Source: Pseudobythopirellula maris (GTDB lineage: Bacteria > Planctomycetota > Planctomycetia > Pirellulales > Lacipirellulaceae). From it: DNA of 64,000 nucleotides. The stretch lies in contig NZ_SJPQ01000002.1 of assembly GCF_007859945.1 (NCBI RefSeq), forward strand, positions 846,279 through 910,278. The letters run 5' to 3'. The position numbers and the translations under genes are program-made. The notes beneath the pieces were generated by a model, which had not been told where the DNA came from, made no database searches, and saw only the letters and a program-made list of their open reading frames with translations. Within the stretch, counting starts at the first letter, position 1; each line of letters begins with the position of its first letter. Shown piece after piece: positions 1 through 64,000 of this stretch.

Positions 1-85
1 TTTCTTCACAAAAAGCTGGACACGAGCCCCTGAGTTGGTATCATCGGGGCAGTGAACCGAACGAGGAGGCCAGGAGCTTTTCTTC

Positions 86-213
86 CTCGCGACATATTAT
101 CGATAGTTGCGAGAGGCGATTGCCTCATCAACATTATCTCGCTCCGAAAGATAGGCCTCTTCTCTGTTCCGGCCCCGTCGTGACACCCTTCGGGGTGTTC
201 GGCGGGGTTTTTT
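86..213 (+). other. Possible structured non-coding RNA ending in a terminator
   Basis: No credible reading frame covers the first 385 bases on either strand. From about position 108 the + strand can fold: GAGGC/GCCTC with a GATT loop, a flanking GCGAG/CTCGC pair, an alternative GAGAGGC/GCCTCTTCTC pairing, and finally a strong terminator at 173-213. This layout (AT-rich stretch, small hairpin, unpaired segment, G+C hairpin, T-run) would suit a small RNA such as a tracrRNA. It could equally be the 3' untranslated end of a gene to the left of the window. No CRISPR repeat or cas gene is visible, so identity is open. Confidence 0.25.
173..213 (+). terminator. Rho-independent terminator
   Basis: A nested hairpin (CCCCG...CGGGG enclosing ACACCC-TTC-GGGGTGT) is followed directly by six T residues. 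It ends whatever transcript enters from the left edge; the first confident gene starts downstream at 386. Confidence 0.8.
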
Positions 214-385
214 ATTGGTCTGATGGCTCGCGTGATTCTTCGAGGGACTCTCCCTCTGCGCGAAGGCCGACACCGCGATGGTGAACCGAGCGCAGCGGCG
301 TGCTCTCGTGACGATCACACACGAACGACTCTCCCATAATGCCCATTCGCTCGTTACTCGCGCGGCGCCGCGAACCTCTAGAAGC

Positions 386-1081
386 ATGACCGAAACGAAT
401 CCGGCGACGCGCTCGCCGTGGCTGATCAACGATGACCACCATGTCGAACTTTCCTGCGGAGCGTGCAACGCGACGCTCGACTTGGCCGACCCCGCCAGCG
501 GTGTTAGCGCGCTTTGCTTCGACGGCCACGCGGTCGAGGGCGCGCTGTGGCGTGTCACGCTCGGCGAGCGTCCCCAGCTTGCCGAGTCGTACGCCAGGGG
601 CGCCGACTTGGTCGCCGTGTACGACCCGACCGAAGGCTTCCCATTCCGCACGCGGCTGGTGTGGGAGTGCGAGGCTCTCGACCGGGGCGTGCGGCTCACG
701 CTCACCTGCTCGGTACAAACCCACCTGCTCGACACGAGCCCACAGCTCGGTGTGGCGTCGGACCTGGGCGCGGAACTGATCGACGCCGAGCAACGCGATG
801 CGGACGCCGGGGCCATGCCGCTCGGCGCGCGGTGGCTCTGCCGTGGCGGGGCTGCGGGGGTCGCCTGCTTCGAGGCGGCCCATCCTGCCGACCTGAGCGG
901 GGCGCTGATCGAGCCGCTCGGCGCCGAGGGGCGGCGATCGCTCGGAACGGCGTTCCTTGAGAAGGGCGTGATTTGCTGCGGCCGTCTCGTCGCCCTCGTG
1001 CTTCCGCCCGACGCCCGCCTGGCGGACGCCCTGCCGCACTACGAGCGTTTCGTCGCGGCCGAACTGCCGCTGACGACCTAG
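386..1081 (+). CDS. Conserved hypothetical protein with one CxxC
   Basis: A 231-residue protein I do not recognise. The start chosen is ATG 386 (MTETNPATRS); the frame stays open upstream to 278, but those residues have the composition of non-coding sequence. It has no signal peptide or membrane segment, so it is probably cytoplasmic. A single CGAC motif (C24, C27) lies near the N-terminus, followed by alternating hydrophobic strands that suggest a beta-rich fold. It is transcribed convergently with the lipoprotein gene ending at 1147. Strong third-position G/C supports coding. Function unknown. Confidence 0.7.
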   Translation: MTETNPATRSPWLINDDHHVELSCGACNATLDLADPASGVSALCFDGHAVEGALWRVTLGERPQLAESYARGADLVAVYDPTEGFPFRTRLVWECEALDRGVRLTLTCSVQTHLLDTSPQLGVASDLGAELIDAEQRDADAGAMPLGARWLCRGGAAGVACFEAAHPADLSGALIEPLGAEGRRSLGTAFLEKGVICCGRLVALVLPPDARLADALPHYERFVAAELPLTT

Positions 1082-1146
1082 ACACTTCCGTGAGAAAAGA
1101 CGAGCTTAGGCACGTTCCCGCGGGGCTCTCGCTTGAGCGGCGCCTG

Positions 1147-2457
1147 TCACTCGAAGCTCCGCACCACCGGTTCGAGCAGCTCGTCGTCGCCCGCCAACAC
1201 GCGGATGAATCCTCCTTCGGCGCGTAGCTCGTAAGGCTCGCCCGTGGCGGGGTTCGTGTCGTGGCCGAGCGGCTCGATCCCGACGGCGGTCGCCAACGCG
1301 AGAGACCATGTCTCGCACCGCGCCCGGTCGCGCGCCACCAACCGTTGGGCGATCACCAAGTCACCCGCGAACAGCAGCTTGGCGAACGGCGCGGGGGTGA
1401 CGTCGAACGCGCGCATCGCGCGCTCGATCGTGACGCCGCGGGTGTGGTACGGGTCGCGGGCGGCGGCCACCAAGGGCGCCATCGCACGCAGATAGATCAG
1501 CTCGTCGGCCGCCACGAGCGCAGGGCTCGTTTCTTGCAACTCGACAAGCTTGCCCTCGGCGATCAGCCGCTTGCGTTCCTCTGGCGTGATGATCTGGTTG
1601 AGCATGCCCAGCCGCAACGCCTCGTAGGCGTGCATCGTGGCGGCGCGGTCGCCCACGAGCATCCGCTCGTCGCCCGGCCAAGCGGCCAACTGGGCCCGCA
1701 GCGTCGCCTCGAGCCGCTGGGCCTCGCGGGCGGTCGCGCTGTCGCGTTCCAGCAGGAAGCGGACCCCTTCGAGGCACTCGGCCCGCAGGTTGGCGGCGAG
1801 CACCCGGCTCTCGATGCGGGGCACGCGGCTGAGCACCTCGGTCCAGCCCAGGGCCGCGTCGATCCGCTCGGCCGCCGGCCACGCTTCGGCCCCGCCGTGC
1901 GTGGCGTCGAGCAGCAGCAGCCGCACCGCGGCCTGCACCTCGTCGAGCATCGGCATCGCGGCGAAGTGGCCCAGGCGATGGTTCACCCGGAACTGGCGCC
2001 ACGGCATCCGCCCGGCCGCGAGCACGCACTCGATCCGCTCGGCGTTTTCGGCGAGCAGCTTCTTGGCGGCTTCGCGTCCGCCGTCGCTTATTCCGTCCGG
2101 CGAGATCGCCGCCAACGCGTCGAGCTGGTCGTTGAGCAAACCGAGCTGCACACGACCGAAGCAATTGCCGAGCGCCACGGCGGCGTTGCCGTCCTCCGCG
2201 TCGGTCGATCCCATGGACGGCTCGAAGAGCTGCTTGGGGAGCCCCTGGGCGAGACGCACCCGCTCGACTTCGCGGGCGAGCTCGCTGCCGGGCTCGGCCA
2301 GGGCGCCGCGGAGCTCGGCGCACTCGAGCAGCTGATCAACCGGGTCGTCTCCCGAGTCGCCGCAACCCGAGGCGAGCGAGAGGAGGGCGAGAGCCGCTCC
2401 AAAAAACAACGCCCCCGCGACTTGGCGAGGGCGTTGGCGTGTGCGTGGTATCGGCAT
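1147..2457 (-). CDS. Predicted lipoprotein, helical, unknown function
   Basis: 436 residues starting at the ATG giving MPIPRTRQRP. The frame extends 13 codons upstream, but this start places a classic lipoprotein signal: basic n-region, hydrophobic stretch 13-30 and lipobox LASGC with the lipidated Cys at 32. The rest is predicted mostly helical, with no recognisable domain. It sits 70 bases behind the ClpP-like gene on the same strand, so the two are probably co-transcribed; a membrane-anchored partner or substrate of that protein is possible but speculative. Confidence 0.75.
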   Translation of the reverse strand: MPIPRTRQRPRQVAGALFFGAALALLSLASGCGDSGDDPVDQLLECAELRGALAEPGSELAREVERVRLAQGLPKQLFEPSMGSTDAEDGNAAVALGNCFGRVQLGLLNDQLDALAAISPDGISDGGREAAKKLLAENAERIECVLAAGRMPWRQFRVNHRLGHFAAMPMLDEVQAAVRLLLLDATHGGAEAWPAAERIDAALGWTEVLSRVPRIESRVLAANLRAECLEGVRFLLERDSATAREAQRLEATLRAQLAAWPGDERMLVGDRAATMHAYEALRLGMLNQIITPEERKRLIAEGKLVELQETSPALVAADELIYLRAMAPLVAAARDPYHTRGVTIERAMRAFDVTPAPFAKLLFAGDLVIAQRLVARDRARCETWSLALATAVGIEPLGHDTNPATGEPYELRAEGGFIRVLAGDDELLEPVVRSFE

Positions 2458-2527
2458 CGTGAGCTTCCTGCTCGGGGCCGTGGGGGGGACAGGCAACTCC
2501 GTGAGCCCCGCTTGGTTCGTGCGGCGC

Positions 2528-3163
2528 TTAGTTCGTGCGACGCTGCGCCGCGGGGGCGTTCGACTTCACACGCAGCGGAGGCGATCCGTTGCGCGACGAC
2601 TTTCCGCCGCTCTTCGGCGCTGCCGAGCCTTGCATGAAAGTCCCGAGCTGGTCGAACTCGAGCAACTCGGCGATGCCGGCCTCGGCCATCTCGCGGCCCG
2701 AAACGTAGCGGCCGGGATTGATCCAGTCGTCCATCAGTTTGGCGTCGACGTTGAACAAGTCGGAGAGAAGCTTGTCCATGTCGCGCTCCAGCTGGCCGAA
2801 GTGGCGGGCCCACTCGGCGGCCTCGGCGAGGCCCACGTTCTCTTCGCTCTGCCACTTCATCGGGTGGAACAGCAGCACGCTGTAAGGGGTGACGATGCGA
2901 CGCTCGCACACGGCGAACGGCCACAGCGTGGCGCTGGAGCACTCGCCCGTGACGATGCCGGTCACACGCAGCCGGCGGAGCCGGATGAGCATCATCAGCG
3001 ACATCGCGCAGTAGGGGCTGCCGCCCGGCGAGTCGAAGTACATCACGCACTCGTCGCCCGGCGCCACGTCGAGCAGCCGCTCGGTCAGATCGCTCTCGTT
3101 GTCCGTGAGGTCGCCGACGACAGCGATTTCAACCGGGCTTTCATCTTCGCGAGAGTCTTCCAT
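2528..3163 (-). CDS. ClpP-like (crotonase-fold) serine protease homologue
   Basis: 211 residues related to the ClpP/SDH clan. The oxyanion region is seen as SPGGS (45-49), the nucleophile region as GECSSAT (73-79, Ser77 in the ClpP Ser position) and the catalytic His region as LLFHPM (His100). In canonical ClpP the Asp precedes an R/N-F/Y-x-S motif; here that motif reads GRYVS (151-155), so the Asp position seems to be Gly, although D145 and D146 lie close. The C-terminal 35 residues are Ser/Lys-rich and probably disordered. No signal peptide, so cytoplasmic. No ClpX/ClpA gene is adjacent. It may be a divergent or inactive ClpP paralogue. The lipoprotein gene 70 bases downstream likely shares its transcript. 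Confidence 0.8.
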   Translation of the reverse strand: MEDSREDESPVEIAVVGDLTDNESDLTERLLDVAPGDECVMYFDSPGGSPYCAMSLMMLIRLRRLRVTGIVTGECSSATLWPFAVCERRIVTPYSVLLFHPMKWQSEENVGLAEAAEWARHFGQLERDMDKLLSDLFNVDAKLMDDWINPGRYVSGREMAEAGIAELLEFDQLGTFMQGSAAPKSGGKSSRNGSPPLRVKSNAPAAQRRTN

Positions 3164-3434
3164 CGTTGCCTGCCTTGGGGTCGTATACTAAATGCCGAGT
3201 GCGAATCGTTGTGTTCTGGGGTGGGCTCCGCGTGGGCGGTCGCCAAGTCCGAGCCTTCAGTTTAGGAAAGCAGCCCGTTTTGCACTAGATTTATGGTGGG
3301 AAATCGGACCCCGCTATTCGGACAGGGGCCGGCGCCACCGCTCCAACCCGCCCGAAACGAACCGCGGAGCCGGCGCCACCCGATTTTTCGGCGCCACGAT
3401 CAAAAGCCTTTAACTACCGGTGTAAACGAGAAAC

Positions 3435-4073
3435 ATGCCCCTGAGCGTTGCCTGCCCGAACGGACACCGGTTCAATGTCGCCGACGACCTCGTCGGACGT
3501 CGGGCGGTGTGCCCCCAATGCAAGGCGCCGTTCGAGATCGTCGCGTCGCCCCCCACAGCGTCGGCCCCCACAGGGCCGGCGACCGAGCCCCCGCCTCCCA
3601 CTTCTCCACCACAGGCCCCCTCGATGGGGACGCCGCAGGCCCACGCAGTGGGGCCCGTCGATCCGCCCGCCCGCTGGCGGGTGCGTCCCCCCACAGGCGG
3701 CGAGTACGGCCCGGCCGACGAGGCGACAATGGCCGGCTGGATAGCCGCCGGCCGGGTGCTCAACAACTCGTTGGTGTGGCGGACCGGCTGGCCCGAGTGG
3801 CGACTGGCGGCCGATGTCGCCGATCGCTTGCCGGCCCCATTGCCTGTCGGTCCCGTCGCGCAGGCGCCGGCGCCGCCGGCGGTCGAATCGCCCCCGCCCG
3901 CTCCCACGCCGCAAACGAAAAAGCCCAAGCCATCGGCCCCGATGGCCAAGCCCGACTACGAGTTGCGTCGCCGCCGCGCGGCGCGGCGACGCCGCAACCT
4001 CAGCCTGCTGCTCTTCGTCGTCACCATGGCGCTCGCCGCGGTGCTGGTGGTGTTGCTCAACACACGCAGCTGA
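3435..4073 (+). CDS. Zinc-ribbon / GYF_2 domain membrane protein
   Basis: 212 residues with three parts. Residues 1-35 form a small zinc ribbon (C7, H11, C26, C29). Residues about 79-127 look like a GYF_2 domain (GGEYGPADEATMAGWIAAGR), flanked by Pro/Ala-rich linkers. A very basic stretch at about 172-186 (RRRRAARRRR) precedes one membrane helix at about 188-208 close to the C-terminus. This gives a tail-anchored protein with its domains in the cytoplasm. Such proteins are common and uncharacterised in planctomycetes; GYF_2 is thought to bind proline-rich partners. It begins a rightward run of four genes up to the dGTPase. Confidence 0.8.
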   Translation: MPLSVACPNGHRFNVADDLVGRRAVCPQCKAPFEIVASPPTASAPTGPATEPPPPTSPPQAPSMGTPQAHAVGPVDPPARWRVRPPTGGEYGPADEATMAGWIAAGRVLNNSLVWRTGWPEWRLAADVADRLPAPLPVGPVAQAPAPPAVESPPPAPTPQTKKPKPSAPMAKPDYELRRRRAARRRRNLSLLLFVVTMALAAVLVVLLNTRS

Positions 4074-4130
4074 CGAGCCTGGCACGCTCCGGCGTGACAC
4101 ACCCCTTCCACATTCCCCCCAAGGCGCCGC

Positions 4131-4679
4131 ATGAACCACCCACTCAGCCGAACCCTCACCACGGGCGCTCTGCTCGCGATCGTCGCATTCTCCGCCCAAG
4201 CCGAAGAGGTGGGCGGCGCCCTGCAATACACGCCCCCCGAGTCGTGGCAGGCGGTCAAGCCACGCAGCCGCATCGTGCAGCGCGAGTACTCGGTAACGCA
4301 CGACAAGGCCGAAGACGACACGCCCGCCGCGCGGATGACGATCACCTCGGCCGGCGGCGGCGTCGAGGCGAACCTCGCCCGCTGGGTCGGGCAGTTCCAG
4401 AACGTCTCTGACGGCGCCCAACGCCGCGAGAAAATCGAGGTCGCCGGCATGCCCGTCTCGCTGCTCGACATCGAGGGGACCTACCTCGAAGGGATGCGGC
4501 CGTTCGGCCCGAAGACGCCGCGCCCCGAGTACCGCATGCTCGCCGCGGTGGTCGAGACCGGCGCCAAGGGCGACTACTTCTTCAAACTCGTCGGCCCCGC
4601 CGCCGTGGTGGCCCAGCATGCCGAGGCGTTCCGCGAGATGGTCGAGGGGATCACGCCGCCCTCGGGAGCGGGATCATGA
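4131..4679 (+). CDS. Secreted hypothetical protein
   Basis: 182 residues with a cleavable signal peptide (MNHPLSRTLTTGALLAIVAFSAQA, predicted cut after SAQA). The mature part (about 158 residues) begins with the strand-like segment LQYTPPESW, reminiscent of periplasmic proteins whose N-terminus reads 'y..P..W', and holds a YFFKLVGP segment near the end; it is probably a small alpha/beta fold. No enzyme motif is visible. Its last codon overlaps the start of the HIT gene by ATGA, so the two are translationally coupled. Confidence 0.75.
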   Translation: MNHPLSRTLTTGALLAIVAFSAQAEEVGGALQYTPPESWQAVKPRSRIVQREYSVTHDKAEDDTPAARMTITSAGGGVEANLARWVGQFQNVSDGAQRREKIEVAGMPVSLLDIEGTYLEGMRPFGPKTPRPEYRMLAAVVETGAKGDYFFKLVGPAAVVAQHAEAFREMVEGITPPSGAGS

Positions 4680-5236
4680 GCGGCGACGAAAGCTCGCCAT
4701 CGAGCAACCGGCTGTGGGCGCCGTGGCGCTTGAGCTACATCAAGGGCGCCGAGGGCGACGAACCGTCGCCACCCGAGCCCTCGGCGTGGTGCGACGACGC
4801 CGTGCACGATTGTTTCCTCTGCCGGGCGGCGGCCGAGTACGGCGCCCCCGCCTCGGCCGACAGGGCGAACCTCGTCGTCTGCCGGGCGCCGGGGGCTGTG
4901 GCTCTGCTGAACCGCTACCCGTACAGCAACGGCCACCTGCTCGTCTCCCCCGCCCGGCACGTGGCGGAGCTGGGCGACCTGACGGACGACGAGCACCTGG
5001 CGCTGATGCGGCTGGTGACGCGTTACACGACGCTGCTCGCCGAGCGGCTCACGGCCCAGGGCTGCAACGTGGGGCTGAACCTCGGCCGCGTCGCCGGCGC
5101 CGGCGTGCCGGGCCACCTGCACTGGCACCTCGTGCCGCGTTGGACCGGCGACCACAACTTCATGGCGACCACAGCCGGGGCGCGGGTCATCCCACAGGCG
5201 CTCGACGCGGCGTGGGAGCTGCTCTGCGACTCGTAG
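4676..5236 (+). CDS. HIT-family nucleotide hydrolase/phosphorylase
   Basis: 186 residues. The histidine triad GHLHWHLVPRW gives H147-x-H149-x-H151, the catalytic signature of HIT proteins, which act on diadenosine polyphosphates or nucleoside phosphoramidates. The N-terminal NRLWAPWRLSYIKG and the C46-x-x-C49 pair match the AP4A-phosphorylase-like HIT group found with W-x-P-x-R-x-x-Y-I. Core strands NLVVCRAPG and LLNRYPYSNGHLLV fit the fold. Cytoplasmic. The start overlaps the preceding stop (ATGA). Exact substrate cannot be told from sequence. Confidence 0.9.
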   Translation: MSGDESSPSSNRLWAPWRLSYIKGAEGDEPSPPEPSAWCDDAVHDCFLCRAAAEYGAPASADRANLVVCRAPGAVALLNRYPYSNGHLLVSPARHVAELGDLTDDEHLALMRLVTRYTTLLAERLTAQGCNVGLNLGRVAGAGVPGHLHWHLVPRWTGDHNFMATTAGARVIPQALDAAWELLCDS

Positions 5237-5273
5237 TGCAGCGCTCGCGCGGATTTGCTACGAAACCGCCATA

Positions 5274-5294
5274 CCGACGGCCATTGGCCGTCGG
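5274..5294. repeat. Perfect hairpin after the HIT gene
   Basis: A 9-bp perfect stem (CCGACGGCC/GGCCGTCGG) with a 3-base loop, 37 bases after the HIT stop and without a T-run. It could be a factor-assisted terminator or one of the palindromic repeats abundant in this genome. Confidence 0.5.
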
Positions 5295-5361
5295 CTAAAT
5301 TGCTAACCGCTGACTGCTCCCTTCCTTACGACTCACCGCTAATCGTTAACGACTACAACGC

Positions 5362-6507
5362 ATGCTCTCCGCCGAACGTGAATCGCTGATCCTCGCGCCG
5401 TACGCCATGCGCGGCGCCGACTCGGTGGGCCGCGAGCACGCGGAGCCGGGGCACCCCTACCGGTCGCCTTACCAGCGCGACCGCGACCGCATCACGCACA
5501 GCTCGGCCTTCCGCCGACTGAGCCACAAGACGCAGGTCTTCACCGGCGAGCTGGGCGACTACCACCGCTCGCGGCTTACGCACACGCTCGAGGTGGCGTC
5601 GGTCGCGCGCACCTTGGCCCGCGCGTTGCGGCTCAACGAGGACTTGGTCGAGGCGCTGGCCCTGGCGCACGACATCGGCCACCCGCCGTTCGGCCACGCC
5701 GGCGAGGGGTTTTTGGACGAGCGGCTGGCCGACGACGGCGGGTTCAACCACAACCGCCAGGCGCTGCGGATCGTCTGCCTCTTGGAGACGCGTTACCCGC
5801 GGTTCCCGGGGCTCAACCTGTCTCGCGAGGTGCTCGACGGCCAGCGCCGCCGCGGCGACAAGCCGGCGCGGACCGAGAGCCGCCTCGCCCCCGAGCCGTT
5901 CCCCCAGACGCAGGCCCAGCGGGAGAGCCCGCTCCTAGAAGTCCAGATCGTCGACGCCGCCGACAGCATCGCCTACGACTCGCACGACGCCGACGACGCC
6001 CTGGAGCTCGGCCTGCTCGAGCTCGGCGAGTTGGAGTCGGTCACGCTCTGGAGCGAGGCGGTCGAGCGCGTGCGGCGCCGCTTCGCGGCGCTCTCCGACG
6101 CCGAGCTGCGCCGCGCCGTGATCCACGAGCTGATCGACTACCAAGTGAGCGACCTCTTAACCACGACCCAGCAAGCGATCGAGTCGCACAGCGCCGACTC
6201 AATCGGCGCCGTCCGCCGGGCGCCGCCGCTCGCGGCGCCGAGCCCCGAGGTGGCGGAGAAGAAGCTCGTGCTCGAGTCGCTGCTGTTCCGCCGCGTCTAC
6301 CGCCACCCGCTGGTCTTGGAGAGCCGCGCCGAGGCGATGACCGTCCTCGGCGAGCGCTTCGACCGCGCGATGGAAGACCCCGACCGCCTGCCGGCGACCT
6401 ACCAGCGCGTCGCCCGCGACGAGGGGACGCCCCGCGCTGTGGCTGATTATCTGTCGAGTCTTACGGATCGCGCGGCGTTGTCGGCTGAAGCGCACCCGGC
6501 GGTTTGA
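5362..6507 (+). CDS. dgt: Deoxyguanosinetriphosphate triphosphohydrolase-like protein
   Basis: 381 residues of the HD-domain dNTPase family, which removes triphosphate from dGTP and related dNTPs in the cytoplasm. Visible motifs are the N-terminal YQRDRDRITHSSAFRRLSHK, the first HD histidine at H74 (SRLTHTLEV), then AHDIGHPPFGH with H103-D104 and H107/H112, and a later ADSIAYDSHDADD segment carrying the last metal Asp. The length fits the short type-2 dGTPase-like branch rather than the longer E. coli enzyme. It ends a run of four co-directional genes. Confidence 0.93.
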   Translation: MLSAERESLILAPYAMRGADSVGREHAEPGHPYRSPYQRDRDRITHSSAFRRLSHKTQVFTGELGDYHRSRLTHTLEVASVARTLARALRLNEDLVEALALAHDIGHPPFGHAGEGFLDERLADDGGFNHNRQALRIVCLLETRYPRFPGLNLSREVLDGQRRRGDKPARTESRLAPEPFPQTQAQRESPLLEVQIVDAADSIAYDSHDADDALELGLLELGELESVTLWSEAVERVRRRFAALSDAELRRAVIHELIDYQVSDLLTTTQQAIESHSADSIGAVRRAPPLAAPSPEVAEKKLVLESLLFRRVYRHPLVLESRAEAMTVLGERFDRAMEDPDRLPATYQRVARDEGTPRAVADYLSSLTDRAALSAEAHPAV

Positions 6508-6510
6508 GAT

Positions 6511-6540
6511 TCCCCCTTCGCCTCCGGGGGAGGGCTGAGG
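6511..6540. repeat. GC-rich interspersed palindromic repeat
   Basis: CCCCCTTCGCCTCCGGGGG followed by AGGGCTGAGGG, just behind the dGTPase stop. It resembles the elements at 9251-9287, 9333-9370 and 48079-48105 (C-run, short loop, G-run, then GGGCT.AGGG), so it is probably one copy of a dispersed family. Confidence 0.5.
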
Positions 6541-6642
6541 GTGAAGACAGTCGCTACTTACTACTTACTTATTACGAACTACGTACAGTTGGGGACCGTG
6601 CGGCGTTGGTTGTTCAAGGTAGTAGCTGTTGGAGACTCGACC

Positions 6643-7731
6643 TCACTCCGCATACTCTGAATACTCTTCAAGCACCGAATCAGACAGGTGCCCAAGGTGC
6701 TTCATTTGCAGCAGTTCCTCTACAGCGTCGTACGAGATAAAGGAACAGCTTTCAGAGAGCGGCGCCCGCTCTAGCAGGCTGAACACTGGGCGTTGTATCT
6801 CGGTAAAGACTTTCTGCTTTCGAGACTCCGGAGCCACAATATGCAACCTGATATCCATGTTGGGTTGCAGGGCCAGCAAATCGGCCATACGCAGAATGCC
6901 AGAGTAGACCGCTGTTGTATGCTCAACCTCAAACGCCCTGACGATGGATCGTCCTTTGAGCCATATCACGTCGATATTCTCGATAGTTCGCAACGTAGTA
7001 TCATCGTAGTTTAGCGGCAATACTTCGATTAGCGAATCTGTGTCGGGACTCCACTTTTGCAGCACGGCCCCTCTATCGTTACGTGGCAGCCAGACCTTGA
7101 AGCCCATCCGTTCGCCGCACTCAGCTAGCGATGCCTGAATTCCGTACGACGGTCGAATTGCGTCATCCGTCGATGGTTCGTCTTCATCCTCTGGGACCGT
7201 CACCGCAACGACTTTATCAGCACGCCTAATACGTGAACTGACCAGCTTACGAAACTCAGCATCATCGACGGCATAGTCTGTGCCACCATCGGCTTGGCTG
7301 GATAGCAACTGCTCTAAGAACTCGCCGTCTTCGTCGTCTAGGTGGTTCAGACTTCGTCGGACCTTTCCAGTCCAACCGCCCTCTTGCTTGCTCGTGTTCT
7401 TAGTGAACGATAAGGATTGCCACACAGCATCATCGTGTATCGGTACGCACTTCTCTTTCGTCAGCCACACCGTTGGGCGAACGCGAAAGCGAACTTCAAA
7501 CGGATCGTTTTCACCATAGAACACTGGTGAGTCGTCCGTGTAGCAATCGCTCTCAACTTCGAGAACTCCTATCCACCGAGACAACTTCGTCATGTAGCAG
7601 ATAAGCTTATCGCCGGGTTTGAGACGCTTCGCGGTCTTGTGTTGAGTTGTGCGAAATCCGGACACGCTGCGGTCAGACTGGCTAAACGCCTCGTAAGTCT
7701 CAGGTGAGAAAAGATTGGTGTAGTAGGCCAT
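6643..7731 (-). CDS. EVE-like domain fused to a PD-(D/E)xK-like nuclease domain
   Basis: 362 residues from ATG 7731 (MAYYTNLFSP); a TTG 14 codons upstream is possible. The N-terminal 95 residues resemble an EVE/PUA-like domain (VSGFRTTQHKTAKRLKPGD, then KLICYMTKLSRWIGVLEV), a fold that reads modified bases in DNA. The C-terminal part has NDRGAVLQ, then IDVIWLKGRSIVRAFEVEH (residues 253-271). This matches the D...ExK pattern of the restriction-endonuclease fold, with D254 and E268 and with Glu270 in place of the usual Lys. It is clearly more AT-rich than its neighbours, stands alone and is followed by no methylase, which suggests transfer and a stand-alone defence role. That role is inference; the family itself is widespread and uncharacterised to my knowledge. 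Confidence 0.7.
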   Translation of the reverse strand: MAYYTNLFSPETYEAFSQSDRSVSGFRTTQHKTAKRLKPGDKLICYMTKLSRWIGVLEVESDCYTDDSPVFYGENDPFEVRFRVRPTVWLTKEKCVPIHDDAVWQSLSFTKNTSKQEGGWTGKVRRSLNHLDDEDGEFLEQLLSSQADGGTDYAVDDAEFRKLVSSRIRRADKVVAVTVPEDEDEPSTDDAIRPSYGIQASLAECGERMGFKVWLPRNDRGAVLQKWSPDTDSLIEVLPLNYDDTTLRTIENIDVIWLKGRSIVRAFEVEHTTAVYSGILRMADLLALQPNMDIRLHIVAPESRKQKVFTEIQRPVFSLLERAPLSESCSFISYDAVEELLQMKHLGHLSDSVLEEYSEYAE

Positions 7732-7853
7732 TTGCGGTGCTGAGGAAGTGCCGAGTCGGGATAGGTCACTCAATTATCCAGTACCCGGGTCTGACGCACA
7801 ATGAGGGCGACGCTGCCGCGTCGCTCCAAGTCCCCTCCGATATATCCGGATAG

Positions 7854-8002
7854 CGGGTAGCACCGGTTCTTGAACCGGGGTGGCGAAGCCACAAGAAACC
7901 GCCGCAGGACTCTGCTTCAGTTACGACTTCCCCGACGCTCTAGCCCGTTCTTGGGCTTCTTGTCGCCTGCGGCGACCCAGGTTTAAAAACCTGGGCTACC
8001 CG
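7854..8002. mobile_element. MITE-like element with nested inverted repeats
   Basis: About 149 bp bounded by CGGGTAGC and GCTACCCG. Inside each end lies a short palindrome (ACCGGTTC-TTG-AACCGG on the left; CCCAGGTTTAAAAACCTGGG on the right), then an inner inverted pair CGCCGCAGG/CCTGCGGCG. No coding capacity. It lies between the fadA stop and the start of the EVE gene, in an otherwise featureless gap (7774-8020). Confidence 0.6.
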
Positions 8003-8020
8003 ATTGGGGGCGGGGGTCGC

Positions 8021-9190
8021 TTAGAACCGCCTGAGAATCGTCGCCACGCCCTGGCCCGCGCCGATGCACATCGTCGCGAGGCCCACTTCGGCGTTGCGGC
8101 CGATCATCGTGTGCAGCAGGGTGGTGGCGATGCGGGCGCCGCTCGCGCCCAAGGGGTGGCCGATGGCGATCGAGCCGCCGCGGACGTTCACCTTCGCGTC
8201 GACCGTCTCTTCGCTCATCTGAAGCATCCGCGTGCAGGCGAGCGCCTGGGCGGCGAACGCCTCGTTGAGTTCAATCAGATCGATGTCGTCCAGGGTCATG
8301 CCGGCGCGCTGGAGCACTTTCAGGGTGGCGGGGACCGGGCCGGCGCCCATCACCGCCGGGTCGACGCCGGCCACGGCGGTGGCCACCACCTCGGCCAGCG
8401 GCACGAGGCCGAGGTCCTCGGCCCGTTCCTTGGACATCACGAGCATCGCCGCGGCGCCGTCGTTCAGCGGCGAGCTGTTGCCGGCCGTCACGGTGCCGAC
8501 GACCGGCATGAACGCCGGCTTGAGGTCGGCCAAGGCTTCAAGGCTCGTGTCGGCGCGGACGCACTGGTCGCGGGTGACGAGCACCCGCTGGCCCGCCTCG
8601 TCGCGGCCGTAGGTGGGGACGATCTCGGCGGCGAACTCGCCCGCCTCGTGCGCCGTGTGGGCCCGCTCGTGGCTGCGCAGCGCGAACGCGTCTTGCGCCT
8701 CGCGGCTGATGCCCTGCGACTGGGCGAGAAACTCGGCCGTCACGCCCATCAGCAAGGCGCCCTTGCTGGTGTAGCGGAACAGCTTGGGGTTGATGTCGAC
8801 GCCCAGGTTCATCGGGTAGTGGTGCATGTGCTCCACACCGCCGACGACCTGCACGTCTTCGCCGCCGGCGCGGATGCTGTGGGACGCCTGATTCAAGGCT
8901 TGCAGGCTGCTGCCGCAGAGGCGGTTGATCGTCGCCCCCGCCACCGAGGCGGGCAGCCCCGCCGTGAGCGCCACCAGCCGGGCGACGTTCGTCCCCTGCT
9001 CGCCCTGCTGCTGGGTGCAGCCGAGCAGCAGGTCGTCGATCTCGGTTGGATCGACGCCGGTGCGCTCCACCAGCGCCCGCACCACCGCCACGGCGAGGTC
9101 GTCGGCCCGCACGTCGCGGTAGACGCCGCGCTCGGCGTGGGCCCGGCCGATCGGCGTGCGGACGGCGTCGATGATGACGGGGGTGGGCAT
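8021..9190 (-). CDS. fadA: Acetyl-CoA acyltransferase (thiolase)
   Basis: 389 residues from ATG 9190 ([13 protein letters not shown]), the typical thiolase start. It cleaves 3-ketoacyl-CoA with CoA in the last beta-oxidation step. All catalytic elements are present: nucleophile C92 in [11 protein letters not shown], the NEAFAAQ loop, H345 in [10 protein letters not shown] and C375 in CIGAGQG. The length is normal for a degradative or biosynthetic thiolase. It lies 203 bases downstream of fadB on the same strand and presumably forms the beta subunit of the trifunctional complex. The gap between them holds two inverted GC-rich repeats. Confidence 0.93.
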
Positions 9191-9250
9191 TTTAGAGGGG
9201 AGATGGGGAAAGGAGAAAGGAGATTGGGGAGCGGCAAAGCCGTTTCGCAT

Positions 9251-9287
9251 CCCCCTCCCCTGGAAGGGGAGGGGCTAGGGGAGGGGT
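9251..9287 (+). repeat. GC-rich palindromic repeat, copy 1 of an inverted pair
   Basis: CCCCTCCCCTGGAAGGGGAG followed by GGGCTAGGGGAGGGG. It is an inverted, slightly diverged copy of 9333-9370, and both lie between fadB and fadA. Confidence 0.6.
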
Positions 9288-9332
9288 GAAAGCGTTCAGG
9301 CACAGGAAAGAGACCTAGCCGATTCAGGCCCG

Positions 9333-9370
9333 ACCCCCTCCCCTAACCCCTCCCCCCATGGGGGAGGGGG
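9333..9370 (-). repeat. GC-rich palindromic repeat, copy 2 of an inverted pair
   Basis: Reads ACCCCCTCCCCTAACCCC then TCCCCCCATGGGGGAGGGGG. Its reverse complement aligns with 9251-9287, including the GGGGTTAGGGGAGGGG tail. The pair could fold into a large hairpin in the fadB-fadA transcript. Confidence 0.6.
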
Positions 9371-9393
9371 ATACAAAGCTTCTGATTGGTCAC

Positions 9394-11580
9394 TCACAGG
9401 ATCATGTCGTAAAAACTCACGCCGCCCGCGGCGGCTTTCTTGATCATCTCGGTTGGCTCGAACCGTTTGCCCAACGGGGCCAGCGGCTCGAGGCGTTTCA
9501 GGATCTCGGCGGCGCCGACGGTGTCGGCCCAGTGGAACAGGCCGCCCTTGTGGGGCGGGAAGCCGACGCCGAGGATCAGCGCGAGGTCGACGTCGCGCAC
9601 GCTCGGCACGATGCCGTCTTCGACGGCCCGGGTCGCCTCGACCAGCATCGGCATCAGCAGGCGATCGGCGAGGTCGTAGTCGCCGGCGGCTTTAGCCTTG
9701 CTGCTCTCAGCTTTCAGGATCTCGCCCGCCTCGGCGCTCGGCGTCTTCTTGGGCGGCTTGCCCCCTTTGCCGGGCGCCCAGTCGTAAAAACCTTTGCCGT
9801 TCTTCTGGCCCAAGCGGCCCGCCTCGACCATCGCGGCGACGGCGCCCGCCGGCTCGACACGGTCGCTGAAGGCGGCGGCCATCACGCGACCGGCGTGCAG
9901 GCAGGTGTCGAGACCGACCACGTCGTGCAGCTCGAGCGGGCCCATCGGCATGCCGAACGCCTTGGCCGTCTTCTCGATCGCCTTGGTCGGAACGCCCTCG
10001 CCCGCCATCAGCGCCGCCTCGTTCATGTACGGCATGAGCAGGCGGTTGACGAGGAACCCGGGGCCGTCGCTGACGACGACCGGCGTCTTGCCGAGCCGGC
10101 GGGCGTAGGCGGCCATCTGGGCGACGGTGGCGTCGGAGGTCTTCTCTCCGCGGATCACCTCCACGAGCGGCATTTTCCGCACGGGGTTGAAGAAGTGCAG
10201 GCCGCAGAAACGCTCCGGATGTTTGAGCCCTTCGGCGAGCTGGGTGATCGGGATCGTCGAGGTGTTCGACGCCAGGATGGTCCGCTCGGTGGCGTGCGGC
10301 TCAAGCGCGGCGAACAGCTCGCGTTTCGCATCGGCCCGCTCGATGATCGCCTCGATGACGACCTCGCACGCGGCGAGCGACTCGGGCGAGGTGGCGGCGT
10401 TGACCAGAGCGCCGCGTTCGATGGCGAGGCCGGCGTCGGCCGATTTGGTCTTTTTGTTGTACGAGACTTCGCGGACCACGCCGGCCACACCGGCGCCGAG
10501 CGCTTCGGCCCTCGTGTCGGAGAGCAGCACCGGCACGCACCGTTTCACGTTGGCCGCGGCGATGCCTTGGCCCATGATGCCGGCGCCGACGACGGCGGCC
10601 GATCGCGGGAAATCCTTGTCGGCCGGCTGATCGCCGGCGACCTTCTTCGCCCGGTCGGTGAGGAAGAAGACGTTCAGCAGCGCCCGGTTCACCGGCGAGC
10701 CGAACAGCGGGGCGAACGCCTCGGCTTCGCTTGCCAGGGCCGCCGTCGCGTCCTGTTGCGACGCCTCGAGCAGCAGCTCCAAGGCGGCCATCGGCGCCGG
10801 GTAATGCCCGCCGGTCTTCTGCTGAACCATGGCGCTCGCCGTGGCGCCGAGGAACGCGAGCTCGGTCTCGCTCTGCGTGATCGGCCCGGCCCAGCGCTCG
10901 CGGTCGGCGAGGTACGCCTTCGATTCTTGTTCCTGCTCGATCAGCCTGACGGCGGCGTCGACCAGGGGCGAGCCGTCGTCGCCCTTCTTCGGGTTCGGGA
11001 CGACGTCGTCCGCCAGGCCCATCGCCTGCGCTTCGTCGGCCGCCACATTATCGCCGCCAGTGATCATCTCCGCGGCGTTCGACAGGCCCACGATCCGCGG
11101 CGCCCGCACCGTGCCGCCCCAGCCGGGGAAGAGGCCGAGCTTCACTTCGGGGAACCCGATCAGGGCCGACTCGGTCACGACGCGGCGGTCACACCACACG
11201 GCGAGCTCCGCCCCGCCGCCGACGCACAGCCCGTTGATCGCGGCCACGGTGACATACGGCGTATTCGCCAATCGCTCGAACAGCAGCTGCCCGCGGCGGC
11301 TGACCTGGACGATCTCGTCCTTCGGTTGGTCGAGCCCGGCGACGAACTCGGTGAGGTCGGCGCCGGCGATAAAGCCGCTCGGCTTGCCGCTCACGATCAC
11401 CAGGCCGCGGAGGTCTTTTTGCTTTTCGAGCTCATCGAGCCGGCCGGCGATCTCCTCCATCACGCGGGTGGAGAGGATGTTGACCGAGCGGTCGGGGCAG
11501 TCGAGTGTGAGCACCGCCACGCCGCCCGCGCGCAGGTCGAGCCGAGTCGCTGGGGCGTTGTTTTGCGCCGGGGTCGCCAT
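9394..11580 (-). CDS. fadB: Enoyl-CoA hydratase / 3-hydroxyacyl-CoA dehydrogenase, trifunctional alpha subunit
   Basis: 728 residues from ATG 11580 (MATPAQNNAP); the frame runs 138 codons further upstream but without family similarity. The N-terminal crotonase domain has the oxyanion loop SGFIAGADLTEF and both catalytic glutamates (E125 in GGGAE, E145 in GFPEVKLG). The NAD-binding domain starts at VGAGIMGQGI (G332-x-G334-x-x-G337), followed by the ASNTSTIPI and HFFNPVRKMPLVEV signatures of 3-hydroxyacyl-CoA dehydrogenases. It hydrates enoyl-CoA and oxidises the hydroxy product during fatty-acid oxidation. With fadA it makes a fadBA operon read leftwards; the length is normal for FadB/FadJ. 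Confidence 0.93.
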   Translation of the reverse strand: MATPAQNNAPATRLDLRAGGVAVLTLDCPDRSVNILSTRVMEEIAGRLDELEKQKDLRGLVIVSGKPSGFIAGADLTEFVAGLDQPKDEIVQVSRRGQLLFERLANTPYVTVAAINGLCVGGGAELAVWCDRRVVTESALIGFPEVKLGLFPGWGGTVRAPRIVGLSNAAEMITGGDNVAADEAQAMGLADDVVPNPKKGDDGSPLVDAAVRLIEQEQESKAYLADRERWAGPITQSETELAFLGATASAMVQQKTGGHYPAPMAALELLLEASQQDATAALASEAEAFAPLFGSPVNRALLNVFFLTDRAKKVAGDQPADKDFPRSAAVVGAGIMGQGIAAANVKRCVPVLLSDTRAEALGAGVAGVVREVSYNKKTKSADAGLAIERGALVNAATSPESLAACEVVIEAIIERADAKRELFAALEPHATERTILASNTSTIPITQLAEGLKHPERFCGLHFFNPVRKMPLVEVIRGEKTSDATVAQMAAYARRLGKTPVVVSDGPGFLVNRLLMPYMNEAALMAGEGVPTKAIEKTAKAFGMPMGPLELHDVVGLDTCLHAGRVMAAAFSDRVEPAGAVAAMVEAGRLGQKNGKGFYDWAPGKGGKPPKKTPSAEAGEILKAESSKAKAAGDYDLADRLLMPMLVEATRAVEDGIVPSVRDVDLALILGVGFPPHKGGLFHWADTVGAAEILKRLEPLAPLGKRFEPTEMIKKAAAGGVSFYDMIL

Positions 11581-11715
11581 CCGCAAGTTTCCGGGGGGCG
11601 TGTGAGACGTGTGAGATAAGATCGGGGCGAAACGTCGATCGCTACACAACCATACGTCACGCCGCCGGCCCGGGCCATCCACCCGCAGTACAGTTATGCG
11701 CGCCGCAGCGGAGCT

Positions 11716-11795
11716 GGCGAGCCGGCGGGCGTAAGCCCCCGGGAAGGCGCCGGGTACCCGCTCCACTCCGGGGGGTGTACGCCCGCCGGCTCGCC
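11716..11795. repeat. Palindromic repeat with GGCGAGCC/GGCTCGCC ends
   Basis: Two arms, 11716-11742 and 11768-11795, begin and end with a perfect 17-bp inverted match (GGCGAGCCGGCGGGCGT) and extend with few mismatches to a CCCCCGG core. A run of six T follows at 11796. Arm sequence and ends match the elements at 51053-51140 and 60723-60758, so this is one family. It lies in the divergent gap between fadB and the DUF4430 gene, where it may also act as a terminator-like structure. Confidence 0.7.
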
Positions 11796-11855
11796 TTTTT
11801 TGGGGCAGATGATCGACACGTTGACATTGGCGGGCCATGGGCGGAAGTTGGCCGC

Positions 11856-12335
11856 ATGGACACCACGCCGTCAACCGCCCAACCGACCCGCTCCTGGCGC
11901 CTGCCTGCGGCGCTGCTGCTTGTTTTGCTGATGGTGCTACTGGCCCGGGCGTGGGCGCCCGCCTTGCAGAGCGGCGTCGCGACGCCGCCGGCACTCGATC
12001 CGGCCGCTGTGGTCGGCGTGGTTACCCTCGCCGCCGAGGTCGATGGGGAGCCCCCCGCCCCCCTTCCGCCCGAGGTCGAGGCCTCGGTCGGGGCCGAGAC
12101 GACCGCGCTCGACGCCCTGCTGGCGGCGGGCCGCGAGTCGGACGCCTGGCGCGTCGAATACCGCGGCGAGGGGGCGATGGCGTTCGTCGAGTCGATCGGC
12201 GGCGCCACGAACGAGGGCCCCGACGGCCGCAACTGGCGGTTTGAGGTCAACGGCGTCGAGGCGGACCGCGGCGCCGGCGCCACGCCTGTCTCGCCGGGGG
12301 ACCGAGTCTTGTGGCGGTTCACCCAATTTCAGTAG
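11856..12335 (+). CDS. DUF4430 (transcobalamin-like) domain protein, membrane anchored
   Basis: 159 residues from ATG 11856 (MDTTPSTAQP); the frame is open from 11775, but that part overlaps the palindromic repeat. One membrane helix at about residues 17-33 anchors or exports it. After a Pro-rich linker, the C-terminal 75 residues match DUF4430, the small beta-grasp-like domain of the transcobalamin C-terminus: ALDALLAAG, then FVESIGGATN, WRFEVNGV and GDRVLWRF. In other bacteria such domains are displayed next to vitamin transporters. The next gene encodes an S-component-like membrane protein only 66 bases away, so a role in capturing a small ligand is plausible. No cobalamin riboswitch is visible. 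Confidence 0.75.
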   Translation: MDTTPSTAQPTRSWRLPAALLLVLLMVLLARAWAPALQSGVATPPALDPAAVVGVVTLAAEVDGEPPAPLPPEVEASVGAETTALDALLAAGRESDAWRVEYRGEGAMAFVESIGGATNEGPDGRNWRFEVNGVEADRGAGATPVSPGDRVLWRFTQFQ

Positions 12336-12401
12336 ACTACTCGGCGGTAGAATGCCGAGTCCTTCTAGTTTGCCTGTTTTAGTTTGTCTCTTTCGACACA
12401 T

Positions 12402-12971
12402 ATGGATCCTGTGATGCCCGCCCTCCGCGCCCGCTCGACTGAAATCGCCGTTTTCGCGTTGCTCGTGGCGATCGGCGTTGCCGGCCGCTGGGGCCAGCCC
12501 GACTGGTGCGTCACGCCGCTGGCGGCCGTCGGCCTGTTCGCGGGACGCTACTTCGCCAGCCGCTCGGTCGCGATGCTCGTGCCGCTCACAGCGATGCTCG
12601 TCTCCGACCTGGCGTTGCCCGCCTACGCCAACCGCGGCGTGATGCTCGCCGTGTACGCCGCCATGGTGCTCCCGCCGCTGCTAGGCCGGTTGCTCCGCAA
12701 CGACCGCCTGTCGCGCCCCGCTTGGCTCGGTCGCTTGGCGGCCGGCGCCGTCGCGCCCTCGGTCGTGTTCTTTCTCGTGACGAACTTCGCGTACTGGTCG
12801 CTCGGCAGCCTCTACCCGCACACCGGCGCAGGGCTCATGGCGTGCTACGCGGCGGCCGTGCCGTTCTTCCGGGCGATGCTCACGGGCGACGTGGTCTACA
12901 CGGCGCTGGTGTTCGGCGCGGCGATGCTCGCCGGCATGCGGGCGCCGCAAGCGGCGCCGGCCCGCGGCTAA
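12402..12971 (+). CDS. Membrane protein resembling an ECF S component (DUF6580-like)
   Basis: 189 residues from ATG 12402, with about five hydrophobic helices. The first region has the pattern VAIGVAGRWG, then TPLAAVGLFAGRYF and MLVSDLAL, which fits the DUF6580 family (N-P.ga..lfaG.yf...lP...m..sD). That family resembles the substrate-binding S components of energy-coupling-factor transporters. No ATPase or T component is present nearby, so it would have to share one. It follows the DUF4430 gene and probably shares its transcript. Substrate unknown. Confidence 0.7.
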   Translation: MDPVMPALRARSTEIAVFALLVAIGVAGRWGQPDWCVTPLAAVGLFAGRYFASRSVAMLVPLTAMLVSDLALPAYANRGVMLAVYAAMVLPPLLGRLLRNDRLSRPAWLGRLAAGAVAPSVVFFLVTNFAYWSLGSLYPHTGAGLMACYAAAVPFFRAMLTGDVVYTALVFGAAMLAGMRAPQAAPARG

Positions 12972-13004
12972 AACGCGCGGCTGCAGGGAACGAGAACGCG
13001 TGGC

Positions 13005-13147
13005 TGTAGGGAACGCCCTCCGTGGCGTTCCAGCACCGGGTACACGGTCTTCTCGATCGTGCTGCTGATTAGCCCTAGTGCGCTTAGCAGGAGCGAGGAC
13101 GATCCTGCCCGCCGGGGTTCGGAACGCCACAGAGGGCGTTCCCTACA
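13005..13147. repeat. Inverted pair of TGTAGGG...GTGGCGTTCC repeats
   Basis: Two 27-bp arms (13005-13031 and the reverse complement at 13121-13147) agree at 26 of 27 positions. Each begins TGTAGGGAACGCCCTC and ends GTGGCGTTCC, and each arm is itself partly palindromic (GGAACGCC/GGCGTTCC). They bracket 89 bases of unique DNA. Related direct copies with GGGATCGCCCTCTGTGGC occur at 31716-31775. Confidence 0.75.
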
Positions 13148-13164
13148 GGTGAGAGAAGTCCTTT

Positions 13165-13695
13165 TTAGTTCCACGGCCCCTTGGGCGCTGGCGGGCCGTC
13201 GATCAGGTCGTCCACGCCTTCGTCGTCTTCGGGCGGCTCTAGTTCAAAATCTTCGCGCTCCACGAGCGGCTCGAGCCGCTTGAGCTCGTACGAGGCGAAT
13301 TGCTTCTCGTACAGCGTGCCGTCGGCCACAGTGAGCTCGTAGCGCATGGCGCCCTCGGTCTCGTCCCACAGCCGCTCGCGGATGAAGCCGATCACCGGGT
13401 CGTTCTTCATGCCCAAAGGGCGGACCGACACTTCGTCACCGATCTCCCACCCCTCGGGCTCGACCTCGCACCACAGCGTGCGTCGCACACGGAGGCGCTC
13501 GTCGCCGTAGTGGAGGATGACGTAGGGGCCTTCTTGGCCGTCGCGGCGCCAAACGCGGGGGCCGGGAATGACTCCCTTGGCCCGCTCGCGGTCGTCCGGG
13601 TGGACCCACTCGTCGCTCGATTCGCCCGGGGGCGTCTTGGGCCACCAGGGGTAGTAACCGAAAGCGGGGTCGTTGTTGATCGGCGGCAGCGTCAT
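13165..13695 (-). CDS. Conserved hypothetical acidic protein
   Basis: 176 residues, not recognised. The N-terminal half is rich in Trp, Pro and Tyr (AFGYYPWWPKTPPGESSDEW). The middle looks beta-rich (YVILHYGDERLRVRRTLWCEV, then GDEVSVRP), and the C-terminal 30 residues are very acidic with a Pro-rich end (EPPEDDEGVDDL). No signal peptide or membrane segment. It may be a small SH3/Tudor-like beta barrel, which is only a guess from the strand pattern. It is transcribed leftwards, divergent from the KAP-like gene. Confidence 0.65.
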   Translation of the reverse strand: MTLPPINNDPAFGYYPWWPKTPPGESSDEWVHPDDRERAKGVIPGPRVWRRDGQEGPYVILHYGDERLRVRRTLWCEVEPEGWEIGDEVSVRPLGMKNDPVIGFIRERLWDETEGAMRYELTVADGTLYEKQFASYELKRLEPLVEREDFELEPPEDDEGVDDLIDGPPAPKGPWN

Positions 13696-13876
13696 GCGAA
13701 TCAGAAATGCTACGGGCCCTGGGGTCGGAAACGCTTGCGGTTGCAGCGTTTTCTCCGATTATACGCCTAACTTCCGCCGCCCGCCGCTGGAACCCCCCGC
13801 TGTGGGCGGTCTACGATCGGTAGCGAGGTAGGTTTTTCTGAATAAGGCTAGAAGCCCTCCGAAACCATCACGCGCC

Positions 13877-15385
13877 ATGAAGACCGAACAGTTCCTAAGC
13901 CACCACGGCGTTGCGTCGAACCCTTTCGCCGAAGAAGACGCGCAGACCGACCTGGTCTTCCAGACCCACTGCGCGGACGTCTACCACCCGGCGTGGGACA
14001 AGGTGTACGGCGACCCCGCGAACCCGGCCACGTCGCTGGTGTTCGGCGAGAAGGGCGCCGGCAAGACGGCCATGCGCTTGCAGATCGTCACGAAGCTCGC
14101 CGAGCACAACCGCGACCACAAAGCGGGGCGCGTTTGGGTGGTGGAGTACGACGACTTCAACCCGATGCTCGACCGCTTCGCCGACCGGCTCTCGGCGCGC
14201 AAGCAGCGCGACCCGAGCCGCGTGCTCGCCGATTGGAAGCTGTGGGACCACATGGACGCGATCTTGTCGCTCGCCGTGACGGACCTGGTCGATCACCTGC
14301 TCGACGCCAAGAAGTCGCCCAAGGAAGACGCCAACCGGCTCAAGCCGAGCGCCACCGAATCGACGCCCGCCAAGGCGCTCGACCACGCCCAGAAGCGCGA
14401 CCTGCTGCTGCTGGCCGCCTGCTACGACAACTCCACGGCCGAGCCGCTCACCAGCCGCTGGGGCCGCTTGCGCCGCCGGCTGGGGTTCTACTCGCCGAAG
14501 AGCTACATGCAGCTGGCGATCGGCGTGGCCGTCACGCTGCTCGTCGCTTGGGTCGGCTACCAGTGGGGCTCGCGTGCGTGGCTCGAACGGCCGTGGGTTT
14601 ACCTGGTGGTGCTCGCCGGCTGGGCGCCGTGGCTGCTGAAGTACACGACCCGCGTGGGGCGGGCGTGGCGGATCTCGCGCGAACTGCGTGTGATCAACCG
14701 CGACGTGCGGGCGCTCGGCTCGCTGCTCCGGGCGTTCACCAAGCAAGACCTGCTCAACCAACCGCTCCCCGAGAAGAGCCGCACCGACGACCGCTACGAG
14801 CAGCTCGACAAGCTGCGCGGCGTGCTCGCGACGCTCGGCGTCACCGGCGTGGTGGTGCTCGTGGACCGCGTCGACGAGCCGCACCAGGTGAACGGCCGCG
14901 TCGAGCTGATGCGGGATTTCATCTGGTCAATGCTCGACAACAAGTTCCTCAAGCAGTCGGGCCTGGGGATCAAGCTGCTGCTGCCCGCCGAGTTGATGGA
15001 CCACCTCAACCGCGAGGGACGCGACTTCCACCAGCGGGCCCGGCTCGACAAGCAGAACGTGGTGCCGTCGCTCGATTGGACCGGTCAGGCGCTGCTGGAC
15101 CTGGCCGACGCCCGCCTGGCGGCCTGCGCCGAGGGGGGCAAGCGGCCGCGGCTCAGGGACCTCGTCGACCCGGCGGTTAGCGACCAGCGGCTCGTCGACG
15201 CGATACGGTCGCTCCGCACGCCGCGGCACGCCTTCAAGTTTCTCTACCGATTGATCTCGACCCATTGCAATGCGCACAGCGAGTCGGAGCCCGTGTGGCG
15301 CGTGGCCCCCGACGCCTTCGAGGCGATGCTGGCCGTCTACGCCCGCGAGCAGGCGGCCGTCGATCGCGGCTTGTCGGCGAGCTGA
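13877..15385 (+). CDS. KAP-like P-loop NTPase with two inserted membrane helices
   Basis: 502 residues. Walker A is GEKGAGKT (57-64), and Walker B with its acidic follow-up is VVVLVDRVDEP (325-335). Between them, residues about 211-232 and 239-256 form two hydrophobic helices. A membrane hairpin inserted inside the P-loop domain is the hallmark of KAP-type NTPases. The C-terminal 150 residues are helical (LPAELMDHL, LRTPRHAFKFLYRLIS), as in STAND/KAP proteins. KAP proteins sit at the inner membrane and some act in anti-phage or signalling roles. No effector or partner is obvious here; the next gene is a SUKH-like protein 290 bases downstream. The 3' gap (15386-15676) holds nothing recognisable. 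Confidence 0.75.
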   Translation: MKTEQFLSHHGVASNPFAEEDAQTDLVFQTHCADVYHPAWDKVYGDPANPATSLVFGEKGAGKTAMRLQIVTKLAEHNRDHKAGRVWVVEYDDFNPMLDRFADRLSARKQRDPSRVLADWKLWDHMDAILSLAVTDLVDHLLDAKKSPKEDANRLKPSATESTPAKALDHAQKRDLLLLAACYDNSTAEPLTSRWGRLRRRLGFYSPKSYMQLAIGVAVTLLVAWVGYQWGSRAWLERPWVYLVVLAGWAPWLLKYTTRVGRAWRISRELRVINRDVRALGSLLRAFTKQDLLNQPLPEKSRTDDRYEQLDKLRGVLATLGVTGVVVLVDRVDEPHQVNGRVELMRDFIWSMLDNKFLKQSGLGIKLLLPAELMDHLNREGRDFHQRARLDKQNVVPSLDWTGQALLDLADARLAACAEGGKRPRLRDLVDPAVSDQRLVDAIRSLRTPRHAFKFLYRLISTHCNAHSESEPVWRVAPDAFEAMLAVYAREQAAVDRGLSAS

Positions 15386-15676
15386 ATGGGAAAATGACGA
15401 AGCCCGAATGACGAACCTGTCGGTCGCGTCAGCGGTGTATTCCATCATCCCGGCGCCGCCCGCTTTCGAGCGAGGATTCTCACATTGATCGCAAGAAGGG
15501 CCACACTCGAGCACTCTGCGGCAATCTGGAAATAGGCTGCGAGCGGCGCCTCCTGTACAGGCTAACGGAGTCCGGAATCAGCGTCGAAGTTTCACTCCTA
15601 AGCGAGTTCGCGGCTATGATTCTGGACGCCTGCTCCGCTATACAATTGCGTGCCCATCCACGATTCCTAATTAGTG

Positions 15677-16369
15677 ATGCTCCAAAATCACCCTCGTTCG
15701 TACGCTCTGCCAGGAGTCAAGATTCCTCTCGACGTCCGCGAATCATGGCATCCTTGGATTCAGGAATTCGTCGGGTTGGAGTCCGCTGCGGCAACCGGAC
15801 GCCTACACGATCGATGGGCATCGATTGGTCGTGGGTCGATACTTGCACTACGTAGTACTCTCTCGGCATTCGAAGTACGCGAGATAGTCGACTTTGGCGA
15901 CGGCGGAATGATCAAGGCGATACGTCCCGATGCCGATGACGAGGCAGTTGGCAACTGCTTCTACCTGCCGGCGCCGCTTGATTCTGAGGTGCTTAACTCG
16001 CGATTGTCGTCAGTATCACTTTCCGAAAACCAGGCATTGCAAGAGTTCATGCGTCACTTCGCCGGTCTGTCTGAGGATACGACTGTCGCTGGGCACTTCG
16101 TCTACTCGGAATCGCCGTGGCCTGTATTTGACGACAGGTGGATAGAACCCATCGATGACGAAGAAGAGTTCGAAGAATGGAAGGGTTCTCTGATGCTTTT
16201 TCACGCTCGCAACGGTTGCCATGTCCTTATGCATCCGAGCGGGCGGGTAGCGTGGTGGGTGATGCAGGAGGCTTCTATCGATGCAATCGCCGGTAGCTTT
16301 GAAGACTTTGTAAGCCGCTTCAATGACCACAGGAAGCTCGCTTCGCCATATGATCCTTACGGTCCATAA
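15677..16369 (+). CDS. SUKH-like (SMI1/KNR4-type) hypothetical protein
   Basis: 230 residues from ATG 15677, with a GTG one codon earlier. The C-terminal part carries the loose SUKH pattern: MLFHARNGCHVLMHPSGRVAWWV, then IDAIAGSFEDFVSRFNDH, where a strand pair is followed by an S-F-x-x-F helix. An acidic segment (DDEEEFEEW) precedes it. The DNA is more AT-rich than neighbouring genes, suggesting acquisition. SUKH proteins often serve as immunity proteins to secreted toxins, but no toxin is seen here. Assignment is tentative. Confidence 0.55.
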   Translation: MLQNHPRSYALPGVKIPLDVRESWHPWIQEFVGLESAAATGRLHDRWASIGRGSILALRSTLSAFEVREIVDFGDGGMIKAIRPDADDEAVGNCFYLPAPLDSEVLNSRLSSVSLSENQALQEFMRHFAGLSEDTTVAGHFVYSESPWPVFDDRWIEPIDDEEEFEEWKGSLMLFHARNGCHVLMHPSGRVAWWVMQEASIDAIAGSFEDFVSRFNDHRKLASPYDPYGP

Positions 16370-16591
16370 GCTGCCTCGGCTTCATCGTTCGACGCGGATG
16401 TACCGGTCCGTCCCCAAGGACAAAGGAGTGACCTTTCGACGCTTACTTGGTTCATCCGCTAACCTGCAATGGCAGCTTCAACAGTGTCTCTAGCTGGGTT
16501 TTTAACGCATGCTTAAGTGAGTCCAGAGGCCGGCCTCAAGATGCTGGCGCTCGTGGCAGTCGCCAATACGCACGCATGCTAATGGCGCCTG

Positions 16592-17539
16592 CTACTCTGC
16601 CCCCGGCGGCTTCTCGTAGAACTTGCTCAGGTCAACCCCGCCGCGTTGCTCTTCTTCTAAGAGCTTGATCCGCTTCTCGAGCTGCTCGCAGCGGCGGGCA
16701 AGCTGCGGCAGCAGCGCCTCCTCTTCGTCCGGCAGCTCGGTGCGCGGCGTCTCGGGGTAGCCTAGTTGGCGGTGCAGCGAGGCGAACAGCAGCATCGGGT
16801 CCTTGCGCCGGTTGGCCAGCGCGATGCGGCCCTCGCGCTCGCCGAACAGCGGCGGCGCCGCTCCGTCGTCGGCGTCTCGCGATCGCATGCGGTAGAACTC
16901 GCTGTGCACGTAAACCAAGTCGGCCACGTCGACCATGCCGACCTGCCGGCGTAGGTCCATGATCCACTTGCGCCAAGCGTCGTCGTACGACGGATCGCCG
17001 GCGATCGCCGCCAGGCCGGTGTCGTACCCCAACCGGTTGCGGCAGACCGACTCGAACTGGTAGAGGAACAGCCCCTCGCGTGACGGCGCCAACGCCGCGG
17101 CGCCCCCGTCGCTGCTGCGGCCGGCGCGGTAGAGCGCCTCGCGGCGCAGGATCTCCAGCCCGATCCGCAGGTCGAACCGCCCGCGCTCGTTCTCCGCTTC
17201 GGAAACCACGTACGCCTGGTACGGCGTGAAGTAGTGGGCCAGCTTGGTCATCGCCGCCCCCATGACGCCGGCGTGCCGCAGCTCGGCGAGCAGGAAGTCG
17301 ATCGCCATCGGCAGCTTGGTGGTGGCCAGCGTCTCCTCACGGACGCTGGAGAGCACCTCCTGCACGGGCGAATTCTGCCGCAGCCTCTCGCCCAGCACCC
17401 CGAAAAAGTGGGCCTGCTCGACGTACTCCTCCACCCCCAAGGGGGCGATCGGATCGGCCATCCCGGCGGAACTGTCTTGCGGCGTCATGCTGGCGGGCGT
17501 CGGGGAGAAGGGGAGCGTGAACGGGGGGACATTCGGCAT
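16592..17539 (-). CDS. Conserved hypothetical protein with C-terminal coiled coil
   Basis: 315 residues, not recognised. The start at 17539 is the first ATG; internal ones at residues 18 and 27 are also possible. The protein is mostly helical, with a distinctive middle (TKLPMAIDFLLAELRHAGVM, then TPYQAYVVSEAE) and a short coiled coil near the end (about 270-300: LARRCEQLEKRIKLLEEE). No signal peptide, so cytoplasmic. It is divergent from ribBA. The 220-base gap on its 3' side (16370-16591) shows nothing recognisable. Confidence 0.65.
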   Translation of the reverse strand: MPNVPPFTLPFSPTPASMTPQDSSAGMADPIAPLGVEEYVEQAHFFGVLGERLRQNSPVQEVLSSVREETLATTKLPMAIDFLLAELRHAGVMGAAMTKLAHYFTPYQAYVVSEAENERGRFDLRIGLEILRREALYRAGRSSDGGAAALAPSREGLFLYQFESVCRNRLGYDTGLAAIAGDPSYDDAWRKWIMDLRRQVGMVDVADLVYVHSEFYRMRSRDADDGAAPPLFGEREGRIALANRRKDPMLLFASLHRQLGYPETPRTELPDEEEALLPQLARRCEQLEKRIKLLEEEQRGGVDLSKFYEKPPGAE

Positions 17540-17554
17540 CGGGGCCGGTTACCC

Positions 17555-17560
17555 TATAAT
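17555..17560 (+). promoter_or_regulatory. Candidate -10 box for ribBA
   Basis: A perfect TATAAT facing ribBA, about 205 bases upstream of its start. No good -35 (TTGACA) stands 16-18 bases earlier, so the call is weak. If used, the leader would contain the inverted repeat at 17632-17706. Confidence 0.3.
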
Positions 17561-17619
17561 ACGAAGATCGCCGTCTCACGAGCAGGCTCGCCCAAGCGCA
17601 CAGAGCCCGGCCGCAGCCC

Positions 17620-17752
17620 CCCCACCAACCTCCGACGGGAGTCGGCGGTTGACCCCACGTGTGGCTACGAATCCTCGTGGCGGCGCGAACCGCCGACTCC
17701 CGTCGGCGGCTGAGCCGCAGCTGCTAGCGACGCTTACCGCTCCCCACCAACC
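17620..17752. repeat. Perfect 19-bp inverted repeat flanked by 11-bp direct repeats in the ribBA leader
   Basis: CCGACGGGAGTCGGCGGTT at 17632-17650 is exactly inverted at 17688-17706. The block is flanked by CCCCACCAACC at 17620-17630 and again at 17742-17752, which could be a target-site duplication. It ends 14 bases before the ribBA start. It lacks the conserved FMN-riboswitch sequence, so it is more likely an inserted element that now forms the leader, or a novel cis-regulatory hairpin. Confidence 0.6.
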
Positions 17753-17765
17753 CTCTGGTCCCGCC

Positions 17766-18983
17766 GTGTCCACCCGTTTCTCCAGTATTGAACAGGCCGT
17801 CGAGGCGATCGCCGCCGGACGCATCGTCATCGTTGTCGACGCCGAGGACCGCGAGAACGAGGGGGACTTCATCGCCGCGGCCGAAAAGACCTCCGCCGCG
17901 ACGGTCAACTTCATGATCACCCACGGCCGCGGTCAGCTCTGCTGCCCCGTGCTGCCCGAGGTCGCCAGCCGGCTGCGGCTGCCGCTGATGGTCGACGACC
18001 AGATGAACAACGCCCCGCTCCAGACCAACTACACGGTGAGCGTCGACCACCACACGGCGCGCACGGGCATCACGGCCGAAGAGCGGGCCGAGACGGTCCG
18101 CGAGCTCGCCTCGCCCACGAGCGAGCCGACCGACTTCGTGCGCCCCGGCCACATGTTCCCGCTGATCGCCAAGGAGGGGGGCGTGCTGCGGCGCGCCGGG
18201 CACACCGAGGCGGCCGTCGACCTCGCCCGCATGGCCGGTCTCACCCCGGCGGGCGTGCTGTGCGAGGTGCTCAACGCCGACGGCGACCGCGCCAACCGAG
18301 ACGAGCTCCGCTCCTTGGCCGACGAACACGACCTGCCGATCATCTCGATCGAGGAGCTGATCGCCTACCGCCGCGTTCGTGAGCAGCTTGTCGAACGCCA
18401 AGCCGAGGCCGACCTGCCAACCAAATACGGCGACGCGCGGATCATCGCCTACGGCGTGAAGCACGAGGCGATGGAGCCGGTGGCGATCGTGTTCGGCGAC
18501 CCCTCGAAGGCCGAGCAGCCGCTCGTCCGCCTGCACTCCAGTTGCTTCACGGGCGACCTGATCCAGTCGCTCCGCTGCGACTGCGGCGACCAGCTCCACA
18601 TGGCGCTCGACATGATCAGCCGCGAGGGCGTTGGCGTGCTGATCTACCTGCCGCAGGAGGGCCGCGGCATCGGCCTGCCGGCCAAGATCAAGGCTTACGC
18701 CTTGCAAGACAAAGGCATGGACACGGTCGAGGCGAACATCGCCCTGGGCTTCAAGGCCGACCCACGCGATTACGGCGTCGGCATCCAGCTGCTCAAGGAC
18801 CTGGGTCTCACCAAGATTCGCCTGCTGACGAACAACCCGAAGAAGACCGACGCGTTCATCTACGGCGGCTTCGACCTGCAAGTGGTCGACCAAGTGCCGC
18901 TGCTGCCGCCCGCTAACGAAACGAACGCTGCTTACCTGGCGACCAAACGCGACAAGATGGGCCACACGCTGCCCAGCGAGTGA
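17766..18983 (+). CDS. ribBA: 3,4-dihydroxy-2-butanone-4-phosphate synthase / GTP cyclohydrolase II
   Basis: 405 residues, starting at GTG 17766 (read as [10 protein letters not shown]) because this places the conserved N-terminus correctly. The RibB domain shows [11 protein letters not shown] (25-35) and [16 protein letters not shown] plus RAGHTEAA (about 126-150), with the metal and ribulose-5-phosphate residues in place. The RibA domain has the zinc ligands C260, C271 and C273 (SSCFTGD...RCDCGDQ) and [13 protein letters not shown]. It makes both precursors of riboflavin, from ribulose 5-phosphate and from GTP, in the cytoplasm. The length is typical of bacterial fused RibBA. It stands alone. 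Confidence 0.95.
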
Positions 18984-19103
18984 GCGCGGCGCCACACCCG
19001 ATCTCGCCAGCCGGCAACCCCCTAACCGAGGACCTACGGTCGTCGGAGGCGCCACGAACCGGCTTGCCGTATCCACAACGGCGTCGCCTCCGCCCCTCAC
19101 TCC

Positions 19104-19565
19104 ATGCTCCGCCTGCACACCAACGTCTACGCCTGGCCCCCCGCCGCGCAAAGCGGCCCGACGGTCACATTGCGCAGCGCCGAGTTCGCCACCCACGGCG
19201 GCCTCGCGGGCGGCCCGCCCCTGTTCACCACGCCGCTGCCGGTGGCGTTCGAGGCGATGCAGGCCGCGCTGCTCGCCCTGCCGAGGTCCGACGCCGAGCC
19301 GGACGGTTTCTTCCTGGTCACCGGCGGCAGCGGCGATACGTTTTGGCGGCTCAACGGCCACATGCACGAGTTCGACTCCGAGGGAGGCGGCGACGCGATG
19401 CACCGCGTCGAGCTCAATGGCGAGTGCCCCGCCGACGCGCTCGACGCCGTGCTCCGCACGATGGGCTGGCCAAGCACCGAGCTGGCGTTCGAGCTGGTCC
19501 AAGAGGGGGTCACGCTCCGCGAGCCCGACTTCCGCCGCTACGCGGAAAGCCCGCCCGAGGGCTGA
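19104..19565 (+). CDS. Conserved hypothetical protein
   Basis: 153 residues, not recognised. It starts at ATG 19104 and has no signal peptide. Strand-like segments RMHTNVY-type at the N-terminus (MLRLHTNVYAW) and GFFLVTGGSGDTFWRLNGHMHEFD in the middle suggest a small alpha/beta fold. The middle D-x-F-W-R-L-N-G-H-M-H-E pattern is distinctive and could help find homologues. It lies between ribBA and the sigma factor, same strand, 95 bases before the latter. Codon use is normal for the region. Confidence 0.65.
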   Translation: MLRLHTNVYAWPPAAQSGPTVTLRSAEFATHGGLAGGPPLFTTPLPVAFEAMQAALLALPRSDAEPDGFFLVTGGSGDTFWRLNGHMHEFDSEGGGDAMHRVELNGECPADALDAVLRTMGWPSTELAFELVQEGVTLREPDFRRYAESPPEG

Positions 19566-19659
19566 TCGCCCCCTGCGTGCGACGGCTCACAATCGATCGG
19601 GCCGCCGGCAATCATACTCGGGGGCGAAGTCTTCCCATTCGCCACCCCGGGCCGAACCG

Positions 19660-20340
19660 ATGAGCCCCTCCACCGCCGCCGAGAGGCCCGCTTCGCCAGA
19701 CGAGGGCGACGCCCCGCCGACGCCGGCGCTCGAGGCGCAGCAGCCCGACCAGTGGGTCGAGCGCCACGGCGACGCGCTGCTCGGCTACGCGCTGGCGCGT
19801 GTGAACGACATGGCCACGGCCGAAGACCTTGTGCAGGAGACCCTGCTCACGGCGTGGCGCTCGCGCGACAAGTTCGACGGCCGGGCGTCGTTCCGCACCT
19901 GGCTGGTCGCGATCCTGCGTCGCCGGATCGCCGACCACTACCGCGGCGAGGCCCGGAAACGGCGCCCCGCCAAGCGGGCCGACGACTCCGCCACGCCGTT
20001 CGACAAGCACGGCAAGTGGGCCGAGGAGATCGCCGAGTGGCCGGCGGATCGAACGGCCGAAACGCCTGAAAAAATCGTCGAAAACGCCGAATTCTGGGAC
20101 GCGCTCGCCCGCTGCTCCGGCAGCCTGCCGGCGCAACTCGAGCGGGCCTTCCGGCTGCGTGAGTTCGGCCGCGGCAGCGTTGAGGAGATCTGCGAGCACG
20201 AGGGCATCACGCGCAAGAACCTCTCGGTCCGCCTGCACCGGGCGCGGCTGATGCTGCGGAAGTGCCTGGAAAACAGTTGGTTCTGCGAGAGGCCCGCCGC
20301 CGAGCAAGTCGCCGAAGTCCCAGCGGAGGAAGAAGCATGA
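19660..20340 (+). CDS. ECF-type RNA polymerase sigma factor
   Basis: 226 residues from ATG 19660 (MSPSTAAERP); the frame is open further left but without homology. Region 2 runs at about residues 40-95: LARVNDMATAEDLVQETLL, then TWLVAILRRRIADHY. Region 4 spans about 155-205: LPAQLERAFRLREF, then EEICEHEGITRKNLSVRLHRAR, a good helix-turn-helix. Extracytoplasmic-function sigma factors direct RNA polymerase to stress or envelope regulons. The stop overlaps the start of a zinc-finger anti-sigma gene (ATGA), the usual regulatory partner. Confidence 0.93.
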   Translation: MSPSTAAERPASPDEGDAPPTPALEAQQPDQWVERHGDALLGYALARVNDMATAEDLVQETLLTAWRSRDKFDGRASFRTWLVAILRRRIADHYRGEARKRRPAKRADDSATPFDKHGKWAEEIAEWPADRTAETPEKIVENAEFWDALARCSGSLPAQLERAFRLREFGRGSVEEICEHEGITRKNLSVRLHRARLMLRKCLENSWFCERPAAEQVAEVPAEEEA

Positions 20341-20645
20341 AGCTCTCCCGGCTGTGGATGATCCTCACACTCAATTGCGAGCACGCCTCGCGGCTGATGT
20401 CCGACGCGTGCGACGGGCCGATCGAGCCGAGCGAGCGCCTCGCGATGCGGCTGCACACGGCCTGTTGCAAGCCGTGCCGCCGGTTCCGGCGTCAGCTCGG
20501 CGTGATCGAGCGGGCGTGCGAAGCGTTGGCCAACGCCTGGCGCGGCCGCCCCGAGACCCACGACTCGGGCCCCCGGCTTTCGGCCGAAGCGGCCGATCGC
20601 ATCGACGCGGCGCTACGCACCGCCCGCGCGTCTGACCTCGGCTGA
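20337..20645 (+). CDS. Zinc-finger (ZAS-type) anti-sigma factor, soluble
   Basis: 102 residues starting at ATG 20337, which overlaps the sigma stop codon. C14 and the H40-x3-C44-x2-C47 cluster make the ZAS zinc-binding motif that clamps ECF sigma factors. There is no membrane segment, so this is the short soluble type, which often responds to redox or metal state in the cytoplasm. The extra Cys43 next to C44 is notable for redox sensing. Co-translation with the sigma factor would keep the two balanced. Confidence 0.85.
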   Translation: MKLSRLWMILTLNCEHASRLMSDACDGPIEPSERLAMRLHTACCKPCRRFRRQLGVIERACEALANAWRGRPETHDSGPRLSAEAADRIDAALRTARASDLG

Positions 20646-20752
20646 AACGCAGCGCAGTCGCCCAGTGCGGCCATGCCGCGCACTTCTTCGGCTTTCTCGC
20701 CGAATCCTTGTAGCCGCCGCTTCCGGGCAGCGACTAACCCTTCAGCAACCGA

Positions 20753-20768
20753 GTGAATCGCGATTCAC
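20753..20768. promoter_or_regulatory. Perfect 16-bp palindrome upstream of the spondin gene
   Basis: GTGAATCGCGATTCAC is a perfect dyad in the 252-base gap between the anti-sigma gene and the spondin gene, 129 bases upstream of its start. It is the size and symmetry of a dimeric repressor or activator site. Nearer the gene, a hairpin CCTCC-GTCGA-GGAGG lies inside a GC-rich stretch. Confidence 0.35.
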
Positions 20769-20897
20769 GCAGCGAACAGGCATCAACGAGCCCCCCCAAG
20801 AAGCACGATCAAACCCCCTTGCGCGCATTCGGAATCCTCCGTCGAGGAGGGGGCTTGCGCGTCTATTAGCACTCACATCCAAGGAGCTTAAAACGAT

Positions 20898-21707
20898 ATG
20901 CAACGCCACATCTTTACCGCGCTTGCGACGACGTTAGCCTTCATGCTGATGCTCAGCGTCGCCGTCCGCGCCGACGCTCAGCAGCTGAAGATCACGGTCG
21001 AAAACCTCAACCCGGCCGAAGGGTTCTTCCTCACGCCCATGTGGTTCGGCCTGCACGACGGCTCGTTCGATCTGTTTGAACCGGGCGCCGCTGCGTCGGC
21101 CGGCCTGGAACTGATCGCCGAGGATGGCGACCCCAGCACGCTGCAAGGTGAGTTTGCCGCCCCGGGCCGTTTGCAGGGCGTGGTCTTCGGTCCCGGGGGC
21201 TTCGGCTCGATGGCGGGCCAGCCGCCGGTGATCGATGCGGGCGAGACCGCTTCGGCGACGATCGACCTGATCAACCCGGCTGCCTACCCCTACTTCAGCT
21301 TCGCCTCGATGGTGATCCCGTCGAACGACGCCTTCATCGGCAACAACAACCCGATCGGCTACGAGTTGTTCAACGCAATGGGCGAGTTCATCGGGCCGAC
21401 GACGATCGAGATCCATGGCGACATGATCTGGGACTCCGGCACGGAGGTGAACAACACCGCCGGCGCTGCCTTCTCCGAGTTCGGCATGGACATGGCGACC
21501 GACGAGGGGGGCACGGTCATGGCGCACCCCGGCCTGTCGAACTTCGAAGGCGTGGGGACGCCCGTCGGAACGATCGGCGCCGGCCTGGCGCCCGGGGCGA
21601 ATGACCTAGTCGCGCGGATCACGATCACACAGATCCCCGAGCCGGTTTCCTTGGCGCTCGTCGCGTTGGGAGCGATCGGCTTGGCTTCGGCTCGGCGCCG
21701 GGAATGA
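20898..21707 (+). CDS. Spondin-domain PEP-CTERM protein
   Basis: 269 residues. A signal peptide (MQRHIFTALATTLAFMLMLSVAVRADA) leads to a spondin_N-like domain: LKITVENLNPAEGFFLTPMW, then HDGSFDLFEPG, ASAGLELIAEDG, and SFASMVIPSNDAFIGNNNP, the recurrent signature of bacterial spondin proteins. The C-terminus IPEPVSLALVALGAIGLASA plus RRRE is a PEP-CTERM sorting tail, cut by exosortase, so the protein is exported to the surface or matrix. An AAGGAG ribosome site stands 11 bases before the ATG. It follows the sigma/anti-sigma pair and may be its target. Confidence 0.9.
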   Translation: MQRHIFTALATTLAFMLMLSVAVRADAQQLKITVENLNPAEGFFLTPMWFGLHDGSFDLFEPGAAASAGLELIAEDGDPSTLQGEFAAPGRLQGVVFGPGGFGSMAGQPPVIDAGETASATIDLINPAAYPYFSFASMVIPSNDAFIGNNNPIGYELFNAMGEFIGPTTIEIHGDMIWDSGTEVNNTAGAAFSEFGMDMATDEGGTVMAHPGLSNFEGVGTPVGTIGAGLAPGANDLVARITITQIPEPVSLALVALGAIGLASARRRE

Positions 21708-21805
21708 CCGAGGCGCGGACTCCACTCACCCAGGAGTCCCCCAAGGAAGAGATGGCGGCGAAGCGGGGCCTCGGTCCGATTCCTCGGGCCGGGGTCCCGA
21801 TTAGC

Positions 21806-22996
21806 TCACTCGGCGTTCGCGGAGCGCCACTCGATCATCGCGTCGGCCGGCGCCTCGAACGAGGCGGGCTCGACGGGCGAGGGCGGGTCGGCCGCGGGCG
21901 TCGACTCGACTAGCCGCAAGGCGGCGTCGGGGCCGGCTTGCGCTTCGAGCTCGATCGTGGTGCGGCTGATCGTCTTGTGGCCCGCAGAATCGACGAATCG
22001 CACCCACAGCGTGAGCGGCACGCCGGTCGGCGACCGCTCGGGCAGCACGAGTCGGAACTCGATCGGTTCGCCCGCTGCGCTGTCTTGCCCAAGCAGCGTG
22101 GCGACCTCTTGGGGGCTGTAGTCCCAGCGGGCGATCTTGCCGTCGCCCCGGGTGGCCGACGGGTCACGCAGCATCAGCGAGGCCTCGCCATCGAAGCCGG
22201 CCGCCGACTCGGCGGGCGCCACGGTGCGGACCAGCAGTGTCGACTCGCCGGTGGTTTCGGCCGGGCCGTTGGCCACGACTAGTCGCAGGCGGTCGTCGAG
22301 ACGGATCGACGCGCCGCGCGGCGGCGCGGCGGCAACGAGCTCGAGCCTCGTGGCGGCGGGCGTGGGGAAGAGCTCCGGCTCGCCTACCGGCGTCAGCAGG
22401 GCGATCTCCTTCTGCGCATCCGCTTCCTGCACGGCCGGCTGCTCGGCGGCGGCCGGCGGAGCGGAGCGGCTCGTCCCGCCGGGCACAAACGGCGGCGCCT
22501 CTTCGGTCGGCTCGGCGCCCGGCTCGAACGGCGGGGCGATCTCTTCGGCGCCGGGAAGCGGGCGGCCGCTCGGCGGGGGAGACGTGGGTTCGGGCCGGCG
22601 GAACTCGATCTGAGGCGGCGCCGGGATCGGGTCTTCGTCGCCGTCTTCGAACAGCTCGAACGGCTCGCTCAGCCCGCGGGGCTCGTCGCCGAAGCCGTCG
22701 GGGTCGCGGGCGAGTGTCGGCTTGCTCTCTTGCTCCTGGGCCTCTTTGAGCTCGCGCTTCAGCTTGGTGTTCTCGCAACGCTGCTCGCGGAGCAACGCCT
22801 GGTACTCTTCGATGTAGTCCTCGAGACGATAGATCTCGTCTTCTTGCAGCCGCAGCTCACGCTGGTAGAGATCGCCCTGCAGCCGCTGCCCGTTGTTGCA
22901 GCCGATCGCGGCGCCCGCGCACGCCAACGCGGCGGCGGCAAACGCGGCTTTGGCGCCGAGGCGGGCGCGCAGCGATGTCAGAGGACGTGTTTCCAT
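21806..22996 (-). CDS. Predicted lipoprotein with coiled coil
   Basis: 396 residues from ATG 22996. The signal METRPLTSLRARLGAKAAFA leads into a hydrophobic run ending AAIGC, with the lipidated Cys at 33. Residues about 40-85 form a coiled coil (ELRLQEDEIYRLEDYIEEYQ). Next comes a Pro/Glu-rich disordered part (about 90-215), then a beta-rich C-terminal domain (RLELVAAAPP, LRLVVANGPAE, PIEFRLVLPERSPTGVPLTL) that looks immunoglobulin-like. Probably a cell-envelope protein. It is divergent from the DUF11 gene at 23244. Confidence 0.75.
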   Translation of the reverse strand: METRPLTSLRARLGAKAAFAAAALACAGAAIGCNNGQRLQGDLYQRELRLQEDEIYRLEDYIEEYQALLREQRCENTKLKRELKEAQEQESKPTLARDPDGFGDEPRGLSEPFELFEDGDEDPIPAPPQIEFRRPEPTSPPPSGRPLPGAEEIAPPFEPGAEPTEEAPPFVPGGTSRSAPPAAAEQPAVQEADAQKEIALLTPVGEPELFPTPAATRLELVAAAPPRGASIRLDDRLRLVVANGPAETTGESTLLVRTVAPAESAAGFDGEASLMLRDPSATRGDGKIARWDYSPQEVATLLGQDSAAGEPIEFRLVLPERSPTGVPLTLWVRFVDSAGHKTISRTTIELEAQAGPDAALRLVESTPAADPPSPVEPASFEAPADAMIEWRSANAE

Positions 22997-23243
22997 GCAG
23001 GGGAAATAGGCGATCCGCCCGGCGTGGTCAATGTCGCCCCCGGCCGCACTTCGCCTGACGAGACCAACGCTAGCAAGGCGCGGCCCCGCGAGGCACGCTA
23101 GCGTCGCGTCCGCGTGGCGTGAAGCCGCTCTTCCGGCGGGGGGCGGGTTTTGGTACCAACCGCCCCGCGTGCCCCGGCGCCACCGATAAAGCCAGGGCGG
23201 CTGATAACCCCAACTACCACCACGGACAACGGGCCCCGTCGCC

Positions 23244-25523
23244 ATGGACCGGCCAAGATTCTTCAACGCTTTTGCGATCGCGGCGACCGCCGCGCTGACC
23301 AGCCTATCCCTCGCGCCCGGCTCGCGGGCCGAGGTGGCCGAGGGCGACCAGGCGGCCGTGACCGCGTGGGCGATCCGCTCGCTCGCGCCGGCCGAATCGG
23401 CTGGCAGCGCGAGCGCGGGCGCCACCCCGCTCGCCGATCGCGACACCCGCTACGCCGAGCCAACGCCGCTCACCCCGCCAGCCGTTGCGCTGGCGTCGAC
23501 GCCTCAGAGCGTCTCGAACCCGCTGCGCGGCGGGAAGGTTGACGCCCCGGCCACCCTGAGAGCGCCGAGCGAATCGCCGACGCGGCTGCAAGTCGTCGCC
23601 GAACCGGTGTCGCAACCTGCGGCGGCCGTCGCCACGCAGCCAGCGACGAGCAGCCGATACGCCTTCGACGAACCGATCGCGCTGGAAGCAACGCCCGCTG
23701 CGACCACTCCAATAAAAACCGCGGGGCACACCGCGGCGCCAAATCCGTTGCGTGCGGACGCCGAGCCCGCCGTTCGTGAGCCCATCGGCCAAGAGCCCGT
23801 CGCTCAGGTGCCCATCGCCCTGGCCCAAGCACTGCCCCCCGAGCCGCAACCGTTCGCGGGCGTCGGCCAATCGCAGGACGCCGAGCAATCTCCGAAAGCG
23901 GAGCATTCGGTGGTGGTCGACTCCCCGCCCAATGCTTTGAGCGACCAACGTGTCGCGTCACGGGCGCCCGTTTCCCACACGTTCGAACCGAACGCTTTCG
24001 AGGCGCCCCGCGGGGCCGACTCGACTCGCTCGATAACCCCACCACAACCGCTGCAACAGGAGCCCCTTCGACTGGGCTTCGACGAGCCTTCGTCCCGATC
24101 GACCGCCGGCGTGGCTGGCGGCCTCGGCGCGGGCCGACCGGGCGACGCGTCGCTCGAGGGCCCGCAGCAGGCCTCCGTGGTGATCCAGAAGCTCACGCCG
24201 CGCGAGATCCAAGTCGGCAAGCCGTGCCGCTTCGCCGTGCTGGTGCGCAACACCGGCGCCGTGGCGGCCGAGGGCGTGGAGGTGCGTGACCAAACACCGG
24301 CCGGCGCCCGGATGATCAACACCACCCCGCCCGCCGTGGAGCAGGGCGACGCCCTCACCTGGCGTCTCGGCCGCTTGGCCCCCGGCGAAGAGCGCACGCT
24401 CGAGATGGAGCTCATGCCGACCGACGAGGGAGAGATCGGCAGCGTCGCGTCGGTGTCGTTCGCCTCGCAGGCGTCTGGCAAGGTCCGCTGCACGCGTCCG
24501 CAACTCGCGCTGAGGCTCTCGACCGCCAAGACGGTCCGGGCTGGCAAGAAGCACAAGGTATCGATCGAGATGCACAACCCCGGCACGGGCGACGCCACCG
24601 GCGTCATGCTGCTGGCCAACGTGCCGGAGAACCTCAGCCACCCGGCCGGCCCCGCGCTCGAGATGGAGATCGGCACGCTGCGCGCCGGCGAAACACGCAC
24701 GATCGACTTGATGCTGGGCGCCGAGCGCGCCGGCCAAGTGGCGAGCAACCTGGTGGCCCGCGCCGACGGCAACCTGCAAACCGAGGCGTCGGCCACGTTC
24801 GAAGTGATCGCTCCGGAGTTGAAGGTGGCGGTCGACGGCCCCAGCCGCCGCTACCTGGAGCACGCCGCCAGCTACACGATCAGCATCGACAACCCAGGCA
24901 CGGCCGCGGCGCAAGACGTGCGGCTCGTCTCGCACCTGCCCGACGGCATGAAGTTCGTCAAGGCGAACAACATGGGCGAGTACGACGAGTCGACGCACAG
25001 CGTCTACTGGAGCCTGGCCGAGTTGCCCGAGGGGCAACGCGGCGAGGTGGAGCTCGTCGCCATGCCGGTCACGCCGGGCGACCACGCCCTGCGTGTCGAG
25101 AGCGAGGCCCAGGAGGGGCTGCGCACCAGCGAGACCCAGCGGGTGCTCGTCGAGGGGATCGCCGCCATTAAATTCGAGGTGCTCGACCGCCAAGACCCGA
25201 TCGAGGTGGGCGGCGAAACGACCTACCAGGTGCGGGTGGTGAACCAAGGGACCAAAGCGGCCGAACGCGTGCGGGTGGTGGTCGACGCCCCCGAGGGCAT
25301 GCGGGTGGTGAACGCCAAGGGCGAGTCGCGTCACTCGCTCAGCGACCACCGGGCCGAGTTCGAGCCGCTCGCCACGCTCGCGCCCAAGGCCTCCGCGCTG
25401 TTCTTCGTGCGGCTCGAGGGCACGCAGCCGGGCGACCAGCGCGTGACCGTGTCGGTCGAGACCGCCGACCACAGCAAGCCGATCCGCCGCGAGGAGAGCA
25501 CGCGGGTGTTTGGGGACGAGTGA
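23244..25523 (+). CDS. Secreted multi-domain DUF11 protein
   Basis: 759 residues. A signal peptide (AIAATAALTSLSLAPGSRAE) is followed by a roughly 280-residue low-complexity region rich in Ala, Pro and Glu. Then come about four Ig-like DUF11 repeats (starting near 310, 430, 530 and 640), each with the pattern PxxxxVGxxxxYxVxVxNxGxxxAxxVxVxxxxPxG: for example CRFAVLVRNTGAVAAEGVEV and TTYQVRVVNQGTKAAERVRV. DUF11 proteins are surface or periplasmic adhesins or scaffolds; planctomycetes have many. A small secreted protein gene starts 64 bases downstream and is probably co-transcribed. Confidence 0.85.
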   Translation: MDRPRFFNAFAIAATAALTSLSLAPGSRAEVAEGDQAAVTAWAIRSLAPAESAGSASAGATPLADRDTRYAEPTPLTPPAVALASTPQSVSNPLRGGKVDAPATLRAPSESPTRLQVVAEPVSQPAAAVATQPATSSRYAFDEPIALEATPAATTPIKTAGHTAAPNPLRADAEPAVREPIGQEPVAQVPIALAQALPPEPQPFAGVGQSQDAEQSPKAEHSVVVDSPPNALSDQRVASRAPVSHTFEPNAFEAPRGADSTRSITPPQPLQQEPLRLGFDEPSSRSTAGVAGGLGAGRPGDASLEGPQQASVVIQKLTPREIQVGKPCRFAVLVRNTGAVAAEGVEVRDQTPAGARMINTTPPAVEQGDALTWRLGRLAPGEERTLEMELMPTDEGEIGSVASVSFASQASGKVRCTRPQLALRLSTAKTVRAGKKHKVSIEMHNPGTGDATGVMLLANVPENLSHPAGPALEMEIGTLRAGETRTIDLMLGAERAGQVASNLVARADGNLQTEASATFEVIAPELKVAVDGPSRRYLEHAASYTISIDNPGTAAAQDVRLVSHLPDGMKFVKANNMGEYDESTHSVYWSLAELPEGQRGEVELVAMPVTPGDHALRVESEAQEGLRTSETQRVLVEGIAAIKFEVLDRQDPIEVGGETTYQVRVVNQGTKAAERVRVVVDAPEGMRVVNAKGESRHSLSDHRAEFEPLATLAPKASALFFVRLEGTQPGDQRVTVSVETADHSKPIRREESTRVFGDE

Positions 25524-25586
25524 CCCACGACGAGCCGTGGGCGCCAGCGACCGGAGTTTCGCACCGATCAGCAACCAGGAGTGACC

Positions 25587-26084
25587 ATGACCACGAACCG
25601 TGCCGGCTGGTTTGTCGTGCTGCTCGTCGGCTGTGTCGCCATGGCGCCAGCGAACGATGTCGGCGTGACCATCGACAGCGGGCCCGTGAGCCCGCCGGAC
25701 GACTACGCCCAGAGCAAGGCCTACTTCGAGTCGCGGTTGCGGGCCGACCTCGAAGCGTTGTTGGCGTACGTGCCCGGCGTGGTCGTGCGTGTGAACGTCG
25801 ACCCCCAGCGCAACGACGGCTTCAAGCCACCGCAGGCGATGGCTTCGATCGTCGTACCACGCAATTACTGCGAGACGGTGTGGAGGTCGCGGCACATCAC
25901 CGAAATCCGTCGCGGCGAGAATTTTGACGAGGCGACCGTAGCCGAGGAACAGGCTGTGATCATGAAGGAAGTCAAAGCGAATATCGAGGACGCGGTCGCC
26001 CCGCTACTTTATCCGCCGAGCGAGGAGCGCAAGCTCAAACGCATGGTGGTGACCTTCTTCGAGGACCTCGGCGAAGCGGGGTAG
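25587..26084 (+). CDS. Small exported protein, FliF/YscJ-like segment
   Basis: 165 residues from ATG 25587, with AGGAG 5 bases before it (a GTG two codons earlier is less likely). A signal-like hydrophobic stretch (WFVVLLVGCVAMAPA) leads the protein. The mature part has FESRLRADLEALLAYVPGVVVRVNV, then MASIVVPRNYCETVWRSRH and VKANIEDAVAPLLYPP. The order (ring-building strand, then a V-P-R/S-x-Y-x-x-x-W helix) recalls FliF/secretin-adaptor ring domains seen in some planctomycetal exported proteins. That link is a weak inference. It follows the DUF11 gene closely. Confidence 0.6.
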   Translation: MTTNRAGWFVVLLVGCVAMAPANDVGVTIDSGPVSPPDDYAQSKAYFESRLRADLEALLAYVPGVVVRVNVDPQRNDGFKPPQAMASIVVPRNYCETVWRSRHITEIRRGENFDEATVAEEQAVIMKEVKANIEDAVAPLLYPPSEERKLKRMVVTFFEDLGEAG

Positions 26085-26135
26085 GGCTGTCCGTGGCGCG
26101 GCCCGCGACCAGGCTTGGCCGGGGCTAGGGGTGCG

Positions 26136-27104
26136 TCACCTCAGACGCTGCTCATCCGCCGCCTCGTCCGCGTCGCGCTCGAGCAACTCGCCCAAGTGCA
26201 GCGCCACGCTCTCCGCCAGCGCGTCGGGGTGATACCCCCCTTCGAGCACGCTCACCAAACGCCCCCCGGCGTGCGCCGCGGCAACGTCCATTACCGTGGC
26301 GGTGAGGTCGATGAAGTCTGCGCTCTCCAGGCCCAGGCCGCCGATCGGGTCGAGTCGGTGGCTGTCGAAGCCGGCGCTGACGATCACCAGTTGCGGCCGC
26401 ACCTTGTCGGCGAAGTCGCCCAGCTCGCGGGCGAACCACGAGAGCTGGCGGTCTTGCGACGCGCCGAACTGCACGGGCAGGTTCTTGGTGAAGCCCAGCC
26501 CGTCGCCGGCGCCGGTCTCGCCCTCGGCCCCGCTGCCAGGCCAAAACGGGAAGCGGTGCATAGAAAAGAACGCCACGCGCGGGTCTTCGTAGAACAGGTC
26601 CTGCGTGCCGTTGCCGTGGTGGACGTCCCAGTCGACGATGAGCACCCTATCGAGCCCCAACTCGTCGAGCGCGTAGCGTGCCGCCAGGGCGACGTTGCCC
26701 AGCAGGCAGAACCCCATCGCCCGGTCCTTGAGGGCGTGGTGGCCGGGGGGCCGCACGAGGCAGAGCGCGCGGCGCGCCTCGCCCTCGACCACGCGTCGAG
26801 CGGCGTCGCAGGCGGCGCCGGCGGCGAGGGCGGCGACATGGAGCGATTCGGACGAAACGATCGTGTCGCCGTCCACTTGGCCCCCGCCGCGGCCGGCCAT
26901 CTCCCTGAGCGAGGCGAGGTAATCGACCCCGTGCAGGGAGGTGAGCAGGGCGCTCGGAGCGGCCTCCCATGGGGGCCGCTCGCAGCGTTCCAGCAGCCGG
27001 TCAGCCTCGAGCCGCCCGAGAATCGCCCGCAACCGGCCGGCGTTTTCCGGGTGGGCGCCGGTCTCGTGGTTCAGGAATTGCGGGTTGTAGTAGAGGAGCG
27101 TCAT
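26136..27104 (-). CDS. Histone deacetylase-family (acetoin-utilisation/APAH-like) amidohydrolase
   Basis: 322 residues of the arginase/deacetylase superfamily, class II-like. Active-site features are RPPGHHA (H122, H123), GFCLLGNVA, DWDVHHGNGTQ with zinc ligands D160 and H162, SAGFDSHRLDPIGG with the third ligand D247, and the end motif LEGGY. These zinc enzymes remove acetyl groups from lysines, polyamines or similar amides. Planctomycetes have no classical histones, so acetylpolyamine or a protein substrate is more likely. It stands alone on the minus strand. Confidence 0.92.
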   Translation of the reverse strand: MTLLYYNPQFLNHETGAHPENAGRLRAILGRLEADRLLERCERPPWEAAPSALLTSLHGVDYLASLREMAGRGGGQVDGDTIVSSESLHVAALAAGAACDAARRVVEGEARRALCLVRPPGHHALKDRAMGFCLLGNVALAARYALDELGLDRVLIVDWDVHHGNGTQDLFYEDPRVAFFSMHRFPFWPGSGAEGETGAGDGLGFTKNLPVQFGASQDRQLSWFARELGDFADKVRPQLVIVSAGFDSHRLDPIGGLGLESADFIDLTATVMDVAAAHAGGRLVSVLEGGYHPDALAESVALHLGELLERDADEAADEQRLR

Positions 27105-27506
27105 GCGGTGTCCCTCGGCGTCGCCCGGTGAGCGATCACGTATAGCGATGCAAATTCAATGGTTGCCTGAGCTTACAGCAAGCGGGGAGGTTCTCGGCGG
27201 GGGCCCCAGAAACTTGACATTCGGCGGGCGCCGTTGCTAGTGTGAATGGTAGCCAAAGGCCCAATTGACCCGGTGCAAAGTCTTTTCTGCACAATGGTTT
27301 AGGGCCGCTGGCGACCAACGGTCGGCTGCGGTTGCACGCCGGCCGCGACGCGGCAGGAAGAGCCCGCGTCGCAACGCGACATTGGAACAGAATCTAGCAA
27401 CGGCCATCGGCAACGGACGCCCGGCCCGCCCCCTATACGGCGCAGGCGTCCCTTCTCACCAAGGGGCTTGCCTGTCGCAACGGCCCCCGGCGCAACGGAA
27501 CACCCG
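27105..27506 (+). promoter_or_regulatory. Gene-free gap with a candidate promoter
   Basis: No reading frame is supported here. At 27214-27219 a TTGACA is followed 18 bases later by TAGTGT (27238-27243). Spacing and -35 are good and the -10 is poor, which could drive the secreted-protein gene beginning at 27507 with a leader of about 255 bases. Nothing else was seen. Confidence 0.35.
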
Positions 27507-28814
27507 ATGAGCAAGACGAACCACTCCGCCCTCCTGCTAGGCGCGACCCTGTTGGCGGCGCTCGCCTGTGTCGCGATCGGCCCCAGCACCGCCGCCGCCC
27601 AACGCTGGGAGGAGGACGAGATCGACGCCCGGCTCTCGAACCAAGGGGCGAAGATCAAGCGGCACGCGAAGAGCGGCGCCAGCGACCCGGAGAAGGACCG
27701 CGCGCTCAACGAGTACTTCGACAACTATTTCTTCCCGGCGATGACCCGCTCGACCCCCGACGCCCTGGAGGACGTGGGCGACATGCGGGTCGACCTGTTC
27801 CGCTCGTACATCTGGCCGAGCCGGCCGCAGCTGCAGAAGGCGCTCAGCGACAAGGCGTTCGCATTCGCAATCAAGGTGGTCAAGAGCCGCAAGTACCACC
27901 CTTCGGTCACCTACAACGCGCTGCTGATCCTCGGCGCGCTCGACAACCGCTACGCGGGCTCCGGCTCCGAGCTTCCCACCCCCAGCGCGAACGCGAACAA
28001 AATGCTGATCAATCTCGCCGTGCTAGCGGCCCGGAACCCGAAGGTGCCGCGTTACTGGTTGTCTGGCGCGTTGATCGGCCTCGAGCGGCACGCCCGCTTC
28101 CAGGCGAACCTGCCCCCCGCCAGCCAGCAGCTCACCGCCCGGGCCCTGGTGGCGGTGCTCGCGGCCAAGAGCCTCTCGGACGACAAGGGAGTGGACACGT
28201 GGATGCGGATGCGGGCGGCCAAGGCGTTGGCCCAGTACCACACGCCCGGGCCCAAAGACCAATACCTCAAGGCGATTTCCAAACAGGTGGCCGACGAGAC
28301 GATGTCGCTCGACGCCCGCGCGGAGTTCGCCTCGCTGTGGGCGGAGCTCGATTTGTCGGCGCACGCCGACGCCCAACTCGGCCCCACGATCGATGTCGCC
28401 CTCAAGCTTGCCCTGGACATCGCGGCCAAAGAGCGGGCCTCGGCCGAACGGTTCGAGTCGCTGCAGCTCGGTCGTCGCGGCCCGGTGGCTGTGACCCGCG
28501 ACAACGACCCCCGCATCCGCAACACGGACAACCGTTCGGTCAGCTACGAGCGGCGCGGCTTGGTCGTGATCCTGACCGACCTGAAACGCGGGCTCGAAGC
28601 GCTCAAGCCAACCGCCGGCGACCGCACCGAAGTGCTCGACGATGTCATCCAGGCGGTCTCCGAGGCCTTGGCCGAATCGAGCAAGAAGAGCGTGATCGAC
28701 CTGAACGTGACCGAAGCCGTCAAGCAAATGGCCAACCAGGTGCAGAGCGTGGCGGCGCCCAAGGAAGAGGCCACGGAGGAGATCCCGGCCGACGTTTTCG
28801 GCGCCAATCTCTGA
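27507..28814 (+). CDS. Secreted HEAT-like hypothetical protein
   Basis: 435 residues from ATG 27507, giving a clear signal peptide (NHSALLLGATLLAALACVAI, cut after AAAQ). The mature part is predicted all-helical, with repeated two-helix units such as TYNALLILGALDNRYAG, RYWLSGALIGLERHARF and MRAAKALAQYHTPGPKDQYL, as in HEAT/ARM-type repeats. No enzyme motif was found. It would act in the periplasm, probably as a scaffold. It is followed by a membrane-protein gene after 56 bases. Confidence 0.7.
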   Translation: MSKTNHSALLLGATLLAALACVAIGPSTAAAQRWEEDEIDARLSNQGAKIKRHAKSGASDPEKDRALNEYFDNYFFPAMTRSTPDALEDVGDMRVDLFRSYIWPSRPQLQKALSDKAFAFAIKVVKSRKYHPSVTYNALLILGALDNRYAGSGSELPTPSANANKMLINLAVLAARNPKVPRYWLSGALIGLERHARFQANLPPASQQLTARALVAVLAAKSLSDDKGVDTWMRMRAAKALAQYHTPGPKDQYLKAISKQVADETMSLDARAEFASLWAELDLSAHADAQLGPTIDVALKLALDIAAKERASAERFESLQLGRRGPVAVTRDNDPRIRNTDNRSVSYERRGLVVILTDLKRGLEALKPTAGDRTEVLDDVIQAVSEALAESSKKSVIDLNVTEAVKQMANQVQSVAAPKEEATEEIPADVFGANL

Positions 28815-28870
28815 GCGCTCGATCGCGAAGGAGCCAATATACTCCGCGATGCGGCGAATCGTCTTTCACG

Positions 28871-30061
28871 ATGAAACTCGACAAACCGCGTTCGATTAGC
28901 TGGTATGAGCCTCGGTGGGCGTACATGCCACGGTTGATCGAGCGTGTGAAATTCGACTTCACGCCGCGGCGTCTTCTACAGCCGACGGTTTGCGTGACGC
29001 CTTTGCTGCTTTGGGCGGCGCTCGCGGATCAACAATTCGGCGCCGCGGACCTGTTTGTGGTGCTTGTTGGCGTTCCCGTCCTGGGGGCCGCGCTCCACAA
29101 CTCCGCCGCCATGCTCTGGGCGCCCGTGATCGTGTTCTACGAGCTCTGTCCGCCCAAAATCCGAGTGGACTTAGAGAACGGCACGATCCGGCGAGGCTTC
29201 GGGCCACGCCTCGATATCGATCGTGCGAGGATCCTTTATTACAACTCAGGAAGCATGGCCCGGATCCGAGTGTTCTCGGGCGAGTGTCAAGAGCTCTACG
29301 CAGCGCCAACATACCCATGTTGCATGGATCTTGTACTATTCCTCCAGTGTGAAATGGAAGTCTGGCACACCGACACACGCGAACGAGTAAAGATCCCGCT
29401 CAAAAATGTTTACGACTATAACATTGGCGTTGAGGAGGAGATTTGCACTTCTGTTGATGAGGTGTGGATCAGTTGGAAACGGCCGCGTTGGCTGAAGCTG
29501 CGTCAACTCCGGCGGTTGCCTAGCAGGTTAATTGAGATTGCGCGCGAGATTCTTTCAGGAAGGAACGTTGGCGTCACCGCTCTTTGCCTCTTAGGCCTGC
29601 TGTGCACACAGGCAGCAATCGAAGGCGACTTGACCCTTGATGGATGGCAGCGACGCCTATGCGTGTACATTCTCCTGTCCATGATTTCAGCACCATTTCT
29701 CTTGCTCTTCATTTGCCTATACTCGATGGCGGTGATTGCTCCGTTTGCGATTCTCATGATGGGGCTTTTGTCTAGAAGAGAAGCGACGGTGTCGAAGCTA
29801 TTTGGCGTTGAGGTGGCTAATAAAACTCGATACGAGTTCGAAGAGATCGGCGTCTCACGCATCGTCATCTTCTCGAAAGAAAGAATGCGAGTCCGCTTCA
29901 TCCCCTACTCGGGGAGTGGCGGTGTGACCGCGTGGCTGCCGTCGGACATCGACATGGATCGTCTGATCCGAATCTTGCCCGGAGAGGTGCAGGTGTGGGA
30001 CGCGACGAAGAAAGGTCGTGTCGTGGCGCGGCAAGACCCTAACGGGATCTATTGGTCATGA
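28871..30061 (+). CDS. Multi-pass membrane protein of unknown function
   Basis: 396 residues with two hydrophobic blocks. Residues about 37-90 (CVTPLLLWAAL, FVVLVGVPVLGAA, WAPVIVFYEL) make two or three helices; about 232-310 (VTALCLLGLLCTQ, YILLSMISAPFLLLFICLYS) make two or three more. A soluble part with Cys-rich spots (about 110-220: ECQELYAAPTYPCCMDLVLF) lies between, and a soluble tail follows (IVIFSKERMRVRFIPYSGSG). No family recognised. Base composition is markedly more AT-rich than its neighbours, suggesting transfer. Confidence 0.6.
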   Translation: MKLDKPRSISWYEPRWAYMPRLIERVKFDFTPRRLLQPTVCVTPLLLWAALADQQFGAADLFVVLVGVPVLGAALHNSAAMLWAPVIVFYELCPPKIRVDLENGTIRRGFGPRLDIDRARILYYNSGSMARIRVFSGECQELYAAPTYPCCMDLVLFLQCEMEVWHTDTRERVKIPLKNVYDYNIGVEEEICTSVDEVWISWKRPRWLKLRQLRRLPSRLIEIAREILSGRNVGVTALCLLGLLCTQAAIEGDLTLDGWQRRLCVYILLSMISAPFLLLFICLYSMAVIAPFAILMMGLLSRREATVSKLFGVEVANKTRYEFEEIGVSRIVIFSKERMRVRFIPYSGSGGVTAWLPSDIDMDRLIRILPGEVQVWDATKKGRVVARQDPNGIYWS

Positions 30062-30091
30062 GCCGCCCAATCGCGGCGACCCAGCGATGGC

Positions 30092-31477
30092 TCAGCCGTG
30101 GGCCTCGGCGTGGTCTTCAAGCCCCAGCCGCTTCATCTTTTTGTAGAGCGTCGTGCGGTTGATGCCGAGCTGGTCGGCCGTGAGGTTACGGTTCCAGCCG
30201 TTCGACTCGAGCACCTCGTGGATGATCGCCCGCTCGGGCCCCTCGAGCGCCTCCTTGAGCGACTGGCCGCTGTAGCCGGCCGGCGCCGCCGAGCCGCCCG
30301 GCATGCGGAGCTCGACCGGCAGGTCGTGCAGACGCAGCACGTCGCCCTTGCTCAGCAGCACGGTCCGCTCGACCACGTTCTGCAATTCGCGGACGTTGCC
30401 CACCCAGTGGTGCCGCTGCAGGGCCACCATCGCCTCGTCGTCGAAGCCGGTCACGTTGGGCCGGTTCGCGTCTTCGCGGACCTCCTCGAGGAACCGCTGC
30501 GCGAGCAGCGGCACGTCGGAGGGCCGGCTGCGGAGCGGCGGCAGCTCGATGTTGATCACGTTCACGCGGTAGTAGAGGTCCTGGCGGAACTCGCCCGAGG
30601 CGACCCGCTTGGCGAGGTCCTCGTTCGTAGCGAGCACGACGCGGACGTCGACGCTGTGCGTCTCCGTGCCGCCCACCGCCTCGAACGCCAGCTCCTGCAG
30701 CACGCGGAGCAGTTTGATCTGCAGCGCGGGCGTGGCGGTGCCGATCTCGTCGAGGAAGATCGTGCCGCCGTCGGCCTGCAGGAACTTGCCCACCTTGTTC
30801 GTCGTGGCGCCGGTGAACGCGCCGGCCACGTGGCCGAACAGCTCGCTCTCCAGCAGGTTCTCCGGCAGGGCGCCGCAGGCGATCTCGACGAAAGGCCCGT
30901 TCTTGCGGCCGCTGCGCTGGTGGATCGCGCGGGCGATGAGGCTCTTGCCCGTGCCGCTCTCGCCGGTGACCAGGACCGTGGCCCGCGTGTCGGCGATGCT
31001 CTCGATCATGTCGAACACGCGCAGCATCCGCGGGTCGGAGCCGACGATGTGGCCCATGCCGTGCTTGCGGTCGAGCTGCTCTTTGAGCTCCGTGTTCTCC
31101 TCGATCACCTTGCGCTGCGACAGAGCGCGCTCGATCGCCATCAGCAGCTCGTCATCGATGAGCGGCTTGGTGAGGTAATCGAAGGCGCCGGCCCGCACGG
31201 CGTCGATCGCCGAGTCGGCCGTGCCGTAGCCGGTCATCAGGATGACCTGCGTGTGGGGTGCGGTGCGGACCGTCTTCTCCAGCAGGTCGAAGCCGTCGCC
31301 GTCGCCCAGCCGGATGTCGGCCAGCAGCAGGTCGTAGCGTTCCTTGGCGAGCAGCTCCGACGCCTCGCCCGAGCCGCCGGCCGTGTCGAGGTCGTAGCCC
31401 TGGTCGCGCAGCCAATCGGCCATCGACTCCAGCACCTGGAAGTCATCGTCGACGAGTAAAAGCTTTGCGTCTGCCAT
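30092..31477 (-). CDS. NtrC-family sigma-54-dependent response regulator
   Basis: 461 residues in the full NtrC layout. The receiver domain (1-120) has the acidic pocket D10-D12, phosphoacceptor D54 ([11 protein letters not shown]) and YLTKP. The AAA+ domain has Walker A GESGTGKS (172-179), the sigma-54 contact loop GAFTGA (219-224) and Walker B TIFLDEIG (239-246). A Fis-type helix-turn-helix closes the protein ([20 protein letters not shown]). It activates sigma-54 promoters when phosphorylated. No sensor kinase gene lies next to it in the window, so the partner is unknown. Confidence 0.95.
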
Positions 31478-31872
31478 GGGGGCGCCGCGCGTCGTGGTGT
31501 TTAGCGGTGTTTCCGGCGTCCGAGGCGCAAGGCGCCCGCCGGGTTTCGTTGCTAAATACCTACGTCACGGTGGGGGTGAGTCAAAAAAACCTCACCCAAG
31601 CACGGCGAAACTCACCCCAATCCGGCTCGAAAACCTGCGGAACAGCAAGATCGGCGCGAGTCGCTAAATCGTCACAGCCGGACCACCCGAGCGCCGCTTT
31701 GAATGGATAGAACCCTATAGGGATCGCACTCTGTGGCGGCAGTGCTTCTGTAGGGATCGCCCTCTGTGGCGATCCGGCCCCGGCGGGTGGGCATGTGCAC
31801 CCACGTGCTGCGCCGTGCTTATCGCCACCCCGGCGCGACTGCACCCGGCGTACGGAACTCCACTCAGGGCGG
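31478..31872. other. Gene-free gap between the NtrC-type gene and xerC
   Basis: 395 bases with no supported reading frame. The right half holds the direct repeats listed separately (31716-31775). The stretch 31560-31620 is A/C-rich, with CTCACCCAAGCA and CTCACCCCAATC as short near-repeats. No promoter for the leftward NtrC-type gene is convincing. Confidence 0.5.
31716..31775 (+). repeat. Two direct copies of the TGTAGGG...GTGGCG repeat
   Basis: TATAGGGATCGCACTCTGTGGCG at 31716 onwards and TGTAGGGATCGCCCTCTGTG then GCGATCC at 31749-31775, both in the same direction. They align with the inverted pair at 13005-13147 (GGGAACGCCCTC.GTGGCGTTCC), with a compensating AAC/ATC change in both arms of the palindrome. 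Confidence 0.65.
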
Positions 31873-32772
31873 TCACCGCGCCCGCGGGTGGGCCTTCTCG
31901 TAGGCCGCCTTGAGGTTCGCGGTGCTCACGTGCGTGTAGATCTGTGTGGTCACCAGGCTCTTGTGACCCAACAACTCCTGCACGCTGCGGATGTCGGCCC
32001 CGCGGTCCAACAGGTGCGTCGCGAAGCTGTGCCGCAGCGTGTGCGGCGAGGCCCGCCCGGCGAGGCCGGCGACCGCCAGGTGCTTTTCGAGCAGCCGGGC
32101 GACGCTGCGCGCTGTGAGCCGGCGGCCGAATTTATTGGTGAACACCGGCGCCCCCTCTCCCCGTTCCACGCCCGGCCCCAACTGGCGGACCGACAGCCAC
32201 GCCCCCAGCGCCTCCACGGCGAACGAGCCGATCGGCGCCAGCCGCTCCTTGCGGCCCTTGCCGCGCACCCGCGCGACGCCCTCGTCGAGGTCGAGGTCGC
32301 CGTCCTCCAGACCGACCAGTTCGCTCACACGCAGCCCGGCCGAGTAGAGCGTTTCGAGGATCGCTCGGTCGCGGAGGCCGAAGGTCTTGTCCGCTGGCGG
32401 CGCCGCCAGCAGTGCACCGACCTCGTCGGACGACAGCACCTGCGGCAAGTGGCGCGACTTGCGTGGGTTGCGGAGCGCGGCCGCCGGGTTCGACGGCGCC
32501 CATCCCTCGCGTTGGCCGTAGCGGAAGAAGCTGCGGACCGAGGCGAGCCGCCGCGCGATCGACGCCTTGGCGAAACCCGCCTCGCCCAACGCCGACACGT
32601 AGCCCCGCAGGTCGAGCGTGGTGATCGCCTTGGGCGCGGGCGACGCGCCGCTCTCGTCGGCCAGGTAGTCGGCTAGCGCGGCGAGGTCCTCGCGGTACGC
32701 CTTGATCGTGTGCGCCGACGCGCCGCGCTCGCTCTGAAGGTGCCGGAGGAATTGGCCCGTCTCACGGAGCAT
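31873..32772 (-). CDS. xerC: Tyrosine recombinase XerC/XerD-type
   Basis: 299 residues from ATG 32772 ([12 protein letters not shown]), the usual Xer length. The N-terminal SAM-like DNA-binding domain is followed by the catalytic domain with all active residues: R148 ([10 protein letters not shown]), K172 (GKGRKER), H244 and R247 ([12 protein letters not shown]), H270 (LLGHKS) and the nucleophile Y279 (TQIYTHVS). Xer proteins resolve chromosome dimers at dif with FtsK. No mobile-element hallmarks flank it, so a housekeeping role is likely. XerC versus XerD cannot be decided from this sequence alone. Confidence 0.88.
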
Positions 32773-32912
32773 GGTGCAGTTGCGGAGTTCGGAATGCGGG
32801 ATAACGAATAACGAATGCAGTGCATCACAAGAAGCATAGCCAATCGGAAGGCGATAGCCGCGGACCCACCGGTCCGCGGAACGCCCCACCAAGCGCTTTA
32901 GCCACTGGCCCA

Positions 32913-32948
32913 CAAAAAAACGGGGCGGGGCCTGATGGCCCCGCCCCG
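32913..32948 (-). terminator. Rho-independent terminator of the 82-residue gene
   Basis: A perfect 12-bp stem (CGGGGCGGGGCC/GGCCCCGCCCCG, loop TGAT) at 32921-32948 is followed, in the minus direction, by seven T (the A-run at 32914-32920). Confidence 0.85.
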
Positions 32949-32991
32949 GTGATTGCTTGTCGTTTCAGGGCGGGCTCTGGCCCGGGCTGGC

Positions 32992-33240
32992 TCAGCCGAG
33001 GTCGGGGGCGCCGTCGCGGTTCTTCACGGCGTCGGTCGTGAAGCGCGGGCGGCGTTTCTCCGACTCGCAGCGGATCCGCTTGCTCAGCACCGCGGCGTCG
33101 TACCACGTGAAGCTCAGCTCGGGGTTCGAAGCCGACCGGCCGAGCGCACGCAGGGCGTCGGCGTGCTGGCTGTCGTCGTACAGAAACAGGTAGCGTTCCT
33201 TGCCTTTAACCAGAGCGAGGACATTGACGTCGTCGTTCAC
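32992..33240 (-). CDS. Short conserved planctomycetal protein
   Basis: 82 residues starting with GTG at 33240; the frame is open upstream but reads as Arg/Pro-rich non-coding sequence. The sequence VKGKERYLFLYDDSQHADAL then ASNPELSFTWYDAAVLSKRI is highly patterned. I recall similar short proteins in planctomycetes, always unannotated. No signal or membrane segment, so cytoplasmic. It has its own strong terminator and lies upstream of xerC on the same strand, so it is a separate unit. Confidence 0.75.
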   Translation of the reverse strand: MNDDVNVLALVKGKERYLFLYDDSQHADALRALGRSASNPELSFTWYDAAVLSKRIRCESEKRRPRFTTDAVKNRDGAPDLG

Positions 33241-33345
33241 GAGTGGGGTCGCCTCCGTGCGGCAGTCGAGAGCGGGGGGTGGGCCGACGCGATCAGTCCG
33301 TTGATGCCTGCGATGCGGGGCGCAAGCGACGCGTCTAGACACGCT

Positions 33346-34545
33346 CTATCGGCGCGCGGACCAACGCCGCACCACTCGCGTTTCACCACCACCGCCCCGT
33401 GCGGAGAGCATCTCCGACAAGTGCAAGTGACAGCAGAAGCGGATGAAGTCCTCGCTGCGGCCGAGGTAAGAACGCCAGCCGCCGAACCGCGCGTCGTCCT
33501 GAAAACCGACATAACTGGCAAGCGCCGCAGTGAACTCGGTGTCCGAGCCCCGGTAGACCCGCGTGTGCGTCATAACCGGACCGTCGTTCACCAGGCACGC
33601 GGGCCGCACCGGGCTCGGCCCGTCCGGCGTGAAGCCGCGCGCGTCGGGCCACTCGGCCGGCAAAGCGAACGCCGCGGCGCCGTAAAGTTCTTCGGGAAGT
33701 TTTTCCCCGCCTGGGGCGTTTGGATCGGTTGTGACGGCCAGCGGCGCGGGGCCGGCGGCTTCGCTCGCCGAGCAGAGCTCGATCGCCCTTGCCTGCGTCG
33801 CGTCTTCCTCGCTGGCGACGGCGCCGCTAGCGCCGCCGTGGGCGTTCTCGCCGTGGGCGCCGTTGGTCGCCGGCGGTGCGAGCGCGTCGAGCGCCCGCGG
33901 CTCTTGCGGCGCCGGCAGGCTGGGGACCGGTTCGAGGAACTGTTCGTTGATGCGGATCGCCGGCGGCGACGACGTGCAGTCGGGCGATTGCGTCGCCAGT
34001 TGCGCGCGGGCCAACTCCATCTCGGCCTCGAACACCACCGAGTCGGGAATGTACTCCTCGGCCGCGGTGCCCCACGGCAGGCCGTAGCCCGACGGGATCG
34101 GATGGAAGCCGGGGTTCGTGGCGTACCACTCGACCCGCATGCCGCAGCGCGGCGGGTAGTAGGGCGAGAAGTCGGTGATCGATCCGACGACGACCGCGTC
34201 GACGCCGAGCGCCCGGCCCAACTGCCGCACGGCGTCGGGGTGCGCCAGGTCGATGCGGTGCTGGCGGACCGCCTGCTCGACCACGCCTAGCGGCACGACC
34301 TCGAAGCCGGGGATCGTTTGCAGCTCGGCGTAGTAAGCCATGGCAAATTGCCGGCCGTCGACGGTCGGCTCGTCGCTCTGGTTGAAGAACGGCGCGACCG
34401 CCACCCGGCTGAGCTGCGGGAAGGGGTTGTGCACAACGGGCTGCTCCATCGCCTCAGGAATGAGGACATGGCAGCCGCCGGCGGCGGCCAGAAGGGGCGC
34501 CAGCAGGGCGAGCGAGAGCAGTGATTTGAGGGGGCCTAAGGCCAT
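33346..34545 (-). CDS. CsgG/GNA1162-like lipoprotein
   Basis: 399 residues from ATG 34545. The signal peptide (LLSLALLAPLLAAAGGC) has its lipidated Cys at 25. The next 110 residues look like the CsgG/GNA1162 alpha/beta domain: LSRVAVAPFFNQSDE, then AMAYYAELQTIPGFEVVPLG, VEQAVRQHRID and LGRALGVDAVVVGSITDFSP. That fold is found in outer-membrane secretion or assembly lipoproteins. A Pro/Ala-rich linker and a Cys-containing C-terminal part (FIRFCCHLHLSEM) follow. No curli-type partner is seen nearby; the function is probably in envelope biogenesis. Confidence 0.75.
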   Translation of the reverse strand: MALGPLKSLLSLALLAPLLAAAGGCHVLIPEAMEQPVVHNPFPQLSRVAVAPFFNQSDEPTVDGRQFAMAYYAELQTIPGFEVVPLGVVEQAVRQHRIDLAHPDAVRQLGRALGVDAVVVGSITDFSPYYPPRCGMRVEWYATNPGFHPIPSGYGLPWGTAAEEYIPDSVVFEAEMELARAQLATQSPDCTSSPPAIRINEQFLEPVPSLPAPQEPRALDALAPPATNGAHGENAHGGASGAVASEEDATQARAIELCSASEAAGPAPLAVTTDPNAPGGEKLPEELYGAAAFALPAEWPDARGFTPDGPSPVRPACLVNDGPVMTHTRVYRGSDTEFTAALASYVGFQDDARFGGWRSYLGRSEDFIRFCCHLHLSEMLSARGGGGETRVVRRWSARR

Positions 34546-34688
34546 GCGAGGACGACAGCAAACGCCGGCAGGCCCCCCTGCTAGCACGTTCGCGGACCGC
34601 GCAAACGCGGCCTCACGGTCGTCATCGGCATAAGCGGTGGGATCGCTTTAATCGGAACGGTGAGAAAGGCGTGATAGCGACGCGAAGG

Positions 34689-36665
34689 CTATTCGCCACG
34701 ATCGCTTTCGGGCGGCAGCTCATCGATCCATCCCTGCAACTGCTCAACCATGTGCGGCATGCCGATCTCGGCGAATAAGTCGCGGCTACGTAGCCAGTAG
34801 TCACGAGCCTGGGCTAGGTCACCCCGCATCTTGTAGATCCACCCTAGATTGCCGTAGGCGTTGGCCACGCCCTCCTTGCGGCCCAGCTCTTCGTTGATGG
34901 CGAGCGCCTTGCGGAGCATCTCCTCGGCGCCCTCCAGGTCGCCCCGCCTTCGGTAGATCACCCCGATGTTGGCGTAGTTACTGGCCATGCCCGACTTGCT
35001 GCCCAGCTCTTCGTTGAGGGCGAGCGACTTGCGGAGCATCTCCTCGGCGCCGGGCAGGTCGCCCCGTGTTTCGTAGATCATCCCGAGGTTGCCGTACTGG
35101 ATGGCCATGCCCGCCTTGCGGCCCAGCTCTTCGCTGAGGGTGAGCGACTTGCGGAGCATCTCCTCGGCGCCGGGCAGGTCGCCCCGCGTCTGGTAGATCA
35201 CCCCGAGGTTGCCGTAGTCGCTGGCCATGCCCGCCTTGCTGCCCAGCTCTTCGTTGAGGGCGAGCGACTTGCGGAGCATCTCCTCGGCGCCCGGCAGGTC
35301 GCCCCGCGTCGAGTAGATCACCCCGATGTTGGCGTAGTTACTGGCCATGCCCGACTTGCTGCCCAGCTCTTCGTTGAGGGCGAGCGACTTGCGGAACATC
35401 TCCTCGGCGCCAGGCAGGTCGCTCCGCGTCTGGTAGATCGCCCCGAGGTTGCCGTATTGGCTGGCCATGCCCTCCTTGCTGCCCAGCTCTTCTTCAATGG
35501 CGAGCGACTTGCGGAGCATCTCCTCGGCGCCCGGCAGGTCGCCCCGCGTCTGGTAGATTAACCCGAGGTTGCCGTAGGCGACGGCTTGATGGGCTGGGTT
35601 GTCTTCTGCAAGTTCGAGCATGCGGCGGAAGCCTTGCTCAGCGGCGTGTAAGTTGCCTCTTAGTTTGTGAACAAGTGACAAAGAATTAATTGCGGCGATG
35701 TCGTTCGGATCAAAGTCTATGAGCGCTTGCAAAGACGATTCGGCCGTGGCGATGTCGCCGCGGAGGTAAGCGATGGCGGCCGCCTCGTGGCGGACCTCTG
35801 TCAGTTCGGCGAGTTGCGGGGCGACCTGGGCATCGAGCACGGCGGCTCGATCCAAAAGGAGCCGTTGGAGTTCGGCGATGTCGCCGGTCTCGCGGGCTTG
35901 CTTCAACGCCTCAACAGCCTGAGCGTCGCCCTCATTCGCTTGCCGCTCGGCGCGTGCGAGGGCCGATCTTAACGCTTCGATCTCCGAATCGCGCTCGGCG
36001 AGCTGTTGGTCTTTGGAGTCAATCGCGCGAGAGTTTGCATCCAGGATTTTCTGGACCGTCTCGTCACTAGCGCCCACGTTAATCTCAACTGCACCTTGAA
36101 CCGTGCTTCCCACGATGGCGCCAGGACTATCTGCCACGGTTGCGCCTTTGGCCACCGACTGCGTGCCGCTGGTGTTCGCTATGGCAGGCTCCGCTTCGGA
36201 CCGGGAGCCAGTAGTGATATAGCCCGCGACGCACGCGAGTGCGATCAGCACGGCTCCCAAGCGACTACTGCTTTTGCCCTCGCTCTCCGCACGGATGGTG
36301 GCGTCCAGGCACGCCAGCAGGAAACCGATAGCCAAGCACGCAATGGCTAAGAAAGGCGAGTTGTCGATTAAGAATTCACCATTTCGTGTCTCGTCCCACT
36401 TTAGTCGGGCAATGAGTGATGGGACGGAAGCGCAGCCCAGGCCGAAGCCAAAGAGAGCTCCCGCCCATCGCCTCAATCTACCCATGGGATGGAAGTACAT
36501 CACCGCGCCAAAAGTGACAGCGAAGACCGTGACCAACCAAATTAGCGGTTCGTTGGGCCAGAATCGCACCAAAACGCATTGCAGAGACGCCGAGGCCGCC
36601 GCAATCAGCGCATAGAGCCACCACCAGTCGCGGGGCTTTTCGTGCGTTGGCGCGGGTTGGTTCAT
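34689..36665 (-). CDS. Membrane-anchored tetratricopeptide protein with recent repeat expansion
   Basis: 658 residues. The first 160 contain about five hydrophobic helices (WWWLYALIAAASASLQCVLV, IWLVTVFAVTFGAVMYF, FLAIACLAIGFLLACL, LIALACVAGYITT). A helical linker with a coiled coil (about 215-260) follows. Then come at least seven 40-residue TPR units starting near residue 365, each close to YGNLGLIYQTRGDLPGAEEM plus LRKSLALNEELGSKxGMAS. Their DNA units are almost identical (see the repeat at 34861-35580). TPRs bind partner proteins; similar TPR arrays occur in NTPase/CHAT defence proteins, but none of those domains is present here. Confidence 0.85.
   Translation of the reverse strand: MNQPAPTHEKPRDWWWLYALIAAASASLQCVLVRFWPNEPLIWLVTVFAVTFGAVMYFHPMGRLRRWAGALFGFGLGCASVPSLIARLKWDETRNGEFLIDNSPFLAIACLAIGFLLACLDATIRAESEGKSSSRLGAVLIALACVAGYITTGSRSEAEPAIANTSGTQSVAKGATVADSPGAIVGSTVQGAVEINVGASDETVQKILDANSRAIDSKDQQLAERDSEIEALRSALARAERQANEGDAQAVEALKQARETGDIAELQRLLLDRAAVLDAQVAPQLAELTEVRHEAAAIAYLRGDIATAESSLQALIDFDPNDIAAINSLSLVHKLRGNLHAAEQGFRRMLELAEDNPAHQAVAYGNLGLIYQTRGDLPGAEEMLRKSLAIEEELGSKEGMASQYGNLGAIYQTRSDLPGAEEMFRKSLALNEELGSKSGMASNYANIGVIYSTRGDLPGAEEMLRKSLALNEELGSKAGMASDYGNLGVIYQTRGDLPGAEEMLRKSLTLSEELGRKAGMAIQYGNLGMIYETRGDLPGAEEMLRKSLALNEELGSKSGMASNYANIGVIYRRRGDLEGAEEMLRKALAINEELGRKEGVANAYGNLGWIYKMRGDLAQARDYWLRSRDLFAEIGMPHMVEQLQGWIDELPPESDRGE
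34861..35580 (-). repeat. Near-identical 120-bp tandem repeats inside the TPR gene
   Basis: Units start at 34861, 34981, 35101, 35221, 35341 and 35461, exactly 120 bp apart. The first 60 bases of the 34981 and 35341 units differ at one position only, and the 60 bases before each are also nearly the same, which points to a 360-bp (three-unit) duplication or gene conversion. The reading frame is kept. Confidence 0.9.
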
Positions 36666-36716
36666 AGCCGCGATTGTAATGCATTTTCACGGCGCCGCTC
36701 GATTGGCAGAAAACGC

Positions 36717-37406
36717 TTACAACAGCCCGCCAAACCCCGTCAGCCCCAACGGCTCGCGAGCGGCGTAAGGCTCGCCGTACGCCACGCCGATGGTCTTGCC
36801 CCAGTAGCTCGCCTCGTCGCGCAGCTTCTCGATGAACGAGAACGGTTGGGCCGGCCGGCCGGTGATGAATTGGCTCTCGTACGCGCGGATCGACGCGAGC
36901 TTCTTCTCCCAGTGCTCCGAGATGTCGAGCACGAACGACGGTTGCGGCGCCATCTTCAGGTGGACGCAGTAGTAGTTGTAAATCCGCTCGGGGTGGTGCG
37001 GCTCGCCCGGCATGTCGGTGTTGCTGAGCTTCGCCCAGAAGCGGGCGTCGTCGACCAGCTTCGTGGCGGCCGTGTGGTCCGGGTGGGCGTCGACCCAATA
37101 GGGGGCGAAGAGCCAGCGGGGCCGCGTTTGGCGGATCACGCCGGCGAGCTTGGCGCGGTTCTCCAAGGTCGGCTCGAGCGAGCGGTTCGGCAGGCCGAGG
37201 TTCTCGCGCCAGGCTAGCCCGAGGATCTCGGTGGCGGCGGCCGTCTCCTGCTTGCGCAGCGCGGGCGAGCCGTGCGGCGTCGGCTCGCCGCTGGTCAGGT
37301 CCAACACGCCGACCTTCAGGCCCTCGGCCTGCATGCGAAGGATGCCGCCAGCGCAGCCGAGCTCGGCGTCGTCGGGATGTGGGGCAATAACAAGGGCGTC
37401 GAGCAT
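36717..37406 (-). CDS. bshB1: LmbE/PIG-L-family deacetylase, probably BshB1
   Basis: 229 residues from ATG 37406 (MLDALVIAPHPDDAELG). The zinc motif is PHPDDAE (H10, D12, D13), and the second histidine part is VDAHPDHTAA. The length and the segment GVLDLTSGEPTPHGSPALRKQET match bacillithiol-pathway BshB1, which deacetylates GlcNAc-malate on the way to bacillithiol. Other members of the family act on mycothiol intermediates or antibiotic precursors. No bshA or bshC is in the window, so the bacillithiol call rests on family resemblance. Confidence 0.8.
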   Translation of the reverse strand: MLDALVIAPHPDDAELGCAGGILRMQAEGLKVGVLDLTSGEPTPHGSPALRKQETAAATEILGLAWRENLGLPNRSLEPTLENRAKLAGVIRQTRPRWLFAPYWVDAHPDHTAATKLVDDARFWAKLSNTDMPGEPHHPERIYNYYCVHLKMAPQPSFVLDISEHWEKKLASIRAYESQFITGRPAQPFSFIEKLRDEASYWGKTIGVAYGEPYAAREPLGLTGFGGLL

Positions 37407-37627
37407 GGCGCGAAAGGGGAAAGTGGAAAGCGGAAAAAACCTGAGCCGCACACGAAGTCTGAGCCGCGCACGAAGATAAGTCCGCCGCAGGCGGATAAAC
37501 TTCGCATCCGGAGCCAGTCGGAGAGAAATCAGCATAACGCTAGCAACGACTGGCGTGGACAGGGGGTCGCGGTTCTGCGATTTTTCGTGGCCGTTGGAGT
37601 GTAATAAACCGCCGCCGAGCCGACGCC

Positions 37628-37852
37628 ATGCGCCGCCCCCATTTGCTGATGCTGATCTGCCTCGCAGCCCCCGCCGTGGGTTGCTCGTCGTGGGGTATGG
37701 CCAAGTACGACATGTCGAAGTACCGCGACGAGCGGGCGGTGAGCATCGACAAGCGGCTCGCCAGCCGGCCGGAGGTCGTCAAAAGCCCGTTCGAGGCCGC
37801 CGACGACAGGGCGTCGGGCGGGGCGCCTGACGGGGCGGGCGACCGGTTATAG
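37628..37852 (+). CDS. Small predicted lipoprotein
   Basis: 74 residues starting at ATG 37628. A short signal peptide (MRRPHLLMLICLAAPAVGC) has Cys19 as the probable lipidation site. The rest is charged and mostly disordered (YDMSKYRDERAVSIDKRL). No known domain. It lies 49 bases before the M32 carboxypeptidase gene and could share a transcript with it. Small size lowers certainty. Confidence 0.6.
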   Translation: MRRPHLLMLICLAAPAVGCSSWGMAKYDMSKYRDERAVSIDKRLASRPEVVKSPFEAADDRASGGAPDGAGDRL

Positions 37853-37900
37853 GATAGCGGGCTTCCACAAGCCGCACGTATCCTCAACCCGCGCCGCACC

Positions 37901-39421
37901 ATGTCCGCCGAAGCCGCCTACGAAAAACTGTGCGAGCACGCCCGCCAAACGGCCGTGCTCGCCACCGCGCTCAACGTGTTGGAGTGGGACGAGCGGACCC
38001 AGATGCCGAGAGCCGCCGGGCCGTATCGGGCCGAGCAGTCCGCCTACCTGGCGGGGCTGATCCACGAGCGCGAAACCGATCCCGCGCGCGGCGACTGGCT
38101 CGCCGAGCTGGTCGAGAGCCCGCTGGCCGACGACCCGCACGGCGACACCGGCTGTGTGATCCGCCAGCTCAAGCGCCGCTTCGACAAGAAGACCAAGCTG
38201 CCGCAGAAACTCGTCGAGGAGCTCACTCGCACCTCGAGCGTGGGACAAACGGCGTGGGAGAAGGCCCGCGAGGCCGACGACTACTCCCTCTTCCTGCCGC
38301 TGCTCGAAAAGACGATCGACCTGAAGCGGCAAGAGGCCGAGGCGATCGGCTACGACGATTCGCCCTACGACGCGCTGCTCGACGACTACGAGCCGGGCGA
38401 GACGACGGCCAATGTCGCCCGCGTGCTCGCGGGGCTGCGCGACCGGCTGGCGCCGCTGGTGGCGCAGATCGCCGCGAGCGACCGCGCGGCGCCGAGCGAG
38501 ATCATCACCCGCCACTACCCGGCCGAGGGCCAAGCGGCGTTCGGCGTGCAGGCGGCCGCGGCGATCGGCTTCGACTTCGACGCCGGCCGGCTCGACGTCA
38601 CGGCCCACCCGTTCTGCACCGGCCTGGGGCCGCGCGACACGCGGCTCACCACACGCTACGACGAAGACAAGTACGACGGCGGCCTGTTCGGCATCCTCCA
38701 CGAGGCTGGCCACGGCATCTACGACCAGGGCATGCCGCCCGAGCTGTTCGGCTTGCCCACGGGCGACTACGTGTCGCTCGGCATCCACGAGTCGCAGTCG
38801 CGCATGTGGGAGAACCTGGTCGGCCGCAGCCAGGCGTTCTGGGACCATTTCTACCAGCCGCTGCAGCGGGTCTTCCCCGAGGCGCTCGCCGACGTGAGCA
38901 AGGAGGAGTTCTGCTTCGCGGTGAACGAGTCGAAGCCGTCGCTCGTCCGCACCGAGAGCGACGAGGCGACTTACAACCTGCACGTGATCGTGCGGTTCGA
39001 ACTGGAGCAGGCGTTGCTGTCGGGCGACCTGAAAGCGGCCGACCTGCCGGCCGCGTGGAACGCCAAGTACAAGGACCTGCTGGGCATCGAGCCGCCGAGC
39101 GACGCCGACGGCGTGCTGCAAGACGTCCACTGGGCGGCCGGGCTGTTCGGCTATTTCCCGACTTACGCGCTGGGCAACCTCTACGCCTCGCAGTTCTTCG
39201 AGCAAGCCGCCAAGGAACTGGGCGACCTGGACGCGATGTTCGCCCGCGGCGAGTTCGCGCCGCTGCGGGAGTGGCTGCGTGAGAAAATCCACTCGCAGGG
39301 CCAGCGCTACAGCGCGGCCGAGCTGGTGGAGCGCGTCAGCGGCGAGCCGCTCTCGCCCGAGCCGCTGATGCGGCACCTCACCGCCAAATTCGGCGGCTAC
39401 TACGGGTTTGGGGCCGAATGA
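37901..39421 (+). CDS. Metallocarboxypeptidase, family M32
   Basis: 506 residues, the normal M32 length. The zinc site is HEAGH (267-271), the third ligand lies in HESQSRMWEN (E297), and the family signature DxRxTTRYDED-like segment (GPRDTRLTTRYDEDKY, 244-258) precedes it. The all-helical N-terminus (YEKLCEHARQTAVLATALNV) is typical of the family. M32 enzymes remove C-terminal residues from peptides in the cytoplasm, with broad specificity. No signal peptide. It stands downstream of a small lipoprotein gene. Confidence 0.95.
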   Translation: MSAEAAYEKLCEHARQTAVLATALNVLEWDERTQMPRAAGPYRAEQSAYLAGLIHERETDPARGDWLAELVESPLADDPHGDTGCVIRQLKRRFDKKTKLPQKLVEELTRTSSVGQTAWEKAREADDYSLFLPLLEKTIDLKRQEAEAIGYDDSPYDALLDDYEPGETTANVARVLAGLRDRLAPLVAQIAASDRAAPSEIITRHYPAEGQAAFGVQAAAAIGFDFDAGRLDVTAHPFCTGLGPRDTRLTTRYDEDKYDGGLFGILHEAGHGIYDQGMPPELFGLPTGDYVSLGIHESQSRMWENLVGRSQAFWDHFYQPLQRVFPEALADVSKEEFCFAVNESKPSLVRTESDEATYNLHVIVRFELEQALLSGDLKAADLPAAWNAKYKDLLGIEPPSDADGVLQDVHWAAGLFGYFPTYALGNLYASQFFEQAAKELGDLDAMFARGEFAPLREWLREKIHSQGQRYSAAELVERVSGEPLSPEPLMRHLTAKFGGYYGFGAE

Positions 39422-39727
39422 CGCGAAACGCAAGGGCGCGGCGCCGGCGGTCTTCGTCCTTCGCCGTTTTTTCACCGAAGCGGCGTCATTCGCTCCTTCT
39501 CGCTAGCATCGCCGGCGTAAACCGGGGCGGTCGTTCCGGTTGGGCAAAGAACACCCGCTGCGTGGGGCCTCGGAGCGAGACGATCTGCGCTGCGTGATTC
39601 GCCAAAAAGGCGCAAAATGGGCGGCTGACGTTGGCGGCCCTCCGCCGCGGGCTCCACGACGGCTCCCGCACCGCCGCCACCCCCACCGCAACGCGCTGCC
39701 CCAAGCGCCTACGCCCGGTCCGAATTC
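39422..39727. other. Gene-free gap before the zinc-ribbon gene
   Basis: 306 bases with no supported reading frame; the short frames here have Arg/Pro-rich, non-coding composition. No recognisable promoter, hairpin or repeat was found. Confidence 0.5.
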
Positions 39728-41899
39728 ATGATGAAGATCGCCGACTGCCCCCACTGCAAAGAGTGCTTCCTCGCCCCCGAAGGAGCCTCGCAAATCGACG
39801 ACGCCGGCCTGCTCGAGTGCCCGGCTTGCGGCGGGGCGTTCGCCCCGTCGGCGGCGACTTTTCGCACGCTGCCGACCGCCCGCCTGCGGCCGCCGGTGAT
39901 CGAGGAGTCGGCGCCAGCCGAGCCGACGCCTGTCGAGACGGCGACGCATGAGACCGCCACCCCGCCGAGCGTTGCGATTGGCGGCGAGCCCACGATGTCT
40001 CCCACGGCGGGCGCCGGAACGCTGGCCGACTGGCTCCTGAAGGGCCGCGAAGCCGACAGCGCCGACAGCCATGAGACCGAGCCCGCCGCTCCGCCGAAGC
40101 CGTCGCTGAGCGAGTCGCTCGGCAAGCCTTCGCTGGCCGATCTTTCCGCCGCGACCGGCGCCACGCCAGCCGACAACAAGCCGCCCGCCCGCTCCAAGGC
40201 CACGATCGCGAACCTGGGAGGCGTCACGCTCGACGACTTGCGCCGCCTCACGCCCGACATCCAGAGCGAAGCGGAAACCGCCGACGCTGCCGTCGATGAA
40301 TCGCCGCTCGCGCAAGAGCCCGCGGCGTCCCACGAACCAGTCGCCGCTCTGCCGCACGACACGCAACCACACGACGCTCAACCACACGAAGCCCTAGACG
40401 ACGCGCCCGAGCAGCCGCTGCGCACCGATTTCCAATTCAGCTTCGACGACATCCTGCCCGGCGCCGCCGCCGACCGCAGCGTGGGCGATCGCAGCGTGGG
40501 CGACCACCCCTACGACACCGCGTCTCACGCCGAGGATGAAAAGGAGACCGTCCAGCTCACCGCGCCGCTCGCCGCCGAGGCCGACGAAGCGGGCGACGCC
40601 TCCGCTGAAGAATACAGCGAGCCCGAGCTGTCGCCACGGGCGGCGGCCGCCGCCAACCTCGGCGCCCCGCTCGCGCTCGATGATCGCAACCCCTCCCGCC
40701 GCGGCGGCATGCTCCGCACGCTCGTCGCCGCCGGCGTGCTGATGACGACCCTCGGCACGGGCGGCTACTTCGGCTGGCGCCTTCTGGGCGCGGCGCCGGA
40801 CGACGAGAACGCCGTGCACCCGGCGTTCGCGATGACCGACTCCAGCGAGTCCGCCCCCAGCGACCCGTTCGCCGCCGGCGGCGCCATCGACCAGATCGAT
40901 GAGGCAGCTGAGGCCCTGGCCCAGAGCAGCGCCCCTCCGCTTTTGGACTCTGTCGACGAGGTGAACGCGGAGCAAGTCTACCCGTTGTCGGAGCCGATCG
41001 ACGAAGCCGCCGCGCCCGGCGAGCCGCCCGCCTTCGCCGCCACTCAGGCCCCGGCGAGCGAGCCAACCAGCCGCTACGCGATGACGGCCGACGACGACGT
41101 GCTGCCTTTCGACGTCCCCCCATTCGACGAGCCGGCGAACGACGAACCGCCTTACTACGCCCCGGCTCCAGAAGCGTCTGAAACCGAGCCGGCTCACACC
41201 GCCCAAGTCGCCTACGAGACCCCCGCCTCGTACGAGGCGCCGGCCGCCGAGCCGAGCGCGTTCGGCAATGGTCCGATCGCTCCCACGCAGCCCGCCAACG
41301 GATCGCTCTTGGTGGGCGCCCCGAACTACGGCCCCCAGGAGTTGGCCGAGGCGATGCGTGGAGCGGACGAAGCGGCCCGCGCCTTCGCCGCCGGATCACT
41401 CGACAACCCCGAGCAGGCCGCCGCGATGGGTCAGAGCTACGCCAGCCTGTGCCGCGTGGCGCGGGTGCTGACACTGCTCGACGACGGCGCCATGGGCCCC
41501 GACGCCGAGTTCGACCGCCTGCAGGCGAGCCAATTGCTCAAGCGATCGCTGCGGCTGCAAGACGCCCGCATCAATTCGCGTCGGGTCGCCTCGGCCTGGG
41601 TCGGCTGGAGCGAACGGACCGATGGCGGTGTGTTCTTCGCAGGCAAGCCGATCGCTTCGCGCGAACGCGGATCGGTGTTCGAGTACACCTTCGCCCTAGA
41701 AGGCGGCGAGACGGTCCCCGTGCTCTCCGAAGAACGGATCGACGGCAAGCGGATCTTGGTCGCCCAGGCGACCGAGATCGGCGTGATCGGCGTGGTCGTC
41801 GAGAACCCCGCCGAGCGCGTGGCCGGCTACATCGGCGACGCCCCGCGGGCCGTCTGGTGCCGCAAGACACTGGCGCTCGGCGCGCCGCGAGACTATTGA
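39728..41899 (+). CDS. Zinc-ribbon single-pass membrane protein
   Basis: 723 residues from ATG 39728 (or the adjacent ATG 39731). The N-terminus is a zinc ribbon: C7-x2-C10 and C31-x2-C34. Residues 45-320 are low-complexity, acidic and Ala/Pro-rich. One membrane helix lies at about 325-352 (LVAAGVLMTTLGTGGYFGWR). The large C-terminal half is again acidic and Pro-rich until about 520, then folds into an alpha/beta domain (ADEAARAFAAGSLDNPEQAA; GYIGDAPRAVWCRKTLALG). It begins with the same zinc-ribbon idea as the protein at 3435 but is otherwise unrelated. The mutY start overlaps its stop. Confidence 0.75.
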   Translation: MMKIADCPHCKECFLAPEGASQIDDAGLLECPACGGAFAPSAATFRTLPTARLRPPVIEESAPAEPTPVETATHETATPPSVAIGGEPTMSPTAGAGTLADWLLKGREADSADSHETEPAAPPKPSLSESLGKPSLADLSAATGATPADNKPPARSKATIANLGGVTLDDLRRLTPDIQSEAETADAAVDESPLAQEPAASHEPVAALPHDTQPHDAQPHEALDDAPEQPLRTDFQFSFDDILPGAAADRSVGDRSVGDHPYDTASHAEDEKETVQLTAPLAAEADEAGDASAEEYSEPELSPRAAAAANLGAPLALDDRNPSRRGGMLRTLVAAGVLMTTLGTGGYFGWRLLGAAPDDENAVHPAFAMTDSSESAPSDPFAAGGAIDQIDEAAEALAQSSAPPLLDSVDEVNAEQVYPLSEPIDEAAAPGEPPAFAATQAPASEPTSRYAMTADDDVLPFDVPPFDEPANDEPPYYAPAPEASETEPAHTAQVAYETPASYEAPAAEPSAFGNGPIAPTQPANGSLLVGAPNYGPQELAEAMRGADEAARAFAAGSLDNPEQAAAMGQSYASLCRVARVLTLLDDGAMGPDAEFDRLQASQLLKRSLRLQDARINSRRVASAWVGWSERTDGGVFFAGKPIASRERGSVFEYTFALEGGETVPVLSEERIDGKRILVAQATEIGVIGVVVENPAERVAGYIGDAPRAVWCRKTLALGAPRDY

Positions 41900-43008
41900 G
41901 CCGCCGGCAGCCCCAGACCGATCCCCCCAATCTCGACGCGCCGGAGCTGCGCGCGCTGCGGCGCAAGCTGCTCGCCTGGTACGGCCGCAACGCCCGCGAC
42001 CTGCCGTGGCGCAAGAACCGCGACCCGTACCGTGTGTGGCTCAGCGAGGTGATGCTGCAACAGACACAGGTCGAGGCCGTGCGGCCTTACTTCCTGCGTT
42101 TCACCGGCGAGCTGCCCGCGGTCGAGGACTTGGCCTCCGCCGACGAGTCGCGTGTGCTGCGGCTGTGGGAGGGCCTCGGCTACTACCGCCGCGCCCGCTC
42201 GCTGCACGCCGCGGCGAAGAAGATCGTCGCCGAACACGACGGCCGCCTGCCCGACACGCTTGAGGGATTGATGGCCCTGCCCGGCGTAGGCCGCTACACG
42301 GCCGGCGCCATCCTCTCGATCGCCTACGACAAGCGCGCCCCGATCGTCGAGGCGAACACCCGCCGGCTCTACGCCCGGCTGATGGCCCTGGAGGTCGACC
42401 CCACGTCGACCGAGGGCGAGCGCCGGCTGTGGGAATTCGCCGAGCGGCTGCTGCCGCGCAGCGGTTTTTCTAACTTCAGCCAGGCGCTGATGGAGCTCGG
42501 CTCCTTGGTCTGCACGCCCAAGACGCCGCGCTGCGACGCGTGCCCCGTCGCCAAGCACTGCCGGGCCTACCAGGCGGGCGCGATCGAGAGCCTCGCCCCC
42601 GTCACCCGCAAAGTGAAGTTCACCGACCTGCGTGAGGCGGCGGTCGTGGTGCGCAAGGCAGACAAAGTCCTCGTGCGGCAGTGCGGCGAGGGCGAGCGCT
42701 GGGCCGGCCTGTGGGATTTCCCCCGGTTCGAGCTCGAAGCCGAATCGCCCGCCGGCGCGAAGTCAGAGATCACCCAGAAAGTACGCGAGCTAACGGGCGT
42801 CGCGTGCGAGCCAACCGAGAAGATCGCAACCCTCAAGCACGGCGTCACCCGCTACCGCATCACGCTCGAGTGCTACGAGGCGCGCCACACCGGCGGGCGG
42901 CTGCGATCGAACAAGGATTCGCCCGCCCAATGGGTCGCGCCGAGCGAGCTGGCCGACACGCCGCTCAGCGTGACGGGGCGCAAGCTGGCGGGGCGGATCG
43001 GCGGGTGA
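41896..43008 (+). CDS. mutY: A/G-specific adenine glycosylase
   Basis: 370 residues. I place the start at TTG 41896, which overlaps the stop of the preceding gene (TTGA) and lies 28 codons before the conserved WYGRNARDLPWRKNRDPY; no ATG is near. The helix-hairpin-helix with the catalytic Asp is LPGVGRYTAGAI, then YDKRAPIVEANTRR; VMLQQTQV is conserved. The iron-sulphur cluster cysteines follow the C-x6-C-x2-C-x5-C rule (CTPKTPRCDACPVAKHC). A C-terminal NUDIX-like domain recognises 8-oxoG. The enzyme removes adenine opposite 8-oxoguanine. Coupling to a membrane protein gene is unusual. Confidence 0.93.
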   Translation: MSRRQPQTDPPNLDAPELRALRRKLLAWYGRNARDLPWRKNRDPYRVWLSEVMLQQTQVEAVRPYFLRFTGELPAVEDLASADESRVLRLWEGLGYYRRARSLHAAAKKIVAEHDGRLPDTLEGLMALPGVGRYTAGAILSIAYDKRAPIVEANTRRLYARLMALEVDPTSTEGERRLWEFAERLLPRSGFSNFSQALMELGSLVCTPKTPRCDACPVAKHCRAYQAGAIESLAPVTRKVKFTDLREAAVVVRKADKVLVRQCGEGERWAGLWDFPRFELEAESPAGAKSEITQKVRELTGVACEPTEKIATLKHGVTRYRITLECYEARHTGGRLRSNKDSPAQWVAPSELADTPLSVTGRKLAGRIGG

Positions 43009-43296
43009 ACCGGGGTCTGCGCGCAGCACTAGCCAATAAAGTCAAGCTGCTACTAAGCACCGCTGGATGACTGGATGAGTCGAAGTGCTTTTTTGCTCCC
43101 GTCTCGGACCCACGGTCTGGGCCACCGGTGTCAGTAGTAGCATGCCGAACTCGCCGAAACTGGTCCAACCGCTTGCGCGTATGAGAGGCCATGCCCCAGA
43201 TCCGTGAGGAGGAGGCGGGGACGACGAAGTCGTTCGTGGGCGTGGCGACAAAACACATTGCCGCCGTCTGGACGAAAAGTCCGCACGCCGAGCCGC

Positions 43297-46200
43297 TCAG
43301 AAATCGCTCAGCACGAGTTCGAGTCTGTCGGCCGTGTCGTCTGTCACGTCTTCCAAGTTGCCGAGTGAGAAGCCTTCGGGGATTTCTTGCTCGTCCTCGG
43401 CCGCTGCGGTGAGGACGAGCAGCAGCAGGTCTTCGTCTGACGGCATAGCGAGGGTCTCTTCGAACGTCTGGTCATCCTCTATAGCGACCGAGGCCTGCGC
43501 GAGCCAAAGGGCAAAAACCTCGTCTGCGGCAGCACGGACCCTCTCTGGGGCAGGCTGCGGCTCGGCCAACGGCGTGAGGGGGCTTGCAGGCGAAACCTCG
43601 AACGCCGGAGTGGGCAGCGTGTAAGTAAAGCCGAAGTGGCTGACCCACACATCGTAGTCCTGGCGGGTGACGAATCCGTCGCCATCGCCGTCGGCGCCGG
43701 TGAGCGGCGTCACCGGCGTTGCTGTGTCGAGCGCATCTCGCCAGACCGTGAAGTCCGCTGCATCGACTACGCCGTTGCGGTTGTAGTCACCGGAGGCGGC
43801 GGTCACCGGGCCTTGGGCCTCGTAGGCGCCGATGTCGACGCCGCCGACGTTGCGTAGGAACCCACGTTGGTCGAAAGCTTCACTCGATGAGCCAGCGTTG
43901 AGAGCCGGACTCTCCGGCAGCAACGCATGGGTTCGTGTGGGGCCGCCATTATTGGCGAGCGGACCGAGTCGTGGGCTTATGACGCTGCTGACGGCGCCGA
44001 TAACGTTGCCGTCGGCGTCGGGCGAACTGACAGGCGCCGCTGTGAGCATCGTACCCAGGTTGTTACCGATCAGGCTGAACTCGACCGTGAGCTCATTGGC
44101 TGGACCATTTAACGCCTCGAGATCGGGCGCCGTACCGCTGTCGTTGTTGCCGGCGACGATCGAGTTACGGATCGTGAGCCGTTCGTTGTCGTAAAAAACG
44201 CCCGAAAAATGGTTGACGCCACCTCCGACACCTCGGGCCGCGTTAGCCGTGATCGTGCTGCTGTCGATCGATACGGTCAAATCTTTCGTCCAAATGCCGC
44301 CGCCATGGGCGGAAAAGCCCGTCGTGGAGTTCTCGCTAATAGTGCTGCTGGTAATCGCCAATGAACTGTAGCTAGGCCTATGAATGCCACCGCCTCTTCC
44401 ACCTATGCTTTCGCGGTCGTGATCGTCGTTGTATCCCCCGGCACCCGTGGTGTTCCCGCTGATGGTGCTGCCGGTAATGGCCAGCACACCCGAGCCAGAA
44501 AAACCTCCGCCGTTTCCGCCGTATCCGCCGTATCCTCCACCATAAACTTCTTTATAGGTCACTCCGCCGTCTCCGCCGTCTCCTGTAGTGTTCCCGCTAA
44601 TAATGCTGCCAGAAATCGTCAACATGCTATTGCTAGAGCTAAAGAATCCTCCACCGTTTCCACCGTTTCCACCAAATGCACCAGCATAGACTGATCCGCC
44701 GAATCCGCCGTCTCCTGTGGTGTTTCCGATGATGGTGCTACCGGTGACCAACAGAGCGTCAGTGCTAGAAACTCCTCCGCCGCTCCCGCCGTGTCCGCCA
44801 TATCCGCCGTATCCACCATTTCCGCCTCGCCCGCCGTCTCCCGTAGTATTCCCGCTAATAGTGCTATCGGTAATCGTTAGCGGACCAGTGCTATTGATGC
44901 CTCCACCAATTCCACCCATTCCTCCATCTCCTCCGAATCCGCCACCTCCACTGTCTCCGCCGTCTCCGCCACCTCCAGTGGTGTTCCCGCTAATAGTGCT
45001 GCCGGAAATCGTCAGCTTACCAGTGCTATAGATACCTCCGCCGTTTCCGCCACTCCCACCGTCTGCCATGTCGACGCCGTCTGCACCATCTCCTGTAGCA
45101 TTGCCAGTGACGGATGTACTAAGCAGGGTAAGGCTTTCGCGGGAGAAGATCGCACCGCCAGATTCACCGGGATTCGCAAAGCCGACGCCCCTGGCCGTAT
45201 CACCGCCGGTGAGGGTCATGCCGCTGAGCGTCACGTCGCGGAAGAGCCCCTCTTGCCCGTCGTCGATATTGAAGTGGCGGAAGCCATCGCCGGTAGCAGG
45301 CGTGTTGTCGGCGCCGTAACCCGCGTCGATGGTCAACAGCTGTTGCCCGGGGCCAACAATCACTACGCTTCGGGCGATCGTAGGAAGCTGCGAGCTGAGC
45401 AGGATTGTCTGATGGGTCGAGAAGAAGATCAAATCGAATGCAATCCCGTCAACGGACTGTTCATCGTCATTCGCACGGCGGATCGCTTCGCGCAAGGTTG
45501 TCGTGTCGTTGCCGTCGTCCATGTCATCGATGTCGGCCTTGCTGTTGACGACCAGGAGTGACGCTTCGAATGCGCCGATGTCGACTCCGCCGCCGTAGTT
45601 TCGAACGAAGGGCGTACCGCGTTGGTCAAAAGGTTCGACTACTGAATCGTCCCCTGCGTTCAGAGCCGGACTGCCCGGCAGAAGAGCGTGCGTCTTGGTG
45701 GGGCCACCGTTGTCGGCCAACTGGCCGAGCAGCGGGGCCTGGTCGAGCAGGTTACCAACGCCAGTCGACGTGACCAGGCCGGAGCCGGCCGTATCGCCGA
45801 TTAGGCTGTAATTGATGGTGAATGGGCCAAGCAAGCGCACGTCTCCGTCCGAAAGGCTGTTCGCCACGATGCTGCTGCTGACCGTCGCCCTGCCTCTGCT
45901 ATAGATTCCGCCGCCGCTTGTGTCGGCTGAATTCCCGGTGAGTGTACTGCTGGTGACAGTGATCGTCGCCGCGCCACTGTTATTGATCCCGCCGCCGCTT
46001 GAGCCGGCCGAATTTCCGGAGAGGGTGCTGCTGGTGAGCGTGAGGGTCCCCGTGCCTCTGTTACTGATCCCGCCGCCGCTAAGGGCGGCCGAATTTCCCG
46101 AGAGAGTACTGCCGGTGAGTGCCGTAGTGCCCCGGTTTATGATCCCGCCGCCACTGCCGCCGGCCGAATTATCGGAGAGGGTGCTGCTGGTGAGCGTGAG

Positions 46201-46782
46201 GGTCCCCGTGCCTCTATTACTGATCCCACCGCCGCTAAAGGCGGCCGAATTTCCCGAGAGGGTGCTGTTGGTGAGTTCGAGCCGCTCGAAGTTTAGGATC
46301 GCCCCACCTTCGAAGCTGCTATCACCCCCGGTGAGCGTCAGGCCACTAATCACGACCGTGATCTCGTTCTCAGAGTGACGGTCGTCGATCAGGAAGTGCC
46401 GGAAACCATCGTACGTGCCTAACTTATTGTCTAGGCCGTCGCCTGCGTCGAGCGTCAGCGGAACCGTCCCCGGTCCGGTGATCGTCAGGTCGTCGGTAAT
46501 CTGCGGAAGCTCACCTACGAGCTCGATGATTTGAGCATTGTTAAAAAGCTGTCCGAACTCGATCGTGTCGGCCCCCGCATTCTGATTGGCATCGAAGACC
46601 GCCTGCCTCAGGCTGCCCGGCAGGTCGCCCGCCATGGTCACATCGCTGTCGTTCAGATTATTGACGGTGAACACCGCCAGCATACGACGGTCTTCGAGAG
46701 GCTCGAGGCGGAGTGGGCGGATGCGCGAAGCTCGGACCGAGAGTGGACGGTGTCTTGCATTTGAACGACTGCAGCGAGCCAT
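43297..46782 (-). CDS. Giant secreted right-handed beta-helix protein with dockerin-like tail
   Basis: 1161 residues from ATG 46782 (MARCSRSNARH). The N-terminus carries the planctomycete export/sorting motif LEPLEDRRMLA (26-36). The body is a series of pectate-lyase-type repeats of the STLSGNSA/GGGISNRGTGTL kind, with two copies of the choice-of-anchor pattern (NNLNDSD...GSLRQAV and a second TTLREAIRRAND). The central part has long Gly/Asp-rich turns (GGGGFGGDGGMGGIGGG). Residues about 994-1047 form a dockerin type I-like calcium repeat (DYNRNGVVDAADFTVWRD; GDGDGFVTRQDYDVW). An acidic tail follows. It is exported and probably surface-attached; a carbohydrate or adhesion role is inferred. Confidence 0.88.
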   Translation of the reverse strand: MARCSRSNARHRPLSVRASRIRPLRLEPLEDRRMLAVFTVNNLNDSDVTMAGDLPGSLRQAVFDANQNAGADTIEFGQLFNNAQIIELVGELPQITDDLTITGPGTVPLTLDAGDGLDNKLGTYDGFRHFLIDDRHSENEITVVISGLTLTGGDSSFEGGAILNFERLELTNSTLSGNSAAFSGGGISNRGTGTLTLTSSTLSDNSAGGSGGGIINRGTTALTGSTLSGNSAALSGGGISNRGTGTLTLTSSTLSGNSAGSSGGGINNSGAATITVTSSTLTGNSADTSGGGIYSRGRATVSSSIVANSLSDGDVRLLGPFTINYSLIGDTAGSGLVTSTGVGNLLDQAPLLGQLADNGGPTKTHALLPGSPALNAGDDSVVEPFDQRGTPFVRNYGGGVDIGAFEASLLVVNSKADIDDMDDGNDTTTLREAIRRANDDEQSVDGIAFDLIFFSTHQTILLSSQLPTIARSVVIVGPGQQLLTIDAGYGADNTPATGDGFRHFNIDDGQEGLFRDVTLSGMTLTGGDTARGVGFANPGESGGAIFSRESLTLLSTSVTGNATGDGADGVDMADGGSGGNGGGIYSTGKLTISGSTISGNTTGGGGDGGDSGGGGFGGDGGMGGIGGGINSTGPLTITDSTISGNTTGDGGRGGNGGYGGYGGHGGSGGGVSSTDALLVTGSTIIGNTTGDGGFGGSVYAGAFGGNGGNGGGFFSSSNSMLTISGSIISGNTTGDGGDGGVTYKEVYGGGYGGYGGNGGGFSGSGVLAITGSTISGNTTGAGGYNDDHDRESIGGRGGGIHRPSYSSLAITSSTISENSTTGFSAHGGGIWTKDLTVSIDSSTITANAARGVGGGVNHFSGVFYDNERLTIRNSIVAGNNDSGTAPDLEALNGPANELTVEFSLIGNNLGTMLTAAPVSSPDADGNVIGAVSSVISPRLGPLANNGGPTRTHALLPESPALNAGSSSEAFDQRGFLRNVGGVDIGAYEAQGPVTAASGDYNRNGVVDAADFTVWRDALDTATPVTPLTGADGDGDGFVTRQDYDVWVSHFGFTYTLPTPAFEVSPASPLTPLAEPQPAPERVRAAADEVFALWLAQASVAIEDDQTFEETLAMPSDEDLLLLVLTAAAEDEQEIPEGFSLGNLEDVTDDTADRLELVLSDF

Positions 46783-47393
46783 AACGGGTTTCTCGAACAA
46801 GGTGGCAGGGATAGGAGTAACAGGAAAGTCCCCACATGAGCTATGCCCGGCTTTGTCGACTAATGGGCTAATCGAATACTTGTCTAACCGGAAGCCCAAA
46901 AGCTTTCTAGAAGGGCAACGACCGACCGTCACGGCCCTGCGGGAATCGCGAGTCTGATTCGTTACACGTGCACTGTTTTGGCTTCGGCCCCAACCAACCC
47001 CTGCGATCATCCACGTCGCTAAGTAGCAACTCGGCGCCGAAATTCGCACGAGCAGCCTGCCCTGCCCAATTGTGGCGATAGCGGGCATATCAGAGAGCGT
47101 CACCCTGAGCAGAAGAGACACCATAACCGCCGGGCTTGCCTCAACCGCGGCGGGTTGTTGTTTTCGCTAACTTCAGCGGTTTGGCACACCGCTGAAGATC
47201 CTTGTGTAGACCGAGTCCGCACCGCCGCGTGATGCTACCACGCAGCCCACCGCTCCAACTGCAACAACGGCTGGCGATATCGCCCAATGCCTTTATCACA
47301 CCGCGTCGTAGCCATCGCCGCCGAGTGGCCTCGTGGCCTGCCCCGAGATTAAAGTAGTGCAGGCTTGCCAGGCGCAGCTTTCCCACGAGAATC
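46783..47393. other. Gene-free stretch upstream of the beta-helix gene
   Basis: Roughly 600 bases without a supported gene; the frames present are Arg/Ser/Cys-rich and non-coding in composition. A hairpin CTTCAGCGG/CCGCTGAAG (47171-47197, 9-bp stem) stands without a T-run. The leader or promoter of the leftward beta-helix gene should lie here, but no clear -35/-10 pair was recognised. Confidence 0.5.
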
Positions 47394-47510
47394 TCACCAC
47401 CCCAGCAGCCACTCGAGCGTGTGCCATGCAATGACGAGCAAAACGAGAACCCCGAGCGTGACCAGGGACGAGGGAGCGTGTCCGGGGGGTGTAGGCAAGT
47501 CGCCGAGCAT
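47394..47510 (-). CDS. Putative 38-residue single-pass membrane protein
   Basis: An ATG at 47510 opens a 38-codon frame: MLGDLPTPPGHAPSSLVTLG followed by VLVLLVIAWHTLEWLLGW. A Pro-rich N-terminus precedes one long hydrophobic helix with aromatic ends, exactly the shape of a small membrane protein, and third positions are mostly G/C. It lies in a gap and has no clear ribosome site. Short frames arise by chance, so the call is tentative; conservation would settle it. Confidence 0.35.
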   Translation of the reverse strand: MLGDLPTPPGHAPSSLVTLGVLVLLVIAWHTLEWLLGW

Positions 47511-47566
47511 GCCGGCATGATAGCCGTGTCGGCGGGCGATTGCGAATCGTCACCCTTGGCGCCGAC

Positions 47567-47917
47567 TCACGCGCGCAGGATCTTCTCCATCGCTTTCCCC
47601 TTGGCGAGCTCGTCGATGAGCTTGTCCAGGAAGCGGATCTTTTGCATCAGCGGGTCGTCGACCTCTTCGACACGCACCCCGCAGACCACGCCCTTGATCA
47701 GCGATGCGTTCGGATGGAGCGCTGGGGCCTCTGCGAAGAAGGCCTCGAAATCGCACCCGCAATCGATCTGTCTCTTGAGGCCATCGGTGTCGTAGCCGGT
47801 CAGCCAGCAGATGATCTGATCGACCTCGTCCTGCGTGCGGCCTTTCCGCTCCGCCTTCTGCACGTAGAGCGGGTAGACCTTGGCGAACGCCATTCGGTAG
47901 ATGCGGTGCTCGGGCAT
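47567..47917 (-). CDS. DUF2200 family protein
   Basis: 116 residues matching DUF2200 almost end to end: [20 protein letters not shown], then [18 protein letters not shown], then [20 protein letters not shown] and [20 protein letters not shown]. This small helical family is widespread in bacteria and found as a single-domain cytoplasmic protein; its function is unknown. No operon partner is visible; the gene is isolated on the minus strand with gaps on both sides. Confidence 0.9.
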
Positions 47918-48078
47918 GGGCGGTCCTCTGGCAAGCGGTTAGCAGTGTGACTCGGCTGTCGCGGAAGGTTCGCATTCTTAGCATCGCCGAGGGCGTGGCG
48001 CCAAGCCGACCGCGGCGACGCTCCCCGCCCTGGCGGGCTGGGGCTCACGACCCACTCGAATCGTAATGCAGAAGGAGA

Positions 48079-48105
48079 GCCCCGTCCCCTCCGGGAGGGG
48101 AGGGC
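48079..48105. repeat. GC-rich palindromic repeat copy
   Basis: GCCCCGTCCCCTCCGGGAGG followed by GGAGGGCG. It resembles the elements at 6511, 9251 and 9333. It lies in the gene-free gap 47918-48388, which otherwise holds only the terminator at 48327-48356. Confidence 0.4.
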
Positions 48106-48326
48106 GCCCCCACCACGACCCGCGGCGCTCAAATCGACCACCACGAATTCCACCAGCCGATTCTCGACGCTTCCCTTCGCCATGAACCACCCCGCAACCG
48201 TAGGACCCGTAGGCGGTTACAACTAAATCGCGAACGGCCAAGAATCGCTGCTGCGCGCGCGGCCAAAAGCGCTTGACCACCCACGCTGGAGCAATGAGCA
48301 GGAGCCGCAAAACCGCCCAGCGCATG

Positions 48327-48356
48327 AAAAAGCCCCGGCCAAGCTTGGCCGGGGCT
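48327..48356 (-). terminator. Rho-independent terminator of the oxidoreductase gene
   Basis: A perfect 10-bp stem AGCCCCGGCC/GGCCGGGGCT (48331-48356) encloses AAGCTT, itself self-complementary. In the minus direction it is followed by a T-run (AAAA at 48327-48330). Confidence 0.85.
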
Positions 48357-48388
48357 GCGGGGGATTCAGGCTGCCGGGTCGTCGCCGA

Positions 48389-49840
48389 TCAGACCCCGTA
48401 GTCGGGGATCTGGAACGAGTCGCGGCCGATGCGCTTGCTCAGCTCGGCGGCGGCGTCGTTGTTGGTGAACGTCTCGGTCGCGGTGTCGAGCTCCAGGTCG
48501 GCGCCGAGCGTCAGGGCGCCGTCGCCCGAGTCGATGTCGATGCCGTTAGCCCGCAGGTGGCCGAACAGCCGGTCGACCGAGGCCGACATCAGCGGGTTGG
48601 CGGCGAATCGCTCGGCGATCTCCTCGGTGCGGGCTTTCTCGCCGACCTGGTGCGAGATCATGCCTTGGTGGCAGAGCGCGCTTGAGAGGTGGCCCTCCTG
48701 GATCTCGGCGTTGAGGATCGACGGGTCACGCGCCTCGACGCCCGCCAGGAAGTTGCCCGCCGGGTCGCCCGAGCCGGTCCAGTGCTTGATCTGCTCGCCG
48801 CGGTTGTCGTAGGCGGTCGCGCTGCTGTAGCTGTTGCCGGCGAAGACGTAGCCGTCTTCGCACTGCACGATCACGCCGATCTGCGAGCCGCGGAACTTGC
48901 CCATCGAGCGGCCCCACTGCTTCTGGCCCGCCTTGGAGACCGGCAGGCCGCGGGTCTCGAACAGCAGCGGCGCGGCCTTGTAGTCGAACAGCACGGTCTG
49001 CGAGTTCGGCGTGTTGCCGGCGTCGTCGTAACCGAGGCGGCCGCCGACGCTGATCGCGCGGGGCGCGAGCTGCTTCTCGCCGAGGAACCAGCGGGCGATG
49101 TCCATCTGGTGGATGCCCTGGTTGCCCATGTCGCCGTTGCCGGTGTTGGTGTCCCAGTGCCAGTCGTAGTGCAGCTTCGTGCGGTAGAGGTCGACCTTGT
49201 CGGCCGGGCCGCACCACAGGTCGTAGTCGACCGTGCCGGGGATCGGCAGCGGGGTGTCGCGTTTGCCGATCGAAGGCCGCGCCTTGTAGCAGGTGCCCAG
49301 GGCGTACTGGATCTTGCCGAGGGCGCCGCTCTGGACGTAGGCGACCGCCTCTTGCAGGCACTTGGACGAACGCGACTGCGTGCCGCACTGCACGATGCGG
49401 TTGTGCTTGCGGGCGGCGGCCACGAGCTGGCGGCCCTCCCAGATGTTGTGCGAGACGGGCTTCTCGACGTACACGTCCTTGCCGGCCTCGATCGCGGCGA
49501 TGGCGATCAGCGAGTGCGTGTGGTTCGGCGTGGCGATCGACACGGCGTCGATGTCGTCGCGCTCCAGCAAGCGGCGGTAGTCGGTCTCGGTGTCGAGCTC
49601 GCGGCCGTAGTCCTTGCCGAACTTGCTGTTGGCCTTGGCGAGGACGTCTTGGTCGACATCGCACAGCGCCACGAGGTTCTTGTTGAACCACTCGATGTGC
49701 GACTTGCCACGGCCCTTGAAGCCGATCACGGCCATGCGGACGTCGCTCGGCGCCGTGGCGGCGCGGGCGACGGGGCCGAGGGCGGTTAACGCGGCAGCCG
49801 CGGCGGTGGCGGACAAGAAATCACGGCGGTCGATGCTCAC
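48389..49840 (-). CDS. Gfo/Idh/MocA-family oxidoreductase, Tat-exported
   Basis: 483 residues starting at GTG 49840. A twin-arginine signal is visible: SIDRRDFLSATAAAAALTAL (R5-R6, then x-F-L). The NAD(P)-binding domain begins AVIGFKGRGKSHIEWF, and the family motif EKPVSHN lies about 130 residues in. The C-terminal substrate half contains GNGDMGNQGIHQMDIARWFLG, the usual histidine-containing segment. Planctomycetes have very many of these exported dehydrogenases, thought to act on sugars in the periplasm with a bound cofactor. The substrate is unknown. A sugar isomerase gene lies 280 bases upstream on the same strand. Confidence 0.9.
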   Translation of the reverse strand: MSIDRRDFLSATAAAAALTALGPVARAATAPSDVRMAVIGFKGRGKSHIEWFNKNLVALCDVDQDVLAKANSKFGKDYGRELDTETDYRRLLERDDIDAVSIATPNHTHSLIAIAAIEAGKDVYVEKPVSHNIWEGRQLVAAARKHNRIVQCGTQSRSSKCLQEAVAYVQSGALGKIQYALGTCYKARPSIGKRDTPLPIPGTVDYDLWCGPADKVDLYRTKLHYDWHWDTNTGNGDMGNQGIHQMDIARWFLGEKQLAPRAISVGGRLGYDDAGNTPNSQTVLFDYKAAPLLFETRGLPVSKAGQKQWGRSMGKFRGSQIGVIVQCEDGYVFAGNSYSSATAYDNRGEQIKHWTGSGDPAGNFLAGVEARDPSILNAEIQEGHLSSALCHQGMISHQVGEKARTEEIAERFAANPLMSASVDRLFGHLRANGIDIDSGDGALTLGADLELDTATETFTNNDAAAELSKRIGRDSFQIPDYGV

Positions 49841-50098
49841 AGAAAGGCCTCTTCGAGACGGCGTGTGGAAAGGAGGAAGGAGGGGGCCCTTGGAGACAAG
49901 GGCGGGATCGATCCATTGTAACAGCTCGGCGGGGCGTGGTGGGACCGGGGTACGGCCAAACCCGCCCCGCATTCGGGGGTTATGGGTGCGATGGCCAACC
50001 TTCCAGCCGCCGCCCGCCAGCGGCGAAAGGCCCCAGGCGGGCCGATGCGCCTAGCCGCTTGCCACAAGCCGCCCTGACCAATTCACCCCCCGAAACAA

Positions 50099-50120
50099 AG
50101 CCGCCTGAAACATGGCGGCT
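50099..50120 (-). terminator. Hairpin at the end of the isomerase gene
   Basis: AGCCGCC/GGCGGCT with an 8-base loop; its first base overlaps the gene's stop codon. The following minus-strand bases (TTTGTTTCGGGGGG) give only a weak T-run, so this is a modest terminator. Confidence 0.5.
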
Positions 50121-50962
50121 CAGCCGGCCGAAAAGCTCTCGCGCAGGCAGGCCATGCTCTGGCGGGCGATGGTCGCCGGGTCGGGCGTGTAGTCGAACAC
50201 CTCGACACTGACCCAGCCGCCGTATTCGATCTCCTCCAGAGCGGAGGCGATCGGCTTGAAGTCGACCTCGCCCTGCCCCGGGCCGCGGAGGTTCGGGTCG
50301 TTGGCGTGGAAGTGGGCGAGCCACTCCTTGTTGTCGCGGACGATCTGGGCAATCGCCTCGCCGCTGCCTTTGCCGGGGGCCACTTCGCTCGCCATCGCCT
50401 TGACGTCCAGGTGCAGCTTGCACGCCGGGTGGTCGACCAGCTTGCAGAGCTCCACGCCCTCGGCAGCGGTGGTGACGAAGTTCGTCTCGGCCGGGCCGAG
50501 CGGCTCGAACGCGATCGTCACGCCGAGCGGGCCGGCCGTCTCGCACACGCCGTGCAGCACCTCGGCGGCGCGCTTCATCGCCTCCAGACGGTCCTCGCCC
50601 GGCAGCACCTCGCGCGCCTTGGGGCTGCCCCACACCATGACCTTGCCCCCCATCGCCGCGCAGACCTTGGCGAGGTGTCCGGCGAACGCCGCGGTCTTGG
50701 CGCGGAGCATGCGGTCGGGCGTGGTGAGGTGCAGGCCCTCGGGTTTGACCAGCAGCCAATGCAGGCCGATCACCTCCACGCCGTGGTCGGCTGCCATGCG
50801 GGCGATCTCGGCGCCCCGTTCTTCGGTCAGGTGCGTCGGGTCTTCGCACAGCGTGTAGGGGGCGATCTCGACCCCCTGGTACCCGGCGTCGCTCATGTCC
50901 TTGAAGGCTTCGTCGAGCGGGGCGTCTTGGTAGGTCTCGTTGCAGAGGGCGTAGCGGGGCAC
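50120..50962 (-). CDS. Sugar phosphate isomerase/epimerase (AP endonuclease 2-type TIM barrel)
   Basis: 280 residues starting at GTG 50962, preceded by GAGGAGA 7 bases away. It has the xylose-isomerase-like TIM barrel of this family: MSDAGYQGVEIAPYTL, then GVEVIGLHWLLVKPEG, VTIAFEPLGPAETNFV with the metal Glu, KLHLDVKAMASE, LAHFHANDPNLRGPG with the His, and WVSVEVFDYTPDP with the last Glu. The enzymes isomerise or epimerise sugars or sugar acids; the substrate is undefined. No signal peptide. Its neighbour downstream is an exported oxidoreductase, so both may serve one sugar pathway. Confidence 0.88.
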   Translation of the reverse strand: MPRYALCNETYQDAPLDEAFKDMSDAGYQGVEIAPYTLCEDPTHLTEERGAEIARMAADHGVEVIGLHWLLVKPEGLHLTTPDRMLRAKTAAFAGHLAKVCAAMGGKVMVWGSPKAREVLPGEDRLEAMKRAAEVLHGVCETAGPLGVTIAFEPLGPAETNFVTTAAEGVELCKLVDHPACKLHLDVKAMASEVAPGKGSGEAIAQIVRDNKEWLAHFHANDPNLRGPGQGEVDFKPIASALEEIEYGGWVSVEVFDYTPDPATIARQSMACLRESFSAG

Positions 50963-51052
50963 GGGGTCTCCTCGTTCATGGGGGGCTCTTCGGTCGCAGC
51001 CCCTATTGAAACGCATGACCCGCGATCGGGACAGCCTGCCCGAAAAGCAACT

Positions 51053-51140
51053 GGCGAGCCATGAGCCTAAGCGACCGGAGCGGCTCGCAGCACAATTGAG
51101 ACGCGTCAGCCGCTCCGGTCGCTTACGCTCACGGCTCGCC
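51053..51140. repeat. GGCGAGCC...GGCTCGCC inverted-repeat element
   Basis: Two 33-bp arms (51053-51085 and 51108-51140) match in inverted orientation at 31 of 33 positions; each has GGCGAGCC, GTAAGC-type centre and GACCGGAGCGGCT. The arm consensus GGCGAGCCG...GCGTAAGC..CCGG also describes 11716-11795 and half of it 60723-60751. Located in the gap 50963-51277. Confidence 0.8.
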
Positions 51141-51149
51141 TGGAATCAC

Positions 51150-51181
51150 AAAAAGCCCGGCCGATTTCTCGGCCGGGCTTT
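51150..51181. terminator. Bidirectional-looking terminator
   Basis: Stem AAAGCCCGGCCGA/TCGGCCGGGCTTT (51152-51181), 13 bp, loop TTTC. The A-run before it serves as the T-run for the leftward TPR gene ending at 51278. Confidence 0.85.
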
Positions 51182-51277
51182 CGTTTCCCCCCCTCAGCAT
51201 GCCGGGCGGCGGAGTCTCCAGAAAGACTCGCGCCCGACGCCTCTAGCGATCCGGCGATTCGCCGGTGTTGGTCAGAC

Positions 51278-53458
51278 TCAGAACTCGGGCGTGGCGAGCG
51301 GCTGCTCGAAGGTGACTTGCCGCACGACGCTCGCCGTGGGGCTGGTGTAGGCCACGCCGCTGCGGTAGCCGGCGAGCCGCTGGCGGTAGGCGCCGGCCGC
51401 TTCCTCGGGTGCCAGGGCGATCGCCCGCTCCAGCACCTCGGCGGCCTCGTCGTAGCGGCCCATGGCGGCCATCGCCGCCGCCGCGGTGTCGAGCGTCACG
51501 TCGCTCACCTCGTCGGTGAGTTTGCAAGCACGGTTCACGTGGTTGAGCGCTCCCTCCGGGTTGCGGACCGACTTGTCCGGGCAGGTGGCCTCGAGCCACG
51601 CCAGCCCGAGGAAGGCCGCCGGCAGCGAGTCGTTCAGCTCGATCGCCCGGCGGTAGCCGGCCGCCGCTTGGGCGTAGCGGCCCATGTCGGTGAGCAGGTC
51701 GGCCCGGGCGACCGCCACCTCGGCGTCTTCGGGCATCAGCAGCGACGCCGCGTCGGCGTGCCGGAGGGCCTCTTCGTGGCGACCCAGCAGGTGCAGCGTG
51801 CGGCCGCAGCCCTGGTGGGCCATCGCCAGGTCGGGCTGGAGCGAGATGGCGTGCTGGTAGGTTTCCACGGCCGCCTCGTACTCGCCGGCGAACACGTGCA
51901 TCGTCGCTCGGAAGGCGTGCGGCATTGCGTCTTGCGGCTTCAGCTCGATCGCCGTGTCGAATCGCTCGGTCGCGGCGTCGTAGTCACCGGTGCGAGCCAG
52001 CAGCTCGCCGAGGGCGATGACCGCCTTGGTGTATCCGGGCTTCATCGCCAGGGCGTCTTCGAAGTCGAGCCGCGCCTCGGAGTCGTTTCCGGCATGGGCC
52101 TTCAGCTCGCCCCGCTTCAGGAACGACCAAGCCGCGAGCTGTTGGCTGTAACCGACGGCCGCCTCCGATTGGTCGATCGCCAGCACGTACTGGCAACGCT
52201 GGATGATGGTCGTGAGCTCCGCTTCGGTCTTCGCGTCCTTGGCTTCGGCGTGCGCCATGGCCAGCAGGCGGGCGGCCGCTTCGGTCGGTTGCTGGGCGTC
52301 GGCCGGCGCGTCGGACTCGACCGCCGGCGCCGCGGTGGCTTGTTCGCTGGCGGCGAGCGCCGGAGAGACCGGGCCCAACGGCGAGGCCATCTGCGTGGGC
52401 ATCGGCGGCTCTAGCTGAGCCTTGTCGCTGATCACCACCGTCATCTCTTCGGGGGTCATCGCCGTGGTCGTCTCGTAGTCTAATTCCTCGGGGCCCGCTT
52501 CACCGAGGCCGGTGTCGCTGACCACCACCGCCATGTTCGCGGGGAACAGCGGGGTGGGCGTCTCTTGCTCGGGGCTCGTCTCGTCGCCGCCGGTGCGGCT
52601 GAGATCGGCGCCGTTGGGACCCGTGATGACCGGGCCCACCATCGCAGGGCCGTTGACCACTTCGGTGCCGAAGTCAGCCCGGGCAACCTTGCTCTCGGGC
52701 AACTTCATATCGGCGGCCTGCTGCTCGGCGTCGAGCGTGTCGCTGGCGAGAGCGAGAGAGCCGGGCGTCTCGACGATGTCGAACTCTTTGTCGGTCGGGA
52801 TCTCGCTCCAACGCGGCGCGGTGGGCATCGGACGGGTGGCCATCGGACGGGCCGATAGGGCCAGCCCAGCCGCCTGCGGCCGCTGCCCGTTGGGTGTGTT
52901 GGCGGCGGATGCGTAGCGGTTGTTCGTCTTGCTCGGTTGGACCACCGGGCCGCTTAGCGACGGGCGATTCATCTCCGGGCGGTTGGCGAGCGAGGGCATG
53001 CGTTGCTGCGTCGGTGTGTCGCGAGCAAAGGTCGCTTGCGGGGCGTCGGTTTCGGGAGCGTCGGTTTCGGGAGCGTCACCGAAACCAAGCAGGCCGAGCA
53101 GTCCGCCGCCGCGTGTGGATTGGGCGGGAGCCGGGGCCATCGGCTGGGGCGTGCGGGCCGCGTCTTGCGGGGCCGCGGGCGAGCCGCTGCGGGCGAAGCT
53201 GCTAGCCTGGGGCTGGGCTCCGCCGCGGGTGGCGGGCTGGGCGATGCTGCGGCGTGTGGGCTGCGAGCGAACGACCTTCTCGGGCGCCGCGCTGGGCTGG
53301 GCCTCGTCCTCCGAGGCGAAGTTCGACTTGACCGCATCCCAAAGCGTGAACCGCTTCGGAGCCTGCGATTCGGCGGCGGAGGCGTTGGCCCCGCTCAGAA
53401 CCGCAAAGCCTACAAAGCCTGCCCACGTACAACGCACAACTACACGACAAAGCGGCAT
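51278..53458 (-). CDS. Exported TPR protein, planctomycetal type (paralogue A)
   Basis: 726 residues from ATG 53458. A signal peptide (MPLCRVVVRCTWAGFVGFAV, cut after ANASA) is followed by a roughly 420-residue disordered part rich in Ala, Pro, Thr and Gln. Then come seven or eight TPR units (for example GYTKAVIALGELLARTGDYD; AAVETYQHAISLQPDLAMAH). The C-terminus has the recurrent planctomycetal segment LEATCPDKSVRNPEGALNHV, then TLDTAAAAMAAMGRYDEAAE and YRQRLAGYRSGVAY. It would act in the periplasm as a protein-binding scaffold. The next gene upstream is a paralogue. Confidence 0.85.
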   Translation of the reverse strand: MPLCRVVVRCTWAGFVGFAVLSGANASAAESQAPKRFTLWDAVKSNFASEDEAQPSAAPEKVVRSQPTRRSIAQPATRGGAQPQASSFARSGSPAAPQDAARTPQPMAPAPAQSTRGGGLLGLLGFGDAPETDAPETDAPQATFARDTPTQQRMPSLANRPEMNRPSLSGPVVQPSKTNNRYASAANTPNGQRPQAAGLALSARPMATRPMPTAPRWSEIPTDKEFDIVETPGSLALASDTLDAEQQAADMKLPESKVARADFGTEVVNGPAMVGPVITGPNGADLSRTGGDETSPEQETPTPLFPANMAVVVSDTGLGEAGPEELDYETTTAMTPEEMTVVISDKAQLEPPMPTQMASPLGPVSPALAASEQATAAPAVESDAPADAQQPTEAAARLLAMAHAEAKDAKTEAELTTIIQRCQYVLAIDQSEAAVGYSQQLAAWSFLKRGELKAHAGNDSEARLDFEDALAMKPGYTKAVIALGELLARTGDYDAATERFDTAIELKPQDAMPHAFRATMHVFAGEYEAAVETYQHAISLQPDLAMAHQGCGRTLHLLGRHEEALRHADAASLLMPEDAEVAVARADLLTDMGRYAQAAAGYRRAIELNDSLPAAFLGLAWLEATCPDKSVRNPEGALNHVNRACKLTDEVSDVTLDTAAAAMAAMGRYDEAAEVLERAIALAPEEAAGAYRQRLAGYRSGVAYTSPTASVVRQVTFEQPLATPEF

Positions 53459-53685
53459 CGGACCGTTCCCCTTCCTTGGAGCTTGAATCCACCATGGCGA
53501 GAGGCCTCCGCAGGATCGCCCGCCGAGGCGGGTGAGCGAGCGGGGCGCGGTCTCGCCACGCAGATAGAAGGATCGGACGGCCGGCGCCACTTGCGTGAAG
53601 CGAATAACCGAAGAAGTCGGCATTACCGGCAAAGCCGGTCGAGTCACCCCACTTTGCCGCTGCTAGTGCGAATCGCAGGGATGCT

Positions 53686-53842
53686 TAGAGCGGTTTTCGA
53701 ATTGGTGTGGACGAGGGGGGAAGCGATTGGCGGCGTGGCGAGGAAGCCGAAGCAGGCAATGCGGTGCATTGTCGATGCAGGCTGACGAAGCCATGACGCC
53801 GATCGCGAGCCGAGCGTCTACACCTATGAGCAAACCGCTCTA
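53686..53842. mobile_element. MITE-like element, 157 bp
   Basis: Imperfect terminal inverted repeats of about 28 bp (left TAGAGCGGTTTTCGAATTGG then TGTGGACG; right end the inverse of TAGAGCGGTTTGCTCATAGG then TGTAGACG). The ends TAGAGC/GCTCTA could include a TA duplication. No coding capacity. It lies between the two TPR paralogues in a 451-base gap (53459-53909). Confidence 0.65.
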
Positions 53843-53909
53843 GCGTGTGTGGCGGTGTGATTCGACTTAGATAAGGCGAAAGCAACGCTACGGATAGCGG
53901 TAGTGCGCT

Positions 53910-55505
53910 CTAGCGAGCGGCTTGCCCGGGGGCAACCTCGTGGCTGACCCGCTGGACGGCGGGCCAGTCGACCCGCTCCGTGAGATCGAGGTAGGCCCGC
54001 CCGGCACGGTACAGCTCGAGCCTCGCACGCAGCTCGCCGTGGGACGAGACGTGGGCGCCGGCGAGGGCGCGGCCCTGCAAGTCGGCAGCCTCCTCGTAAC
54101 GGCCGCTGGCCGCCAGCGCCGCCGCCGCGGCGTCGAGTGTCCGCGGGTCGGTGGAGTCGCCAAGATTCTGCGCGCGGCGGGCGGCTTCGAGCGCGCGGGC
54201 CGGGTCGCGTAGCTGGCTGTCGGGGCACGTGGCCAGCACCCACGCGGCGACCCTGTAAGCGTCGACCGAACGCGGGTCGCTACGCAGGGCGCGCTTCAGG
54301 TCGGCGATCGACTCGGCGTGGCGGCCGAGCGTGGCGTGCAGCTTCGCCCGCGCGACGAGCGAGGGCGTGTGATCGGGCGTTTGCTCCAACGCGGCGGTGA
54401 AGTCGGCCAGCGCCCCGGCTGCGTCGCCCACGGTGCGACGGGCCGAGCCGCGCAGCTCGAGCAACTCGGCCGACGGCTCGGCGGCCGCCAGAGCGGCGTC
54501 GCAGTCGGCCAGCGCGCCGGCGGCATCGCCGGACCACAGCCGCATCTCCGCGCGGTTCTGCAGCGCAAGGGCGTCGTCGGGCCGCGCTCGGAGCAGCCGG
54601 CTGAAACCGGCGTCGGCCCGCTCCAGATCGCCCCGCTCGGCGAGGCTCACGGCGTGGTTGTGCAGGGCCCCCCAGCACTCGGCGTCGAGGCGCAGGGCGT
54701 GCTGGAAATCGGACAGCGCGGCGTCGTCGTCGCCGGCTTGGGCGTTGGCTAAGCCGCGGCGGTTCAGCTCTCGCGCCTTGCGGCGGTTCTCGCGTTTGGC
54801 GAGTTCGCCGGCCGACAGCGGCTGGGTTGCTAGCGATTGGGCCTCATGCGATTGCGTAGCGTGCGTCTGGACCGTCAACGACGCTGTGCCCTGGGACGGG
54901 GTGGCCTGGGACGGGGCGGCCTGGGACGGGGCGACCAGCGAGAGGCCCTGCTGCGAACGGCGGGGCTGGCTGCTCATTGCCATCGGCGTCGGCGGGGTCT
55001 CGTCGGTGGCCGGCGTGGGGAGCAGCTTGGGGGCGTTTGCGCGGGGGACCTCTTTCAGCACGCCGTCGAACGCCGCCGTGACGACCGCCGCGTTTGTTTC
55101 GACATGAATGGGCTCCACAGGATCCGAAGCCGGGGCCGCCGGCTCCTGGACTTTCGCTGCGGGGCGGCTGGTTGCCTGCGGCGCCGGCTTGGCGGGCAGT
55201 TCCATCGCTCGCCGCAGCCGCAGCTTGCTGGCGTTTGCGTCGCGGCCGCGCAGCTGCAACGGCTCGGCGGGCGACTGCGGGCTCGCGGTCGAGTCCAGGG
55301 CCTCGCCCGGGGCTAAATCCGTAGCCGCCTCCGTGGCTTGTGGCTGCGTGGGGCGGGGCTTCTTGCGGGGCGCGGGCAAGTCGAACGCCGAGCGGATCGC
55401 TTGGGCGCCGTCGGCCTGCGCGGGCTCGGCCGACGCCGGGGCGGCGGCGCCCAGGGTCGAGAGCAGCGCGGCGGCCAGCGCCCGGTTTCGGAGTCTCGCG
55501 TCCAT
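53910..55505 (-). CDS. Exported TPR protein, planctomycetal type (paralogue B)
   Basis: 531 residues from ATG 55505 (MDARLRNRALAAALLSTLGA). A signal peptide (cut after ASAE) is followed by a low-complexity region (about 30-240) with Gln/Ser/Thr repeats of the TQSHEAQSLATQ kind. TPR units come next (DFQHALRLDAECWGALHNHA and others). The end again has WVLATCPDSQLRDPARALEA, then TLDAAAAALAASGRYEEAAD and ARLELYRAGRAY, the same C-terminal pattern as its neighbour. The two are tandem paralogues of different length, separated by a MITE-like element. Function as an envelope scaffold is inferred. Confidence 0.85.
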   Translation of the reverse strand: MDARLRNRALAAALLSTLGAAAPASAEPAQADGAQAIRSAFDLPAPRKKPRPTQPQATEAATDLAPGEALDSTASPQSPAEPLQLRGRDANASKLRLRRAMELPAKPAPQATSRPAAKVQEPAAPASDPVEPIHVETNAAVVTAAFDGVLKEVPRANAPKLLPTPATDETPPTPMAMSSQPRRSQQGLSLVAPSQAAPSQATPSQGTASLTVQTHATQSHEAQSLATQPLSAGELAKRENRRKARELNRRGLANAQAGDDDAALSDFQHALRLDAECWGALHNHAVSLAERGDLERADAGFSRLLRARPDDALALQNRAEMRLWSGDAAGALADCDAALAAAEPSAELLELRGSARRTVGDAAGALADFTAALEQTPDHTPSLVARAKLHATLGRHAESIADLKRALRSDPRSVDAYRVAAWVLATCPDSQLRDPARALEAARRAQNLGDSTDPRTLDAAAAALAASGRYEEAADLQGRALAGAHVSSHGELRARLELYRAGRAYLDLTERVDWPAVQRVSHEVAPGQAAR

Positions 55506-55565
55506 GCGACGTTTCCTTGCGTGTGGAATCTATCCGGGGGCCGGCCCCTGCGGGCTTGTCAGCCG

Positions 55566-56984
55566 CTAGGCGTGTGGCCGTGTCATGCTGGTGGGCTCGA
55601 GCGCCGCCTCGAGTTCCTCGGGCGGGAGGACTTTTTGCTCGAGGCAGAGCTCGCGGATCGTCTTGCCCGAGGCGAACGCCTCCTTGGCCAGCGCGGCCGA
55701 CTTCTCGTAGCCCACCAGCGGCGCCAGCGACGTGACCATCATCAGCGACTGGTCGATCAGCTCGCGGCAACGCTCTTCGTTCACCTCGAGGCCATCGAGC
55801 AGCTTGTCGACGAAGACGTTCGACGCGTTGGCCAAGAGCTTGACCGACTCCATGAAGGCGTCGATCATCACCGGCATCGCGACATTCAGCTCGAATAGCG
55901 AGCCGACGCCCCCCATGCCGGCCATCGTGACGGCCGAATCGTTGCCGACGACACGGCAGACCACCTGCATCATGCTCTCGCAGATGACCGGGTTCACCTT
56001 GCCGGGCATGATCGACGAGCCGGGCTGGGTGGCGGGCAGGGTGAGCTCGAAGATCGAGCAGCGCGGGCCGCTGCCGAGCAAGCGGATGTCGTTGGCGATC
56101 TTCGACAGCGCGACGGCGATCGCCTTCAGCTCGCCGTGCGCCTCGACGAACGAGTCCTTGGCGGCTTGGGCCTCGGGGTGGTTGGCGGCCTCTTCGAAAT
56201 CGAGCCCGGTCGCCGCGTGCAGGCTGTCGCACACCTTGGCGGCGAACTCCGGGTGGGTGTTGATGCCGGTGCCGACGGCCGTGCCCCCGATCGGCAGGTT
56301 CTCCAGCAGCCGCGCCAGGGCGCGGCCCGCGCGGGTGGCCGAAAAGCGCGCCTGCGCGGCGTAGCCGCCGAAGACTTGGCCGACGCGGATCGGCGTGGCG
56401 TCCATCAGGTGGGTGCGGCCGATCTTGACGATCGCGTCCCACGCTTCGGCCTTCGCGTCGAGCGCCTCGCACAACCGGTCGAGCGCCGGGATCAGCGAGC
56501 CGTGGATCTCGCAAGCGGCGGCGATGTGCATCGCCGTGGGGAACGTGTCGTTGCTCGACTGGCCGTCGTTCACGTGGTCGTTCGGGTGGACCGCGTCCTC
56601 GGCGCCCTTGGCCCCCAGACCGAGGCCGAGCTTCTGGTTGGCGAGGTTGGCGATCACCTCGTTGGCGTTCATGTTCGTCGAGGTGCCCGAGCCGGTTTGG
56701 TACACGTCGACCGGGAAGTGATCGTCGTGCTCGCCGGAGGCGACCTCGTTGGCGGCCTCGACGATGGCGGCGGCGCGGCGCTCGTCGAGCTTGCCGAGGG
56801 CGAGGTTCGCCTCGGCGCAGGCGGCCTTGAGGCGGCCGAACGCGTGGATCACGACCGCCGGGACGGGCTCGTGGGCGATGGGGAAATTGTCGACCGCTCG
56901 CGCGGTCGAGGCCCCGTACAACGCGCTCTCGGGCACGCGCATCTCGCCCATCGTGTCTTTTTCGATCCGGTAGCCGTCGCTCAT
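55566..56984 (-). CDS. fumC: Fumarate hydratase, class II
   Basis: 472 residues from ATG 56984 (MSDGYRIEKDTMGEMRVPE), just above the usual FumC length of about 465. It interconverts fumarate and malate in the TCA cycle, as a tetramer. Visible family motifs are YQTGSGTSTNMNANEV, HPNDHVNDGQSSNDTFPTAM, KIGRTHLMDATPIRVGQVF, GGTAVGTGINTHPEF and the superfamily signature GSSIMPGKVNP (catalytic Ser loop). Class II enzymes need no iron-sulphur cluster. It lies behind the TPR paralogue with a 60-base gap on the same strand and could be the first gene of that transcript. Confidence 0.96.
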   Translation of the reverse strand: MSDGYRIEKDTMGEMRVPESALYGASTARAVDNFPIAHEPVPAVVIHAFGRLKAACAEANLALGKLDERRAAAIVEAANEVASGEHDDHFPVDVYQTGSGTSTNMNANEVIANLANQKLGLGLGAKGAEDAVHPNDHVNDGQSSNDTFPTAMHIAAACEIHGSLIPALDRLCEALDAKAEAWDAIVKIGRTHLMDATPIRVGQVFGGYAAQARFSATRAGRALARLLENLPIGGTAVGTGINTHPEFAAKVCDSLHAATGLDFEEAANHPEAQAAKDSFVEAHGELKAIAVALSKIANDIRLLGSGPRCSIFELTLPATQPGSSIMPGKVNPVICESMMQVVCRVVGNDSAVTMAGMGGVGSLFELNVAMPVMIDAFMESVKLLANASNVFVDKLLDGLEVNEERCRELIDQSLMMVTSLAPLVGYEKSAALAKEAFASGKTIRELCLEQKVLPPEELEAALEPTSMTRPHA

Positions 56985-57169
56985 GTGTTCGCTCGGGGAG
57001 TGTCTTTTCGTCACGGGAGGGTTTGCCCGACGCAACCCTTGGGCGCATGCTATCAGGCTCCCCGCGACGCGCCGATCGTAGGGAAACCGGCCGATCGACG
57101 GAATGCGGATCGGCCGGCGGGCCTACCGAACGCTCCCCATTACACAATCCCGCACCACGCCCCCCCTTT

Positions 57170-57964
57170 ATGTCCGTTCTCGACAAGATCGTCGCCACGA
57201 AGCGCGAGGAGATCGCCGCCGCCAAGCTAGCGACGCCAGCAGACGAGCTGCGGCGGGCGGCCGAGCGGGCCCCGGCGCCGCGGGACTTCTTCGCCGCCCT
57301 GGCCCAAGAACGCCCCCGCGACGGCGGCCCGATCAAGCTGATCGCCGAGGTGAAGAAGGCGAGCCCGTCGGCGGGGCTGATCCGTGAGGACTTCGACCCC
57401 ATCGAGATCGCACGGACCTACGAGGCGCACGGCGCCAGCTGCGTGAGCATCCTGACCGACGAGCCGTACTTCCAGGGCAAGCTGGAGTACCTCCGCGACG
57501 CCCGCGCGGCGATCGGCATCCCGGCGCTCCGCAAGGACTTTATCCTCGATGAATACCAACTGCTCGAGGCCCGCAGCGTGGGCGCCGACGCCGTGCTGCT
57601 GATCGCCGAGTGCCTCACGCCCTCGGAGCTGAAGGACCTGCACGACGCGGCGGTCGCGCTCGGCATGACGCCGCTCGTGGAGCTCTACGAGCCGGAGAAC
57701 CTGGACGCCGTGCTGGAGAGCGGCGCCCGGCTGATTGGGGTCAATAACCGCGATCTGAGGACCTTCGAGGTCGACCTCGGCCACACGCTGCGGATGCGCG
57801 AACGGGTGCCGGCCGACCGTCTGCTGGTAGGCGAGAGCGGCGTCAAGACGCACGACGACGTGCGTCGGCTCGCCGACGCGGGCGTCGACGCGATCCTCGT
57901 GGGCGAGTCGCTCACGCGCGAGGCGGACATCGGCGCGGCGGTCGACCGGCTCATGGGCAGGTGA
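57170..57964 (+). CDS. trpC: Indole-3-glycerol-phosphate synthase
   Basis: 264 residues from ATG 57170 (MSVLDKIVATKREEI), a typical TrpC start. This TIM-barrel enzyme closes the indole ring in tryptophan synthesis. Signatures are LIAEVKKASPSAGLI (catalytic Lys), YEAHGASCVSILTDEPYFQG, LRKDFILDEYQLLEARSVGADAVLLI, LVELYEPENLD, IGVNNRDLRTFEV and LVGESGVKTHDDV. All needed residues are present. No other trp gene is in the window, so the pathway genes are dispersed, as in many planctomycetes. Confidence 0.96.
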   Translation: MSVLDKIVATKREEIAAAKLATPADELRRAAERAPAPRDFFAALAQERPRDGGPIKLIAEVKKASPSAGLIREDFDPIEIARTYEAHGASCVSILTDEPYFQGKLEYLRDARAAIGIPALRKDFILDEYQLLEARSVGADAVLLIAECLTPSELKDLHDAAVALGMTPLVELYEPENLDAVLESGARLIGVNNRDLRTFEVDLGHTLRMRERVPADRLLVGESGVKTHDDVRRLADAGVDAILVGESLTREADIGAAVDRLMGR

Positions 57965-58028
57965 CGGCTTGACGCTCCTCACTTCGCCCTAGGTGGCCAC
58001 TCCTAGGTCCGGCCTAATGTTTCTGGGG

Positions 58029-58445
58029 CTAGAGCGAATACAAGTCGTATTCACCGTACTCGTCTTTGATGGCATTGATGTCGTGCGGCTCGTTGCTAAC
58101 CACGTTGTCGACAACACGCAGGATCCCGGCCTGCTCGAAATCGTCGATGTACCAGGGGCTCTCCCCATTCAGTGTGTAACCCCACGGCGAGAGGTATTTT
58201 TTGATCAGGTACTCCAGCCACTCTTCGCCAAAAATAAACTTCTCGTTCTTGTCCCATTCCAACCCGGAGCGATCTTCTGTCGGAACCCACTGGCAATAAT
58301 AGGTCGGCGGCTTTCCGTCGCCACCTGGTTCGCCGTTCTCATCTTGGTGCTCGGTATCGTTGAACTCGAACAGCTCGTTAGCGTGTTCGTTTTCTAGCTT
58401 GCGATCGAACGCAAACGGCCGCAAGTAGATGGTCGAGAAGCCCAT
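58029..58445 (-). CDS. Small acidic hypothetical protein
   Basis: 138 residues starting at ATG 58445 (MGFSTIYLRPFAFDRKLENE). It is acidic, with the pattern PTYYCQWVPTEDRSGLEWD, then EKFIFGEEWLEYLIKKYLSPW and YTLNGESPWYIDD, ending DLYSL. A similar 'CQWVP...EKFY..xEWLxYLIxxxLxPWGxxLNG' protein occurs sporadically in many bacteria, which points to spread by transfer. More AT-rich than flanking genes, and isolated between trpC and the rpsB-tsf operon. Function unknown. Confidence 0.7.
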   Translation of the reverse strand: MGFSTIYLRPFAFDRKLENEHANELFEFNDTEHQDENGEPGGDGKPPTYYCQWVPTEDRSGLEWDKNEKFIFGEEWLEYLIKKYLSPWGYTLNGESPWYIDDFEQAGILRVVDNVVSNEPHDINAIKDEYGEYDLYSL

Positions 58446-58525
58446 TGTGACCTCGCGTGAAAAGAGTATCGCGATGATTTAGTTGCAGGCCGTTGTTATA
58501 TCGATGCCGCTGTCGATATACCATC

Positions 58526-58560
58526 AAAAAAGAGCCCCAGCCTAACGTGGCCAGGGCTCT
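58526..58560 (-). terminator. Terminator of the rpsB-tsf operon
   Basis: Hairpin AGAGCCC...GGGCTCT (58531-58560), with inner GCC/GGC pairing and two mismatches. In the minus direction it is followed by a six-base T-run (A-run 58526-58531). Confidence 0.8.
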
Positions 58561-58595
58561 TTGGGTGTCTTATACTACGAGTCGCTCGCGGGCGA

Positions 58596-59429
58596 TCAGG
58601 CCTCTTGGCCGACCTTCCAGAGCGTGAAGCCCTTGATCGTCATGCCGCCGGCGCTGGCGACCTTGCCGACCGTTTGCTTGTCGTCTTTGACGAACGGCTG
58701 CTCGCTGAGCACGCTCTCGGCGTAGAAGTTGCGCATCCGGCCCTCGACCATCTTCTCGATGATGTTGTCCGGCTTGCCCTCGGCGCGGGCGGCCTCGATG
58801 AGCGTGGTGCGTTCCTTCTCCACCAGGGCCGGGTCGAGGTCGTCCTTGCTCGTGGCGGCCGGCTGCATGGCGGCCACGTGCATCGAGATGTCCTTCGCCA
58901 GCTCGGGCGTGCCGCCTTCGACCTCGAGCAGCACGCCGCTCTTGGCGTCGAAGTGGACGTAGCCGCCGCAGGCCGAATCGGCCCGCTTGATGCGGGTGAG
59001 GTTGAAGACCTCGCGGATGCGGTTCTCGAGGTCTTCCTTCACGTCGCGGAGCTTCTTGCCCGAGTCGCTCGGCGAGGGCTGATCCCACAGCTCGTCGGGG
59101 GTCGCGGCGCCGGGGCCGGTGGCGAGCTGCTTCGCCAGGTCGTTGACCAAGGCGACCACTTCCTCGTTGCCGGCCACGGGGGCCGATTCGACCTGCAGCT
59201 CGACGATCGCGCCGACGCCGTCTTCGATGCTCGTGTAAACGGCCACGCGGCCCTCTTCGGTGACGCGGTCGCGGCGACCGTCCATCAGCTTCACGCCCTT
59301 CTCACGCAGCGCTTGCTTGGCCGCTTCTTTGTCGCCGCCGGACTCGACGAGCGCCTTCTTGCAATCCATCATCGGCAGCTGCGTCTCTTCGCGCAGCTCC
59401 TTGACCATGGCCGCCGTGATCTCTGCCAT
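58596..59429 (-). CDS. tsf: Elongation factor Ts
   Basis: 277 residues from ATG 59429, with GAGGAG 10 bases before it. The N-terminal UBA-like domain is visible (MVKELREETQLPMMDCKKAL, then GDKEAAKQALREKG). The core has GRVAVYTSIEDGVGAIVELQ (the EF-Tu contact strand) and the second half ISMHVAAMQPAATSKDDLDP, ending with a shortened coiled region and EGRMRNFYAESVLSEQPFVK. EF-Ts exchanges GDP for GTP on EF-Tu. It follows rpsB after 187 bases, the usual bacterial order, and ends with its own terminator. Confidence 0.97.
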   Translation of the reverse strand: MAEITAAMVKELREETQLPMMDCKKALVESGGDKEAAKQALREKGVKLMDGRRDRVTEEGRVAVYTSIEDGVGAIVELQVESAPVAGNEEVVALVNDLAKQLATGPGAATPDELWDQPSPSDSGKKLRDVKEDLENRIREVFNLTRIKRADSACGGYVHFDAKSGVLLEVEGGTPELAKDISMHVAAMQPAATSKDDLDPALVEKERTTLIEAARAEGKPDNIIEKMVEGRMRNFYAESVLSEQPFVKDDKQTVGKVASAGGMTIKGFTLWKVGQEA

Positions 59430-59515
59430 CGGGGGGATTCTCCTCGTGGGCCGGCGCCCTGAGGGGCCGGCGCGGGTGGGGGGTTAAGGTGGTACGGCGC
59501 CGCCGTGGGGGCGAA

Positions 59516-59537
59516 ACCCGCTCGTCGACGAGCGGGT
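59516..59537. promoter_or_regulatory. Perfect 22-bp palindrome between rpsB and tsf
   Basis: ACCCGCTCGTCGACGAGCGG plus GT is a perfect dyad in the 187-base rpsB-tsf spacer. Transcribed, it forms a stem without a T-run, so it may be a processing or attenuation site controlling the ratio of S2 and EF-Ts. Confidence 0.45.
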
Positions 59538-59616
59538 CTCTTGCGCGACGCCTGGGTGTCGAGGTGGCTTTGGTTGTCGGCGCCGGGGGGCTTGTCGCCC
59601 CACAACGCTGACGGGC

Positions 59617-60474
59617 TCACTCGCCAGACGTGGCGACAGCCTCGGTCTTGTCGGCAGCCGGCTCGGCGGCCGCAGGGGCCTCCGTGGCGGCGGGCTCGGC
59701 CGGGGCGGCTGGTGCGGCGGCGGGGGCAGCTGCGGCTTGCGGGGCGGCTGGCTTCACGTCGGCGCCCTCGTTGGCGGTCTGCTGCTGGGCGGCGGCCTGA
59801 GCCTTGCCGGCCAGCACCGCGTCGGCCAGCAGCTTGGCGATCAGCTCGATCGAACGCAGGCTGTCGTCGTTGCCCGGGATCGGCAGGTCGACCGTGTCCG
59901 GGTCGCAGTCCGTGTCGATCAGCGACACCACCGCCACGCCGAGCTTGCGGGCCTCTTTGACCGCGTTCTTCTCTTTGCGGGGGTCGACCACCACCATGCA
60001 CTCCGGCAGGCGGGTCATCGTCCGCATGCCGTTCAGGTTGCGGTAGATCTTGCGGTACTCGCGGTTGAGCGTCGACTGCATCTTCTTGGAGTACGACTGG
60101 ATGCCTTCGCCCTGGCGGATCAGCTCCAGCTCCTCGAGCCGCGAGAGGCGGTCGCGGATCGTGCGGAAGTTGGTCAGCGTGCCGCCCAACCAACGCTCGG
60201 CGACGAAGGGCATGCCGCAGCGAGAGGCCTCACGCTCGATCGTCTCGGCCGCCTGACGCTTCGTGCCGACGAACAGGATCAGGCTGTTGCGCGACGCGAC
60301 GTTCGCCAGGTACTTCTTGGCCCGCAGCAGACCCTTGATGGTCTCGCGGACGTCGATGATGTGGATCGTGTTCTTGCGGGCGTAAATGTACGGCCGCATC
60401 TTGGGGTTCCAACGGCTCGAACGGTGGCCGAAGTGAACGCCCGCTTCAACGAGGTCTTTAACGAGGGTCGACAT
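59617..60474 (-). CDS. rpsB: 30S ribosomal protein S2
   Basis: 285 residues from ATG 60474, with GGAG 7 bases upstream. The core is canonical: [19 protein letters not shown], then [66 protein letters not shown] and [20 protein letters not shown]. After residue about 230 the protein carries a 55-residue tail rich in Ala, Pro and Glu, absent from E. coli S2 and probably disordered on the ribosome surface. It starts the rpsB-tsf operon under the promoter at 60634-60662. Confidence 0.97.
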
Positions 60475-60633
60475 CACAATTCTCCAGTGGAAGGGCACAC
60501 CGGCTCGCACCGCTTGGGGCCCAGGTCGAAACCTGAGCGGCAGCGGCAATCCGGCGTTGGCAGCGATCGGCCGAGAGGCATTCAGTATCACGAGCACTCC
60601 CCCCGGGCCGTTCGGGGGGTCGCGAGTCCAGCC

Positions 60634-60662
60634 AGAATATCGGTTTTCACACCGGGGGTCAA
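60634..60662 (-). promoter_or_regulatory. Sigma-70-type promoter of rpsB-tsf
   Basis: In the minus direction: TTGACC (-35, 60657-60662), a 17-base spacer, then TATTCT (-10, 60634-60639). Expected start of transcription is near 60627, giving a leader of about 150 bases to rpsB. A C6/G6 hairpin (about 60597-60620) lies in that leader, where S2 autoregulation could act. Confidence 0.7.
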
Positions 60663-60722
60663 TCAGCGTAAGCGTCGCTTAAAAGACTCTGCAGCGAGAA
60701 TTTAGGCGTTTTCGGGCCATCT

Positions 60723-60758
60723 GCTCCGGGCGCTGACGCTGGCGGCTCGCCGGCGAGC
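60723..60758. repeat. Half copy of the GGCTCGCC repeat
   Basis: GCTCCGGGCGCTGACGCTGG then CGGCTCGCC matches the right arm of the 51053-51140 element at most positions and is followed by GGCGAGCC, making the palindrome GGCTCGCCGGCGAGCC (60743-60758) one base from the end of the nucleotidase gene. Confidence 0.6.
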
Positions 60759-60759
60759 C

Positions 60760-61776
60760 TCAGGCATGGATCTCGCGGAGCCCCGCCAGGGCGTCCTCGT
60801 GCAGGTGGGCGTTGGTCGCCACCACGCCGCGGTTGCCCGCCAGGGTGCGGCCGTATCCGAAGTCGAGCGGCCGGCCTTCGAGGTCGGTCACGCGGCCCCC
60901 GGCCTCTTCGACCACGATCGAACCGGCGGCTTGGTCCCAGATCTTCTCCTGGTAGTCGGGGCGGTCCTCCGAGAGCAGCCGCACGATCATCTCACCCCCG
61001 CCGGCGGCCAGTACGGCGTACTTCGCCTGGCTGTCCATGCCGACCGGCTCGGCGGCGATGCCCATCGCCAATCCCAGGTGGTCGATGGCGCCGAGGTTCG
61101 TGTGCCCCTTCTCCACCGAGCGGAGCATGCGGGTGCGTGTGGGGTCCGACTCGTCGGAGACGCTCAGACGGCGCCAGTCGTCGCCCGCGCCGTCGATCGG
61201 CTGGACCCAGGTCCCTTGGCCGCGGGCCGCGACGAGCAACGCCCCGGCGCCGCCGCGTTCGGGCCTGAGGCCCTCGGTCGTGACCGCCAACTCGGGGCAG
61301 CCCAACACGCCAATCTGCACCTCCCCCCCCTGGATCAGCCCCAGAGCCACGGCGTATTGGTCGCCGCGGAGGAAGCCTTTCGTGCCGTCGATCGGGTCGA
61401 GGGTCCAGTAGGCGTCGGGCCAAGCGTCTGCTTCCCAGTCGCTGGCGCCGCAGTCGATCCACTCGCACACCTGGGCGGGGGTGGCGTCGGGGAGCGACTC
61501 GCGGACGAACTTGAGCACCTGCTCGAGCGTCGCTGCGCCCGATTCTTCGCGCAGGTCGGCCGCCGACTCCTCGCCCACGAGCAGCGCGCCGGGCAGGGCC
61601 GTCTCGAGCCGCCGGGCCACCACGGCCTGCGAGGCGAAATCGCCCACCGTCACAGGAGACTTGTCCCCTTTGGTGAGGGCGTCGGTCACCATCTCGGCTT
61701 GCACACGCCGCGCCAGGCGGGCGGCTTCGCGCACGGCGTCGCAGGCGAAATCGATCTCGGGGGTCCGTTTCAGCAT
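60760..61776 (-). CDS. 3'(2'),5'-bisphosphate nucleotidase (HAL2/CysQ-like)
   Basis: 338 residues of the inositol-monophosphatase superfamily. The lithium-sensitive phosphatase signature is present: VTVGDFASQAVV, LVGEESAADL (metal Glu), WTLDPIDGTKGFLRG (the DPIDGT motif) and WDQAAGSIVVEEAGGRVTD. The extra insertions and length above 310 residues favour the HAL2 branch, which hydrolyses PAP and PAPS from sulphate assimilation, rather than inositol monophosphatase. No cys genes are nearby. Cytoplasmic. It is read leftwards, upstream of the rpsB promoter region. Confidence 0.9.
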   Translation of the reverse strand: MLKRTPEIDFACDAVREAARLARRVQAEMVTDALTKGDKSPVTVGDFASQAVVARRLETALPGALLVGEESAADLREESGAATLEQVLKFVRESLPDATPAQVCEWIDCGASDWEADAWPDAYWTLDPIDGTKGFLRGDQYAVALGLIQGGEVQIGVLGCPELAVTTEGLRPERGGAGALLVAARGQGTWVQPIDGAGDDWRRLSVSDESDPTRTRMLRSVEKGHTNLGAIDHLGLAMGIAAEPVGMDSQAKYAVLAAGGGEMIVRLLSEDRPDYQEKIWDQAAGSIVVEEAGGRVTDLEGRPLDFGYGRTLAGNRGVVATNAHLHEDALAGLREIHA

Positions 61777-62003
61777 CGGGCGTCTAACAGGGGAGAAAGT
61801 GCGGGGAAGATCCTTGCCTGGGGCCGCGGACGGCCCGTCAATCGGGCTAGCTTAGGCGCCCGCCGGGCGGCACGCCAGTCGCTCTGCCCGGCGGGTTGCT
61901 TCGTGGGCGGCATCGGCGTTGACCCCTGGAGGGGCGTTTGCAAAACTCCGCGCTGTTTGCCATTTCGCCATTTCCATCCAATCCGCACGACCACGGTCCC
62001 ACC

Positions 62004-62606
62004 ATGCCCAGCCTCCTGCGCAAGCTCACGGTAATCGCCACGCTTTCGTCAGCCGCAATGGGAGTGGGGTGCGGCGGCTCGGACACGCCGCCAGCTTCGT
62101 CTAGCAGCACTCCATCAGGCGCGCCCGCGGGTCCGACGCTCGGCAGCCCCACCGGGGGCCCGATCGGCGAAGCCGCCCAGGCGTTCATGCGGGCGGTGAT
62201 CGAGGGCGACACGGACATGGCGGCCCGGCAGCTCACCCCGGCGGCCATTGAGCTGGCCGAGCAGGGGGGCGGCTTCTCGCCGGTGGGCTTCGACATCGAA
62301 CGATTCACCATGGGCGAGGTGCGGCAGGTCTCCGACACCGAGGCCGCCGTTCAGTTCACCCTCTCCGAGCCGGGCGCCGAAGTGACCGAGGAGATCTGCT
62401 GCCTGATGCGCTACGAGGGCCAGCGCTGGGGCGTGGCTGGCGTGGCGGCCGAGATCGGCCCGGGCCAGCCCCCCGCCGTGATCAGCTTCGAAACCCCTGA
62501 GGGCTCTCCCCCCGCCCAGCCCGATCCGAGCCGCTTCGTCGACCAGCCGGCCGGCGACGCGACGCCGCGTACGGCGCAGGCCCCGGGCGAAACAGCGGTG
62601 CGCTGA
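62004..62606 (+). CDS. Predicted lipoprotein, NTF2-like
   Basis: 200 residues from ATG 62004 (MPSLLRKLTVIATLSSAAMG), with a lipoprotein signal ending VGC (Cys23). After a Ser/Pro/Gly-rich linker, the segment AAQAFMRAVIEGDTDMAARQ, then FTMGEVRQVSDTEAAVQFTL and EICCLMRYEGQRWGVAGVAA, fits a small NTF2/SnoaL-type domain in which a helix pair packs on a curved sheet. The last 40 residues are Pro-rich. Such lipoproteins are common and uncharacterised in planctomycetes. It is divergent from the nucleotidase gene. Confidence 0.75.
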   Translation: MPSLLRKLTVIATLSSAAMGVGCGGSDTPPASSSSTPSGAPAGPTLGSPTGGPIGEAAQAFMRAVIEGDTDMAARQLTPAAIELAEQGGGFSPVGFDIERFTMGEVRQVSDTEAAVQFTLSEPGAEVTEEICCLMRYEGQRWGVAGVAAEIGPGQPPAVISFETPEGSPPAQPDPSRFVDQPAGDATPRTAQAPGETAVR

Positions 62607-63070
62607 GGCCGACTTTCCGCCTCCCCGAGTCGCCCCGCCAGCCGCGTGGACGCGCCCGATCGCTTGTCTTGCCGACGCGATTGGGGCGATCGCACCGGTT
62701 GCGCCGCGGCGTGTGTCCACCCAGGCGTGGGCTTTCTCCACATCGGCAGCGGCCGCAGGGCTAAGACCCGCTCCGCGAGCGAGCTCACCGACCGGTGGTT
62801 TAGCCGGGTTTCCACGGGGTGGGGGTGCTTGACATCCCCACCGAGACTGGTAGCCTCACCCTCGTAGGCGGCAAAAGCTGCGCATCCCTCCCGGATGCAA
62901 ATTTTTGCCAGCACGCCAAATACGAGCCATCCTTCAGTCGTGTGAGACGAGCTTCGACCCACCCCTGACGAGCGGCGCCCCAGGCCTTACGTGGCCACCC
63001 CCTGCTGCTCAGCTTGTCTCTTTTGTTTGTTTTGCGTTTTTTGACCCACCTGGTTTGAGGGAGTAAGACG
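62607..63070 (+). promoter_or_regulatory. Gene-free leader region of the cysteine-rich protein
   Basis: 464 bases without a supported frame. A TTGACA (62829-62834) with TAGCCT 16 bases later is a possible promoter (weak -10). Further on, GCATCC/GGATGC (62882-62898) followed by AAATTTTT resembles a small attenuator. A T-rich stretch (TTGTTTGTTTTGCGTTTTTTG) runs at about 63022-63041, just upstream of the cysteine-rich gene. Confidence 0.3.
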
Positions 63071-63427
63071 ATGCGTTTCCAGAAGTTCGTGCAGGCCGCC
63101 CTGGTCGCGGCGTTGTTTGTTTCGGCCGCCGCCAGCGCTGAGGCTGGGCTGTTCGGCTGCTTCAAGAAGAACGATTGCTGCGAGCCGGCCTGCGAGCCCG
63201 TTTGCTGCGAAGAGGCCGCTCCGGTCTGCTGCGAGGAGCCCGCTCCCGCGCCGTGCTGCGAGCCGGTTGTTGAAGAAGCCCCCTGCTGTGCCCCCGAGCC
63301 GACTTGCTGCGAGCCCGAGCCGTGCTGCAAGAAGCACCACTTCGGCGGCAAGCTGAAGGGTCTCTTCAAGCGCTTCCGCGGCAACGACTGCTGCGAGCCG
63401 GTCTGCGAGCCCGCCTGCGGCTGCTGA
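63071..63427 (+). CDS. Secreted cysteine-rich repeat protein
   Basis: 118 residues from ATG 63071, with GGGAG 7 bases before it. A clean signal peptide (VQAALVAALFVSAAASAEA) leads to a mature part of about 93 residues carrying 21 cysteines, most as CC pairs in the repeating pattern (D/E)CCEPxC or xPxCCE. The N- and C-terminal parts mirror each other (FKKNDCCEPAC and FRGNDCCEPVC), separated by Pro/Glu-rich repeats and a basic patch (KKHHFGGKLKGLFKRF). It could bind metals or form disulphide-linked surface material; neither is shown. A strong terminator ends the gene. Confidence 0.85.
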   Translation: MRFQKFVQAALVAALFVSAAASAEAGLFGCFKKNDCCEPACEPVCCEEAAPVCCEEPAPAPCCEPVVEEAPCCAPEPTCCEPEPCCKKHHFGGKLKGLFKRFRGNDCCEPVCEPACGC

Positions 63428-63487
63428 GCTGTACAAGCGGCCTTTGCTAGCACGCCTTAGCGAGCCGGCGAAGCGCCCGACGATCGA

Positions 63488-63524
63488 AGAGACCCCGCTG
63501 CTCGGCAGCGGGGTCTCTTTTTTT
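63488..63524 (+). terminator. Rho-independent terminator of the cysteine-rich gene
   Basis: A perfect 14-bp stem AGAGACCCCGCTGC/GCAGCGGGGTCTCT with a 3-base loop, followed by seven T. Confidence 0.95.
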
Positions 63525-63624
63525 GTGCCCCCGCCGTCAACGGGCGGTTCGGGTCGTCGTGTCTGCACCGCCCTGCTAAGCTCCGCCGCGATTGTCTCGT
63601 TGCCCCCCTCCGGCTCGCCGTCCG

Positions 63625-64000
63625 ATGCCCTTCAAAGTCGATCTCGACCTCTACCACGGACCGCTCGACCTGCTCCTGTACCTGGTGCGGAAGGAGGAGG
63701 TCGAGATCGCCGACTTGCCGCTCGCCGAGCTGACCGAGCAGTACCTCACGTACGTCGCCCTGCTCGAAGCGATCAACGTCGATGCGGTGGGGGACTTCCT
63801 CGAGGTGGCGAGCACGCTGCTGGAGCTCAAGTCGCGGATGGTCCTGCCGCGCGCCGACGACGAGCAAGACGACACGCCCGAAGAGCCGAGCGACGGCGTC
63901 GACGAGCGGAACCTGGTCGAGCGTCTGCTGGAGTTCAAGAAGTACCGCGACGCGGCCGCCGAACTCGAGGAGCGCGGCGCCCAGTGGCGGCTGCGGTTCG
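63625..64000 (+). CDS. scpA: Segregation and condensation protein A (5' part)
   Basis: 125 residues are present, cut by the window edge. The start is ATG 63625 (MPFKVDLDLYHGPLDLLLYL), with the kleisin signature FxGPLDLLLxL as YHGPLDLLLYLVRKEEVEI. Next come ITEQYL-type segments (LAELTEQYLTYVALLEAINV), then FLEVASTLLELKSRMVLP, exactly as in ScpA. ScpA binds SMC and ScpB to condense and segregate the chromosome. The acidic linker DDEQDDTPEEPSDGVDE then leads to LVERLLEFKKYRDAA. scpB would be expected to follow. Confidence 0.93.
   Translation, partial: MPFKVDLDLYHGPLDLLLYLVRKEEVEIADLPLAELTEQYLTYVALLEAINVDAVGDFLEVASTLLELKSRMVLPRADDEQDDTPEEPSDGVDERNLVERLLEFKKYRDAAAELEERGAQWRLRF

Follow-up and report, generated by a model that had tools for sequence, protein, structure and literature searches.

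A membrane-anchored, transcobalamin-like DUF4430 protein and an S-component-like DUF6580 protein form a proposed ECF-module-free corrinoid uptake pair in planctomycetes

The DNA analysed here, which we call the window, is a stretch of 64,000 nucleotides from Pseudobythopirellula maris (order Pirellulales, family Lacipirellulaceae). It carries a gene for a DUF4430 protein followed, after 66 bp and on the same forward strand, by a gene for a DUF6580 membrane protein (Table 1); NCBIfam returned no match for either protein. The terminator-like hairpin between the two genes has a fold z of -1.24, and three such sites were found in the region vs. 1.2 expected. None of the three scanned neighbouring genes was read as an ECF ATPase, in agreement with the preliminary description of the locus, which had seen no ATPase nearby; the survey given below extends this to EcfT, which was not found in the genome. 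In the P-loop protein downstream of the pair, two hydrophobic stretches were spotted by eye.

Table 1. Features of the gene pair and of its scanned neighbours, in window positions.
Feature	Position	Strand	Basis and remarks
Fatty-acid oxidation protein	9394-11559	opposite to pair	Pfam scan
DUF4430 protein, 159 aa	11856..12335	+	Pfam PF14478, 45.6 bits (cut-off 23.8)
Single hydrophobic helix of DUF4430 protein, residues 15-32	11898..11951	+	AlphaFold2 and hydrophobicity scan
DUF4430 domain, residues 83-156	12102..12323	+	Pfam
Terminator-like hairpin between the two genes	12339..12360	+	pattern scan; weak
DUF6580 membrane protein, 189 aa	12402..12971	+	Pfam PF20221, residues 13-182, 141.8 bits (cut-off 27)
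Cys148 codon, in short helix 142-151 (AlphaFold2)	12843..12845	+	assigned to outer loop 5; speculative candidate cobalt ligand
DUF6960-like protein	13165-13695	opposite to pair	Pfam scan; weak match
P-loop protein, 502 aa	13877-15385		Pfam AAA matches below cut-off only

The AlphaFold2 model of the DUF4430 protein (pLDDT 87.7) was compared with known structures. In VIA-align, rows 1-14 are all haptocorrin, intrinsic factor or transcobalamin (Z 15.0 to 13.4), with best values of 15.0, 14.5 and 14.0 for the three carriers, respectively; among individual entries, 4kki reaches 15.0 and 5np4 13.8. Below these B12 carriers come 3u7z (Z 12.8) and then SAMP1 (9.1). Foldseek places 3u7z, a putative metal-binding protein from Ruminococcus, first, followed by intrinsic factor and transcobalamin, and in a search using sequence only the B12 carriers match weakly (E 0.064 or worse). 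By these computations, the modelled DUF4430 domain shares its beta-grasp fold with the beta domain that binds B12 in transcobalamin and intrinsic factor, and the earlier reading of a membrane-anchored transcobalamin-like domain is borne out. We propose that the protein consists of an N-terminal membrane anchor and a transcobalamin-beta-like domain, and that it acts as an external corrinoid-capture partner. A lipobox scan found no lipobox in the window's protein; by a crude rule, 43 aligned DUF4430 proteins divide into 9 with a lipobox, 29 with a signal or anchor helix, and 5 with neither at the chosen start (alignment A2 omits L136, L138, L141 and L146, which have short starts).

For the DUF6580 protein, AlphaFold2 run from 73 alignment rows gave a model with pLDDT 94.7 and pTM 0.89. 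In VIA-align 2, every one of rows 1-20, at Z 13.6 to 9.5, is an S component or the S chain of an ECF complex, the latter recognised from entry titles and chain letters. The best match is 8c7p, BtuM with cyanocobalamin (Z 13.6, 166 aligned, rmsd 3.1 Å, 19% identity in the structural alignment), and the first row that is not an S component is a methane monooxygenase subunit at Z 7.3; a Z of 13.6 lies near the level that helical bundles reach by arrangement alone, and the drop to the non-S rows is large. In Foldseek, rows 1 and 2 are BtuM with cyanocobalamin and with hydroxycobalamin (E 3.1e-3 and 2.5e-2); the top rows have a probability of 1.00, yet the E of every row is above 0.001. We regard the S-component fold as firm at the level of the model, so that the earlier label of a DUF6580/S-component-like protein holds. 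The predicted fold by itself does not single out the ligand; ThiT for thiamin (13.4), RibU for riboflavin (13.0) and a biotin S component (13.0) all lie within one Z unit of BtuM. When the 73-row DUF6580 profile was run against the PDB, the sole convincing chain was 6fnp_A (E 9.9e-8 over 167 positions); the remaining three chains have E from 0.77 to 1, and BtuM chains are missing at E <= 10. From its 182 aa and its name, 'Membrane protein', we take 6fnp_A to be CbrT. Entry 6FNP shows the vitamin B12 transporter ECF-CbrT as a crystal structure (PMC5997447, available part). We propose that the DUF6580 protein is a solitary carrier of cobalamin or another corrinoid. Alignment A1 leaves out L147, whose reading frame is extended to 403 aa.

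Residue conservation was assessed over 239 distinct DUF6580 sequences besides that of the window, after removal of short sequences and duplicates. Arg29 is retained in 232 of them, Asn128 in 238, Tyr138 in 234 and Pro154 in 236. Known S components have their N-terminus inside and hold the ligand at outer loops 1 and 5; with its N-terminus inside, the modelled protein would have Arg29, Tyr138 and Cys148 at these two loops (the loop numbering is our own assignment, in which loop 1 holds Cys36 and loop 5 holds Cys148). Cysteine occupies position 148 in 69 of 74 planctomycete sequences, in 63 of 77 from the wide scan and in 44 of 88 from the far phylum (both sets are described below); with 176 of 239 in all, a role as universal cobalt ligand was rejected. 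A PHPPN motif, present in most DUF6580 proteins, is missing from the protein of the window (residues 35-37, positions 12504-12512), where Cys36 stands at the position of the Asn, as it does in 8 of the 74 other planctomycete sequences. The His of the motif (His34) is mostly replaced in planctomycetes, being kept in 15 of 74, and the ligand could thus have drifted. The stretch that joins helices 54-71 and 78-87 (residues 72-77) contains no cysteine; the protein is in this respect unlike BtuM, whose essential Cys80, the axial cobalt ligand, is in loop 3 (PMC6072759, available part).

DUF4430 was detected in 23 and DUF6580 in 25 of 343 genomes sampled across the phylum, and in 50 and 98, respectively, of 146 genomes of the order. 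Within the order, a DUF6580 gene follows downstream on the same strand for 45 of the 50 DUF4430 genes, and in the window's family every genome of this sample has the adjacent pair (23/23). The domain matches are separated by 56-234 bp in 44 of the 45 pairs and by 829 bp in the other (G405), while the stop-to-start distance is below 110 bp in 36 of 40 measured pairs; a rough expectation from random placement, with genomes assumed to be 5.5 Mb, is about 0.007. As to the five non-adjacent genes, DUF6580 is on another contig in four genomes (G472, G360, G452, G274), and G448 is without DUF6580. A home-made DUF4430 profile recovered one extra adjacent gene (L158), which lies under the Pfam cut-off. 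Of the 98 genomes of the order that have DUF6580, 53 show no Pfam-detected DUF4430 next door, so DUF6580 can occur alone. Genome G370 has two copies, L192, whose riboswitch run also contains DUF1559 and DUF71, and L114, paired with DUF4430, which amounts to a natural test of specialisation.

The pair is also found in distant bacteria. A locus of Candidatus Woesebacteria (L270) contains, in this order, ribonucleotide reductase, CobA/CobO/BtuR, a cobalamin riboswitch, DUF4430 (63.6 bits) and DUF6580 (190.8 bits); one of Candidatus Levyibacteriota (L247) contains, likewise in order, ribonucleotide reductase, an AdoCbl-II riboswitch, DUF4430 (51.7 bits), DUF6580 (178.4 bits) and a PduO-type adenosyltransferase. 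DUF6580 is present in 105 of 379 genomes of the phylum to which the genome of L270 belongs. With a DUF4430 profile widened by the L270 and L247 proteins, DUF4430 was found upstream of DUF6580, on the same strand and within 1.2 kb, in 64 of the 90 far-phylum loci examined, which reach 1.5 to 3 kb to each side. A survey of co-occurrence, as the preliminary description had proposed, thus finds the homologues usually adjacent (45/50 in the order, 64/90 in the far phylum), and a chance neighbourhood of the two genes was rejected on these figures. Called by similarity to the L270 and L247 proteins, CobO-like genes lie near 45 of the 90 far-phylum loci, PduO-like genes near 10 and RNR-like genes, with the RNR class left unassigned, near 45. 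Among the 30 best-scoring far-phylum loci, seven have a cobalamin-class riboswitch according to Rfam (one of them, L275, is L270), and the pair follows it in each. Our own riboswitch model, R1, matches 17 of the 90 loci at E <= 1e-3, five of which are in the alignment of the model itself (L280, L289, L291, L297 and L275, again L270); the 60 loci beyond the 30 best-scoring ones were scanned with R1 only. At L239:2046-4044, the genes for DUF6580 and a PduO-type adenosyltransferase are accompanied by one gene for a toroid (Prenyltrans) protein and another for a DUF4430 protein; here the two halves of transcobalamin are neighbouring genes.

A tree of DUF6580 was built by a quick search from a chosen subset of 142 rows. 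It groups the window and other paired loci of the order with the riboswitch-linked L155 in a group of 53 rows (SH-aLRT 83, not starred), and it places 21 of 27 far-phylum pairs in another group (85); the pair label takes 12 changes on the tree. The pair may have arisen once, long ago, and been lost in places, or it may have arisen more than once.

Cobalamin riboswitches near the pair, for which the preliminary description had suggested a search, were absent near the window's own pair and present among its relatives. None was found in the 64,000 nucleotides of the window, nor within about 7 kb of any of 40 further paired loci of the order. The loci scanned, of about 14 kb each, cover 40 of the 45 paired genomes (G446, G458, G474 and G477 were left out, and G000 is the window's own) and 24 of the 53 unpaired ones. 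Riboswitch control of the window's pair is therefore rejected; the ligand of this pair is read from its kin, and the link of its lineage to B12 runs only through that kinship and the phyletic pattern. In one other member of the family (G387), a DUF4465-like gene (L129:12051-13187) lies about 4.5 kb downstream of the pair, the sole case among the 40 paired loci.

At least four riboswitch-linked copies of DUF6580 do occur in the order, namely in G453 (L151), G452 (L155), G479 (L154/L191) and, as a second copy, G370 (L192); distances across the order are those of the 150 riboswitch matches listed, under stricter filters. Three of these four runs contain a Diphthami_syn_2 (DUF71) gene, and the other 21 unpaired DUF6580 loci scanned have no riboswitch match. 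In the run of G479, a cation-efflux gene (L191:4085-5044) follows DUF6580 and possibly has to do with metal handling. Outside the order, nine planctomycete loci were fetched from the 18 genomes found, and six of them (L177, L178, L179, L180, L182, L183) have a riboswitch upstream, whose end is 13 bp from the DUF6580 gene in L183 and 175 bp in L178; the order in L178 is riboswitch, DUF6580, CobT (PF02277), CobS (PF02654).

A wide scan of species genomes was made with a PHPPN-type profile, and the best 80 of at least 560 confirmed loci, which lean to the PHPPN type, were searched for riboswitches. Thirty of these 80 have one of the cobalamin class (29 RF00174 and one RF01689, the latter, in L247, marginal at 36.8 bits vs. 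a cut-off of 36.5), where about 0.12 would be expected by chance at an assumed density of 1.3 per 5.5-Mb genome. It is upstream on the same strand in 26 loci, on the opposite strand in two (L207, L259) and downstream only in two (L198, L223); the genes between riboswitch and DUF6580 were read in part of these loci only. The remaining Rfam matches in the best 80 are three tRNAs. A DUF71 gene, scored at the level of the family and not of the subgroup, is near 19 of the 80; in one subgroup of DUF71, 75 of 102 genes have a B12 transporter gene next to them (PMC3541065, available part). The locus sets overlap (L222 is L151, L270 is L275, L272 is L182, L195 is L181, and L230 and L231 are near-identical), so that counts across sets are not independent.

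The window's genome has, among the matches listed, a single cobalamin riboswitch (G000:C1:1829016-1829264), apart from the pair. Behind it (L190:7017-10126) are genes for a DUF1559 pilin-like protein, a DUF4465-like dockerin protein and a PEP-CTERM protein. The DUF4465-like call rests on a phmmer match (E 7e-18) to the DUF4465 protein of a relative and was not made by Pfam; the relatives L193 and L194 have clear DUF4465 matches (179.9 and 167.4 bits). DUF4465 proteins bind B12 (PMC13398666, available part). With a riboswitch at the head of such a run, the genome evidently regulates a B12-related set of genes, and the pair is separate from it.

Need for B12 and other routes of import were followed with marker domains, MetH being one marker of B12 use and CbiC one of corrin synthesis. 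The B12 activation domain of MetH was found in 39 of 43 family genomes including that of the window (E 4.2e-126), whereas the corrin-ring enzyme CbiC was found in none of the 43, the window's included, and in 7 of 14 control genomes. EcfT (PF02361) is absent from all 23 family genomes surveyed, among them the window's (G000, 96.5% complete), a survey that covered the EcfT subunit; an ECF module elsewhere in the window's genome was rejected on this ground. Across the order EcfT occurs in 39 of 146 genomes, and in 4 of the 98 with DUF6580. A strong FecCD permease (best E < 1e-40, a line drawn by eye) occurs in 30 of 146 genomes, of which G348 and G470 belong to the family. A BtuC-type permease in the window's genome was considered and rejected, the sole weak FecCD match being a PF00950 ABC-3 metal permease with an ABC ATPase gene before it.

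Taken over the 146 genomes of the order, 86 have DUF6580 only, 41 have EcfT or strong FecCD only, 12 have both and 7 have neither (Fisher p 2.6e-18, kinship ignored; CbiQ/EcfT may serve cobalt or nickel, which weakens this test of complementarity). Forty of the 45 paired genomes are without EcfT or strong FecCD, the exceptions being EcfT in G386 and strong FecCD in G121, G348, G428 and G470; G453, with a riboswitch-linked DUF6580, has both. In the wide scan, EcfT was found in 6 of 31 genomes, that is, in 5 of 30 with a riboswitch near DUF6580 and in the genome of L239.

We consider it likely that the pair works as a unit that takes up cobalamin or another corrinoid at the inner membrane without an ECF module. 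That the ligand is a corrinoid is in our view very probable and, if it is, we hold it equally probable that no ECF module is used; a hand-off of the corrinoid from DUF4430 to DUF6580 is somewhat favoured. The two-gene module for capture of a small ligand that the preliminary description had put forward is supported in this form, with the ligand narrowed to cobalamin or a related corrinoid. In its widest form, the proposal is of a widespread, two-protein importer without an ATPase, in which a solitary S-component receives corrinoid from a membrane-tethered transcobalamin-like domain, and which would be the main B12 route for a large part of the planctomycete order and for many minimal-genome bacteria with B12-dependent RNR; to this we give an even chance.

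Mechanistically, the anchored DUF4430 domain would catch the corrinoid outside the inner membrane and pass it to the S-component DUF6580, which would topple to bring it through the membrane, the movement proposed for BtuM; import might be driven by trapping inside, through adenosylation or binding to MetH, and not by ATP. For BtuM, which functions without an ECF module, toppling, facilitated diffusion and trapping by BtuR were proposed by its authors, and E. coli is without an ECF module (PMC6072759, available part). In transcobalamin, the beta domain shares B12 with the toroid domain (PMC1796856, available part); we speculate that the outer face of the S-component may replace the toroid as the second half of the B12 grip.

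Several known systems resemble the pair in part. Like BtuM of Thiobacillus denitrificans, its best fold match, the DUF6580 protein is a small membrane protein of S fold in an organism in which EcfT was not found, and its far relatives are often near genes for corrinoid adenosyltransferases, as counted above; no btuR or other B12 gene of the kind next to BtuM was seen beside the window's pair among the scanned neighbours. BtuM is described without accessory components (PMC6072759, available part), whereas DUF6580 is here accompanied by the DUF4430 protein. CbrT, the S component of ECF-CbrT, is the one convincing profile match in the PDB, but it depends on an ECF module (PMC5997447, available part), in contrast to a protein whose genome yielded no EcfT. 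The DUF4430 protein has the domain and the fold of the transcobalamin-like SLBB clade, which has planctomycete members; the operons of that clade have CbiO/CbiQ-type genes (PMC1796856, available part), whereas the partner here is DUF6580 and genes of the CbiO/CbiQ type were not found. With the ABC importer BtuCDF the pair shares the proposed cargo, in a genome whose one weak FecCD match is an ABC-3 metal permease and not of the BtuC type. DUF4465 proteins (BtuJ) are, similarly, secreted B12 binders (PMC13398666, available part) with a homologue in the riboswitch operon of the same genome, but they belong to another family and another locus, outside the pair.

Other readings have to be weighed. 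The planctomycete pair might keep the architecture of a B12 carrier for a shifted ligand (cobinamide only, another cobamide, a tetrapyrrole or a vitamin), which we judge unlikely. The lack of riboswitches at 40 of 40 paired loci scanned, the frequent loss of His34 together with Cys in place of Asn at residue 36 in the window and 8 of 74 planctomycete sequences, the position of the genome's one listed riboswitch match at the head of another operon, and the closeness of the thiamin, riboflavin and biotin rows to BtuM would all fit such a shift; they are countered by a family whose genomes mostly have MetH and in no case CbiC, by the 40 of 45 paired genomes without EcfT or strong FecCD, by the riboswitch-linked L155 in the window's own tree group, and by far-phylum pairs that come after riboswitches. 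It is improbable that DUF6580 is an ordinary S component docking on an ECF module encoded elsewhere: EcfT is found in none of 23 genomes of its family and, across the order, in 4 of the 98 that have DUF6580, even though the fold and the sequence similarity to the CbrT entry, the need of CbrT for its module (PMC5997447, available part) and the EcfT genes in 6 of 31 wide-scan genomes point that way.

The S-component fold is common to sensor proteins as well (PMC11109136, available part), and the pair encodes no energy source, so one could imagine that it senses B12 instead of importing it. This we consider highly improbable, as Pfam matched no signalling domain in either protein, the neighbouring genes of relatives encode salvage or B12-using enzymes, and the genome would then be without any B12 importer of the kinds searched for (EcfT, FecCD). 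That the two genes are adjacent without a joint role, as the many genomes with DUF6580 and no adjacent DUF4430 might suggest, is the least credible reading, given their adjacency in 45 of 50 and 64 of 90 cases in two distant groups.

Corrinoid uptake by the pair without an ECF module, the reading we prefer, has a forerunner in a prediction of 2007 that transcobalamin-like proteins of Gram-positives, planctomycetes and some archaea scavenge B12 together with CbiO/CbiQ genes (PMC1796856, available part). The module had been thought to be undescribed in planctomycetes. This stands for the pairing with DUF6580, in that no description of DUF6580 or of the DUF4430-DUF6580 pair was found in the available text of the literature searched, a scope outside which subscription papers, preprints and database notes fall; it does not stand for transcobalamin-like domains as such, since the 2007 paper lists planctomycete examples and predicts B12 scavenging for the clade. 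In a survey of S-component folds, the string DUF is absent from the main text (PMC11109136).

The analysis thus proposes a function for DUF6580, a family with loci in more than ten phyla as judged from record titles, and gives DUF4430 a partner. If true, an S-component would have a dedicated external substrate-binding partner, and the pair offers a test case for ATP-free transport by a solitary S-component, with and without a capture protein. That capture and carrier are encoded as separate proteins, and that L239 has a separate toroid, bears on the origin of animal transcobalamin and intrinsic factor. For planctomycetes, and for bacteria with tiny genomes that are without BtuCDF or ECF modules, the pair is a possible answer to the question of how they are supplied with B12.
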